Shown: piece after piece, positions 1 through 33,728 of the stretch
Layout: every line of letters begins with the position of its first letter
How positions within the stretch are numbered: the first letter of the stretch is position 1
Program-made: the position numbers and the translations under genes
Notes under the pieces: model-generated
Databases searched by the model: none
What the model saw: only the letters and a program-made list of their open reading frames with translations
Told to the model about the DNA's origin: nothing
DNA from: an uncultured Chloroflexota bacterium
GTDB lineage: Bacteria; Chloroflexota; Limnocylindria; Limnocylindrales; CSP1-4
Direction: 5' to 3'
Assembly: GCA_903925955.1 (NCBI GenBank)
Contig: CAIYHO010000106.1
Span: 1-33,728 of the forward strand
Length of the DNA stretch: 33,728 bases

Positions 1-432
1 CGCCGGGTGGCAGCAGGTGAAGATGAGGCGCAGCTGGTCATCGGCGATGGGCGCCATCTCGTCCTCGGCGGCCGCCATCAGCGCAGTGTCCCGTCGCGAG
101 GTCTCAAAGGCCGTATCGGCCACAATCGCATCGGCTTTCGACGCCAGCGTGCGGGCGCGACGAACGCGGTCGATGGCGCGGTTGCGGGCGGTCGTGGTGA
201 TCCAGGCGCCCGGATTGGCCGGGATCCCGTCACGCGGCCAGCGCTCAAGCGCCGCGACATAGGCATCGGCAACCGCCTCCTCGGCCAAGTCGAAATCGCG
301 CAGCACACGGATGAGCGCAGCCGTTGCCCGGCCGTGCTCCTCGGCGAAGACGCGTGCGACGGCACGGCGGGCAACCGCGTCCGCGGCAGCGTCCGGCGCC
401 CCAACCGCCGCCGGCGTGGGCGGCTCGATCAG
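1..432 (-). CDS. ECF-like RNA polymerase sigma factor (COG4941/DUF6596 type), C-terminus outside window
   Basis: Only the N-terminal ~144 codons are present; the gene runs off the left edge. The reading frame is not in the ORF track because it has no ATG, but it translates as a sigma-70 region 2 (ALIRVLRDFDLAEEAVADAY, then ITTTARNRAIDRVRRAR) followed by LRLIFTCCHPA, which is a hallmark of COG4941-type sigma factors. Such proteins direct RNA polymerase to specific promoters and are usually encoded right after a YCII/DGPF protein, as here. The likely start is a CTG that overlaps the YCII stop codon (CTGA), implying translational coupling; I see no in-frame ATG or GTG at a suitable place, and the first GTG would cut into region 2. 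Family assignment is strong; the start codon is inference. Confidence 0.85.
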   Translation of the reverse strand, partial: MIEPPTPAAVGAPDAAADAVARRAVARVFAEEHGRATAALIRVLRDFDLAEEAVADAYVAALERWPRDGIPANPGAWITTTARNRAIDRVRRARTLASKADAIVADTAFETSRRDTALMAAAEDEMAPIADDQLRLIFTCCHPA

Positions 433-776
433 CCCATCTCCAAGATCGGCCTGATCTCGATGGTGCCCAGAGCGGCACCCGGAATGCGCGCGGCGGCCTC
501 AATGGCTGCGTCCAGATCGACAGCGTTGATCAGGTAGTAGCCGCCCAGCTGCTCCTTCGTCTCGGCAAAGGGCCCATCGCTCACGAGGCGCTTGCCGTTC
601 CGGATGGCAACCGTGGTTGCGGCCGACGGGTCCTGCAGCGCCTCCCCGCCCAGATGCTGACCGGTGTCCTCCAGCCAGTGCGTGTAGGCGTCGTACGCCT
701 GCCACATGGCGCCCATCTCGGCCTCATTCTGGGGCTGTGCGGCCGGGTCGCCGTAGATCATCAACAGGTAGCGCAT
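429..776 (-). CDS. YCII-related (DGPF-domain) protein
   Basis: A 115-residue protein beginning MRYLLMIYGDP and containing the LVSDGPFAETKEQLGGYY signature that gives the DGPF/YCII family its name. The fold is a small ferredoxin-like dimeric alpha-beta barrel. Members are routinely paired with COG4941-type sigma factors and may act as sensors or partners, but their biochemical role is unknown. The ATG is preceded by a GAGGGA ribosome binding site about 9 nt upstream. The stop overlaps the start of the downstream sigma factor. Length is typical for the family. Confidence 0.92.
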   Translation of the reverse strand: MRYLLMIYGDPAAQPQNEAEMGAMWQAYDAYTHWLEDTGQHLGGEALQDPSAATTVAIRNGKRLVSDGPFAETKEQLGGYYLINAVDLDAAIEAAARIPGAALGTIEIRPILEMG

Positions 777-897
777 CGCGTTGTCCCTCGGGTACAGGGG
801 CCCGGCAGTTGCGGGCCGTCATCCTAACGACGAATTGCCAAGCGCGATTTCGACAGCGTCACGGGCGCTTCTTGCGGCATCGTGCGAGCATTCCGCC

Positions 898-2415
898 ATG
901 GCGTCGCCCAAGGAGATCCTGGTCATCGGGGGCCGCGAGGTTGCGGTGAGCAACCCCGGGAAGATCTACTTCCCGCAGGCCGGATACACAAAGCTTGATC
1001 TGGTCCGCTACTTCCTGTCGGTGGCCGACGGCGCGGTCCTGGGTGTCCGGGGCCGGCCGATGGCGCTGAAGCGCTTTGTGGACGGGGCCGAAGCCGAACC
1101 CTTCTTCCAGAAGCGCGCGCCGGACAACCGACCGCCGTGGCTGCGCGTTGCCACGCTGACGTTCCCCTCCGGCCGGACGGCCGACGAGATCGTGGTGGAC
1201 GATGCCGCCGGGCTTGCCTGGGTGGCCAACCTTGGCTGTCTTGACCTGAACCCGCACCCGGTCCGCGCAGAGGACCTGGACCACCCCGACGAGCTGCGCG
1301 TGGACCTGGACCCGGTGCCGGGCGTGCCGTGGTCGCAGATCCGCCTCGTGGCCATGGTGGTGCAGGAGTCGCTGGCCTCGGTTGGGCTGGTTGGCTGGCC
1401 GAAGACCTCCGGCTCGCGTGGCATCCACATCAACGTGCGGATTGAGCCGCGCTGGACGTTCCCGGAGGTGCGGCGGGCGGCGCTGGCGCTGGCGCGCGAT
1501 GTGGAGCGGCGTGCGCCCACGCTTGCGACGTCGAAGTGGTGGAAGGAGGAGCGCCACGGCGTATTCCTCGACTACAACCAGAACGCGCGGGACCGTACGG
1601 TGGCGTCTGCCTACTCCGTGCGGCCGCTGCCCGATGCGCGGGTCTCGTTCCCGCTGCGCTGGGACGAGGTACCTGTTGCGGTAGCCGAGGACTTCACGCT
1701 GGCCACCGTGCCCGCGATCTACGCGGCTCGGGGCGATGCTGGCGCTGGTATCGATGCCGCCGTGGGCTCGCTTGAGGCGCTCCTGGAGCTGTCCGCGCGT
1801 GATGAGGCTGAGGGGCTGGGCGATGCGCCCTGGCCACCGAACTACGCGAAGCAGGACGGGGAGCCGCCGCGGGTCCAGCCGTCGCGTGCGCGCCGCCCGG
1901 CTTCCGAGTACCAGCCGGGCAAGGGCGTTGCCGGTGGTCCGCCACCGGACGTTGCTGCCGAGCGGGCAGCCGCCGTGGCCGCTGGGGATCCCAACGCGGG
2001 TCTGCCGCAGCTGCCCACTCTGGCGCCCGGGTCCGAGGGCTGGCAGGGCACCCGCCCAACGCCCACCGGCCGTCGCCGCTCGTCCATCCCCGTCATCGAG
2101 ATCGCCCGCGCCGCGTCCAAGCGCGAGGTCCAGGCGGGCTTCGAGCGCTGGTCCCTGCGCCACCCGGAAGCCGCCGCGCACCTCGAGCCCGCAGACGTCC
2201 TCACCGACGCCATGCGCGGCCGCTCATCTGCCTGGTACCGCCTGCGCGTCAACCTGACACATGTCCCGGAGCCGCTGCGCCCGGCCCAGGAGGAACTCGA
2301 CCCGGACTACGACCCGTGGGCGTCAATCACGCCCGAGGAGCGCGCCGCGTGGGAGACCGCGCAGGCAGCTCTTGGTGGGCGACGAACGGCACCAAGGAGG
2401 CGCGACGATGGTTGA
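898..2415 (+). CDS. Stand-alone LigD-type polymerase/primase domain (NHEJ)
   Basis: 505 residues from the ATG at 898; the longer ORF from 781 adds an unlike N-terminus and is not favoured. Residues ~10-275 are an archaeo-eukaryotic primase-like polymerase domain: the metal-binding pair in ELRVDLDPVPG (D136, D138), the nucleotide-binding SGSRGIHINV (H177) and the third acidic residue in FLDYNQNARDRTVASAYSVRP (D225). This domain fills gaps and adds nucleotides at broken DNA ends. A disordered Pro/Ala/Arg-rich linker (~350-420) leads to a C-terminal segment (YRLRVNLTHVPEPLRPAQE, then LDPDYDPW) like that of actinobacterial stand-alone polymerases. No ligase or phosphoesterase domain is fused. A LigC-like ligase lies 4 kb away, so the NHEJ activities are split. 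The stop overlaps the next gene by 8 nt. Confidence 0.9.
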   Translation: MASPKEILVIGGREVAVSNPGKIYFPQAGYTKLDLVRYFLSVADGAVLGVRGRPMALKRFVDGAEAEPFFQKRAPDNRPPWLRVATLTFPSGRTADEIVVDDAAGLAWVANLGCLDLNPHPVRAEDLDHPDELRVDLDPVPGVPWSQIRLVAMVVQESLASVGLVGWPKTSGSRGIHINVRIEPRWTFPEVRRAALALARDVERRAPTLATSKWWKEERHGVFLDYNQNARDRTVASAYSVRPLPDARVSFPLRWDEVPVAVAEDFTLATVPAIYAARGDAGAGIDAAVGSLEALLELSARDEAEGLGDAPWPPNYAKQDGEPPRVQPSRARRPASEYQPGKGVAGGPPPDVAAERAAAVAAGDPNAGLPQLPTLAPGSEGWQGTRPTPTGRRRSSIPVIEIARAASKREVQAGFERWSLRHPEAAAHLEPADVLTDAMRGRSSAWYRLRVNLTHVPEPLRPAQEELDPDYDPWASITPEERAAWETAQAALGGRRTAPRRRDDG

Positions 2416-2851
2416 ACGGTCCGATGTCGAGCGGTTCATCGACGACTATCGCCGGGCGTTCGAACGCTTTGATGTTGCGAGGGTGGCCGGGTATTTCGCG
2501 TTTCCCCTGCACGTGACCGGCGACGCGGCCGAGGTCACCGTCGTCAGCATCCCTTCGCTTGAGGCGTGGCTGCCGCAAATCGAGCGCATCGTCGGCGCCT
2601 ACCGGCTGCTGGGCGTGGCGTCCGCACGCCCGGGCGACATCCGGATCCGGCTCGTCACAGAGCGAATCGCGCAGGTGACAGTCGACTGGGCCCTAGATGA
2701 CGCCCAGGATGACTGCGTCTACGACTTCAACGCCTCGTACACGCTCGCCGACTTTGGCGCCGGGCTGCGGATCACGGCCATCGCCCACAACGAGCGCCCG
2801 AAGATGATGGCGGCGCTCGCTCGTAAACAGGCCGCTGATCGCACCGCCTAG
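2408..2851 (+). CDS. SnoaL/NTF2-like protein
   Basis: 147 residues starting MVERSDVERFIDDYRRAFERFD, with a strong AGGAGG ribosome binding site 7 nt upstream that sets this start inside the end of the polymerase gene. The predicted pattern of N-terminal helices and then curved strands (FAFPLHVTG; ITAIAHNERPKMMAAL at the end) resembles NTF2-like/SnoaL folds, which form a conical pocket that binds or converts small molecules. No catalytic residues can be assigned. The 8-nt overlap suggests co-transcription with the polymerase; a functional link to end-joining is not shown. It is convergent with the PIN-like gene. Confidence 0.7.
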   Translation: MVERSDVERFIDDYRRAFERFDVARVAGYFAFPLHVTGDAAEVTVVSIPSLEAWLPQIERIVGAYRLLGVASARPGDIRIRLVTERIAQVTVDWALDDAQDDCVYDFNASYTLADFGAGLRITAIAHNERPKMMAALARKQAADRTA

Positions 2852-2868
2852 CGATCCCGCGGGCACAC

Positions 2869-3237
2869 CTACGCCGTCGCCGGGAGCCAGAGCACCGCGT
2901 TCACGAGGTCGCTGGGCCGCTGCGCCAACTCGAGTGCCTCCAGCGCGTCCGCGATCCGCCCCACGCCAGCCCGAGTTGGCGGTGTAGCGCGCGAACTGCA
3001 GAGCACCACGCCGGGGTGCGGCCGGCCGGCCGAAATCTCCACGGCGGCCAGCGCGCGGAAGCCCGCGATGTCGTAGGTCACAACCGTCCGGCTCTCAACC
3101 GTGGCGGCTTCCCAGACCCGGCGATCGATGGCCCCACGGAGGTCCGCCCGCTCAGCACTGGCCACCGCGTCATGGCCGCGAGCCCGCAGGATGTCGGCCA
3201 CGGCAACCGGCACGTGTTCGTCAAGCAGAACCCTCAC
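2869..3237 (-). CDS. PIN-like toxin, DUF5615 family
   Basis: 122 residues. The opening MRVLLDEHVPVAVADILRARGHD is the DUF5615 (Mut7-C/PIN-like) signature, with D6/E7 as first acidic residues and a later acidic site in TVVTYDIAGFRAL. Proteins of this family are predicted metal-dependent ribonucleases and are usually the downstream partner of a DUF433-type or RHH antitoxin. Here the ATG overlaps the stop of the upstream RHH gene by 4 nt (ATGA), the standard coupling of a toxin-antitoxin pair. Length is normal and the frame is intact, so the toxin is probably active. Toxicity itself is inferred. Confidence 0.85.
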   Translation of the reverse strand: MRVLLDEHVPVAVADILRARGHDAVASAERADLRGAIDRRVWEAATVESRTVVTYDIAGFRALAAVEISAGRPHPGVVLCSSRATPPTRAGVGRIADALEALELAQRPSDLVNAVLWLPATA

Positions 3238-3671
3238 GGGAAGAGCCGGCGCCGCTTCTCCTGCAGCGCGAACTCTCGCTCGAAGATCGCCTCGTTCTCG
3301 GCCAGCCAGGCGTCGATCTCCTCCGTGTACGTCAAGTAGTAGTCAAGCGCGATCTGCACCCTCGTCGCAGGCAGGTTCAACAGCGACGCAACCTCATGTA
3401 CGTCCCCGGCATTCGCCTTGAGCACCATCACGATCTCCCAGACGTCCGGCCCGCCCACAACCGCCGCGCGCCGTCCGGCCGGCCCATCCGCGAACCGGAT
3501 GCCAGGGTGCTCCACGAGGCGCAGCCCCTCCTCGAGGTACTGCTCCGCCAATGAGGTCCGCGTTGTGCCCTGCATCGCGGCGCGCACGTCTAGCCGCTTC
3601 ACCATGTCTGGCGGCAGGCGGAAGCTGCTGACCTCTCGAACCGCCTTCTTGGAACCTTGTCGCTCGCTCAT
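3234..3671 (-). CDS. RHH-type antitoxin with DUF433-like C-terminal region
   Basis: 145 residues. Residues ~14-55 (EVSSFRLPPDMVKRLDVRAA, then TSLAEQYLEEGLRL) look like a ribbon-helix-helix DNA-binding unit. The middle part has the DUF433-like helix-turn-helix pattern (PDVWEIVMVLKANAGDVHEV, then ASLLNLPATRVQIALDYY), followed by a charged helical tail (EIDAWLAENEAIFEREFALQ) that could wrap the partner. This combination directly upstream of a DUF5615 protein identifies the antitoxin and likely autorepressor. The ATG lies 6 nt after a TACGAT box and has no Shine-Dalgarno sequence. The 22-nt gap to the upstream XRE gene holds part of its promoter. Confidence 0.82.
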   Translation of the reverse strand: MSERQGSKKAVREVSSFRLPPDMVKRLDVRAAMQGTTRTSLAEQYLEEGLRLVEHPGIRFADGPAGRRAAVVGGPDVWEIVMVLKANAGDVHEVASLLNLPATRVQIALDYYLTYTEEIDAWLAENEAIFEREFALQEKRRRLFP

Positions 3672-3705
3672 GCCGACATCGTAACTCGTCGTATTACGTC
3701 GTCAA
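3672..3705 (-). promoter_or_regulatory. Promoter of the toxin-antitoxin pair with palindromic operator
   Basis: Read on the minus strand: TTGACG (-35, 3705-3700), a 16-nt spacer, TACGAT (-10, 3683-3678), 6 nt, then ATG. The spacer region carries a GTAA-N9-TTAC palindrome (3681-3697), well placed for autorepression by an RHH protein. The -35 box and part of the spacer lie inside the last codons of the upstream XRE gene, so the pair has its own promoter. No Shine-Dalgarno sequence fits between the -10 box and the ATG, which suggests a leaderless transcript. Confidence 0.6.
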
Positions 3706-4458
3706 CACTGTCTGCGCTCGGGGTGCACTCGGCGAGGCCGTGATCCGATACCCATCGGGCGTGCTGTGTGCCCAGAGCATTGCGGCCCCAGGCCAGGGTC
3801 CGGTCCCAGTGAGCGCAGCGAGTGCCGCGTCCGGCGACCCCGGATAGGACGCGGCGATCAGCGCGCCAAACTCCCGGACAACGTCCCGGTTGTGCCGAGT
3901 GGCCCTCACAACCAGGAGGCGCGAAATGGTCGCCGTCTCGCCGTCCCGGTACGGCCACACTGCGGCCGACGGCAGCGACGACGCCTTGTCCCGGCTCCGT
4001 CGGAGCAGTTGCTCTAGCCGACGCAGCTCGGACTCAATTTCGGTGGCGATAGCCAAGTGCTCTGCCGCGTCATGGAACACAAGGTCAATCGAACCGCGGG
4101 CTGGCCGCCACACGCCCACCTCGGGCCACGGACCCCACCGAACGTGTGCCAGCCGCAACAGCGCCACCGCGATGGCCGACTGGTGCCGATCACGTATCGG
4201 GGATCCCGTGTTGGGGTAGAGGCGGCACGCAAGGTCCGCACCCAGCGCGGCCGCAATGCGCGCGTAGATCTCCAGCGTTGGCTCGGCCTTGTGCTCCTCG
4301 ATTCGCGACAGGTAGCCCTGCGAGATCCCGCATGCGGCCGCGACCTGCCGTTGGCTTGCGCCCGCGTCCTCGCGCATGCGGACGATGTCCTCCGCCATCT
4401 GGTACCTAATCGACGCCAGCCGCTTGATCGCGTCGCTCTGGATCTTCGTGAGGCTCAT
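3694..4458 (-). CDS. XRE-family regulator with degenerate nuclease-like C-terminal domain
   Basis: 254 residues. Residues ~16-78 form a Cro/CI helix-turn-helix (VRMREDAGASQRQVAAACGI, SQGYLSRIEEHKAEP). The C-terminal part has the layout seen in restriction-endonuclease-like domains of actinobacterial XRE proteins: GSIDLVFHD (D125), then LAIATEIESELRRLEQLL. The usual E-x-K motif reads E140-I-E142 here, so lysine is missing and catalysis is doubtful. It lies just upstream of the toxin-antitoxin pair, same strand, 22 nt apart. A second protein of the same architecture lies at 31098-31904, and both genes share an operator-like upstream sequence. The domain assignment is by pattern only; it could also be a ligand- or protein-binding fold. 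Confidence 0.78.
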   Translation of the reverse strand: MSLTKIQSDAIKRLASIRYQMAEDIVRMREDAGASQRQVAAACGISQGYLSRIEEHKAEPTLEIYARIAAALGADLACRLYPNTGSPIRDRHQSAIAVALLRLAHVRWGPWPEVGVWRPARGSIDLVFHDAAEHLAIATEIESELRRLEQLLRRSRDKASSLPSAAVWPYRDGETATISRLLVVRATRHNRDVVREFGALIAASYPGSPDAALAALTGTGPWPGAAMLWAHSTPDGYRITASPSAPRAQTVLTT

Positions 4459-4508
4459 GCCGACATTGAAGCGACAGCCGCTTATCTGCGACTTATCTGC
4501 GGCTCATC
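4459..4508 (-). promoter_or_regulatory. Promoter and three-box operator of the XRE gene
   Basis: On the minus strand, TTCAAT (4470-4465) lies 6 nt before the ATG as a -10 candidate. Upstream are GATAAG boxes at 4486-4481 and 4497-4492, separated by 11 bp start to start, plus a weaker third box (GATGAG, 4508-4503) at the same period. One helical turn between boxes suggests cooperative binding on one DNA face. The nearest box ends 22 bp from the ATG. The same arrangement precedes the XRE gene at 31904. Confidence 0.6.
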
Positions 4509-4535
4509 TCGGGCACTCCTCGAGCCCTGGCGTCC

Positions 4536-4783
4536 CGGATATTCCTGCGGGGCATCGATTCCCACCACGAAGTGCCGCAGCGATGCCCGGCAGGCATCAC
4601 CGGAGCAGAAACGGGGGCGAAGCGGGGGCGAAACCGGCGTCGCGATGCCCGGCAGGCATCACCACGACACGATCGGGGCAAAACTGATGCCCCCGGGAAA
4701 TACCCGCGGCAAGGGGCGGCGAGGGGCGACGGGAACCGGCGAAGCAGTGCCCAAATCGATGCCCCCGGGGAATACCCGCGGCA
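4536..4783. repeat. Cluster of short GATGCC/GGCATC hairpin repeats
   Basis: This fills most of the 370-bp gene-free stretch 4459-4828. A 22-bp unit (GCGATGCCCGGCAGGCATCA core) occurs exactly twice, at 4580-4601 and 4642-4663; each contains the stem GATGCC-N5-GGCATC. A 26-bp unit (GATGCCCCCGGG to CCCGCGGCA) occurs at 4686-4711 and 4758-4783 with one difference, and can also pair ATGCC with GGCAT. A degenerate inverted copy lies at 4536-4556. All share the GATGCC end. This looks like a REP-type cluster and may also act as a terminator downstream of the M48 protease gene. Confidence 0.7.
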
Positions 4784-4828
4784 TGCCGTGGCGGGGTGGG
4801 CGCGCTGACGAATCGCACCGCCTAACGC

Positions 4829-6235
4829 CTAGTCCACGTCCTCCTGGATCAACCCGTCGTCGGCCAAGGGTGGCTGACCGCGCAGCTCGCGAAGGCGGTT
4901 GACGCGGTCGATGGTGCGCGGGTGCGTTGAGAAGATCCCGGCTGCGCGCTTCTCGCGAGCCCGGATGGGGTTGACAAACCAGAGCGGCGCCGTGGCGCGG
5001 TTGGCGGCAAGCAGCGCCTGGTCCGTCCGAGCCGCTCGCAGCAGCGCGCCCTCCAGTGCCGCCGGGTTGCGCCCCAGCTCCACGGCCGTGGCGTCGGCGA
5101 GGTACTCGCGCTGTCGCGACACGGCCACCTGGGTGAGGCGCGCGAACACCGGTGCAATGGCGTTGAGCACCGTGGCCACCAGCAGCAGGACAAGGACAAA
5201 GATGATGATGGCCAGGACGATGGCGAATGCATCGCCCGCGTCCGAATCGCCGCCACCGCCGCCGCTGCTGCCGCCGCCACCGCCTCCGCCACCACCGCCG
5301 CTTGACCCGCCGCCGGATGACGAGCCGCCGCCTCCCCAGTGGCCGAAGCCCCAGGAGCCGCCGCTGCCGCCACCACCGGCCGCATCCGCGATGAGCCTCG
5401 GGATCCGAAACGGCAACGTCACCACGCGGAAGAACCCGTCGGCCACCAGTACCACCGCGCCCACGCCGATGGCGGCGATCAGGCTGTAGCGGCTGTCGTA
5501 GTTGCGGATGTGGGCGAGCTCATGGGCCACCACGCCCTGGAGCTCCTCGCGCGACATGACGTTGAGCAGCCCGCGCGTCACCACCAGCACGGCGTGCTCC
5601 GGGTCACGCCCGGCGGCAAACGCGTTGGGCGCGTTCTCCTCCACCACATACAGCCCGGGTGCCGGGATCCCTGCCGCAATGGCCAGCTCGGTCACGGTGT
5701 CGCGCAATGGCCCTGCGTCATCGGCCGCCAAGGGCCGGGCAGACGAGATGCGCAGCAGCGCCCGCTCGCCGCGCGTGTAGGCCAGCCACGCCGAGGCCGC
5801 GCCAATCGCCACGGCCCCGCCGGCAAACGCCAGCCCAACGGACGTTCGCAGCGACACGACCGCCGCAATCACATAGGCGGTCAGCGCAAGCAGGACCACG
5901 ATGGCAGCCGACAGCAGGAGTGCGTCCCGCCGATTGACGGCCGCCTGCGACCAGAACGTATCGCCTGCGGGCGCGATGCGGTGCAGCACCAGCGGCGTCA
6001 CCACCAGCAGGATCAGCGCAACCAAGAGCACCACCGCCGGCTCCCACGGGGTAATCCCCAGCGGCCCCGGCTTGAAGGTGAACGGCAGGACGCCGTACTC
6101 GCCCACGTAGTACACAACCAGCGCCGTGATCAGCGGCACCAACACCAGCACTGCGATGAACGCCAGACCGATGCGGCCGTAGTCAGCGTCGGCAATCCCT
6201 GAGGCGATCTGCGAACGATCCCCCCGCTTGCTCAT
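4829..6235 (-). CDS. M48 family membrane metalloprotease (HtpX-like) with poly-Gly loop
   Basis: 468 residues. Four hydrophobic segments (~22-43, 67-86, 107-128, 133-152) precede the protease domain. The zinc site is HELAH at 238-242 (VVAHELAHIRNYD); the third ligand is probably the Glu in SRQREYLADATAVEL (~377). A further membrane segment (~336-362) follows a very Gly/Ser-rich insertion (~287-330) containing a run of ten glycines. The C-terminus carries the FSTHPRTIDRVNRL motif typical of HtpX relatives. The family degrades misfolded or damaged membrane proteins. Its ATG overlaps the stop of the upstream ligase gene (ATGA), so the two are co-transcribed. Confidence 0.9.
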   Translation of the reverse strand: MSKRGDRSQIASGIADADYGRIGLAFIAVLVLVPLITALVVYYVGEYGVLPFTFKPGPLGITPWEPAVVLLVALILLVVTPLVLHRIAPAGDTFWSQAAVNRRDALLLSAAIVVLLALTAYVIAAVVSLRTSVGLAFAGGAVAIGAASAWLAYTRGERALLRISSARPLAADDAGPLRDTVTELAIAAGIPAPGLYVVEENAPNAFAAGRDPEHAVLVVTRGLLNVMSREELQGVVAHELAHIRNYDSRYSLIAAIGVGAVVLVADGFFRVVTLPFRIPRLIADAAGGGGSGGSWGFGHWGGGGSSSGGGSSGGGGGGGGGGSSGGGGGDSDAGDAFAIVLAIIIFVLVLLLVATVLNAIAPVFARLTQVAVSRQREYLADATAVELGRNPAALEGALLRAARTDQALLAANRATAPLWFVNPIRAREKRAAGIFSTHPRTIDRVNRLRELRGQPPLADDGLIQEDVD

Positions 6236-7317
6236 TCCCCGAAGATCCTCGAGAGCAGGAACGGCGCCGTGGTCTCCAGCTGGTCATAGCGGCAGTCGCG
6301 CGGCGTGCGGTCGGGCCGCCAGCGCCGGAACGTTGACGCATGGCGGAACCGGTCGCCCTGCATGTGGTCGTACGCCACCTCAACCACGCGCTTGCAGCGC
6401 AAGGGCTCCCACGAGAGGTCCTTGCCTCGGTTCCAGCGCGAACTCGCACCCGGCAGCCGCTGGCCGGAACCCTCTGCGCCAAACGACGCCTGGTCAGCCC
6501 ACTCGCGCCACGGGTGATTGTTGAGCGCGTCGTCGCGCAGCGGCGCCAACTCGGCGAGCAGCGCCTCGCGCCGTTCCCATGTGAACGACGCCGTGATCCC
6601 CACGTGGTGGAGCTTGCCCCCGGCGTCATACAGCCCCAACAGCAGCGACCCGACGTGTGTTCCCAGGCCGTTCTTGTGCCAGCGGAACCCGGCCACCACG
6701 CAATCGGCGGTGCGCTCGTGCTTGACCTTCACCATGGCGCGCTTGCCCGGCTGATACGTCCCGTCAAGGCGCTTGGCCACAACGCCGTCGAGACCCGCGC
6801 CCTCAAACCTGTCAAACCAGTCGGCGGCCACCGCCCGATCCAGCGTGGCGGGTGTCAGGTAGATGGGCGCCGTTGCCCCGCCCAGCACCGCCTCCAGTCG
6901 CGCACGCCGCTCTGACTGCGGCTGCTCCCGCAGATCCTCGTCGCCCAGCGCCAGCAGGTCCCACGCCACAAACGAGGCCGGCGACTCAGCCGCCAGCGTC
7001 CGCACACGCGAGTCCGCCGGGTGGATGCGCAGGAGGAGCGCGTCAAAGTCCAGGGCGCCGCCGCGGGCAATCACAATCTCGCCGTCCAGCACACAGCGCT
7101 CTGGCAACTGCTTGAGAAACGGCAAGGCCAGCTCCGGGAAGTACCGGTCCAGAGGCTTCAGTTCGCGCGACTGGATAAACACCTCGTCGCCGTCCTTGAA
7201 GACCATGGCTCGGAAGCCATCCCATTTGGGCTCAAAGAGCCAGCCGTCACCAGGCGGCAGACCGGAGGAGGGCTTGGCGAGCATCGGCTCGACGGGGTGG
7301 CTGAAGGGGAGCGCCAT
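6232..7317 (-). CDS. ligC: ATP-dependent DNA ligase, LigC type
   Basis: 361 residues, the usual length of mycobacterial LigC. The adenylation motif is EPKWDGFRA with K31 as nucleophile; further motifs are CVLDGEIVI (motif III region), AGLDGVVAKRLDG (motif IV) and MVKVKHERTADCVV (motif V). The C-terminal OB domain includes VGSLLLGLYD and ends with the LigC-type tail FRRWRPDRTPRDCRYDQLE. It seals nicks using ATP and serves in end joining or base-excision repair. The stand-alone polymerase at 898 would supply gap filling. No Ku gene is present here. Upstream, TATCGT lies 6 nt before the ATG and no Shine-Dalgarno sequence is evident. It is followed without a gap by the M48 protease gene. Confidence 0.93.
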   Translation of the reverse strand: MALPFSHPVEPMLAKPSSGLPPGDGWLFEPKWDGFRAMVFKDGDEVFIQSRELKPLDRYFPELALPFLKQLPERCVLDGEIVIARGGALDFDALLLRIHPADSRVRTLAAESPASFVAWDLLALGDEDLREQPQSERRARLEAVLGGATAPIYLTPATLDRAVAADWFDRFEGAGLDGVVAKRLDGTYQPGKRAMVKVKHERTADCVVAGFRWHKNGLGTHVGSLLLGLYDAGGKLHHVGITASFTWERREALLAELAPLRDDALNNHPWREWADQASFGAEGSGQRLPGASSRWNRGKDLSWEPLRCKRVVEVAYDHMQGDRFRHASTFRRWRPDRTPRDCRYDQLETTAPFLLSRIFGE

Positions 7318-7329
7318 ACCCGCACGATA
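7318..7329 (-). promoter_or_regulatory. -10-like box directly before ligC start
   Basis: On the minus strand TATCGT (7329-7324) is followed by 6 nt and then ATG. The spacing matches leaderless promoters. No good -35 box is visible 16-18 nt further upstream. Confidence 0.4.
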
Positions 7330-7365
7330 CCGCGCGCTGCAAGATGCGCCTCTCGGGCGGCAGGG

Positions 7366-8928
7366 TCAGCGGCTGGCGTCCCAGGCAGCCAGCGCCTCGC
7401 GTGTCCGCTCTCGAGCCAGGTTCCACGACGGCCAGCCCGTGTCCCGCATCTCCGCCCGCAACGCGTAGTTCCGCTCCGCAAGCTGCGACTCCAAGGCCGC
7501 TCGGTCATCGGCCGAGAGTGTGGGCAGCGCGGCAATCGCCAACGGGACGGCCTCGTCACCCAGCCCGCCGAAGTAATCGAGGTCAAGCCCTGTCCAGCCA
7601 TCCGCGGGGACCAGCGCAGGGTTGGCTGCGCGGGCGAGGTTCTGTTCCGCAACAAAGGACTCAGGCCCGGCGACATTCATCCCGCCCAACGCAACCAGCG
7701 CCAACGCGGCCAACACGTGGAGCGTCCACTGAGTGCGGTTGCGGACCAGCAGCGCCACGGTTGCCACCACGGCCGCCGCCAGCCAGCCGATAGACACCAG
7801 CACCACAAACCGGAGTTCCGTCCAGCCATAGGCGTCTTGGTAGAGCCGCAGACGTGCGAGCGCCGAGGCGAGGATCACCAGCGTGAGCGCAAGCATCGCG
7901 ACCGAGGCGCCAAGCTGCGCCCGTGACCGCTGGCCAACCAGCCGATCCAGCCCCACCGCAATCGACACGGCGATAGCAGCGACGGCCACCAGCTCAAAGA
8001 ACCCGCGGCGTGCGTAGTCCGAATAGGTGAAGCCCGACGCTGCCAATGTGTCGCGGCCGCCAAACAGGTACGCCACCTGCAGGACGACGAAGGCAAGAAA
8101 CAGCATGTCCAGGACGACGAGGACGGTCGTCGCCTCCACCGTCTCAAGCAGCGCCCTCGGCACGGCTGGCCCCGTTGCAGCAGTTGGCCCCCAGCCCACC
8201 GTCTCCACGGGCTTGGTCATCCCCGTGAACGCAGGCAGCGCCGCGGCTCCCAGCGCCAACAGGCCCGCCACGCCCCAGGCCACAACCGCTGTGACGATCC
8301 CCTGTGCGGTCAGCGTCTCCAGATCAAGGGCGATGTGCCAATCCAGCAGCGAGGCGGCAATCCGGCCAAACACGGCATCGGCGGCCGAAAAAAGCGCGGT
8401 GAACAGCAGGACCAGCGGCAGCGCGATGATGAGCCCGCGGAGCACGGGCTTGGCGCGGGCGGGGATTGCCGGGAGGCGGCGGCCGGCCGGCGCATCTGGG
8501 TTAACCGGTGCCCGACGCACGGCTGCCGCAAGCACCGCGGCCACCCCGGCCATGGCCGCAAACATCGCGCCGAGGGCCCAGGCCGCCACCATGCTCACTG
8601 CGCCTCGGGTTACGCGAGCGCCGCCCAGCGCGGCGATGGCCGCCGTGATCAGCGTGGCCGAGACCAGCAGGTCCAGCATCACCAGCCACGGGTCCGTGCG
8701 GAGCGCGGTCATCGCCGCAAAGCCAATCGCTGCCGGCGCCATCCACGCGTCCGCGGGATCCATCCGCCGCAGCCCGGCCTCACCCGCTGCCGCCACAGCC
8801 GCAGCCGCCAGCGCCACCACCAGCAGCGGCATGTTCACGCCAAGCGCATTGCCCGGCAGCGTGATCGCCGCAAGCGCTCCCACGGCAATCGCAAGGGCAA
8901 GGATGCGGATGGCGTCGTGTCGGGTCAT
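7366..8928 (-). CDS. DUF4173-like (DUF4153-type) multi-pass membrane protein
   Basis: 520 residues from the ATG at 8928, chosen over the longer ORF because a GGAG ribosome binding site lies just upstream (GGAGACATCAATG). About a dozen hydrophobic segments run from residue 7 to ~430 (for example LIIALPLVLLFTALFSAADA and FVVLVSIGWLAAAVVATVAL). The core AYLFGGRDTLAASGFTYSDY, then ARRGFFELVAVA is characteristic of DUF4173/DUF4153 membrane proteins. The C-terminal ~100 residues are soluble and helical, with VPADGWTGLDLDYFGGLGDE. The biochemical function of the family is unknown. It is divergent from the DUF4349 lipoprotein, with a 170-bp shared upstream region. Confidence 0.85.
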   Translation of the reverse strand: MTRHDAIRILALAIAVGALAAITLPGNALGVNMPLLVVALAAAAVAAAGEAGLRRMDPADAWMAPAAIGFAAMTALRTDPWLVMLDLLVSATLITAAIAALGGARVTRGAVSMVAAWALGAMFAAMAGVAAVLAAAVRRAPVNPDAPAGRRLPAIPARAKPVLRGLIIALPLVLLFTALFSAADAVFGRIAASLLDWHIALDLETLTAQGIVTAVVAWGVAGLLALGAAALPAFTGMTKPVETVGWGPTAATGPAVPRALLETVEATTVLVVLDMLFLAFVVLQVAYLFGGRDTLAASGFTYSDYARRGFFELVAVAAIAVSIAVGLDRLVGQRSRAQLGASVAMLALTLVILASALARLRLYQDAYGWTELRFVVLVSIGWLAAAVVATVALLVRNRTQWTLHVLAALALVALGGMNVAGPESFVAEQNLARAANPALVPADGWTGLDLDYFGGLGDEAVPLAIAALPTLSADDRAALESQLAERNYALRAEMRDTGWPSWNLARERTREALAAWDASR

Positions 8929-9098
8929 TGATGTCTCCGTGTGGTAGCAGCGGTGCGGCCGCGCCATTGACGCATCGCCGACACGACCTGTGACCCTTCC
9001 CTCGGGGCCACGAAACTCGTAGGGTTGCACCGGCGTCCCAGTCTCGCCGCCGACACGCGGCGATCCGGCACCGACAGTGTGCCCCCGGAGGTGACGTC

Positions 9099-10019
9099 AT
9101 GTGGAGCCGCAGCAGGCGAGCCCCATCGCTCCCGATCCTTGCCGTTCTGGCCATGACCGTGCTTGTGGCCGCGTGCGGCAGCTGCGCATCGGCGCCGCGA
9201 GAGCCCAATGACGGTGCCTTCGCCGGTCCAACCGCGGCGCCCGCGCCCGGCACCGGCAGCGAAGCCGGCGCTTCTACCAGCCCCACCGGAGACACACTGC
9301 GGGTGGTCTACACGGGCTCGCTCCAGCTGGTTGTTGCGGACCTGCCCGTTGCCCTGGGCGCCGCCCGCGACAAGATCAACGCGGCTGGCGGCTATATCGG
9401 CGCCTCCCAAGAATCCAACGACTACGGCAAGCCGGTCGCCCAGATCACCTACCGCATCCCGTCCGAGCATTGGGACGCCGTGATCTCGGATCTGCGCGGC
9501 CTGGCAACCAAGGTTGTGGCCCAGCAGACACAAGCGCTCGAGGTGGGTGGCCAACTGGTTGACCTTGAGGCGCGGATCCGCAACCTGCGGGCAAGCGAGG
9601 CAGCGCTCCTTGAGATTGCCGCAAAGTCCGGCAAGGTCAGCGACCTTCTTGAGGTCCAGGCACAGCTCACCGAGGTGCGCGGCCAGATTGAGGTGCTGGA
9701 CGCCGAGCGTGCGCGACTGGCCGACCAGGTGAGCTACGGGACGCTCGTGGTGACCCTCGGTCTGGAGACCGTGGCAGTTCAGGAAACCGCCAAAGACTGG
9801 GATCCGGCCAAGGATGTCGATGCCGCCGCAGCCACGATGATCGAGATTGGCCAGGGCCTGGTGCGGTTTGCCATCTGGTTTGTGATCGTGCTGCTGCCGC
9901 TGCTGCTGGTGCTGGCCGTCATGGTGTTCCTGGCTCGCAAGGCCGGGCGCCGCTGGCTGCCGAAGCGGGAGCCGGCGGTTGCCGCCAAGCCGATTGAGGG
10001 CTGGACCGACCAGCGCTGA
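9099..10019 (+). CDS. DUF4349-domain lipoprotein
   Basis: 306 residues. A signal peptide ends in a lipobox (VLVAAC, Cys26), followed by a Ser/Thr/Pro/Ala-rich linker. The DUF4349 domain (~65-285) begins DTLRVVYTGSLQLVVADLP and includes a helical pair (~140-215; VDLEARIRNLRASEAALLEI) likely to form a coiled coil. It ends with a transmembrane segment (~264-286, IWFVIVLLPLLLVLAVMVFL) and a basic tail, as in other family members. GGAGG precedes the ATG by 6 nt. The function of DUF4349 is not known; the architecture suggests an envelope protein held at both ends. It is convergent with the malic enzyme gene, with a structured repeat between. Confidence 0.9.
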   Translation: MWSRSRRAPSLPILAVLAMTVLVAACGSCASAPREPNDGAFAGPTAAPAPGTGSEAGASTSPTGDTLRVVYTGSLQLVVADLPVALGAARDKINAAGGYIGASQESNDYGKPVAQITYRIPSEHWDAVISDLRGLATKVVAQQTQALEVGGQLVDLEARIRNLRASEAALLEIAAKSGKVSDLLEVQAQLTEVRGQIEVLDAERARLADQVSYGTLVVTLGLETVAVQETAKDWDPAKDVDAAAATMIEIGQGLVRFAIWFVIVLLPLLLVLAVMVFLARKAGRRWLPKREPAVAAKPIEGWTDQR

Positions 10020-10060
10020 GGCACACGCCCCTGCGGCGGGCCGCTCCCGGGTGGGCCCTT

Positions 10061-10171
10061 GACCCACGCCTGACTCAGGACACAACCCGGCACACACGGT
10101 TCGGACCCCGGGACGCGGTTTCGGGGTCCGGACTCTGCACGATGCACGCCCCGGTGAGTCTGAGCTGGGTC
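10061..10171 (+). repeat. Palindromic repeat family, copy 1 (GACCCA subfamily, 111 bp)
   Basis: The outer arms are GACCCACGCCTGACTCAGG at the left and GGTGAGTCTGAGCTGGGTC at the right, partly complementary with perfect GACCCA/TGGGTC ends. Inside is a strong hairpin, CGGACCCCG (10102-10110) pairing perfectly with CGGGGTCCG (10122-10130), then CTCTGCACG. It is homologous in order and spacing to copies at 21930, 30956 and 31999. It sits between convergent genes and may end transcription from both sides. Confidence 0.75.
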
Positions 10172-10264
10172 GCGGACGTGCATCCCGCACCGACACGGCG
10201 GCGCGGTCACGGGCGCGGGCGCCGCGGCGCGGGCGCTGCGGCGCCGCGGCGCTGATTGGCCGCG

Positions 10265-12022
10265 CTACACGGCCTCGTACGGCACGTAGTTTGGCCGCCA
10301 CATCGCAGCAACCACGGCCGGCGGGATGGCCTCCGGGGCAAACCGCCGCCCCACGCCAAGCTGGCCCAGATGCGCCACCCCGGCAATCGCAATCTCGCGC
10401 GCCACAACCCGCAGGTCGCTGATGGGCGGAAACAGCTGGCCCTCCGCGAGGATCTCCGTTGACGCAAGCTCGGCAAGACGCCGGGCCGCCACCAAGAAGG
10501 CCGTCTCGGGCAGGGTCCGCGCCTCGGACACAATTGCGGCCAGCCCCATGCCCGGGAAGACGTAGGCGTTGTTCGCCTGCGGCACGCGCCGGAGCACGCC
10601 ACCCACTTCAACAGGCGGGAACGGGCTGCCGGTGGCCACGATGGCGCGGCCGTCGGTCCAGGCCATGACGTCCGCGGGCTTGGCCTCTGTGTTGGCCGTG
10701 GGGTTTGAGAGCGGCAGGATGATCGGCCGGTCTGCGGTTGCCGCCATCGTGCGGACAACCTCCTCGGTGAACATGCCGCCGTGCGCCGTGGTGCCCAGCA
10801 GGATGTTGGGCTTGAAGGCGGCAACCACCTCAACAAGGTCGTGCGGGCCGTCCGGAGACAGGCCATACCCGGCCACCACATCGGGCGGCAGCGCACACTC
10901 GGTCTTGTCGTCCTCAAGGCCTGGGCGACCCTGCACCAGGAGCCCGTGCGAGTCCAGCACGGCCATCGAGTTGCGCGCCTGCTCGGGTGTCATGCCGTCT
11001 TCGATCATCGCCAGACGCAGCAGCCGCGCGATGCCGGTCCCCGCCGCCCCGGCCCCGGCCAAGACAATCCGCGCGTCGCCGAGCGTGTGCCCCGTGGAGC
11101 GCAGGGCTGAGAGGATCACGGCAACCGAGATGGCGGCCGTCCCCTGGATGTCGTCGTTGAACGAGCAGATCCAGTTGCGATAGCGCTCAAGCAGGCGGAT
11201 GGCGTTGTGCTGCTTGAAATCCTCCCACTGGAGGACGGCCCGCGGATGGACTTCGCGGACGCCGGCGACAAAGGCCTCAACAACCTCGTCATAGGCAGCG
11301 CCGCGCAGACGCGGACGACGCCAGCCCACATAGAGCGGGTCTCCCAACAGTTCGGCCCGGTCCGTGCCGACGTCCAGGGAGACGGGCAGCGTGTTGGCCG
11401 GGTGGACGCCCGCAGCGGCCGAGTAGATGGCGAGCTTCCCAACCGGAATGCCCATGCCGCCGGCACCCTGATCGCCCAGGCCCAGGATCCGCTCGTTGTC
11501 GGTGACCACAATCAGCCGGATCTCGTCGCGCGCGGCGTTCCGCAAGATCTCGGGCACGCGATCCACGTCGTCGGGCGTGATCCATACGCCACGCGGCCGC
11601 CGATAGTGGTGGCTGAACTCCTGGCACGCCCGACCCACGGTGGGCGTGTAGACGATGGGCAAGAGCTCCTCAAGATGCTCCAGCAGCACGCGGTGGAACA
11701 GCGTCTCGTTGCGGTCCTGCAGCGCGGCTAGCCCGATGTAGCGCTCAAGATCGTCGCCCTTGCGCCGGACATGCTCCAGTTCCAGGCTGACCTGCGTCTC
11801 GATGTCCACGACACGCGGCGGCAGCAGCCCGCGGAGACCCAGCGCCTCGCGCTCCGAGTCGCTGAACGCGGCGTCCTTGTTGAGCACGCGGTCCGCGAGG
11901 AGCGCCATGCCCCGCAGGGCCACGGGCGCCGACCCGCTGCTGCCGCGGATGGTGTCAAGGACACGGCGGGCGGCCGAGGCCGGGTGGCCGGCGCGTTGGC
12001 CATGGGCGATGTCGAGGGTCAT
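10265..12022 (-). CDS. maeA: NAD-dependent malic enzyme
   Basis: 585 residues from the ATG at 12022, which has CGGAG upstream; the 46-residue ORF extension is Pro/Ser-rich and unlike the family. It oxidatively decarboxylates malate to pyruvate. Seen in sequence: PIVYTPTVGRACQEFSHHYR (substrate-site region), ITDNERILGLGDQGAGGMGI-like segment reading VTDNERILGLGDQGAGGMGI, the metal-binding region SFNDDIQGTAAISVAVILSA, and the Rossmann motif ARIVLAGAGAAGTGIARLL. Length and motifs fit the large MaeA/SfcA class rather than the short ~400-residue class. The universal stress protein gene lies 82 nt upstream on the same strand and may be co-transcribed. Confidence 0.95.
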   Translation of the reverse strand: MTLDIAHGQRAGHPASAARRVLDTIRGSSGSAPVALRGMALLADRVLNKDAAFSDSEREALGLRGLLPPRVVDIETQVSLELEHVRRKGDDLERYIGLAALQDRNETLFHRVLLEHLEELLPIVYTPTVGRACQEFSHHYRRPRGVWITPDDVDRVPEILRNAARDEIRLIVVTDNERILGLGDQGAGGMGIPVGKLAIYSAAAGVHPANTLPVSLDVGTDRAELLGDPLYVGWRRPRLRGAAYDEVVEAFVAGVREVHPRAVLQWEDFKQHNAIRLLERYRNWICSFNDDIQGTAAISVAVILSALRSTGHTLGDARIVLAGAGAAGTGIARLLRLAMIEDGMTPEQARNSMAVLDSHGLLVQGRPGLEDDKTECALPPDVVAGYGLSPDGPHDLVEVVAAFKPNILLGTTAHGGMFTEEVVRTMAATADRPIILPLSNPTANTEAKPADVMAWTDGRAIVATGSPFPPVEVGGVLRRVPQANNAYVFPGMGLAAIVSEARTLPETAFLVAARRLAELASTEILAEGQLFPPISDLRVVAREIAIAGVAHLGQLGVGRRFAPEAIPPAVVAAMWRPNYVPYEAV

Positions 12023-12104
12023 GCGGGTGGACTCCGGTGGAACAACCGGCAGCCCCCGCGGGTCGCGGGGGCTGCTGGGATGGCTTGGCGGGAAGTGGGA
12101 TCGC

Positions 12105-12506
12105 CTACCGGGCGACGACAACGGTGGCGTGGGCGTTGACTGCGACGTGCTCCGAGACACTGCCCTGAAGGGTACGGGCGACGGAGCCCAAACCGCGGGA
12201 CCCGATCACGATGGTGTCGTAGCCGCGCTCGTCGGCGATGCGCTCGATGACCTTTGCGGGGTCCCCGCCGGGCTCGATGAGGTCGGCCTCGATGCCGGCG
12301 TCGTGGAGCAGCTTGCGGGCCTCGATCAGCTCCTCGGCATGGACCGTGCGGTCATCCCACGGATCGATGGGCACGCGGCCCGGGTGCACGGGGACAACGC
12401 TGATGACGCCGACATGGGCGCCAGTCTTGGTGGCCAACTCGATGGTCATGTCCAGAGCCCGCTTGGCGGGCTCGCCGCCGTCGTAGGCGAGCAGGATCTT
12501 CTGCAT
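12105..12506 (-). CDS. Universal stress protein (ATP-binding UspA type)
   Basis: 133 residues starting MQKILLAYDGGEPAKRALD, with an AGAGGAG ribosome binding site upstream; the longer ORF is not supported. The C-terminal half has the ATP-binding pattern G-x2-G-x9-G-S, seen as GSRGLGSVARTLQGS, so this belongs to the nucleotide-binding subclass. Members are dimeric cytosolic proteins that help survival under starvation or respiratory stress. The neighbouring malic enzyme suggests joint expression under altered carbon or energy supply, which is inference. It is divergent from the response regulator. Confidence 0.95.
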   Translation of the reverse strand: MQKILLAYDGGEPAKRALDMTIELATKTGAHVGVISVVPVHPGRVPIDPWDDRTVHAEELIEARKLLHDAGIEADLIEPGGDPAKVIERIADERGYDTIVIGSRGLGSVARTLQGSVSEHVAVNAHATVVVAR

Positions 12507-12687
12507 GGTCGGCTCCTCTCGGGCGCCTGCGACGCCGCGCGGGCAGGCTCGACGCCCGTTTCTGATGGCAGGAGCATGGCCCCCCGCCACGCAAAGGCCA
12601 ACTGCCCGGGGACACGGTGGGCGGGGCCAATGGGCACGAAGACGCTGTGACGCCCTCGCGGCCGGTGTGCGGTGCCGGTGTGCGGTG

Positions 12688-12702
12688 TAGGATCGGCGAG
12701 CC
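12688..12702 (+). promoter_or_regulatory. -10-like box before the response regulator
   Basis: TAGGAT (12688-12693) lies 9 nt before the GTG start. No clear ribosome binding site is visible, so the transcript may be leaderless or have a very short leader. A tandem GGTGCCGGTGTGCGGTGT-type stretch precedes it. Confidence 0.35.
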
Positions 12703-13401
12703 GTGGCAGCCACCATTCTGATCGTCGAAGACGAGTTCGCCGTCGCCCGTGGGATCGAGTACGCCCTCCAGCAGGAGGGTTATGAGGTCACGGTTGCGCG
12801 ATCCGGCGAAGAGGGCCTTGAGTTCGCCACCGCCCAGGCGCCGGACCTCGTGCTGCTGGACGTGCGCCTCCCCGGCATCGATGGCTTTGAGGTGCTGCGC
12901 CGATTGCGCGCCGCAGGCTCCAAGGCGCCGGTGCTGTTCCTCACGGCACGGGGCGACGAGTTTGACAAGGTAGTGGGGCTGGAACTGGGCGCCGACGACT
13001 ACGTCACCAAGCCCTTCGCCCTGCGCGAACTCATGAGCCGCATCCGGGCGCTGTTGCGCCGGGCGTACGGTGACCTCGCAAATGCCGCGGGCGGCCGCGT
13101 CATCCGCCATGGCGACCTTGTCATCGACCTTGAGCGTCGTCGCGTTCAGCGGGGCAATCGACGGCTGGGCCTCACCGCCACCGAGTTTGAGATCCTGCGC
13201 CACTTGGCCAGCCGCCCGGGACGCGTGTTCAGCCGGCGTGAACTTCTGGAGCTGCTGCGCGACTACGAGGCGCTGGACCAGGACGAGAAGACCATCAACG
13301 TCCACGTGAGCCACCTGCGCGAGAAGATCGAGGACGACCCGTCAGATCCGCGGTTCGTGCTGACGGTGCGTGGGGCCGGCTACCAGTTCGCCGAGCGCTA
13401 G
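12703..13401 (+). CDS. OmpR-family response regulator
   Basis: 232 residues with a GTG start. The receiver domain (1-118) has the acidic pair E9/D10, phosphoacceptor D53 (LVLLDVRLPGIDGF), T81 and K103 (YVTKPFALREL). The winged-helix DNA-binding domain (~130-230) includes LTATEFEILRHLASRPGRVF and the terminal FVLTVRGAGYQFAE. It is the output half of the two-component system with the histidine kinase that starts one base after its stop. Targets are unknown; the HtrA gene downstream is a plausible one. Confidence 0.96.
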   Translation: MAATILIVEDEFAVARGIEYALQQEGYEVTVARSGEEGLEFATAQAPDLVLLDVRLPGIDGFEVLRRLRAAGSKAPVLFLTARGDEFDKVVGLELGADDYVTKPFALRELMSRIRALLRRAYGDLANAAGGRVIRHGDLVIDLERRRVQRGNRRLGLTATEFEILRHLASRPGRVFSRRELLELLRDYEALDQDEKTINVHVSHLREKIEDDPSDPRFVLTVRGAGYQFAER

Positions 13402-13402
13402 C

Positions 13403-15118
13403 GTGGACGAGCCGGCCGACACCGGCGGGGCGCGGACTGCTGAAACCCGGGGGCAGGAGCCGCGCCGCTGGGAGGTGCACCCGCCGCGACCCAGCGTCCC
13501 GCGCTCGTTTCAGAACCGGCTCACCATCGCGTTCCTGGGGATTGTCGCGCTGACGCTGGCGCTGGTTGCCCCGGTGGTGGTCAACCGCCTTGACGACTTC
13601 TTCCGCCAACAGGAGCAGCAGGCGCTGCAGGCGCATGCCGAGGCGACGGCGGCCATCCTTGAGCGCTTCATCGTGGACACGGTGGGCACCAAGGCCGTTG
13701 TGGCGGAGATGAACGGCAAGCTAGAGCTCAACCCGGCCGTGAAGTCGCTGCTCACGACGGACCGGCTGCTGGACCTTGCCGCCAACACCCTTGCCCTGGC
13801 CGATCTGACGGTGGAGTTTGGCGCGGCACGTCTGGACACGGACGGCGTGCTGGTGGTGAACCCCGATCCCGGCCTCACGTTTGTCACGCTGCTCACGGCA
13901 ACGGCCACGCTTGACCAGCGCCGCGACCCGGTGATCACCCCGGCCCACGCAACCGTCGCGCGGACCAACATGGCGCGTGACTGGGGCATGGAGGTCACGC
14001 TGTCGAACCCCTACACCAGCCGCGCCAGAACGCTCGCGGCCATCACCGGGCTGCTGCTTGCGATGGCGATGGCCGCCATGCTGATCGCCGTGATCGCCGC
14101 CAGCCTGATCGCGCACCGGTTTGCGCAGCCGATCATCCGCCTCACAGACGCGTCGCGCCGTCTGGCCGAGGGCAACCTTGCGTCGCGTGTCGCCACCGAG
14201 GACGGCACGGGCACCCTCGAGGTCCAAGTCCTCGCTGAGCAGTGGAACACGATGGCGGCACGTCTTGAGGAGAGCGTCGGGATCATCCGCCGAGACCGCG
14301 ACCTCAGCCGTGACTTCCTCGCTGACGTCAGCCACGAGCTGCGCACGCCCATTGCCGCCACCCGGACCTTCATCGAGTTGCTCCAGGGGCCAGCCGGGCT
14401 GGACCCTGCCGCGCGGACCGAGTTCCTCGATGCCTCGGCCGTCCAGCTTGACCGGCTCGACTGGCTGGCCCAGAACCTGCTGGAGCTCTCGAAGCTGGAT
14501 TCCGGGCTGGTGCTGTTGGACCTGCGCCCGGACGATGTCCGCGGAACAGTGGAGTCTGCGGTGGAACAGCAGCGGACCATGGCCGAGCGCAAGGGGATCG
14601 CGCTCTCGGTCACACTCCCCGACCGGCCGCTGCGGATCAGCCACGACTCACCGCGGCTTGGCCAGGTTGTGGGCAACCTTGTCGGCAACGCCATCAAGTT
14701 CACGCCCCGCGGCGGCGAGGTGCACGTTTCCGCCAAGCGCGAGGCGGACGGCGGCGTGCGGATTGAAGTGGCCGACAGCGGCGCGGGCATCCACCCGGCC
14801 GAGCTGCCGCGGATCTTCGAGCGGTTCTACCGCGGCTCTGCGGCAAACGAGGCGCGCGGTACCGGTTCTGGACTTGGGCTTGCAATCGTGAAGTCCATCG
14901 TGGACATGCACCACGGGACCATTTCGGTGGAGAGCCGCGTGGGCCACGGGACACGGTTCACGGTGGTGCTTCCGCGGGACCCCGGCGAGATGGCATCAGC
15001 GGATCCTCCGGCGCGCCGACAGCGGCGCCGCAAGCCGCCGACAACGGGATCGGGTGTGAAGGTGGATGATTCTTCACCGACTCTCTCATCCGCGCGCAAT
15101 GGCGCTCCGTCACCCTAG
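13403..15118 (+). CDS. Membrane sensor histidine kinase
   Basis: 571 residues from a GTG one base after the regulator stop; the ORF track start at 13370 lies inside the upstream gene. TM1 (~38-60) and TM2 (~211-236) enclose a ~150-residue extracytoplasmic sensor region, followed by HAMP (~237-290). The HisKA motif is DVSHELRTPIAATRTF with phosphorylated H311. The ATPase domain has the N box (NLVGNAIKFTPRG, N429), G1 (DSGAGI, D458) and G2 (GTGSGLGLAIVKSI). The last ~45 residues are a basic and Ser-rich tail beyond the kinase core. The stimulus is unknown. It forms an operon with the upstream regulator and probably the HtrA gene. Confidence 0.95.
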   Translation: MDEPADTGGARTAETRGQEPRRWEVHPPRPSVPRSFQNRLTIAFLGIVALTLALVAPVVVNRLDDFFRQQEQQALQAHAEATAAILERFIVDTVGTKAVVAEMNGKLELNPAVKSLLTTDRLLDLAANTLALADLTVEFGAARLDTDGVLVVNPDPGLTFVTLLTATATLDQRRDPVITPAHATVARTNMARDWGMEVTLSNPYTSRARTLAAITGLLLAMAMAAMLIAVIAASLIAHRFAQPIIRLTDASRRLAEGNLASRVATEDGTGTLEVQVLAEQWNTMAARLEESVGIIRRDRDLSRDFLADVSHELRTPIAATRTFIELLQGPAGLDPAARTEFLDASAVQLDRLDWLAQNLLELSKLDSGLVLLDLRPDDVRGTVESAVEQQRTMAERKGIALSVTLPDRPLRISHDSPRLGQVVGNLVGNAIKFTPRGGEVHVSAKREADGGVRIEVADSGAGIHPAELPRIFERFYRGSAANEARGTGSGLGLAIVKSIVDMHHGTISVESRVGHGTRFTVVLPRDPGEMASADPPARRQRRRKPPTTGSGVKVDDSSPTLSSARNGAPSP

Positions 15119-15178
15119 ACACCATCAGATCAGCATTCGACCGCCCTGCGGTCTCCCCCGTGCACGAGCAGCCGAGAT

Positions 15179-16591
15179 ATGACCCAAGACTCCCAGCCTG
15201 ATCCGCTTGACGAGACCCAGCCAATTGAGCCCGCGGCGGCGGACGTTGGCAGGTACGCACCCACTCCGGAGCCGCGACCCGACACGCGCTGGGCGTGGGC
15301 GTCGGCGGCCAGCCAAACGCCTACGCCGTGGGCATCGGCCGCAACGGCCACGGGTGCCGCATCGGTTGGAGATGTCCCTCCGCCACCGGAAGCCACACCC
15401 GCGGGCGGTTTCGGTGGCTCCAGCGTGCCGCCGCCATCGCCCGTCACGCCCGCGCCCAGCCCTCGGCGCCAAGGCGGAGCCGGCATTGGCGCGGTTGTCG
15501 CCGCGTCGCTGCTCTCGGCTGTGCTCGCGTCCAGCGGCACCGTGTTCGTGCTGCGCCAGACCGGCGCCTTCACCGGACCCGCCACGTCAGCCCCGCAGGC
15601 AAACCCGTCGGCTGGGACCGGCAATCCCGTGTCCATCAATGAGTCGTCGGCAGTGATCGCGGCGGCGGCGGCGACCAGCCCCGCGGTTGTCAAGCTCACC
15701 GTCACCGCCCAGGGCACCGATCCGTTTGGCACCGGGCAGTCCGAAGGCGTGGGCTCAGGCGTGCTCTATGAGGCAACGGGCTGGATCCTCACCAACAAGC
15801 ACGTCGTCAACGGCGCCACCAAGATCGTTGTGGAGCTGAAGGACGGCCGAACCTTTGACGGCCGCGTCTACGGCATCGATACCTACACAGACCTTGCCAT
15901 CGTAAAGATCGACGCCACGGGGCTGCCGGTTGCGGCCCTGGGCAAGTCAGACGATCTCAAGGTGGGCCAGCTGGTGATTGCCATCGGCAGCCCGCTGGGC
16001 ACCTACTCGTTCTCGGTGACAAGCGGGATCGTGTCGGCCAAGGGCCGCGAGCTCACCGAGGGCACCGCCCGGATCACCAACCTGATCCAGACTGACGCCG
16101 CCATCAACCCGGGCAACTCCGGTGGTCCGCTGGTGGACGCGGCGGGCAACGTGGTGGGGATCAACACGGCGGTTGCCACGGACTCGTCCGGGATTGGCTT
16201 CGCCATCCCCATCGACATCGCACGGCCAATCATGAACCAGGCGCTCAAGGGCGAAACGCTGGCGCGGCCCTACATCGGCGTCCGGTACAACACCATCACG
16301 CTGCAGCTCAAGACGGCGCTGGGCCTGTCCGTGGACAACGGCGCGCTCATCGGCAGCGGCGACGGCACCGGCAACGGCGTCACCGCTGGGGGCCCGGCCG
16401 ACAAGGCGGGGCTCAAGGACGGCGACATCCTCCTGGCAATCAACGGCGCCCAGCTCAACCAGGAGCACCCGCTTGACGCGATGCTGGTCCAGCACGCGCC
16501 CAACGAGGTGGTCACGCTGGACGTTCTGCGCGCTGGCGCCACCATCAAGGTGCAGCTGACCCTCGGGGTCAGGCCAACAAACCTGCAGTAG
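15179..16591 (+). CDS. htrA: HtrA/DegP-like serine protease with PDZ domain
   Basis: 470 residues. A ~100-residue Pro/Ala-rich cytoplasmic N-terminus precedes one transmembrane segment (~101-125), as in HtrA proteins of Gram-positive bacteria. The trypsin-like domain has H208 (TNKHVVNG), D238 (YTDLAIVKI) and S314 (NPGNSGGPLVD), a complete triad. One PDZ domain (~365-465) carries GGPADKAGLKDGDILLAING. The protein would act on the outer face of the membrane, degrading misfolded proteins. It follows the two-component system by 60 nt, consistent with envelope-stress control. It is convergent with folB. Confidence 0.95.
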   Translation: MTQDSQPDPLDETQPIEPAAADVGRYAPTPEPRPDTRWAWASAASQTPTPWASAATATGAASVGDVPPPPEATPAGGFGGSSVPPPSPVTPAPSPRRQGGAGIGAVVAASLLSAVLASSGTVFVLRQTGAFTGPATSAPQANPSAGTGNPVSINESSAVIAAAAATSPAVVKLTVTAQGTDPFGTGQSEGVGSGVLYEATGWILTNKHVVNGATKIVVELKDGRTFDGRVYGIDTYTDLAIVKIDATGLPVAALGKSDDLKVGQLVIAIGSPLGTYSFSVTSGIVSAKGRELTEGTARITNLIQTDAAINPGNSGGPLVDAAGNVVGINTAVATDSSGIGFAIPIDIARPIMNQALKGETLARPYIGVRYNTITLQLKTALGLSVDNGALIGSGDGTGNGVTAGGPADKAGLKDGDILLAINGAQLNQEHPLDAMLVQHAPNEVVTLDVLRAGATIKVQLTLGVRPTNLQ

Positions 16592-16648
16592 CGCGCGGGT
16601 CTGATGCCGCTGCGGCGGCTCGCTGCGGTCGCTGTTGTTGCGGCCGCG

Positions 16649-17014
16649 TCAGGCCGAACGGCGGCGGTGGATCTCAATGCCGGCTGACCGGAACGGTCCG
16701 CTCAGCTTGATGGCAGGCTTGCGGATCCGCACCGTGACTTCATCGGCCGGAAACCCAACGAGGAGCTCCTGGGCAATGGCCTCGGCGAGCGCCTCAATGA
16801 GGTTGAACCGCGTGGACTCGACGATCTGGCGGCAGACGTCGTAGACGCGCGCATAGTCGATGGTCAGGGCAAGATCGTCCGAGATGCCAGCCGGCTGCAG
16901 GTTGAGGGCCAGTTCCACGTCAACCTCAAACGGCTGCGTGTGGAGCTGCTCTTCCACGTAAACGCCGTGCATGCCGTCAAGGACCATCGCCTCCAGCATG
17001 ATCCGGTCGCTCAC
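16649..17014 (-). CDS. folB: Dihydroneopterin aldolase
   Basis: 121 residues from a GTG that overlaps the folP stop (GTGA) and has GGGGAG about 7 nt upstream. It converts 7,8-dihydroneopterin to 6-hydroxymethyl-dihydropterin in folate synthesis. Family features seen are RIMLEAMVLDGMHGVYVEEQ at the N-terminus (the catalytic Glu lies in this region), LTIDYARVYDVCRQIVEST, NLIEALAEAIAQELL and VRIRKPAIKLSGPF. It is the last gene of the fol operon; no folK follows, and the next gene is convergent htrA. Confidence 0.95.
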   Translation of the reverse strand: MSDRIMLEAMVLDGMHGVYVEEQLHTQPFEVDVELALNLQPAGISDDLALTIDYARVYDVCRQIVESTRFNLIEALAEAIAQELLVGFPADEVTVRIRKPAIKLSGPFRSAGIEIHRRRSA

Positions 17015-17997
17015 GTCCCACTCCCCGTGCTCCACCCGGCCGGCCGCCAGCCGCGCCGCACGGCATCCGCAACCCGCGCCGCGCGGACATTGGCCGCGAC
17101 ATCGTGGACCCGCACGATATCCGCTCCGGCCACCACGCCGAGGACCGTGCTGGCAGCGGTGACCTCCACCCGCTGGTCCGGCGGCAGGTCCAGCAGCTTG
17201 CCCAGCGTGGACTTGCGCGAGGTGCCCAGCAGCAGGGGGCGCCGAAGCACGCGCAACGCATCCAGCCCGGCGAGGAGCGCGAAGTTGTGCTCGGGCGTCT
17301 TGCCGAAGCCAAAGCCCGGATCGATGACCAGATGCTCCCAGGGAACGCCCGCGTCCAGCGCACGGTCCAGGGCGCGCCACAGGTCCGCCACCACCTCGGC
17401 CATGAGGTTGCGGTAGCGGGCAGCGTCGCGGTTGTGCATCAGGACAATCGGCACGCCGTGCTGGGCGGCCACGCGCATGAGCGCGTCGTCATCGGCCACG
17501 CCCCACACATCGTTGAGCAGGTGGGCGCCCGCGGCCAGCGCCGCCTCGGCGACGGCCGGGCTGGTGGTGTCCACGGAGATGGGCATGCCCGGGAGCGCCT
17601 GCGCAAGAGCGCGGACCACGGGTACAACCCGGCCAATCTCGGCGGCCGCGGTGATGGGCGCGTGCCCGGGTCGGCTTGAGGCGCCGCCAACGTCAAGGAT
17701 GTCCGCGCCGTCGGCAACCATCGCCCGGGCTTGGGCGAGGGCTGCCTGGACCGGGTCTGCGCCGCGGAGGAGCCCGTCGCCTGAGAACGAGTCCGGCGTG
17801 ACGTTGAGGACGCCCATGACATACGTGCGCTCGCCCCAGGCAAACGTCTGGCGGCCCAGCACCAGCGGGGCGGGGGTGTCGGGCAGGCCAGGGCTTGCGC
17901 CGTCCGGCAGCCGGAACGACGGGGTTGCAGCGCCGCCGCCCACCTCGGGGCGCTCGCGCACCACGCCTTCCTCGCCCGGGAGCCGCCGGTCCGTCAT
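17011..17997 (-). CDS. folP: Dihydropteroate synthase
   Basis: 328 residues from the ATG overlapping the folC stop (ATGA). It joins 6-hydroxymethyl-dihydropterin diphosphate with p-aminobenzoate. Motifs in order: VMGVLNVTPDSFSGDG, ADILDVGGASSRPGH, MPISVDTTSPAVAEAAL, HLLNDVWG, VIDPGFGFGKTPEHN and LLLGTSRKSTLGKLL, then VRVHDVAANVRAARVADAV. The second motif has GGASSRPG where most homologues have GGESTRPG. A ~50-residue N-terminal extension rich in Pro and Gly precedes the barrel. Operon order is folC-folP-folB. Confidence 0.96.
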   Translation of the reverse strand: MTDRRLPGEEGVVRERPEVGGGAATPSFRLPDGASPGLPDTPAPLVLGRQTFAWGERTYVMGVLNVTPDSFSGDGLLRGADPVQAALAQARAMVADGADILDVGGASSRPGHAPITAAAEIGRVVPVVRALAQALPGMPISVDTTSPAVAEAALAAGAHLLNDVWGVADDDALMRVAAQHGVPIVLMHNRDAARYRNLMAEVVADLWRALDRALDAGVPWEHLVIDPGFGFGKTPEHNFALLAGLDALRVLRRPLLLGTSRKSTLGKLLDLPPDQRVEVTAASTVLGVVAGADIVRVHDVAANVRAARVADAVRRGWRPAGWSTGSGT

Positions 17998-19367
17998 GAC
18001 GCCTCCGGGTCCCGCAGCACGGGATCCTCCACAAGCCTGGCGCGCGCTGCGCCAACCAGGTACAGGGACCCGGCCACCACGACGGTACCGTCCCCGGTTT
18101 GGAGCGCGAGGTCCAGCGCAGCATCCGGTGTCTCTGCCGCCACCGCGCGCAAGCCCGGGATCCCGGCTGCCTGCCAAGCCGCCGCCAAGTCCGGGGCGGA
18201 GAGCGCCCGCGGCAGATCCAGCGATGTGCAGATCACCGTGGCCCCTGCCAGCGCCGCACAGCCCGACATCGCGGCAATGACACCGGGCACGTCCTTGTCC
18301 GACATCGAGCCCCACACCAGCGTCAACGCCGGGGGGTTAGCCGCGCCGCCACCCGCAAGATGCGGGCGCAGATCGTCCAGCGCCACTGCCAGCGCAGCTG
18401 CGCCCGCCGGGTTGTGCGCCCCGTCCAGCAGCACTTCGCGCGTCCCGCCGCCTGGTACCGCCGCGCCCACAAGCTCTAGGCGGCCCGGCCAGCGCGCCTG
18501 CGCATACCCGCGCCGGCGGGCATCGTCGGGCACCTGGGCAATCCCGGCGGCGGCCAGCGCGTCGAGGAGTGCATCGGCCACGGCAAGGTTGGCGCCCTGG
18601 TGTCGGCCGCGCAGACCCACCTCAGTTGGGCCAAGGCGCGGCAGATCCACCGTAAGCGCGTCTCGGGTCCACTCCAGCACGTTTGCGGGCCCTACGACGG
18701 CAAGCGGGACGCCCAGACGCAGACAGCGACGGCGCACAACGCCAAGGGCATCACCGGTGGTACCGGTAACCGCCCGATCGCCACGTCCGATGATGGCCGC
18801 CTTCTGGCGCGCAATCGCCTCCAGCGTGGAGCCGAGACGATCCGTGTGGTCCAGCGCGACGTTGGTCAACACCGCCACGCCGCCGTCCCAGGCATGGGTG
18901 GCGTCAAGCCTGCCGCCGAGGCCCACTTCAACCAGCGCCACGTCCGGCTTCGTCAGGGCGAAGTGGCGGAACATGACCGCGGTGAGCAACTCAAACTCGG
19001 TCAGAGGGCCAAGACGCCGCGCCACCTTGGCCGCAACCGGCAGCACAGCCGCCACGCCGCTCGCGAAGTCCTCCGGCGAAATTGGCCGCCCATCCACCAC
19101 GATCCGCTCGCGGTACGTCACCAGGTGGGGTTTTGGGGTCTCGGCCGTCCGGTACCCAGCGGCTCGGAGCGCCGATCCGGCCAGCGCAATCACGCTGCCC
19201 TTACCGTTGGTGCCCGCGACAAGCGCGCCGCGGACGGCCAGTTGCGGATCGCCAAGCTCGCGAAGCAGGGCGCGGACGCGGCCCAGCCCCAGGCGAATTC
19301 CAAAACGACCGCGCGCCTCGAGAGCGGCAAGAGCGTCGGCGTAGGAGAGGTTGTCGGGCGCGCTCAC
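17994..19367 (-). CDS. folC: Folylpolyglutamate synthase / dihydrofolate synthase
   Basis: 457 residues. It adds glutamate to dihydropteroate and to folates using ATP. Seen: the P-loop VAGTNGKGSVIALAG (~50-64), the PKPHLVTYRERI segment, DVALVEVGLGGRLDATHAWD, the HTDRLGSTLEAIARQKAAII stretch and, in the C-terminal domain, VLLDGAHNPAGAAALAVAL. Length is slightly above the usual 420-440. Its start overlaps the stop of the upstream four-cysteine protein by 4 nt and its stop overlaps folP by 4 nt, so the operon is tightly coupled. Confidence 0.96.
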   Translation of the reverse strand: MSAPDNLSYADALAALEARGRFGIRLGLGRVRALLRELGDPQLAVRGALVAGTNGKGSVIALAGSALRAAGYRTAETPKPHLVTYRERIVVDGRPISPEDFASGVAAVLPVAAKVARRLGPLTEFELLTAVMFRHFALTKPDVALVEVGLGGRLDATHAWDGGVAVLTNVALDHTDRLGSTLEAIARQKAAIIGRGDRAVTGTTGDALGVVRRRCLRLGVPLAVVGPANVLEWTRDALTVDLPRLGPTEVGLRGRHQGANLAVADALLDALAAAGIAQVPDDARRRGYAQARWPGRLELVGAAVPGGGTREVLLDGAHNPAGAAALAVALDDLRPHLAGGGAANPPALTLVWGSMSDKDVPGVIAAMSGCAALAGATVICTSLDLPRALSAPDLAAAWQAAGIPGLRAVAAETPDAALDLALQTGDGTVVVAGSLYLVGAARARLVEDPVLRDPEAS

Positions 19368-19930
19368 TCGCGGCCCAGATCATCCCCGTAGAACACGCAC
19401 TGGTTAAAGCGCGGGGTGAGGCACACGTCGTTGACGTAGCTCTCATCGAGGTGGACGCCGCCGCGCAGCTGGCACCGCGAGATGTTGGTGGGCTGCCGGA
19501 TCAGGCCCTTGAGCAGGTGCGGCGCCTGGATGGGGATGGCGCCGCGAGAGCCCGTCACATAGAAGTGCGGGCAGACGTTGCGCCGGAGGCTTGGCATCCC
19601 AAACGTCCGGGGAGCCGGCGCCAGCCCCGGGTCACGGCTGACAGGGCGGTAGACGCCACGCTCGCCGCTGATCCCCATGGGGCGCTGCGCCAGGGCAGAC
19701 GCAAGGAACGCCCTGGACATCGGGCCCTGCCCGGTGCGGGCGGACGCAGGCGGGGCAAAGCGTGTCGGGGGTGGCGTTGCGGCGGGTGCCGGGGTTGCCG
19801 GGTCGGCCGCTGGCGCGCCACGGTCAGAGGCTGTCGCCGGGCGCACAAGGACACGGGAGACCGGGGCGTGGCTCCACGTCCCGCGGTCGCCGGGTACCGG
19901 CCGCATTGGCCTCCGGTCTCGCGCCTCCAC
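19364..19930 (-). CDS. Uncharacterised four-cysteine protein heading the fol operon
   Basis: 188 residues if the GTG at 19930 is used; GGGAGG lies 5 nt upstream of it, the best-spaced ribosome binding site in the region. A GTG at 19945 and an ATG at 19906 are alternatives. The N-terminal ~115 residues are Pro/Ala/Arg-rich and probably disordered. The C-terminal ~70 residues look folded, with C120 (NVCPHFYVTG), C153 (SRCQLRGG), C170 (VNDVCLTP) and C178 (QCVFYGDD). The spacing C-P ... RC ... CL ... C-x-F resembles small four-cysteine domains I recall from Chloroflexota proteins, perhaps metal-binding. The ATGA overlap with folC shows it is translated with the folate genes. Its function is unknown. 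Confidence 0.7.
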   Translation of the reverse strand: MEARDRRPMRPVPGDRGTWSHAPVSRVLVRPATASDRGAPAADPATPAPAATPPPTRFAPPASARTGQGPMSRAFLASALAQRPMGISGERGVYRPVSRDPGLAPAPRTFGMPSLRRNVCPHFYVTGSRGAIPIQAPHLLKGLIRQPTNISRCQLRGGVHLDESYVNDVCLTPRFNQCVFYGDDLGRE

Positions 19931-20104
19931 CAGGTCCTCCCTCACGCACAGCCGCTGGCTGGCTCGTGCTTGGCGCAGCGTACCACCGGGCCCGCGCAGG
20001 CTGGTCGGCCCGTGCCACCAGCCCGCGGGCAGCGCACGCGGCCAGCGCCCGGGGCAATTGCGACGCGCGCGGGCAAGCGCCCGCTTCGTGCGACAATCCG
20101 CCCG

Positions 20105-21328
20105 ATGGAGCCCCGCCGCGGGGGGCGGCCCTCGCAGGTCAGCCCCCGAAAACCCTCCACCGGCCGCCCGACCCCCAAGCGGGTCCGACCGGTTGCGCCG
20201 TCGGCTGCCCGGCTCTCCCGACACCGGACGATCGAGCGCCGCAGGGGTTTGCCCCCCGGCGCCCAAATCCTCCTTGGCGCGGGCATCGTGCTGCTCAGCG
20301 TCGTGGTGCTGTTCGCCGGTGCCGGCAAGGTGGGCCCGATGCTCGCCGCCGCGGTTCGGAGCCTGGGCGGTCTGGCGTCAGGCGTGGTCCTGCCCAGTGA
20401 GTCCGCCACACCGCTGCCCTCGGGCGCCATCAGCGACGCACCCGTGATCCTTGCCCCAGACCAGCCCTCCACTAACAACGCCGCCGTCCAGATCACCCTC
20501 AAGGTGCCGGGGTCCGTTGCTGGCCAGACGGGGTACAGCTGCAGGCTCTGGGTCACGCTGCCAAACGCGGAAGCTGTCATCGCCACCGAGGTGCCGGTTG
20601 GCGCTACCACGCAGCTCAAGATCCCTGACGTCGCGCTCTCGGAGGGCGCAAACAGCTTCCAGGCCTCCATCGTGGGCCCGGGCGGCGAGAGCGTGCTCTC
20701 CACCCCCGTCACCTGGATTCTGGACACCACGAAGCCCACCGTGAAACTCAGCTCACCGGCCAACAACTCATCGCTCTCAAAGGACACGGTGCTGGTCAAG
20801 GGCAAGACGCAGGCCGACAGCGCCGTGCGGATTGCCAATGGGGCCAACGGAGCCGCCGTCGCCACCACCGCAGACGCAACAGGCGCCTTCGCAGGGACCA
20901 TCGCGGTGGCCGCTGGGTCCAACGTCATCACGGTCTCCGTCACGGACCCTGCGGGCAATGCCAATGCGGCCTCGGTCACGGTGACCCGCGGAACCGGGCA
21001 GCTTCGCGTGGTCCTTACCGGCACCACGTACCGGTTCAAGGTGGCGACCCTGCCCAAGGGCGTCACGTTCACGGTGGTGGTCACTGGACCCGACGGGCGA
21101 CGACTCGCCGGCGCCAAGGCGCTCTTCACCGTCACCGTCCCAGGCCTTGAGCCCATCGTGTCCCCCGAGTTCCTCACGGACTCCAGCGGCACATCGTCCT
21201 TCACCACCACAATTCCGGCGCCGTCACTGCCCGGAACGGGTACTGGCAGCGGGCTTGCCAGCGTGTTGATCACCCTGCCCGATGGCATCACCACGGCCAC
21301 CGCCCGCCAGGTGCTCACGGTCCAGTAG
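20105..21328 (+). CDS. Single-pass membrane protein with Ig-like domains
   Basis: 407 residues from the ATG at 20105; the ORF track extends it wrongly to 19082, across folC antisense. A basic, Pro-rich cytoplasmic start (1-50) is followed by one transmembrane segment (~53-72, AQILLGAGIVLLSVVVLFAG). The outer part contains beta-rich repeats: ~115-210, ~212-295 (PTVKLSSPANNSSLSKDTVL, then GSNVITVSVTDPAGNANAAS) and ~298-405. The second repeat matches bacterial Ig-like domains of surface proteins. No enzyme motif is seen. A structural or adhesive envelope role is inferred. It is divergent from the fol operon with 174 bp between. Confidence 0.8.
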   Translation: MEPRRGGRPSQVSPRKPSTGRPTPKRVRPVAPSAARLSRHRTIERRRGLPPGAQILLGAGIVLLSVVVLFAGAGKVGPMLAAAVRSLGGLASGVVLPSESATPLPSGAISDAPVILAPDQPSTNNAAVQITLKVPGSVAGQTGYSCRLWVTLPNAEAVIATEVPVGATTQLKIPDVALSEGANSFQASIVGPGGESVLSTPVTWILDTTKPTVKLSSPANNSSLSKDTVLVKGKTQADSAVRIANGANGAAVATTADATGAFAGTIAVAAGSNVITVSVTDPAGNANAASVTVTRGTGQLRVVLTGTTYRFKVATLPKGVTFTVVVTGPDGRRLAGAKALFTVTVPGLEPIVSPEFLTDSSGTSSFTTTIPAPSLPGTGTGSGLASVLITLPDGITTATARQVLTVQ

Positions 21329-21348
21329 CGGTCGTCAGTCATTCGCGC

Positions 21349-21383
21349 GTGACAGCGCGCTCAGGTGTAGCTACGCTTGCAGC
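21349..21383 (+). promoter_or_regulatory. Promoter of the zinc-ribbon gene, apparently leaderless
   Basis: GTGACA (-35, 21349-21354), 17-nt spacer, TACGCT (-10, 21372-21377), 6 nt, then ATG. Both boxes and the spacer are close to sigma-70 consensus, and the distance to the ATG leaves no room for a leader. Confidence 0.5.
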
Positions 21384-21791
21384 ATGCCGCCCTGGCGCTG
21401 TCCCCACTGCAATACGCCCCAGCCAGAGACGTCGCGTTGCTGGCTGTGCGGCAAGATGACCACCGCCTGCATTGCCTGTCGCCACTTCCGGCGGGGCATG
21501 GCGGGTGGTCTTGCGCTGTGTGGACGCAACCTCAAGGGCCCCGTGCTGCGCGGACCGGAGGTCATGCCCTGCTGGGAGGCACCGCCGCCGCTCGCCCCAG
21601 CCACCCCCGCTGCGGACGGGCATCTGCCCATCGCAACCCGCTCCAGTCGAACGTTCGTTCCAGTTGACGAGTTGGCGAAGGCCCTGCCGACAGCCGAAGA
21701 GCGGGCCCAGGCGGCGCGCGATGCAGCGGCGCTGGCGGCGCGGAACCAGCGCGACTGGGGCTGGGTCCTGTTTGCCGAACTGGAGGCCTAG
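21384..21791 (+). CDS. Small zinc-ribbon protein
   Basis: 135 residues from the ATG at 21384. The N-terminus has a four-cysteine zinc ribbon (WRCPHCNTPQPETSRCWLCG; C-x2-C-x9-C-x2-C). A second Cys-rich part follows (CIACRHFRRGMAGGLALCGR, then MPCWE) that could bind another metal. The C-terminal half is a helical, Ala-rich segment (VDELAKALPTAEERAQAARD, ending WGWVLFAELEA). I do not recognise a named family. Its own promoter, directly before the ATG, separates it from the upstream Ig-like gene. Confidence 0.75.
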   Translation: MPPWRCPHCNTPQPETSRCWLCGKMTTACIACRHFRRGMAGGLALCGRNLKGPVLRGPEVMPCWEAPPPLAPATPAADGHLPIATRSSRTFVPVDELAKALPTAEERAQAARDAAALAARNQRDWGWVLFAELEA

Positions 21792-21876
21792 GAGGCCCTC
21801 ACCGACCCGCCAGACGGCGGCCTCACCTGCCCAGACGATCCGTGCGGCCCAGACGGCTCAGGCGGCCCGGCCCACG

Positions 21877-21900
21877 CCAGACGGCCAGACGGCCAGACGG
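21877..21900. repeat. Three tandem copies of CCAGACGG
   Basis: The 8-mer CCAGACGG occurs three times in tandem, with further separate CAGACGG motifs between 21811 and 21860. It lies in the 297-bp gene-free stretch 21792-22088, most of the rest of which is palindromic repeat copy 2. Confidence 0.7.
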
Positions 21901-21929
21901 CGGCCCAGGCGTCCGCTCACGCCCCCCGT

Positions 21930-22040
21930 GACCCACCACAGACTCACACGGCGCCTCACCGTGCAGAGCTCGGCGCCTGATGGGTCGCCTTCCGCCTCGA
22001 ACCCTGCACGCCGATGTCGATGCTGAGTCAGGCGTGGGTC
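21930..22040 (-). repeat. Palindromic repeat family, copy 2 (GACCCA subfamily, 111 bp, reversed)
   Basis: On the minus strand it reads GACCCACGCCTGACTCAGC at the start and GTGAGTCTGTGGTGGGTC at the end, with the same outer arms and the same 111-bp length as copy 1. Inside are GTGCAGGGTTCG and CGAGCTCTGCAC, which pair with each other (two G-U pairs), forming an inner stem also present in copies 3 and 4. It lies between the convergent zinc-ribbon and kinase genes. Confidence 0.75.
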
Positions 22041-22088
22041 AACAGACCCCCTACGTTGACCCGAGCCGACCTCGCCCCCCCGGTCAGG

Positions 22089-24041
22089 CTACGGCGTGCA
22101 CGTACCGCCAAACGAGGCGCTGTCGTAGAACTCGAAGTTGATGGTGCTCCCGGTGGCCACCTTGGAGCCAGCCGCCAGCGACTGCGTCCAAGCGAACCAG
22201 GCAGTGCGGTCAAACGAGTTGGCCGGATCAGGGTTGCCATCCGGAAGGCCCGTGATCGTGCCCATCTTGAGACCGTCAGCCGCGAGCGCGTCTGCGACGT
22301 CGCCAAGCAGCTGGCACTTGTAGTTGGGCACGGTCACCTTGGCGGGCGTCGGGACCGGTGTGGGGGCCGGCGTGGGGGCCGGCGTGGGCGTGGGTGTTGG
22401 TGACGGCGTGGGCGTGGGCGTAGGCGACGGCTCCGGGCCATCGGACACCACGTAGCTCACGGGCGTGCCGGGGGCCACGATGACGCCCGGCAGCGGGTTC
22501 TGGCTGATGATGGCGCCAGCAGCCACAAGCGGGTCAAACCCGGTGGTGCGGGTGCCGATGGCGAGCCCCGCCGTCACAACCTCCTTGAGCGCGTCGGCCT
22601 CCACCTTGCCGCGCATGTCAGGGACGGTGACAGACTGCTTGCCGCGGGCGACGGTCAGCTGGATCTGGGATCCGGCGGCAACCGCCGCACCCTGCAGGGG
22701 GTTCTGCGCAATGACCGTGTCCGGCGCAACGTCGGCACGCTCCTCAGACGCGGAGCGCACAACGGTCAGGCCAAGCTGGGCCGCGTTCTTCTCCGCATCC
22801 GCGTAGGCCATGTTGATGAACGAGGGCACGGTGACCATCGCACCGGATGCCGTGGGTGACGGAGTGGCGCTGGCGGCCGGGCCGCCCGAGACAAACTTGA
22901 AGACCAGCAGGCCGAAGACCAACAGAATGGCGATGGCGAGGCCACCCGCGATCCAGGCCCACGGACCCGCGTCCTGCTCGTCGCCATCAGACATGGGCGG
23001 CGGGGGCGGCACGCTTCGCGTGGAGATGGGCGCGGGACCACCGGGTCGGGCGTAGGCGTCGGGCGGATAGGGCATCGGGGGCGCAGGGCGCGCCGGGATG
23101 CCGGCGCCGGCAGGGCGGGGCACGCCTGGGAGACCCGAAGCGGCAGCCGCACCGGCAGCCACACCGGCGGCAGCCACACCGGCGGCAGCTCCGGCCGCGG
23201 CGGACCCGCCAACTCCTGTGTCAGCCAGAAACCCGTCCAGCGCACCGGCCATTGCGGCAGCCGTGGGGTAGCGGTCATCGGGATCGAAGGCCATCGCGCG
23301 CAGGACAATCGCGTCAAGTTCTGACGGGATGGACCCGCGCAGCGAGGACGGGCGCGGCGGCGTGGTGGTCAGGCGGGCCAGCGCCACGGCGGCGGCTCCG
23401 TCTCCGCTGAACGGCCGCTGGCCGGTGAGCGCCTCAAACAGGACGATGCCCAGGGCGTAGATGTCGGAGGCGGCCGTGGCCTGCTCCCCGCGCGCCTGCT
23501 CCGGCGCAAAGTAGTGCACGGAACCCATCGTGGTGCCGGGCATGGTGATCTGCGATTCGGCAATCGCCCGGGCGATGCCAAAGTCCGCAACCTTCACGCG
23601 CCCATCTCGGCCCACAAGGATGTTGGACGGCTTCACGTCGCGGTGGACGATGCCGTGGACGTGGGCGGCGTGGAGCGCCTTGGCAACCTCGGCCGCCACA
23701 CGTGCAGACTGGCGCGGGGCCAGCGGGCCGTTGTCGCGCAGGATGGCGCCCAGATCCTGGCCGTCCACCAGCTCCATGACGATGTACGGACCGGACTCCT
23801 CTTCGCCGAAGTCAAAGACCGCCACGATGTTGGGGTGGCTCAGCGAGGCGGCGGCGCGTGCCTCGTCGCGGAAGCGGGCGAGGAAGTCCGGATCGCGGCC
23901 AAACTCCGGACGCAGCAGCTTGATGGCAACGTCCCGCTCCAGCTGGGCATCACGGGCGCGGTAGATGCTCGCCATGCCGCCCTGCCCGAGCAGCTCAAGC
24001 AGACGGTATCGGCCGTCCAGCGTGCTCCCGATCTCGGTCAT
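22089..24041 (-). CDS. pknB: PknB-like Ser/Thr protein kinase with PASTA domains
   Basis: 650 residues. The kinase domain (12-270) has the glycine loop LGQGGMASIY, K41, HRDVKPSNIL (D135) and VADFGIARA (DFG 153-155), so it should be active. An Ala/Gly-rich linker (~279-345) leads to one transmembrane segment (~362-384). Outside are PASTA 1 (~402-466) and PASTA 2 (~470-534). A Thr-Pro repeat (~537-567) and a divergent third PASTA-like unit (~568-650) with two cysteines (NYKCQLLG, GGTCTP) follow. PASTA domains bind cell-wall fragments, so the protein likely couples wall state to phosphorylation. It follows galU by 51 nt on the same strand. Confidence 0.96.
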   Translation of the reverse strand: MTEIGSTLDGRYRLLELLGQGGMASIYRARDAQLERDVAIKLLRPEFGRDPDFLARFRDEARAAASLSHPNIVAVFDFGEEESGPYIVMELVDGQDLGAILRDNGPLAPRQSARVAAEVAKALHAAHVHGIVHRDVKPSNILVGRDGRVKVADFGIARAIAESQITMPGTTMGSVHYFAPEQARGEQATAASDIYALGIVLFEALTGQRPFSGDGAAAVALARLTTTPPRPSSLRGSIPSELDAIVLRAMAFDPDDRYPTAAAMAGALDGFLADTGVGGSAAAGAAAGVAAAGVAAGAAAASGLPGVPRPAGAGIPARPAPPMPYPPDAYARPGGPAPISTRSVPPPPPMSDGDEQDAGPWAWIAGGLAIAILLVFGLLVFKFVSGGPAASATPSPTASGAMVTVPSFINMAYADAEKNAAQLGLTVVRSASEERADVAPDTVIAQNPLQGAAVAAGSQIQLTVARGKQSVTVPDMRGKVEADALKEVVTAGLAIGTRTTGFDPLVAAGAIISQNPLPGVIVAPGTPVSYVVSDGPEPSPTPTPTPSPTPTPTPAPTPAPTPVPTPAKVTVPNYKCQLLGDVADALAADGLKMGTITGLPDGNPDPANSFDRTAWFAWTQSLAAGSKVATGSTINFEFYDSASFGGTCTP

Positions 24042-24092
24042 GGGCGGGTCGTCTCCCTGCTCAGTGCCACTTTGTCAGTGTCGTCAGTTTGG

Positions 24093-24971
24093 TCAGATAT
24101 CCAGCGAGCGCAAGTACTCGCGGAACGCGCCGCCAAACTCCGGTCTGGCAAGCGCCAGTTCTACCGACGCCTGAAGCCAGCCCATCGTGGTGCCGGCGTC
24201 ATAGCGCGTGCCCTCAAAAGCGTAGCCAAAGACGCTTTGCTCATCCATGAGCGCATGAATGGCGTCCGTGAGCTGGATTTCGCCGCCGGCGCCGCGCTGC
24301 GTCTGCTCCAGCTTGTCGAAGATCTTGGGCGTCAGCACATAGCGGCCAACGACAGCCAGGTTGGACGGCGCGGTCCCCGGTTCCGGCTTCTCCACCAGCT
24401 GGTTGACCGTGTAGGTGCGGTTCCCGTCTGACGAGCCGCCCACGGGCTCGCCGCCAATGACGCCGTACCGGTGCGTGTCCTGGGGCGGCACCTCCATCAC
24501 CGCCACAACCGAGCCGTGGTGCTGCTGGTAGGCGTGGATCAGCTGGCCGATGCAGGGCCGGTCCGCGATGACCACGTCGTCCGGGAGGAGGACGGCAAAC
24601 GGCTCGTGGCCGATGAGGTCCTTCGCCATGAGCACCGCGTGGCCAAGGCCCAGCTGCTCCTTCTGGCGGATGTAGGCAATCTGGGCGAGGTCCGTGATGT
24701 GGCGGACCTGGCGCAGCTTCTCAATCTCGCCCTTCTCCTCAAGCAGGTGCTCAAGCTCAAAGGAGCGGTCGAAGTGGTCCTCGATGGCGCGCTTCTGCGA
24801 GGACGTGACGATGATGATCTGCTCGATGCCTGCAGCCACCGCTTCTTCTACGGCGTACTGGATCACCGGCCTGTCAACCAGCGGCAGCATCTCTTTGGGC
24901 TGCGCCTTTGTCGCGGGTAGGAATCGCGTGCCCCAACCTGCGGCGGGAAGGACGGCTTTGCGGACGCGCAT
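24093..24971 (-). CDS. galU: UTP-glucose-1-phosphate uridylyltransferase
   Basis: 292 residues. It makes UDP-glucose from UTP and glucose-1-phosphate, feeding envelope glycans. The nucleotide-binding start KAVLPAAGWGTRFLPATKAQ, then PKEMLPLVDRPVIQYAVEEA is a clear GalU signature; later QLGLGHAVLMAKDLIG, FAVLLPDDVV and VEKPEPGTAPSNLAVVGRYV also match. AGAGG lies 4 nt before the ATG. The kinase gene downstream is probably co-transcribed, a combination that links wall precursors and wall sensing. Confidence 0.97.
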   Translation of the reverse strand: MRVRKAVLPAAGWGTRFLPATKAQPKEMLPLVDRPVIQYAVEEAVAAGIEQIIIVTSSQKRAIEDHFDRSFELEHLLEEKGEIEKLRQVRHITDLAQIAYIRQKEQLGLGHAVLMAKDLIGHEPFAVLLPDDVVIADRPCIGQLIHAYQQHHGSVVAVMEVPPQDTHRYGVIGGEPVGGSSDGNRTYTVNQLVEKPEPGTAPSNLAVVGRYVLTPKIFDKLEQTQRGAGGEIQLTDAIHALMDEQSVFGYAFEGTRYDAGTTMGWLQASVELALARPEFGGAFREYLRSLDI

Positions 24972-25005
24972 CGGACCTCTTGTGAGCGTGACGGACCTGC
25001 GGGCG

Positions 25006-25011
25006 AGTATA
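25006..25011 (-). promoter_or_regulatory. -10-like box upstream of galU
   Basis: TATACT on the minus strand lies 34 nt before the galU ATG, leaving room for a short leader with its AGAGG site. No good -35 box is seen at 16-18 nt. Confidence 0.4.
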
Positions 25012-25042
25012 CCGGCGGGTGTGGCCGGAACCCCGGTGGGCG

Positions 25043-25450
25043 TCAGGCGGGGACGAACTCGTGGTTGTCCCGGTGGATCCCGTCGCAGAGGCCAAAGGCC
25101 GGCGGATCGGTTGGAAGCTCGATGGGGCGCATGATCTCACGCACCTCGCCCCGGCGGCAGAACAGATAGCCCTTCTCGCCCATCCAGCGGCGGACGCAGG
25201 CGGGGTCACCGTGGAACTGGTGGGGGCCCGGATTGATCAGCGCGGTCTCGTCCCAGCCAACGGCAACCTCAGGCGAGACGACATCAAGCAGGTTCACCCG
25301 CCACGGGGTGCCATCGATGATCTCGCGGCAGCCGTCACAGCGGCGGGCAACGTTGTCGCTGACGATGGTTCGGATCGTCACGCCCAGGATCTCCACGTCC
25401 GCGAGGATAGCAGGGGAGGCCACCCGGCGAGAGGCGTGGTCGGGCACCAT
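25043..25450 (-). CDS. Small cysteine-containing hypothetical protein (zinc-finger-like)
   Basis: Up to 135 residues; the ATG at 25450 has no clear ribosome binding site and a GTG about 57 nt further in (VEILGVTIRTIV) is a possible alternative. A knuckle CDGC (RRCDGCREIIDGTPWRVNLL) is followed by HGDPACVRRWM and LFCRRGEVREIM, together a plausible zinc-binding set of cysteines and a histidine. The strand-rich spacing resembles treble-clef or FCS-like fingers but I cannot name a family. It lies 12 nt downstream of the cache-domain lipoprotein gene and is probably transcribed with it. Confidence 0.65.
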   Translation of the reverse strand: MVPDHASRRVASPAILADVEILGVTIRTIVSDNVARRCDGCREIIDGTPWRVNLLDVVSPEVAVGWDETALINPGPHQFHGDPACVRRWMGEKGYLFCRRGEVREIMRPIELPTDPPAFGLCDGIHRDNHEFVPA

Positions 25451-25462
25451 CCAAGGCAGCGG

Positions 25463-25990
25463 CTAGGGCTTGACCGCCGCGGGACCGTAGGTTCCGGAGC
25501 CGAGGAACCAGCCGTCGTCCACCTTGATGACATACCCAAGCTTCGGTTCTTGCGTATTCGCATGCTCGGGGTTGGGCCACGTGTAGTACAGCCAGCCGGA
25601 GCCAGCTGTGGCGAGCCGCACGAGTCCCTCGATGACCATGATGCCGTTTGGGTCTTTCATGTCGATCAGGTTCTTGCCCACCAGCGTCGCGTCGCCGCCG
25701 TGGGCAATCACGGTCCCGGTGAAGTCGTAGGCAAAGATGTAGAGCTGGCCGTGGTGGAAGTCCCCGCCCGGCGCGGTGAAGGTCTGCAGCGCGGTGGCCT
25801 TGCCGTTCGCCTTGGCGTAGGCAACAGCCTTCTCGACGAACAGCTGCACATCGGCCTTGGTGGGGTCAGCAGACGACGCAGGCGAAGGAGTGGCAGCGGC
25901 ACCACAGGCGGCAATCAGCAGCGCCAGCACCAAGCTCATGACAACCAGAACCTGCCGCGGCTTGGTGCGCGATCCATGGCGGACCGACAT
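25463..25990 (-). CDS. Cache-domain lipoprotein
   Basis: 175 residues. A signal peptide ends in a lipobox (ALLIAAC, C29), then a short Ser/Pro linker. Residues ~43-170 match single cache domains: VQLFVEKAVAYAKANGKATA, LYIFAYDFTGTVIAHGGDAT, LVGKNLIDMKDPNGIMVIEG, GWLYYTWPNPE and GYVIKVDDGWFLGSGTY. Such domains bind small ligands, usually as the outer part of sensors. Here there is no attached kinase or methyl-acceptor part, so it is a free extracytoplasmic binding protein with an unknown partner. GAGGAG lies about 8 nt before the ATG. Confidence 0.9.
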   Translation of the reverse strand: MSVRHGSRTKPRQVLVVMSLVLALLIAACGAAATPSPASSADPTKADVQLFVEKAVAYAKANGKATALQTFTAPGGDFHHGQLYIFAYDFTGTVIAHGGDATLVGKNLIDMKDPNGIMVIEGLVRLATAGSGWLYYTWPNPEHANTQEPKLGYVIKVDDGWFLGSGTYGPAAVKP

Positions 25991-26025
25991 GCGGTGTCTC
26001 CTCAGGCCTCACGCACAGCACAAGC

Positions 26026-26102
26026 TGGTACCCCCAACCGGATTCGAACCGGTGATCTCCGCCTTGAAAGGGCGGCGTCCTAGGCCTCTAGACGATGGGG
26101 GC
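26026..26102 (-). tRNA. tRNA-Glu (TTC anticodon)
   Basis: 77 nt including an encoded CCA. The 5' acceptor strand GCCCCCA pairs with TGGGGGT (one G-U). The anticodon stem-loop is CCGCC-CTTTCAA-GGCGG with anticodon TTC, and the T arm contains GGTTCGAATCC. The sequence resembles bacterial tRNA-Glu throughout, including GTCTAGAGGCCTAGGAC in the D arm. Confidence 0.97.
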
Positions 26103-26143
26103 ACGGTGGCCGGGAGGCGGGGCCGAGTGTACCAGCGGCACGG

Positions 26144-26542
26144 TCAGCCGGACTTGGTCCCGCCCCAGATCATGCTCATGATCACAGCGCCTGCCAACAA
26201 CAGCATCGAGGCGGCTGTCGCGAGTCCGGCGGCCAGCGCGGTAAGGACGGCGGCGCCATCGCGGCCCTCGCGGCCCGCGGTGAAGACGGCGCGCAGCCCC
26301 AAGAGACCCCACACCAGCAGCACGAGCCCGCAGATCAGGAACCCGGTGGCCATCAGGGGCACCTGCAGCTGGTCACGCACGACGATGGACCAGAAGAGGA
26401 ACGCCACGCCGCCAGCCAGCGCCAGGGCCAGCGTCACGCGGACGGGAGTGATCCGCAGGGGGCCGATGCGTGGGCCGCGCGGGGCGTCAGACGCGGCACG
26501 GCGCGCCGCCTTGGATCGAGCGGGAGAGGGTGCGCGGCTCAT
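26144..26542 (-). CDS. Small three-pass membrane protein
   Basis: 132 residues. After a basic N-terminus rich in Arg, Ala and Ser (1-34), three hydrophobic segments are visible: VTLALALAGGVAFLFWSIVV, VPLMATGFLICGLVLLVWGL and AAGLATAASMLLLAGAVIMS. I do not recognise the family. Its ATG overlaps the stop of the upstream methyltransferase-like gene by 4 nt, so they form an operon. The tRNA-Glu gene follows. Confidence 0.75.
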   Translation of the reverse strand: MSRAPSPARSKAARRAASDAPRGPRIGPLRITPVRVTLALALAGGVAFLFWSIVVRDQLQVPLMATGFLICGLVLLVWGLLGLRAVFTAGREGRDGAAVLTALAAGLATAASMLLLAGAVIMSMIWGGTKSG

Positions 26543-27177
26543 CGCTCGGGCAGCAAAGCGGGGGCTGCCCCGCCCCGAAGCCGGTGGTAGACCGCCACGT
26601 TCCAGGCCAGTCTCGGCCGCTTCAAGCCGGCGCCAACGGTCTCGCCCCGCTCGCCAAAGGCCTCGGCCAGCAGTTCGCGTGCGCTCTCAAGCGTGTCGAA
26701 GGTCCAGAAGCAGTGGATGACGCGGACGCGGAACCTGCCGCCCCCAAGGAAGGGCCCGTCACGCCGGGTCCACGCGCCGTAGGCGGGTGCACCGGGTTCC
26801 ACCAGCATCGACACGTCGTCGCGCCCGTAGTCGTGCAGGACGAGCAGCCGCCCACCGGGCCGAAGGACGCGGTCCACCTCAGCGAGGTCGGCGCCATTGA
26901 CGCCGTGGAATCCAGTCCACAGCGAGGCCACCACGTCAAGGCTTGCGTCTGGCGCACCGATGCGCAACGGGCCTGCCAAGGCCACGTCCACGACGCTGGC
27001 AGCGCCTGCGGACAGCCGGTCCCGGAGGTCCCCGGGCGGCGTGTCGAGGAGGGCGATATCGCCGCCGGCGAGCTGGCCAAGCTCCTCGAGAACGCGCGGG
27101 ATCTTGCCTTCGATGTCTGCGACTGCGCGCAGCCGATCGGCAAGGGGCGCGGCCAGGGCGAACGGCAGATCAGCCAT
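26539..27177 (-). CDS. SAM-dependent methyltransferase-like protein
   Basis: 212 residues. The central part follows class I methyltransferases: a motif I position (LGQLAGGDIALLDTPP) lacking the full Gly-rich loop, then SLDVVASLWTGF (motif II-like), then EVDRVLRPGGRLLVLHDYG (motif III-like, very typical). The C-terminal half (FRVRVIHCFWTFDTLESARE) may hold the substrate site. Because the glycine loop is degenerate, SAM binding is uncertain. AGGAT lies upstream of the ATG. It begins 6 nt after the GH13 gene stop on the same strand, so it may belong to that transcript. Confidence 0.7.
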   Translation of the reverse strand: MADLPFALAAPLADRLRAVADIEGKIPRVLEELGQLAGGDIALLDTPPGDLRDRLSAGAASVVDVALAGPLRIGAPDASLDVVASLWTGFHGVNGADLAEVDRVLRPGGRLLVLHDYGRDDVSMLVEPGAPAYGAWTRRDGPFLGGGRFRVRVIHCFWTFDTLESARELLAEAFGERGETVGAGLKRPRLAWNVAVYHRLRGGAAPALLPER

Positions 27178-27183
27178 GCCCGT

Positions 27184-28746
27184 TCATCCTGCTGATACCG
27201 CCACCAGACCGGACCGCGCAGGCACCTCAAGCGCCACGTGGCCATCGGCGCCCGGCACCAGCACTGCGCCCGCAGGAACGCCGGGCAGCGCGAGGACCGT
27301 CAGCAGCCGGCCGGCCAGCTCCGGCGCCCAGACGTCCACCCACGCTGGTCCGTCGCCAGCGTTTACGGCCACTAGCGCAGCCCCGGCATCGCCCGCATCG
27401 CGGACAAATGCCATGGCGTCGCCCGCAGAACCGGCCACGCGGAACGTGCCCCGACGCAGCGCGGCCGTTGCGTGGCGGATCGCCAGCGCGGCGCGGGTCC
27501 AGGCCAGCCCGTCGGCGTCCCACGTGGACTCGTCCCACGGGAAGGAGCGGCGGCAATCGGGATCGTGATCGCCCTCCACGCCAACCTCGTTGCCGTAGTA
27601 GATGCACGGCGCTCCGGGCAGCGTGGCCTGGAGCAGCACGGCCAAGCGCCAGGCGCCAGGATCTCGGCCAGCCATGGTCCGGAAGCGCGGGCTGTCGTGG
27701 CTGTCGAGCAGGTTGAGCTGCACCTCGGTGATCGCCCTGTCGTATAAGCCCATCAGCCGCTCAAGCTCTCCGCCAAAGGCGGCGCCGTCACGCCGGTGCG
27801 TCCTGCTGCCGTACTCGTGGTGGCTGCGGACAACGTGCTCGTTGAGGTGGCCCTGCGCGGCGTACCCAAGGATCGCCTGCGCCAGCGGGTAGTTCATCAG
27901 CGCGTCAAACCTGGTGCCGGCCAGCCACTCGGGCGCCTCATGCCAGATCTCGCCCACGATGTACGCCTCGGGGTTGACCGCCCGACAGCGCGTCCGGAAC
28001 TCCTCCCAGAAGCCCTCGTCGCGGATCTCGGCCGGGACATCCAGCCGCCAGCCGTCGATGCCAAACTTGAGCCAGTACTCGGCCACACCCATGAGGTACT
28101 CGCGGACCAGCGGGTTGCCGGTGTTGAGTTTGGGCAGCGCGGGCAGGCCCCACCAGGCGCGGTAGCCAAGCCGGTGGAAGGACTCGTCGCCCTTGTCGTC
28201 CCACGTGGGCTGGAACGCCGGGTCCACGGGCCAGTGATCGTTGTCCGTGGGCCAGGGGTACGGGCGGAACGGCCGCTGCCTGGCAAGCGCTGCAGGCACG
28301 TAGTGGAACCACTCGCGATACGGCGAGCCATCGCCGGTCTCCAGCACGTGGTGGAAGGGCCAGAAGCCGCGCCCGGTGTGGTTAAACACGCCGTCCAGCA
28401 CCACCTTGATGCCGCGCGCGTGGGCCGCGTCAAGCAGTTCGCGCAGGGCGTCGTTGCCGCCCAGCAGCGGATCCACCGTCATGTAGTCGTACGTGTGGTA
28501 CCGGTGGTTGGACGCCGACGCGAAGATGGGGCACAGATAGATGGCATTGATGCCCAGATCCGCCAGATACGGCAGATGCTCCACAATCCCCAGCAGGTCC
28601 CCGCCCTTGAACCCGTGATGGGTTGGCGGCGCGCCCCATGGCTCCAGCGGACCCGGCTTGGGGACGCGGGCGGAGATCGCGAAGCGGTCCGGGAAGATCT
28701 GGTAGAAGACGGCGTCGCGGACCCAGCTTGGCGTGTAGATGGACAT
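27184..28746 (-). CDS. Cytoplasmic GH13 alpha-glucan hydrolase (cyclomaltodextrinase/neopullulanase-like)
   Basis: 520 residues with no signal peptide. The barrel starts at once (PSWVRDAVFYQIFPDRFA), so the N-terminal CBM34 domain of classical neopullulanases is absent. Conserved GH13 regions: DGVFNHTG (118-125), DGWRLDVPAEI (nucleophile D236), VGEIWHE (acid/base E266) and LLDSHDSPR (D351), with CIYYGNEVGVEGDHDPDCRR typical of this subgroup. A C-terminal beta domain follows (~430-520). It would hydrolyse imported maltodextrins or cyclodextrins inside the cell, fitting the transporter genes at the right edge. TAGACT lies 6 nt before the ATG. It is divergent from the exported amylase with only 38 bp between. 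Confidence 0.93.
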   Translation of the reverse strand: MSIYTPSWVRDAVFYQIFPDRFAISARVPKPGPLEPWGAPPTHHGFKGGDLLGIVEHLPYLADLGINAIYLCPIFASASNHRYHTYDYMTVDPLLGGNDALRELLDAAHARGIKVVLDGVFNHTGRGFWPFHHVLETGDGSPYREWFHYVPAALARQRPFRPYPWPTDNDHWPVDPAFQPTWDDKGDESFHRLGYRAWWGLPALPKLNTGNPLVREYLMGVAEYWLKFGIDGWRLDVPAEIRDEGFWEEFRTRCRAVNPEAYIVGEIWHEAPEWLAGTRFDALMNYPLAQAILGYAAQGHLNEHVVRSHHEYGSRTHRRDGAAFGGELERLMGLYDRAITEVQLNLLDSHDSPRFRTMAGRDPGAWRLAVLLQATLPGAPCIYYGNEVGVEGDHDPDCRRSFPWDESTWDADGLAWTRAALAIRHATAALRRGTFRVAGSAGDAMAFVRDAGDAGAALVAVNAGDGPAWVDVWAPELAGRLLTVLALPGVPAGAVLVPGADGHVALEVPARSGLVAVSAG

Positions 28747-28784
28747 TCGCAGAGTCTACGTGCGACGCGGTTAGACTGGTGCCG
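28747..28784. promoter_or_regulatory. Compact divergent promoter region between two GH13 genes
   Basis: The same hexamer TAGACT occurs on each strand: minus strand 28758-28753, 6 nt before the ATG at 28746; plus strand 28772-28777, 7 nt before the ATG at 28785. Both transcripts would be leaderless, and each -35 region would lie in or next to the opposite gene's start. A regulator bound here would control both genes. Confidence 0.55.
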
Positions 28785-30518
28785 ATGGATGTACAGCAGC
28801 GCCTTCTCACGTCTCTTGCGGCGGTCCTGATCGCGGCGTCTGGCTGCGGCTCGCAGGCACCGTCCCCGACGGCCCCATTGGCTCCGTCGGCGGCACCTAC
28901 CGCCACTACGGCGGCCTCAGCCACAGCAGCGCCCGGCTCAGCCTGCACAGCCGCAGCCACGCCTGCGTCCAAGGACTGGAACAAAGGGACCTGGTACGAG
29001 GTCTTTGTCCGCAGCTTTGCCGATGGCAACAACGACGGGATCGGCGATCTGCAGGGCCTCACGGCCAAGCTTGACTACCTCAACGACGGCAACCCGGGTA
29101 CCACCACGGACCTCGGCATCACCGGGATCTGGCTGATGCCCGTGTTTGAGTCGCCCAGCTACCACGGCTACGACGTGATCGACTACCGCAAGATCGAGAA
29201 GGACTACGGCACCAACGCGGACTTTGTCACGTTCCTTGCCGCTGCCCACAAGCGCGGCATCAAGGTGATCCTGGATCTTGTGCTGAACCACAGCTCCAAC
29301 CGCAACCCGTGGTTCATCGCCTCCGCCAAGAAAGACCCCAAGTACGCGGACTGGTACACGTGGTCAGACACGAACCCCAGCTACATGGGCCCCGAGAACC
29401 AGGTGGTCTGGCGCGAGAACGGCGGACGCTGGTACTACGGGCTCTTCTCGGAGCAGATGCCAGACCTGAACATCGCCAACCCGGCGGTCACGGCCGAAAT
29501 GGAGTCAATCGCCAAGTACTGGCTGAGCGACGTTGGCGTGGACGGGTTCCGGCTTGATGCCGTGAAGTACCTCATCGATGAGGGCAAGAAGCAGGCCAAC
29601 ACCAAATCCACGATGGACTGGCTGGCGGGCTTCCACAAGGCGGTGCTGGCGGACAACCCGGGGGCGATGCTCGTGGGCGAGGTCTGGGACACCTCCACAA
29701 CGGCCGGCAGCTACGTGCCCGGCGCCATGGACCTGACGTTCAACTTCGGGCTGTCCACGGGCACCAGGCTGGCGCTCCAGAACCAGCGTGTCGCGCCGCT
29801 GAAGACCGGGCTCATGGACACGCTCACCGCGTGGCCGCCGTCGCAGTCCGGCATCTTCCTAGCCAACCACGACCAGAACCGGATCATGGGCGAGCTTGGC
29901 GGTGATGTGGCGGCTGCGAAGCTGGCAGCGTTCCTGCTGTTCAGCGAGCCGGGCGTGCCGTTTATGTACTACGGCGAGGAGATCGGCATGACGGGCCACA
30001 AGCCCGACGAGCAGATCCGCACGCCCATGCAGTGGACCGCCGACGGGCCGGCCGGCGGCTTCTCCCCGGTGACGCCGTGGGAGCCGATGGAGGCCGACTG
30101 GCAGACGGTCAACGTGGCGGCCCAGACAACCGACCCGGCGAGCCTGCTGTCAACCTACCGCGCGCTCGTTCAGCTCCGGGCCGCCGAACCCGCGCTGCAG
30201 GGCGGTGAGACGGCCATCGTGGACGGCGGGGCGGAGCCGGTCATCGGCATCCTGCGGTCGCTGCCGGGACGCACGCTCCTCACCGTGACCAACGTGAGCA
30301 GCACGGACGTGACCGACTACGGGCTCACGCTTGATGGCGGACCGCTCTGCGGCAACGTCAAGGCGACCGTTGTGGCCAGCACGGGCGTGGACGCCGCCAC
30401 GCTGGCCGCTATCGCCAGCCCATTGGTCACGGCCACCGGCGGCCTCAACGCCTACAAGCCCTTCGCCGGGCTGCCGCCGCGCAGTGCTGTCGTCATCGCC
30501 CTGGAGCCGCTGCCGTGA
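28785..30518 (+). CDS. Exported GH13 alpha-amylase-like lipoprotein
   Basis: 577 residues from the ATG at 28785. A signal peptide ends in a lipobox (IAASGC, C21) and is followed by a Thr/Ala/Pro-rich linker to ~60. The GH13 barrel has WYEVFVRSFADGNNDGIGDL, LDLVLNHSS (region I), VDGFRLDAVKYL (nucleophile D258), VGEVWD (acid/base E299) and LANHDQNRI (D363), then MYYGEEIGMTG and a C-terminal beta domain. It would cut alpha-glucans outside the cell, and the products would enter through the Mal-type transporter. The stop overlaps the next gene by 4 nt (GTGA). Confidence 0.94.
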   Translation: MDVQQRLLTSLAAVLIAASGCGSQAPSPTAPLAPSAAPTATTAASATAAPGSACTAAATPASKDWNKGTWYEVFVRSFADGNNDGIGDLQGLTAKLDYLNDGNPGTTTDLGITGIWLMPVFESPSYHGYDVIDYRKIEKDYGTNADFVTFLAAAHKRGIKVILDLVLNHSSNRNPWFIASAKKDPKYADWYTWSDTNPSYMGPENQVVWRENGGRWYYGLFSEQMPDLNIANPAVTAEMESIAKYWLSDVGVDGFRLDAVKYLIDEGKKQANTKSTMDWLAGFHKAVLADNPGAMLVGEVWDTSTTAGSYVPGAMDLTFNFGLSTGTRLALQNQRVAPLKTGLMDTLTAWPPSQSGIFLANHDQNRIMGELGGDVAAAKLAAFLLFSEPGVPFMYYGEEIGMTGHKPDEQIRTPMQWTADGPAGGFSPVTPWEPMEADWQTVNVAAQTTDPASLLSTYRALVQLRAAEPALQGGETAIVDGGAEPVIGILRSLPGRTLLTVTNVSSTDVTDYGLTLDGGPLCGNVKATVVASTGVDAATLAAIASPLVTATGGLNAYKPFAGLPPRSAVVIALEPLP

Positions 30519-30946
30519 CGCTGCGGGACGCGGACAAGCCCCAGCGCCCGCGGCGCCCGCTCCTGCTGGAGTTGGCATCCGCGTTCATGATCGTGAACGG
30601 GCTGCTGAGCACGTCCGCGTCCGCCACCATCGTCATGAAGCTGGGCGAGACGCCGGGCGTCGGGGATCCGGGGGTCCTGCTCCTGATCACGCTTGCCATC
30701 GGCATCAGCACGATCGTGCTGGGCATCCTCATCCGGTATGCCCGCGCCTGGATCGTGGCGCTCAACGTCGCGGCCGTGGCGGGCTTCCTCGAGCTCACCG
30801 CCGGCAGCCAGCCGGGCCTGATCGTGGGCCTGCTGGACGTGTTCGTCGTGTTGGCGCTGCTGATGACCCGGCCCTGGTTCACGTGGTCGCCGGACGGCGC
30901 CGCTGATCAGGACGCGGCCGAAGGCGCCGCAGCCGAAGGCGCGTGA
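30515..30946 (+). CDS. Small four-pass membrane protein
   Basis: 143 residues with a GTG start that overlaps the amylase stop. Hydrophobic segments: LLLELASAFMIVNGLLSTSA, LLLITLAIGISTIVLGILIR, AWIVALNVAAVAGFLELTAG and LIVGLLDVFVVLALLMTRPW. The C-terminus is acidic and Ala/Glu-rich (DQDAAEGAAAEGA). No family is recognised. Translation coupling ties it to the exported amylase; any role in glucan use is inferred. Confidence 0.75.
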   Translation: MTLRDADKPQRPRRPLLLELASAFMIVNGLLSTSASATIVMKLGETPGVGDPGVLLLITLAIGISTIVLGILIRYARAWIVALNVAAVAGFLELTAGSQPGLIVGLLDVFVVLALLMTRPWFTWSPDGAADQDAAEGAAAEGA

Positions 30947-30955
30947 AACCACCCC

Positions 30956-31068
30956 GAATTCACGCCTGACTCAGGCCGCGGGGTGACGCGCAGGGTTCGT
31001 GCCCCCAAGTCGCGGTTCGCCCTTCGAGCTCTGCACCCGGGACGCAATCCTGAGTCACTGGTGAATTC
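30956..31068 (+). repeat. Palindromic repeat family, copy 3 (GAATTC subfamily, 113 bp)
   Basis: The ends are GAATTCACGCCTGACTCAGG and CCTGAGTCACTGGTGAATTC, complementary at 17 of 20 positions. The inner stem is GCGCAGGGTTCG against CGAGCTCTGCAC. By hand alignment it agrees with copy 4 at about 94 of 113 positions with no gaps and in the same orientation. It lies between the convergent membrane-protein and XRE genes. Confidence 0.85.
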
Positions 31069-31097
31069 CGGAGGGGCCACTACCCTGTCCCCGCTCG

Positions 31098-31904
31098 CTA
31101 TGCCCGAAGCAGGCGCGTCGCAGCATCCGCGTAGTCCGCGTAGGCCGGCGGGCGTCGGCGCCCCCCGAGCGTTGTTGCGCCGAGCCAGTCGGCCCGTCGG
31201 CGGGCTGGGTCCGCGGTGCCGAGCACCCAGCCCTGGGGCGGCGGCCGGCTCGGATCTGCCAGCCAGGCCGCGGCAGCGTCAACTGGTCCGGGGAACGCGT
31301 GCCCGATGAGGTCGCGCTGGTCTGCAAGGCGTCGGGCGACGGTTTGCGTGTCAAGGGCGACCACCAACACGGCGACCCGCTGCGGACGCCACCCAAGCTC
31401 TCGAGCAGCCTGCCACGCCTCGCGCACATAGAAGGCGAGCGTTCGCTGCAGGGCCCCAACATCGTCAATCACGGTCTTGGTCTCCTCAACGAGGAGGGTG
31501 CGGTCAGCCTCGCGGAAGCCCAGCAGGTCAATCCAACCCTTCGGCGAATTGAGCCCCAACTGCACCTCCGACGCGGTGTGCCACGCATCGCGCTGCAACC
31601 GCCCAGCCACGTAGCCGTTGAGCCGCGCATGCAACGCCCCGCGCTGGTGGCGCCGATCCTCCAGGTGCCGGCCGTCCAGATCAAGCGTGGCCCGAATGCC
31701 CAGCGCCGCAAGCACGGACGCTAGCGCTCGCAGGTCAAGGTCAGCCCGGGCGGTCTCAATCCTGCAGACCATCGACTGCGACGTGTGGGCCCGGATGGCG
31801 AGTTCCTGCTGCGTCCAGCCGATGAGCTGCCGCGCCTCCTTGACGAGGTCCGCAACCTGCCCCGGCATGCCGAGTTGGCCGAGTTGGATCCTGGTGCCTG
31901 CCAT
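31098..31904 (-). CDS. XRE-family regulator with PD-(D/E)XK-like nuclease domain
   Basis: 268 residues. The helix-turn-helix (~17-75) reads LVKEARQLIGWTQQELAIRA, HTSQSMVCRIETARADLDLR. The C-terminal domain has the restriction-endonuclease-like layout: ASEVQLGLNSPKGWIDLLGF (D126), then RTLLVEETKTVIDDVGALQR (E141-x-K143), and a helix with Q153. This is the pattern of uncharacterised actinobacterial XRE proteins that carry the ELKTE-type motif. Unlike its relative at 3694-4458, the E-x-K is intact. It lies on the strand opposite to the amylase, inside the glucan locus and between two copies of the palindromic repeat. The nuclease assignment is by motif only; the protein might use the fold only for binding. 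Confidence 0.8.
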   Translation of the reverse strand: MAGTRIQLGQLGMPGQVADLVKEARQLIGWTQQELAIRAHTSQSMVCRIETARADLDLRALASVLAALGIRATLDLDGRHLEDRRHQRGALHARLNGYVAGRLQRDAWHTASEVQLGLNSPKGWIDLLGFREADRTLLVEETKTVIDDVGALQRTLAFYVREAWQAARELGWRPQRVAVLVVALDTQTVARRLADQRDLIGHAFPGPVDAAAAWLADPSRPPPQGWVLGTADPARRRADWLGATTLGGRRRPPAYADYADAATRLLRA

Positions 31905-31943
31905 GGGCAGACCCTAGCGAACCGCGCTTATCCCAGCCTTATC
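31905..31943 (-). promoter_or_regulatory. Promoter and two-box operator of the second XRE gene
   Basis: On the minus strand TAGGGT (31916-31911) lies 6 nt before the ATG. Upstream are two exact GATAAG boxes (31932-31927 and 31943-31938), 11 bp apart start to start, the nearer ending 22 bp before the ATG. Box sequence, period and distance are the same as at 4459-4508. Confidence 0.62.
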
Positions 31944-31974
31944 TGGATGGGCCTCTACCGCCGCGCGACGCCGC

Positions 31975-32170
31975 GAATTCGCCCCTGACTCAGCCCGCGA
32001 ATTCACCCATGACTCAGACCACGGCCTGACACGCAGGGCTCGATCCCGCAAGTCGCGGTTCGCCCCGCGAGCTCCGCACCCGGGGCCTGATCCTGAGTCA
32101 CCGGTGAATTCAGGGCATGCCAAACGTCAGCTCCGCACCCGGGGCCTGATCCTGAGTCACCGGTGAATTC
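31975..32170 (+). repeat. Palindromic repeat family, copy 4, with duplicated left and right arms
   Basis: The 113-bp core is 31999-32111 and ends in GAATTC on both sides. A second left arm (GAATTCGCCCCTGACTCAG) precedes it at 31975. A second right arm follows: 42 bp at 32129-32170 are identical to 32070-32111, a 59-bp shift. The unit occupies most of the 303-bp gene-free stretch 31905-32207, between the permease gene and the XRE promoter. Confidence 0.85.
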
Positions 32171-32207
32171 CGGACGTGCTGGACGTCGCGTGGCGCCCGC
32201 CGGACGA

Positions 32208-33155
32208 TCAGCCCTTGACGCCGCCCACAGCGAGCCCGCCAACCAGGTATCGCTGGAAGACGAAGAACACCACGGATACCGGCAGGGCAAACAGGATGGC
32301 GAATGCTCCAAACTCGGACCAGGTCGTTGTTCGGGCGAAGCCGCCCACCATGCTGTTGAGGGCAATTGACAGCGTCCAGTCCGAGACGGTGCCGCCCACA
32401 AACATGTAGCAGGTGAGGTACTCGCTCCAGCCGCCCAGGAAGCCCAGGAAGCCGGTCACGGCGATGGCCGGGATGGACAGGGGCAGGATGACCTTGCGGA
32501 AGATCTGGAACTGCGTCGCGCCGTCCACGGCGGCAGCCTCTTCCAGGTCCTTGGGCACGGTGTCCAGATAGCCCTTGAGGTTCCAGATGGCGAACGGCAG
32601 CTGGCCGGCGATCACCGCGAGGATGACGCCGATAAGCGAGGCGCGAAGGTTGAACGAGAGGCCGCCGAAGTCAATCCGGAACTGGTTGAGGAAGACGTAG
32701 AGCGGGATCATCGTGGCGACGGCCGGCAGCATCAGCACGCCCAGGATGCCAATCATCAGGGCCTCTCGGCCGCGGAACCGGAGCCTGGAGAACGCATAGG
32801 CGGCGGTGACGCCCAGGAGGACAGCGACGACGGAGCTGCCCAGGGCGATCTTGAGGCTGTTGGCCATCAACCCGAAGAAGCTGATGTCATTGGTCGTGGG
32901 CCGGTTCAAGACCTTGGCGTACGCGTCCAGCGACGCGCCCGCCGGGATCAGGTTGAGCGCGTCCGGTCGAGCAATGTTCCGGGGGTCGATCGACATGCTC
33001 ACGATCCAGATGATCGGGAACAGCACTGTCAGGGTGATGAACAGACAAATGACTTGGATGAGCAACTGGCGGCTGAGCGGCAGCGGGCGCTCGGCGCGGC
33101 TGCTGTCAGCGCTCTTGCGACGGGGCTTGGATGCCGGTGTTGCGGCAGCGGTCAT
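32208..33155 (-). CDS. MalG-type sugar ABC transporter permease
   Basis: 315 residues. A cytoplasmic basic N-terminus (1-25) is followed by about six membrane segments, the first LLIQVICLFITLTVLFPIIW. The EAA loop that contacts the ATPase reads LEEAAAVDGATQFQIFRKVI, then LPLSIPAIAV. The QLPFAIWNLKGYLDTVPKDL stretch and the C-terminal FVFQRYLVGGLAVGGVKG are typical of MalG. Maltose, maltodextrin or cyclodextrin is the likely substrate given the two GH13 genes nearby; substrate is inference. GGAG lies 8 nt before the ATG. It follows the MalF-type gene by 27 nt. Confidence 0.93.
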   Translation of the reverse strand: MTAAATPASKPRRKSADSSRAERPLPLSRQLLIQVICLFITLTVLFPIIWIVSMSIDPRNIARPDALNLIPAGASLDAYAKVLNRPTTNDISFFGLMANSLKIALGSSVVAVLLGVTAAYAFSRLRFRGREALMIGILGVLMLPAVATMIPLYVFLNQFRIDFGGLSFNLRASLIGVILAVIAGQLPFAIWNLKGYLDTVPKDLEEAAAVDGATQFQIFRKVILPLSIPAIAVTGFLGFLGGWSEYLTCYMFVGGTVSDWTLSIALNSMVGGFARTTTWSEFGAFAILFALPVSVVFFVFQRYLVGGLAVGGVKG

Positions 33156-33182
33156 GGTGGTACTCCTCGTCTTCGCTGCGGG

Positions 33183-33728
33183 CTATTCGGCGTAGCTCTT
33201 GGTCGCCTGAGCAAGCCGGTTTGTCACCAGCGTCACGGCGAGGAGCAGGAAGAACAGATAGACGGCGAACGCGGCGGCCACGCCGTAGAGCTGGCGGTCG
33301 TACGCGAGGCGGTAGGCCTGCGTCACCAGGATCTCGGTCCGGCCAAACGGCTCGCCTGCCGTCATGAAGTACGGCAGCGAGAAGAGGTTGAACGTCACCA
33401 CGAAGCCGTAGATGGCAAAGGGCAGCATCGCTGGCCGCAGGAACGGGATCGTGATGGTTCGGAACTTCTGCCACCAGTTGGCGCCGTCCATCTCGGCCGC
33501 CTCATAGAGCTCACCCGGGATGCTCTGGAGGGCGCCTGTGGCCACCACCGAGTTGAGCGGCCAGCCCAGCCAGGTATTGGCGGTGATCATGGCGAAGTAC
33601 GCCAGGGGCAGCGGGATGAACGGGATGGGGTCGTTGACCTGGCGGATCCAGTCCAGGTTCAGACCCGGGGCCGTGGCTGCCACGCCAAACAGGCCGGCAA
33701 CCGCCTGGAGCAGGAAGTTCACCGCACC
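33183..33728 (-). CDS. MalF-type sugar ABC transporter permease, N-terminus outside window
   Basis: The last ~181 residues are present; the start lies beyond the right edge, so the ATG in the ORF track is internal. Membrane segments include ITANTWLGWPLNSVVATGAL and FAVYLFFLLLAVTLVTNRLA. The EAA loop is YEAAEMDGANWWQKFRTITI, then PFLRPAMLPFAIYGF. The end KSYAE is common in MalF relatives. It pairs with the MalG-type permease as the two halves of the membrane channel. The binding protein is expected further upstream, outside the window. Confidence 0.92.
   Translation of the reverse strand, partial: GAVNFLLQAVAGLFGVAATAPGLNLDWIRQVNDPIPFIPLPLAYFAMITANTWLGWPLNSVVATGALQSIPGELYEAAEMDGANWWQKFRTITIPFLRPAMLPFAIYGFVVTFNLFSLPYFMTAGEPFGRTEILVTQAYRLAYDRQLYGVAAAFAVYLFFLLLAVTLVTNRLAQATKSYAE

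Follow-up and report, generated by a model that had tools for sequence, protein, structure and literature searches.

The locus and its repeats

The DNA analysed here, referred to as the window, is a stretch of 33,728 nucleotides on one contig (C106) of an uncultured Chloroflexota bacterium, whose genome (code G000 in the genome comparisons) comprises 3.64 Mb in 308 contigs and is 92.5% complete. An earlier note on this DNA had described two different repeated units and one inverted copy in a gene-free stretch at 4536–4783, and all of these were located in the window. The 22-bp unit GCGATGCCCGGCAGGCATCACC is found at 4580–4601 and 4642–4663, both copies without mismatch and within 62 bp, and the 26-bp unit GATGCCCCCGGGRAATACCCGCGGCA at 4686–4711 and 4758–4783, with one difference between the copies; the inverted copy of the latter (84% complementary) lies at 4536–4560. 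The whole array extends slightly further (4531–4783), is intergenic in a stretch without a credible gene, and contains five dyads, the unit being a 6-N5-6 dyad (GATGCC-N5-GGCATC). Its core is 181 bp long (4531–4711), and one additional terminal dyad extends the window copy to 4783, giving start-to-start steps of 42, 62, 42 and 72 bp. The features are as follows.

2838–2850, + strand: left 13-bp direct repeat ATCGCACCGCCTA, flanking the insertion described below
2869–3237, − strand: gene for a DUF5615 protein (PF18480), likely toxin partner
3234–3671, − strand: gene for a ribbon-helix-helix protein (RHH_1), likely antitoxin
3694–4458, − strand: gene for an XRE-type HTH protein (HTH_31, HTH_3), start ~73 bp from the array
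4531–4783, no strand: whole phased-dyad array, with the same architecture in eight further intact copies in the genome
4540–4556, + strand: 5′ terminal dyad TATTCC-tgcgg-GGCATC, followed by GATT and preceded by CGTCCCGGA (compare the consensus TGTCGCnGG)
4582–4598, no strand: internal dyad 1, GATGCC-cggca-GGCATC, +42 from the 5′ terminal dyad
4644–4660, no strand: internal dyad 2, GATGCC-cggca-GGCATC, +62 from internal dyad 1
4686–4702, − strand: 3′ terminal dyad GATGCC-cccgg-GAAATA, +42 from internal dyad 2
4758–4774, − strand: extra 3′ terminal dyad GATGCC-cccgg-GGAATA, +72 from the preceding terminal dyad
4812–4824, + strand: right 13-bp direct repeat ATCGCACCGCCTA, flanking the same insertion

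Counted over the whole window, the motif was mildly unusual, with eight matches (≤2 mismatches) against 3.84 expected and an equally high count in 6 of 100 shuffles. Chance cannot account for two mismatch-free copies within 62 bp, for the fixed register, or for the return of this array at other sites in the genome. A BLAST search against plasmids gave no matches.

The insertion that carries the array sits between a LigD-type polymerase ORF (781–2415) and an ATP-dependent DNA ligase gene (6232–7317), an end-joining gene cluster. The window holds a second XRE-type gene (31098–31904, − strand) with a 120-bp direct repeat (83%) on both sides (30952–31071 and 31995–32114); the two XRE proteins are only distantly similar (29% identity over 133 amino acids).

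A dispersed family with a fixed order and spacing

Pattern and BLAST searches of the genome with the GATGCC/GGCATC units gave matches on ten contigs, including that of the window, and revealed approximately 11 arrays (C75, C83, C90 twice, C106, C152, C158, C198, C265, C279 and C297). Nine are intact, one is decayed (C83) and one is split by an IS21-type element (C90:3034–5757). The units thus belong to a dispersed family, and the local duplication that the earlier note would have favoured had they been absent elsewhere does not account for them. The IS21-type element (IstA/IstB; locus L109, 3030–5760) interrupts an internal dyad.

Every intact copy has the same order, a 5′ terminal dyad, two internal dyads and a 3′ terminal dyad. 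The spacing is 42-62-42 bp in C75, C106 and C198, likewise in C152 except for a last step of 41, 42-72-42 bp in C158, C265, C297 and C90, and 52-62-42 bp in C279, so that the nine copies show only single departures (41 and 52) from two patterns. The length between the outer boxes is 180/181 or 191 bp. Most internal dyads are symmetric, and TGTCG/CGACA boxes border the internal dyads on the outside. The terminal dyads combine the inner arm GGCATCGATT with an outer arm of their own, TATTCC (GGAATA at the opposite end); the exception is C90, with GATGCC at one end in place of the special outer arm. A second terminal dyad like that of the window is present in the C198 copy, at +51. The array ends are defined and inverted (TGTCGCnGGTATTCC ... 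GGAATAnCnGCGACA); conservation ends at the outer boxes, and the sequence beyond is random. The family has, in short, a fixed grammar.

The genes next to the arrays are variously tandem, convergent and divergent, and a role as promoter or terminator is unlikely given these mixed orientations. Genes of toxin–antitoxin type adjoin 4 of the ~10 arrays (RHH and DUF5615 at C106, PIN at C158, RHH and PIN_3 at C198, PIN at C90).

The exact array pattern of this genome was absent from 84,980 GTDB genomes and from IMG/VR. An exact pattern of the 42-bp type, searched in 400 Chloroflexota genomes, occurred five times in the window's genome and twice elsewhere, which is the control level (3). A looser multi-dyad pattern matched 37 IMG/VR contigs, all of which held unrelated repeats in AT-rich phage coding sequence whose codon period is 21 bp (A-N-S/G-A-F/Y type). 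Coding repeats were also rejected as the source of the interval pattern, because the arrays lie between genes and a step of 62 bp is not divisible by 3.

Arms are conserved and spacers turn over

Pairwise identity between the genome copies was 0.80–0.98 in the arms, which is partly ascertained since the copies were located via their arms, an effect that leaves spacing and spacer turnover untouched. It was 0.42–0.49 in the N5 centres, 0.35–0.44 in the spacers, for which composition predicts 0.27–0.29, and 0.30–0.32 in the flanks, about the composition expectation (0.27–0.31 over spacers and flanks). Over its whole length no pair of copies exceeds 67% identity, and the identity matrix is star-like. 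Near-random spacers would be expected to carry many small insertions and deletions, yet length changes among the copies are almost exclusively of ~10 bp, that is, whole helical turns.

The sole orthologous pair of arrays found, C265 and its counterpart in the related genome G008, shows the same contrast, with 46 of 48 arm positions identical but only 20/30 in the TGTCG boxes, 12/20 in N5 and 24/60 in the spacers. Its central step is 72 bp in C265 and 62 bp in G008, one turn apart. This one pair indicates that the array may be under selection in place.

Each internal unit could pair over up to 15 bp, with the middle pairs often unpaired. There was no covariation between the arms of 18 internal dyads (78.9% of cells paired against a shuffled mean of 79.3%; score 0.175 against 0.177). 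The lack of covariation, the free N5 centres and the 10-bp steps favour recognition as duplex DNA, that is, an array acting as double-stranded DNA rather than as RNA.

Relatives share the spacing with half-sites of their own

In relatives, a profile built from the half array (78 positions) located arrays in G008 (three loci), G004, G003, G076 and G016, and weaker ones in G059, G081, G005 and G009; the near sister G007 (79% complete) had no match, nor had G001, G002, G006, G010 and G011. Matches in G081 (C5), G082, G073, G009 (C102) and apparently G013 were coding or unsupported and were discarded. The half-sites are specific to the species while the grammar is common: TGTGCC at 42-63-42 in G076, GATGCG with CGCATC outside at 42-63-42 in G003, and CATTCC/GGAATG at 62-62 in G004, the steps in relatives remaining 42, 62–63 and 72–73. 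Among 66 intervals from the window's genome and relatives, 34 were 41–42 bp, three 51–52, 19 62–64 and eight 71–73, with single intervals of 81 and 88, although intervals of homologous arrays are not independent and perhaps five or six independent length changes back the phasing. In the relatives 19 of 22 intervals fell within the phase set, whereas shuffling all loci 20 times yielded just three intervals altogether. In G059 (locus L168, 2245–2775) a small XRE-like gene has dyad clusters with N6–N7 centres on both sides, possibly a gene-carrying form of the array.

Arrays differ in presence between sister species

Positions 2851–4824 of the window (~2 kb, with the DUF5615, RHH and XRE genes and the array) are absent from G008, where an NTF2-like ORF abuts an M48 gene and the empty site has one copy of the 13-bp repeat (CGCACCGCCTA). 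The C297 site is empty, with joined flanks, in G007, G008, G002 and G009; G007 likewise has joined flanks without an array at the C158 site and at the C265 site, where G008 has the orthologous array. An 8-bp direct repeat TGTCCCGG lies at both sides of C297, with a single copy in the G007 empty site. Direct repeats around the arrays measure 8 bp at C297, 8 bp near C90, 13 bp around the window insertion and ~85 bp at C152, with none seen elsewhere. At C152 (locus L121, ~6420–6870) the repeated ~85 bp correspond to the upstream gene's 3′ terminus, and short 20-bp tandem repeats also border the array. Presence and absence of arrays thus vary between sister species, and the best reading of these comparisons is that arrays appear to have been gained and lost between species; the empty sites indicate that they may be mobile or repeatedly gained. 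The site orthologous to C75 carries a different small inverted-repeat element, with arms like GGCCCAACTGCGCGGT..., in G007 (locus L206, 1294–1524) and G008 (end of locus L208), which suggests that small repeats favour this intergenic site.

Alternative explanations

The earlier note had taken the cluster for a REP-type element and proposed a search for its transposase. By definition a REP is a 20–40-bp stem-loop that carries an unpaired GTAG or CGTC tag on one side (PMC3733652), and as a REP/BIME-type repeat the array would owe its spread to a Y1 (RAYT) transposase that works on single-stranded hairpins. The array units are indeed intergenic, palindromic and dispersed, but the Y1_Tnp domain (PF01797) had no match in the 92.5%-complete genome while 5 of 14 control genomes were positive, and the aligned copies have no unpaired GTAG or CGTC tag beside the units. 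REPs of the CGTC type have no dedicated transposase (PMC3733652). With approximately 11 copies, a fixed composite unit of 181/191 bp instead of a short hairpin, and arms whose pairing is not maintained by compensatory changes, the REP assignment is hardly tenable. An RNA element, in which the units would fold as transcript hairpins (attenuator, processing site or small RNA), could draw on the pairing of up to 15 bp in each internal unit. However, shuffles show compensatory changes at least as often, the middle pairs of the units are frequently open, an Rfam scan of the window matched a tRNA alone and nothing in the array, the orientation to genes varies, and steps of 10 bp make no RNA sense, so that we consider such an element very improbable. 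Equally improbable is that the array serves only as the operator of the adjacent XRE regulator. The earlier note had placed structured repeats upstream of both XRE genes, and the array does lie ~73 bp from the start of the first, as the small XRE-like gene of G059 lies between two dyad clusters; but the other neighbour-scanned arrays of the genome have no XRE neighbour and the second XRE protein is just 29% identical to the first, leaving a weak link.

A MITE-like non-autonomous transposon of ~181–191 bp deserves more weight, though we regard it as unlikely. The dyads would be transposase sites, the terminal dyads the ends and the transposase supplied in trans, and phasing would be required for the two ends of such a short element to meet. 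The defined inverted ends with random sequence outside agree with this, the terminal dyads being inverted copies with arms 0.83–0.98 identical between copies, and so does the insertion polymorphism, with empty orthologous sites for C297 (in four genomes), C158 and C265 and the window segment absent from G008. The 8-bp repeat at C297, single in the empty site, and the 13-bp repeat around the window insertion point the same way. Against it, no consistent target duplication is apparent, most copies showing none, and the absence of any copy pair above 67% identity is unlike a transposition burst. All end motifs with 0–1 mismatch lie within arrays, whereas a few with two mismatches lie elsewhere; at 0–1 mismatch no autonomous transposon sharing the ends was seen in this 92.5%-complete genome of 308 contigs, and in the orthologous resident copy arms are conserved while spacers decay.

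Proposed explanation

On balance, we lean towards the cluster being a member of a family of phased-dyad arrays which function as double-stranded DNA, and the putative binding site of a multimeric protein. Such a protein, binding DNA sequence-specifically, would most likely occupy each 6-N5-6 dyad together with the TGTCG/CGACA boxes that lie roughly one more turn outwards. Neighbouring dyads 4, 6 or 7 helical turns apart would place the bound units on the same face of the DNA, where a same-side assembly is possible because of these distances; such units may form a single complex, closed and symmetric, with the special outer arms of the terminal dyads as its caps. We infer from the sequence comparisons that such a protein probably exists and that the array may be selected in place. 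Presence and absence between close relatives counts against this explanation, being unexpected for a core host function. The in-place and mobile readings both predict a putative multimeric DNA-binding protein, which would be a host protein in the one and transposase-like in the other, and we give the host, in-place array some preference: in the resident copy the arms have outlasted the spacers, and neither a copy series like that of a transposon nor an autonomous partner came to light.

More broadly, we see even chances that these arrays form a new family of symmetric, capped dyad arrays, phased at 4-6-4 turns, that spans several genera within one Chloroflexota family. The half-sites would then change in concert within each genome and be read by a co-evolving multimeric putative protein, and the arrays would be either local DNA organisers or whole minimal mobile elements. 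Small intergenic repeats are usually taken as hairpins or decayed transposons; these arrays instead keep helical-turn spacing and short half-sites. Half-sites that differ between genomes as a set point to a putative DNA-binding protein that can be searched for directly, and the arrays offer a clean test of whether such repeats are maintained for the host's benefit or solely for their own mobility.

Comparison with known systems

Multi-site arrays such as the ends of Tn7 and Mu, resolvase res sites and the plasmid centromere sopC (43-bp repeats) have fixed, often helically phased sites and assemble symmetrically. The present arrays appear to resemble them in having several dyads at fixed spacing, but no cognate recombinase, ParB-like protein or transposase is linked to them. 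To our knowledge, palindromic dyads with capped ends at 42-62-42 have not been described for Tn7/Mu, res or centromere systems. The open-licence papers searched on Chloroflexi MITEs, phased palindromic intergenic repeats, BOX and multi-site MITEs contained no description of such arrays, and an earlier account elsewhere is possible.

With REP/BIME repeats and their RAYT the arrays share short, palindromic, dispersed, intergenic units, but they lack the tag tetranucleotide, occur in a genome without a detected Y1 transposase and have a composite 181/191-bp form. The BOX elements of pneumococcus are modular (boxA-boxB-boxC), typically <200 bp, intergenic, present in ~125 copies and predicted to have a common RNA fold (PMC3049150). 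The arrays too are modular, with end and internal modules, and intergenic; unlike BOX, they number approximately 11, are spaced in helical turns and give no sign of a common RNA fold (no covariation, no Rfam match). YPAL/RU-2 and the MITE-like small repeats ERIC, RUP and Correia/NEMIS are, like the arrays, <200 bp, non-coding, mostly intergenic, bear inverted repeats and vary in presence between strains, and the target duplications of YPAL are variable in length (PMC2229807). The arrays differ from YPAL/RU-2-type repeats in that their copies are at most 67% identical, with no clearly regular target duplication, and in that their interior is a row of phased dyads with conserved arms and free spacers.

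Follow-up and report, generated by a model that had tools for sequence, protein, structure and literature searches.

A predicted XRE–PD-(D/E)XK nuclease gene between 111-bp dyad elements in a Chloroflexi-related genome: a candidate selfish mobile system

Why should a gene for a predicted nuclease lie between two copies of a short repeat in the gap between glycoside hydrolase and permease genes, and do the gene and the repeats belong together? The window analysed here, 33,728 nt in length, is an entire contig (C106) of a Chloroflexi-related MAG of 3.64 Mb in 308 contigs, and its features are collected in Table 1. A preliminary description had placed the gene between two repeats of the same orientation and about 83% identity, with two GH13 enzymes on one side and Mal-type permeases on the other. 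The ORFs agree with these neighbours, and comparison of the copies at 30956-31068 and 31999-32111 confirmed both their identity (83% over 120 nt) and their shared orientation (0.83 direct versus 0.65 inverted). The repeats that flank the gene are whole elements, each with a terminal inverted repeat of its own. The first two copies in the window have another end type, GACCCA (B), unlike the A type that flanks the gene. Elsewhere in the window, direct repeats at 4580-4616/4642-4678 contain the palindrome GATGCCCGGCAGGCATC and could be a further type of dispersed repeat; a second direct pair lies nearby at 4681-4724/4753-4796.

Table 1. Positions of genes, elements and element ends in the window
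Feature	Position	Strand	Remarks
111-bp element, B type (GACCCA ends)	10061-10171		convergent intergenic gap; orthologous gap in G007 without element
111-bp element, B type	21930-22040		intergenic, 49 bp past 3′ end of ORF 22089-24041
GH13 ORF	27184-28746	-
GH13 ORF	about 28779-30518	+
Small ORF	30515-30946	+	follows GH13 gene
111-bp element, A type, ends AATTCACGCCTGACTCA...TGAGTCACTGGTGAATT	30957-31067 (repeat copy 30956-31068)		downstream of XRE + PD-(D/E)XK gene
XRE + PD-(D/E)XK gene	31098-31904	-	268-aa ORF; 31 bp and ~95 bp from its two flanking repeats
Two ATAAG boxes, 11 bp apart	31927-31942	-	directly upstream of start codon
Solo element end, A type with one mismatch, AATTCGCCCCTGACTCA	31976-31992	+
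111-bp element, A type	32000-32110 (repeat copy 31999-32111)		start-codon side of gene; direct repeat of 30957-31067
Solo element end, A type	32153-32169	-	within 59-bp tandem duplication (32070-32128/32129-32187)
MalG/MalF-type permease	32208-33155	-
MalG/MalF-type permease	33183-33722	-

The predicted nuclease and its relatives

The protein joins an XRE HTH at residues about 13-70 (Pfam HTH_3, above cut-off) to a PD-(D/E)XK nuclease domain at residues about 90-184 (D126-E141-K143). Both are present in the AlphaFold (AF2) model (mean pLDDT 89), in which the core runs H90-105, E109-116, E123-131, E136-143, H149-169, E176-184, the alpha-beta-beta-beta-alpha-beta order of the superfamily, with D and (D/E)xK on adjacent strands. 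E113, D126, E141 and K143 are invariant in 29 homologs. By its fold and its conserved active-site residues, the window protein is a predicted nuclease. It shares this fold and the ID..ExK motif with the UPF0102, MmcB-like, NucS and R2 retrotransposon enzymes, but the matches to them are weak and partial and no described family spans the full protein; outside HTH_3, family profile searches found no described family. Foldseek likewise gave only weak matches across the chain, to the R2 endonuclease region and to BstEII, and placed HipB and C proteins closest to the HTH part. Like HipB antitoxins and the C proteins of restriction-modification systems, the window protein has an HTH domain; unlike them, it is a single fused protein with a nuclease domain. 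Neither HipA nor a restriction-modification partner lies beside the gene in the window, where its neighbours are the small ORF and a permease. With a HipB profile (couple_hipB) score of 38.5 bits against an NCBIfam cut-off of 71.65 and no adjacent HipA kinase, a HipBA toxin-antitoxin pair was rejected.

Homologs were found in 32 of the 61 genomes searched, with up to eight per genome, and in none of 19 reduced genomes of a sister family. Every genome used is a fragmented MAG; those with homologs are 54-97% complete, except for G059 of another family, which is more complete. A search for related loci with a narrow alignment returned six Chloroflexi MAG loci and one weak short match, and returned no match with a single protein or a broad alignment. 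The phage, plasmid and viral collections INPHARED, PLSDB and IMG/VR held no relative, so that an origin from any of these was rejected. ATAAG or GTAAG boxes stand directly upstream of the start codon in most homologs. The pair in the window is likely an operator or promoter, and its recurrence across the family suggests a candidate autoregulatory operator, separate from the elements.

Architecture of the 111-bp element

Searches of the genome with GAATTCACNNNTGACTCAG (up to three mismatches) gave 47 matches versus two for the reversed control. The A motif AATTCACNNNTGACTCA (AATTCAC..GACTCA, up to one mismatch) occurs 26 times in this genome, 10 times in the sister genome G007, twice in G008 and nowhere else among 37 genomes, its reversed control giving none. 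Since both counts lie far above those of the reversed controls, the repeat is not due to chance. Element ends were located by pattern and then paired by distance, which yielded 42 intervals in the examined part of the genome, including a spurious one at window 30946 that came from a shift in reading. The 35-36 non-redundant elements align without gaps over 111 columns at a mean pairwise identity of 57% (50% in the interior). Their ends are conserved, with AATTCA, TATTCA or GACCCA as the outer half-site and GACTCA or TGGGTC as the inner one; also conserved are the centre and the inner boxes, GTGCA.GG.TCG and its inverse, around positions 31-43 and 69-81. Near-identical copies are exclusively local tandem ones; contigs C2, C9, C74, C192 and C307 of this genome contain such arrays, spaced about 160-210 bp. 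Several contigs stop in or beside elements, so that the assembly breaks there and element copy numbers are lower bounds.

Dyad partners within the element are complementary in 65% of cells, compared with 29-39% when slid. Reshuffling the partners among sequences left this value unchanged (64.8% before, 64.3% after), and the symmetry of the interior therefore reflects conservation of the boxes and not compensatory pairing. Accordingly, pair counts on the element alignment found no hairpin-type base-pair covariation inside the element; covariation is confined to the outer hexamers, as a switch of end type. The two end centres are a fixed distance of about 94 bp apart, close to nine helical turns, which is suggestive only. 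In these respects the element looks like the site of a protein-DNA complex of set geometry, not like a hairpin.

Elements occur in all kinds of intergenic gap, 18 of the 48 placeable ones between convergent 3′ ends; genes were called for this purpose by a crude codon model, with whose ORFs 12 of the 73 elements overlap, in most cases at the end of the ORF. An array of promoters or operators was rejected, as these contexts do not fit it. At the borders of 55 elements there was no excess of direct duplications of 2-9 bp, and this lack of a target-site duplication disfavours ordinary DDE transposition.

Pairing of genes with end types, and gain and loss at loci

Elements lie on both sides of the gene at other loci too. 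The paralog on contig C151 of this genome, 69-70% identical to the window protein, sits between two 111-bp B-type elements (GACCCA), while elements of 110-112 bp flank the homologs in G005, G003 (C62), G006 (C327) and G016 on both sides, their ends being GAGTCGCGTCAGACTC, GAGTCACGTCAGACTC, TCCGTCACCTGTGGCGGA and CATGAGCACCACTCATG, respectively; in G013 and G028 the flanking pairs measure 119 and 93 bp. Several further homologs have at least one adjoining element, and G007 too holds elements of 110-112 bp with other ends. Homologs with as little as about 35% identity, in other species, stand beside or between elements of constant length with different ends; more distant ones have palindromic repeats nearby whose size is larger or unclear. 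If elements were placed uniformly, such close two-sided flanking would arise at a given locus with a probability of about 1e-7 (A, G016, G005, G003) or 5e-6 (B). A blind symmetry score of at least 14 of 17 was reached by 10 of 60 homolog flanks versus 2 of 175 control-gene flanks (p 3e-5), a score that is weak for individual loci, as are generic symmetry scans by themselves in GC-rich DNA. Because end types differ, a profile of this genome's own elements gave merely weak matches in G005 and at other loci. Downstream of the C151 paralog (L099 2811-2932), the stop codon overlaps the first base pairs of the element end.

The abundance of each end type follows the gene. GAGTCNNGTCAGACTC was counted 13 times in G005, 12 in G003, twice in G002 and once in G011, with none elsewhere among 37 genomes; the G016 motif (up to two mismatches) occurs 24 times in G016 and 0-4 times in other genomes, and the B motif has 79 matches here versus 10 or fewer in any other genome, part of the latter being background. 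Tabulated for four types, with half-sites counted in fragmented MAGs, end type against genome comes close to a diagonal: a type is abundant only where its gene lineage occurs. Most matches lie on contigs other than that of the gene. Ends change rapidly between species and several types are found per genome; with an end sequence particular to each gene lineage, more than one such system would be present within a single genome. By eye, AACTC-type ends were noticed near three homologs (L101, L106, L111) with Trp47 in the recognition helix, which hints at reading of the ends by the HTH but in too few cases to claim it.

The preliminary description had likened the locus to a cassette able to move, or to be lost by recombination between its repeats. 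As regards a unit that comes and goes, the comparison of genomes agrees: in the congeners G001, G003, G005 and G010 the same GH13 and permease neighbours are joined, with neither gene nor element. The C151 unit is likewise missing in G007, where 385 bp separate the flanks instead of about 1520 bp (read base by base), and in the other congeners G001-G005 and G009-G011, as judged by the spacing of flanking matches. Bracketing by repeats is common to the homologs, with clearly direct copies in four of eight loci. For excision through recombination of the two copies there was no such backing: a junction with a single repeat was not observed, and the empty loci are free of the repeat altogether. 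Moreover, the repeats stand at dozens of gene-free places and so are not simply the borders of a cassette. Their occurrence elsewhere without a link to such genes had been named as grounds for dropping the idea; this applies by half only, since copies are indeed found at other places, yet with an end type that goes with the gene being present.

The gap between convergent genes at the window locus seems to accept insertions repeatedly. In G013, a genome of another genus (C225, L115), a homolog 34-35% identical and its 119-bp direct-repeat elements occupy the same permease/GH13 gap, most simply by an independent insertion. In the sister genome G007 (C243:4500-6000, L139), exactly this place is taken up by unrelated DNA of about 770 bp, in which a 207-aa ORF (483-1106, minus strand) may lie.

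Single elements differ between genomes as well. The B element at C151:7505 has no counterpart at the orthologous sites of G007 and G008, and on C52 an A element is common to G007 but the adjoining B element is absent there. A elements are often at the same sites in G000 and G007, 75-97% identical. Most of the A elements tested are common to G007 in this way, which makes their spread slow or old, and dispersed copies (interior about 54%) are more diverged than these orthologs, which gives no sign of a recent wave of copying from one distant site to another. B copies, too, differ from one another (interior about 54%) beyond what a burst after the split from G007 would leave; possible reasons are that G007 lost its copies, that a set was imported when it was diverse already, or that copying is error-prone. 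At the G007 site on C30 (L229) orthologous to this genome's B-type element C122:3341-3451, a different palindrome, CCCGTCAGACGGGTG...CATCAGACGGGTG, is found, through replacement or a change of end type in place.

Candidate explanations and known systems

Across species the gene adjoins its elements, the elements keep a fixed length, each type is abundant in its own genomes, and gene units and some elements are present in one genome and absent from the next. We consider it probable that the gene and the 111-bp elements together make up a single mobile system, chromosomal and probably selfish, of which each is one half. From the association of genes with end types, the protein would recognise the palindromic ends of its own element type, probably binding as a dimer at each end and bringing both ends, about 94 bp apart, together. 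It would then cut the DNA at the element ends, and this cutting, followed by repair or recombination, would drive the spread of elements to new intergenic sites; occasionally the gene, with an element on each side, would itself move to such a site. Counter-points to the mobile reading are the lack of target-site duplications, the divergence of dispersed copies, the many A elements common to G007 at the same sites, and the fact that the ATAAG promoter boxes are common to the family and the element ends are not.

Since XRE proteins usually autoregulate, the window protein might instead be a host transcription factor, its nuclease domain purely structural, with the elements as operators and their adjacency to the gene as autoregulation. 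The kinship of its HTH with HipB and C proteins and the ATAAG boxes before the start codon are in keeping with this, but a regulon sits poorly with elements in every sort of intergenic gap (18 of 48 between convergent 3′ ends) and on both sides of the gene, with invariant nuclease residues, with B-type counts that range from 79 to at most 10 among congeners, and with the gain and loss of gene and elements as units; we hold it to be unlikely. Quite unlikely, in our judgement, is a role in chromosome organisation or genome maintenance, with the protein bridging dispersed elements for nucleoid structure or segregation to the host's benefit. The fixed 111-bp length, the conservation of inner boxes and little else, and the orthologous A elements kept between G000 and G007 all suggest a constrained protein-DNA complex; a host function of this kind is nevertheless hard to square with the patchy presence of the gene, its lack in the reduced sister family, the coexistence of several types per genome and the rapid shift of end sequences between species.

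The elements might also be MITE-like repeats of an unrelated transposon that captured the XRE gene as a chance passenger between two copies. Terminal inverted repeats, short length and intergenic position speak for this, yet loci in other species are built in the same way from elements whose ends are unrelated in sequence, and classical DDE transposon or MITE features are lacking: there is no target-site duplication (55 elements), copies are not homogeneous, their interiors (about 50-55%) being too diverged, and no Y1 transposase occurs in 37 genomes. We therefore find such a capture very unlikely. That the elements encode a structured RNA is barely credible. Dyad symmetry does allow a strand to fold (mean z -2.4 over the full element against mononucleotide shuffles), but the interior folds no better than shuffles (z -0.7), its paired cells match reshuffled ones, and a search of 30900-32250 against Rfam gave no match; with nothing found inside the element by Rfam search or pair counting, this candidate was rejected.

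Among known systems, that of RAYT (REP-associated tyrosine transposase) genes and REP/REPIN sequences comes to mind. There, the gene is flanked by dispersed intergenic repeats whose ends are palindromes arranged as inverted pairs; a genome may have several types, each with a gene to itself; repeat abundance tracks the gene; and local tandem clusters occur (PMC2817692, PMC3116915). The system described here has these features as well, the window gene being flanked by cognate repeats abundant in the genome. Its product, however, is an XRE–PD-(D/E)XK protein and not a Y1/HUH transposase: the Y1 domain PF01797 was found in neither this genome nor 36 relatives, with a control search positive in 5 of 14 known genomes, and in Pfam the window protein matches HTH_3 only, so that identity as a RAYT was rejected. 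The elements also differ in being fixed in length and free of internal base-pair covariation; their ends lack a GTAG-type head, as far as inspected; and flanking copies are often direct rather than inverted. The system would thus work like RAYT/REPIN but is not a member, because the transposase is absent and the element has no hairpin covariation.

Enterobacterial intergenic repeats, namely ERIC/RU-1 (127 bp), RU-2 and RU-3 (PMC2759123), offer a second comparison. The 111-bp elements resemble them in being short, intergenic, of set length and MITE-like, and are set apart by their phylum and by the cognate gene between copies. We know of no cognate gene between ERIC/RU copies. A nuclease gene within its own recognition sequences would be homing-like, as in free-standing PD-(D/E)XK homing endonucleases; what sets the present case apart is that the target would be a family of repeats dispersed over the genome, most of them away from any such gene, and that the element is lacking at empty loci.

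Neither the full-length protein nor the element is assignable to any described family that we found, and a search of open-access papers (preprints excluded) gave no description of such a gene-plus-repeat system. On a stricter view, it could be a variant of the known kind in which a repeat has a cognate gene. We see as finely balanced the proposal of a new selfish class, in which a dispersed 111-bp dyad element is propagated by an XRE-PD-(D/E)XK endonuclease without kinship to RAYTs, the end sequence co-evolves with the protein, and any one genome of this Chloroflexi family can have several pairs side by side, subject to turnover. If true, this would be a second, independent origin of the combination of a nuclease gene with cognate dispersed palindromes, so far represented mainly by RAYT/REPIN, and would bear on why short fixed-length repeats persist in bacterial genomes. 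Since the end sequence is found next to each gene, the family would be a ready set of protein-site pairs, from which one may learn how a single-chain HTH-nuclease changes its DNA specificity.
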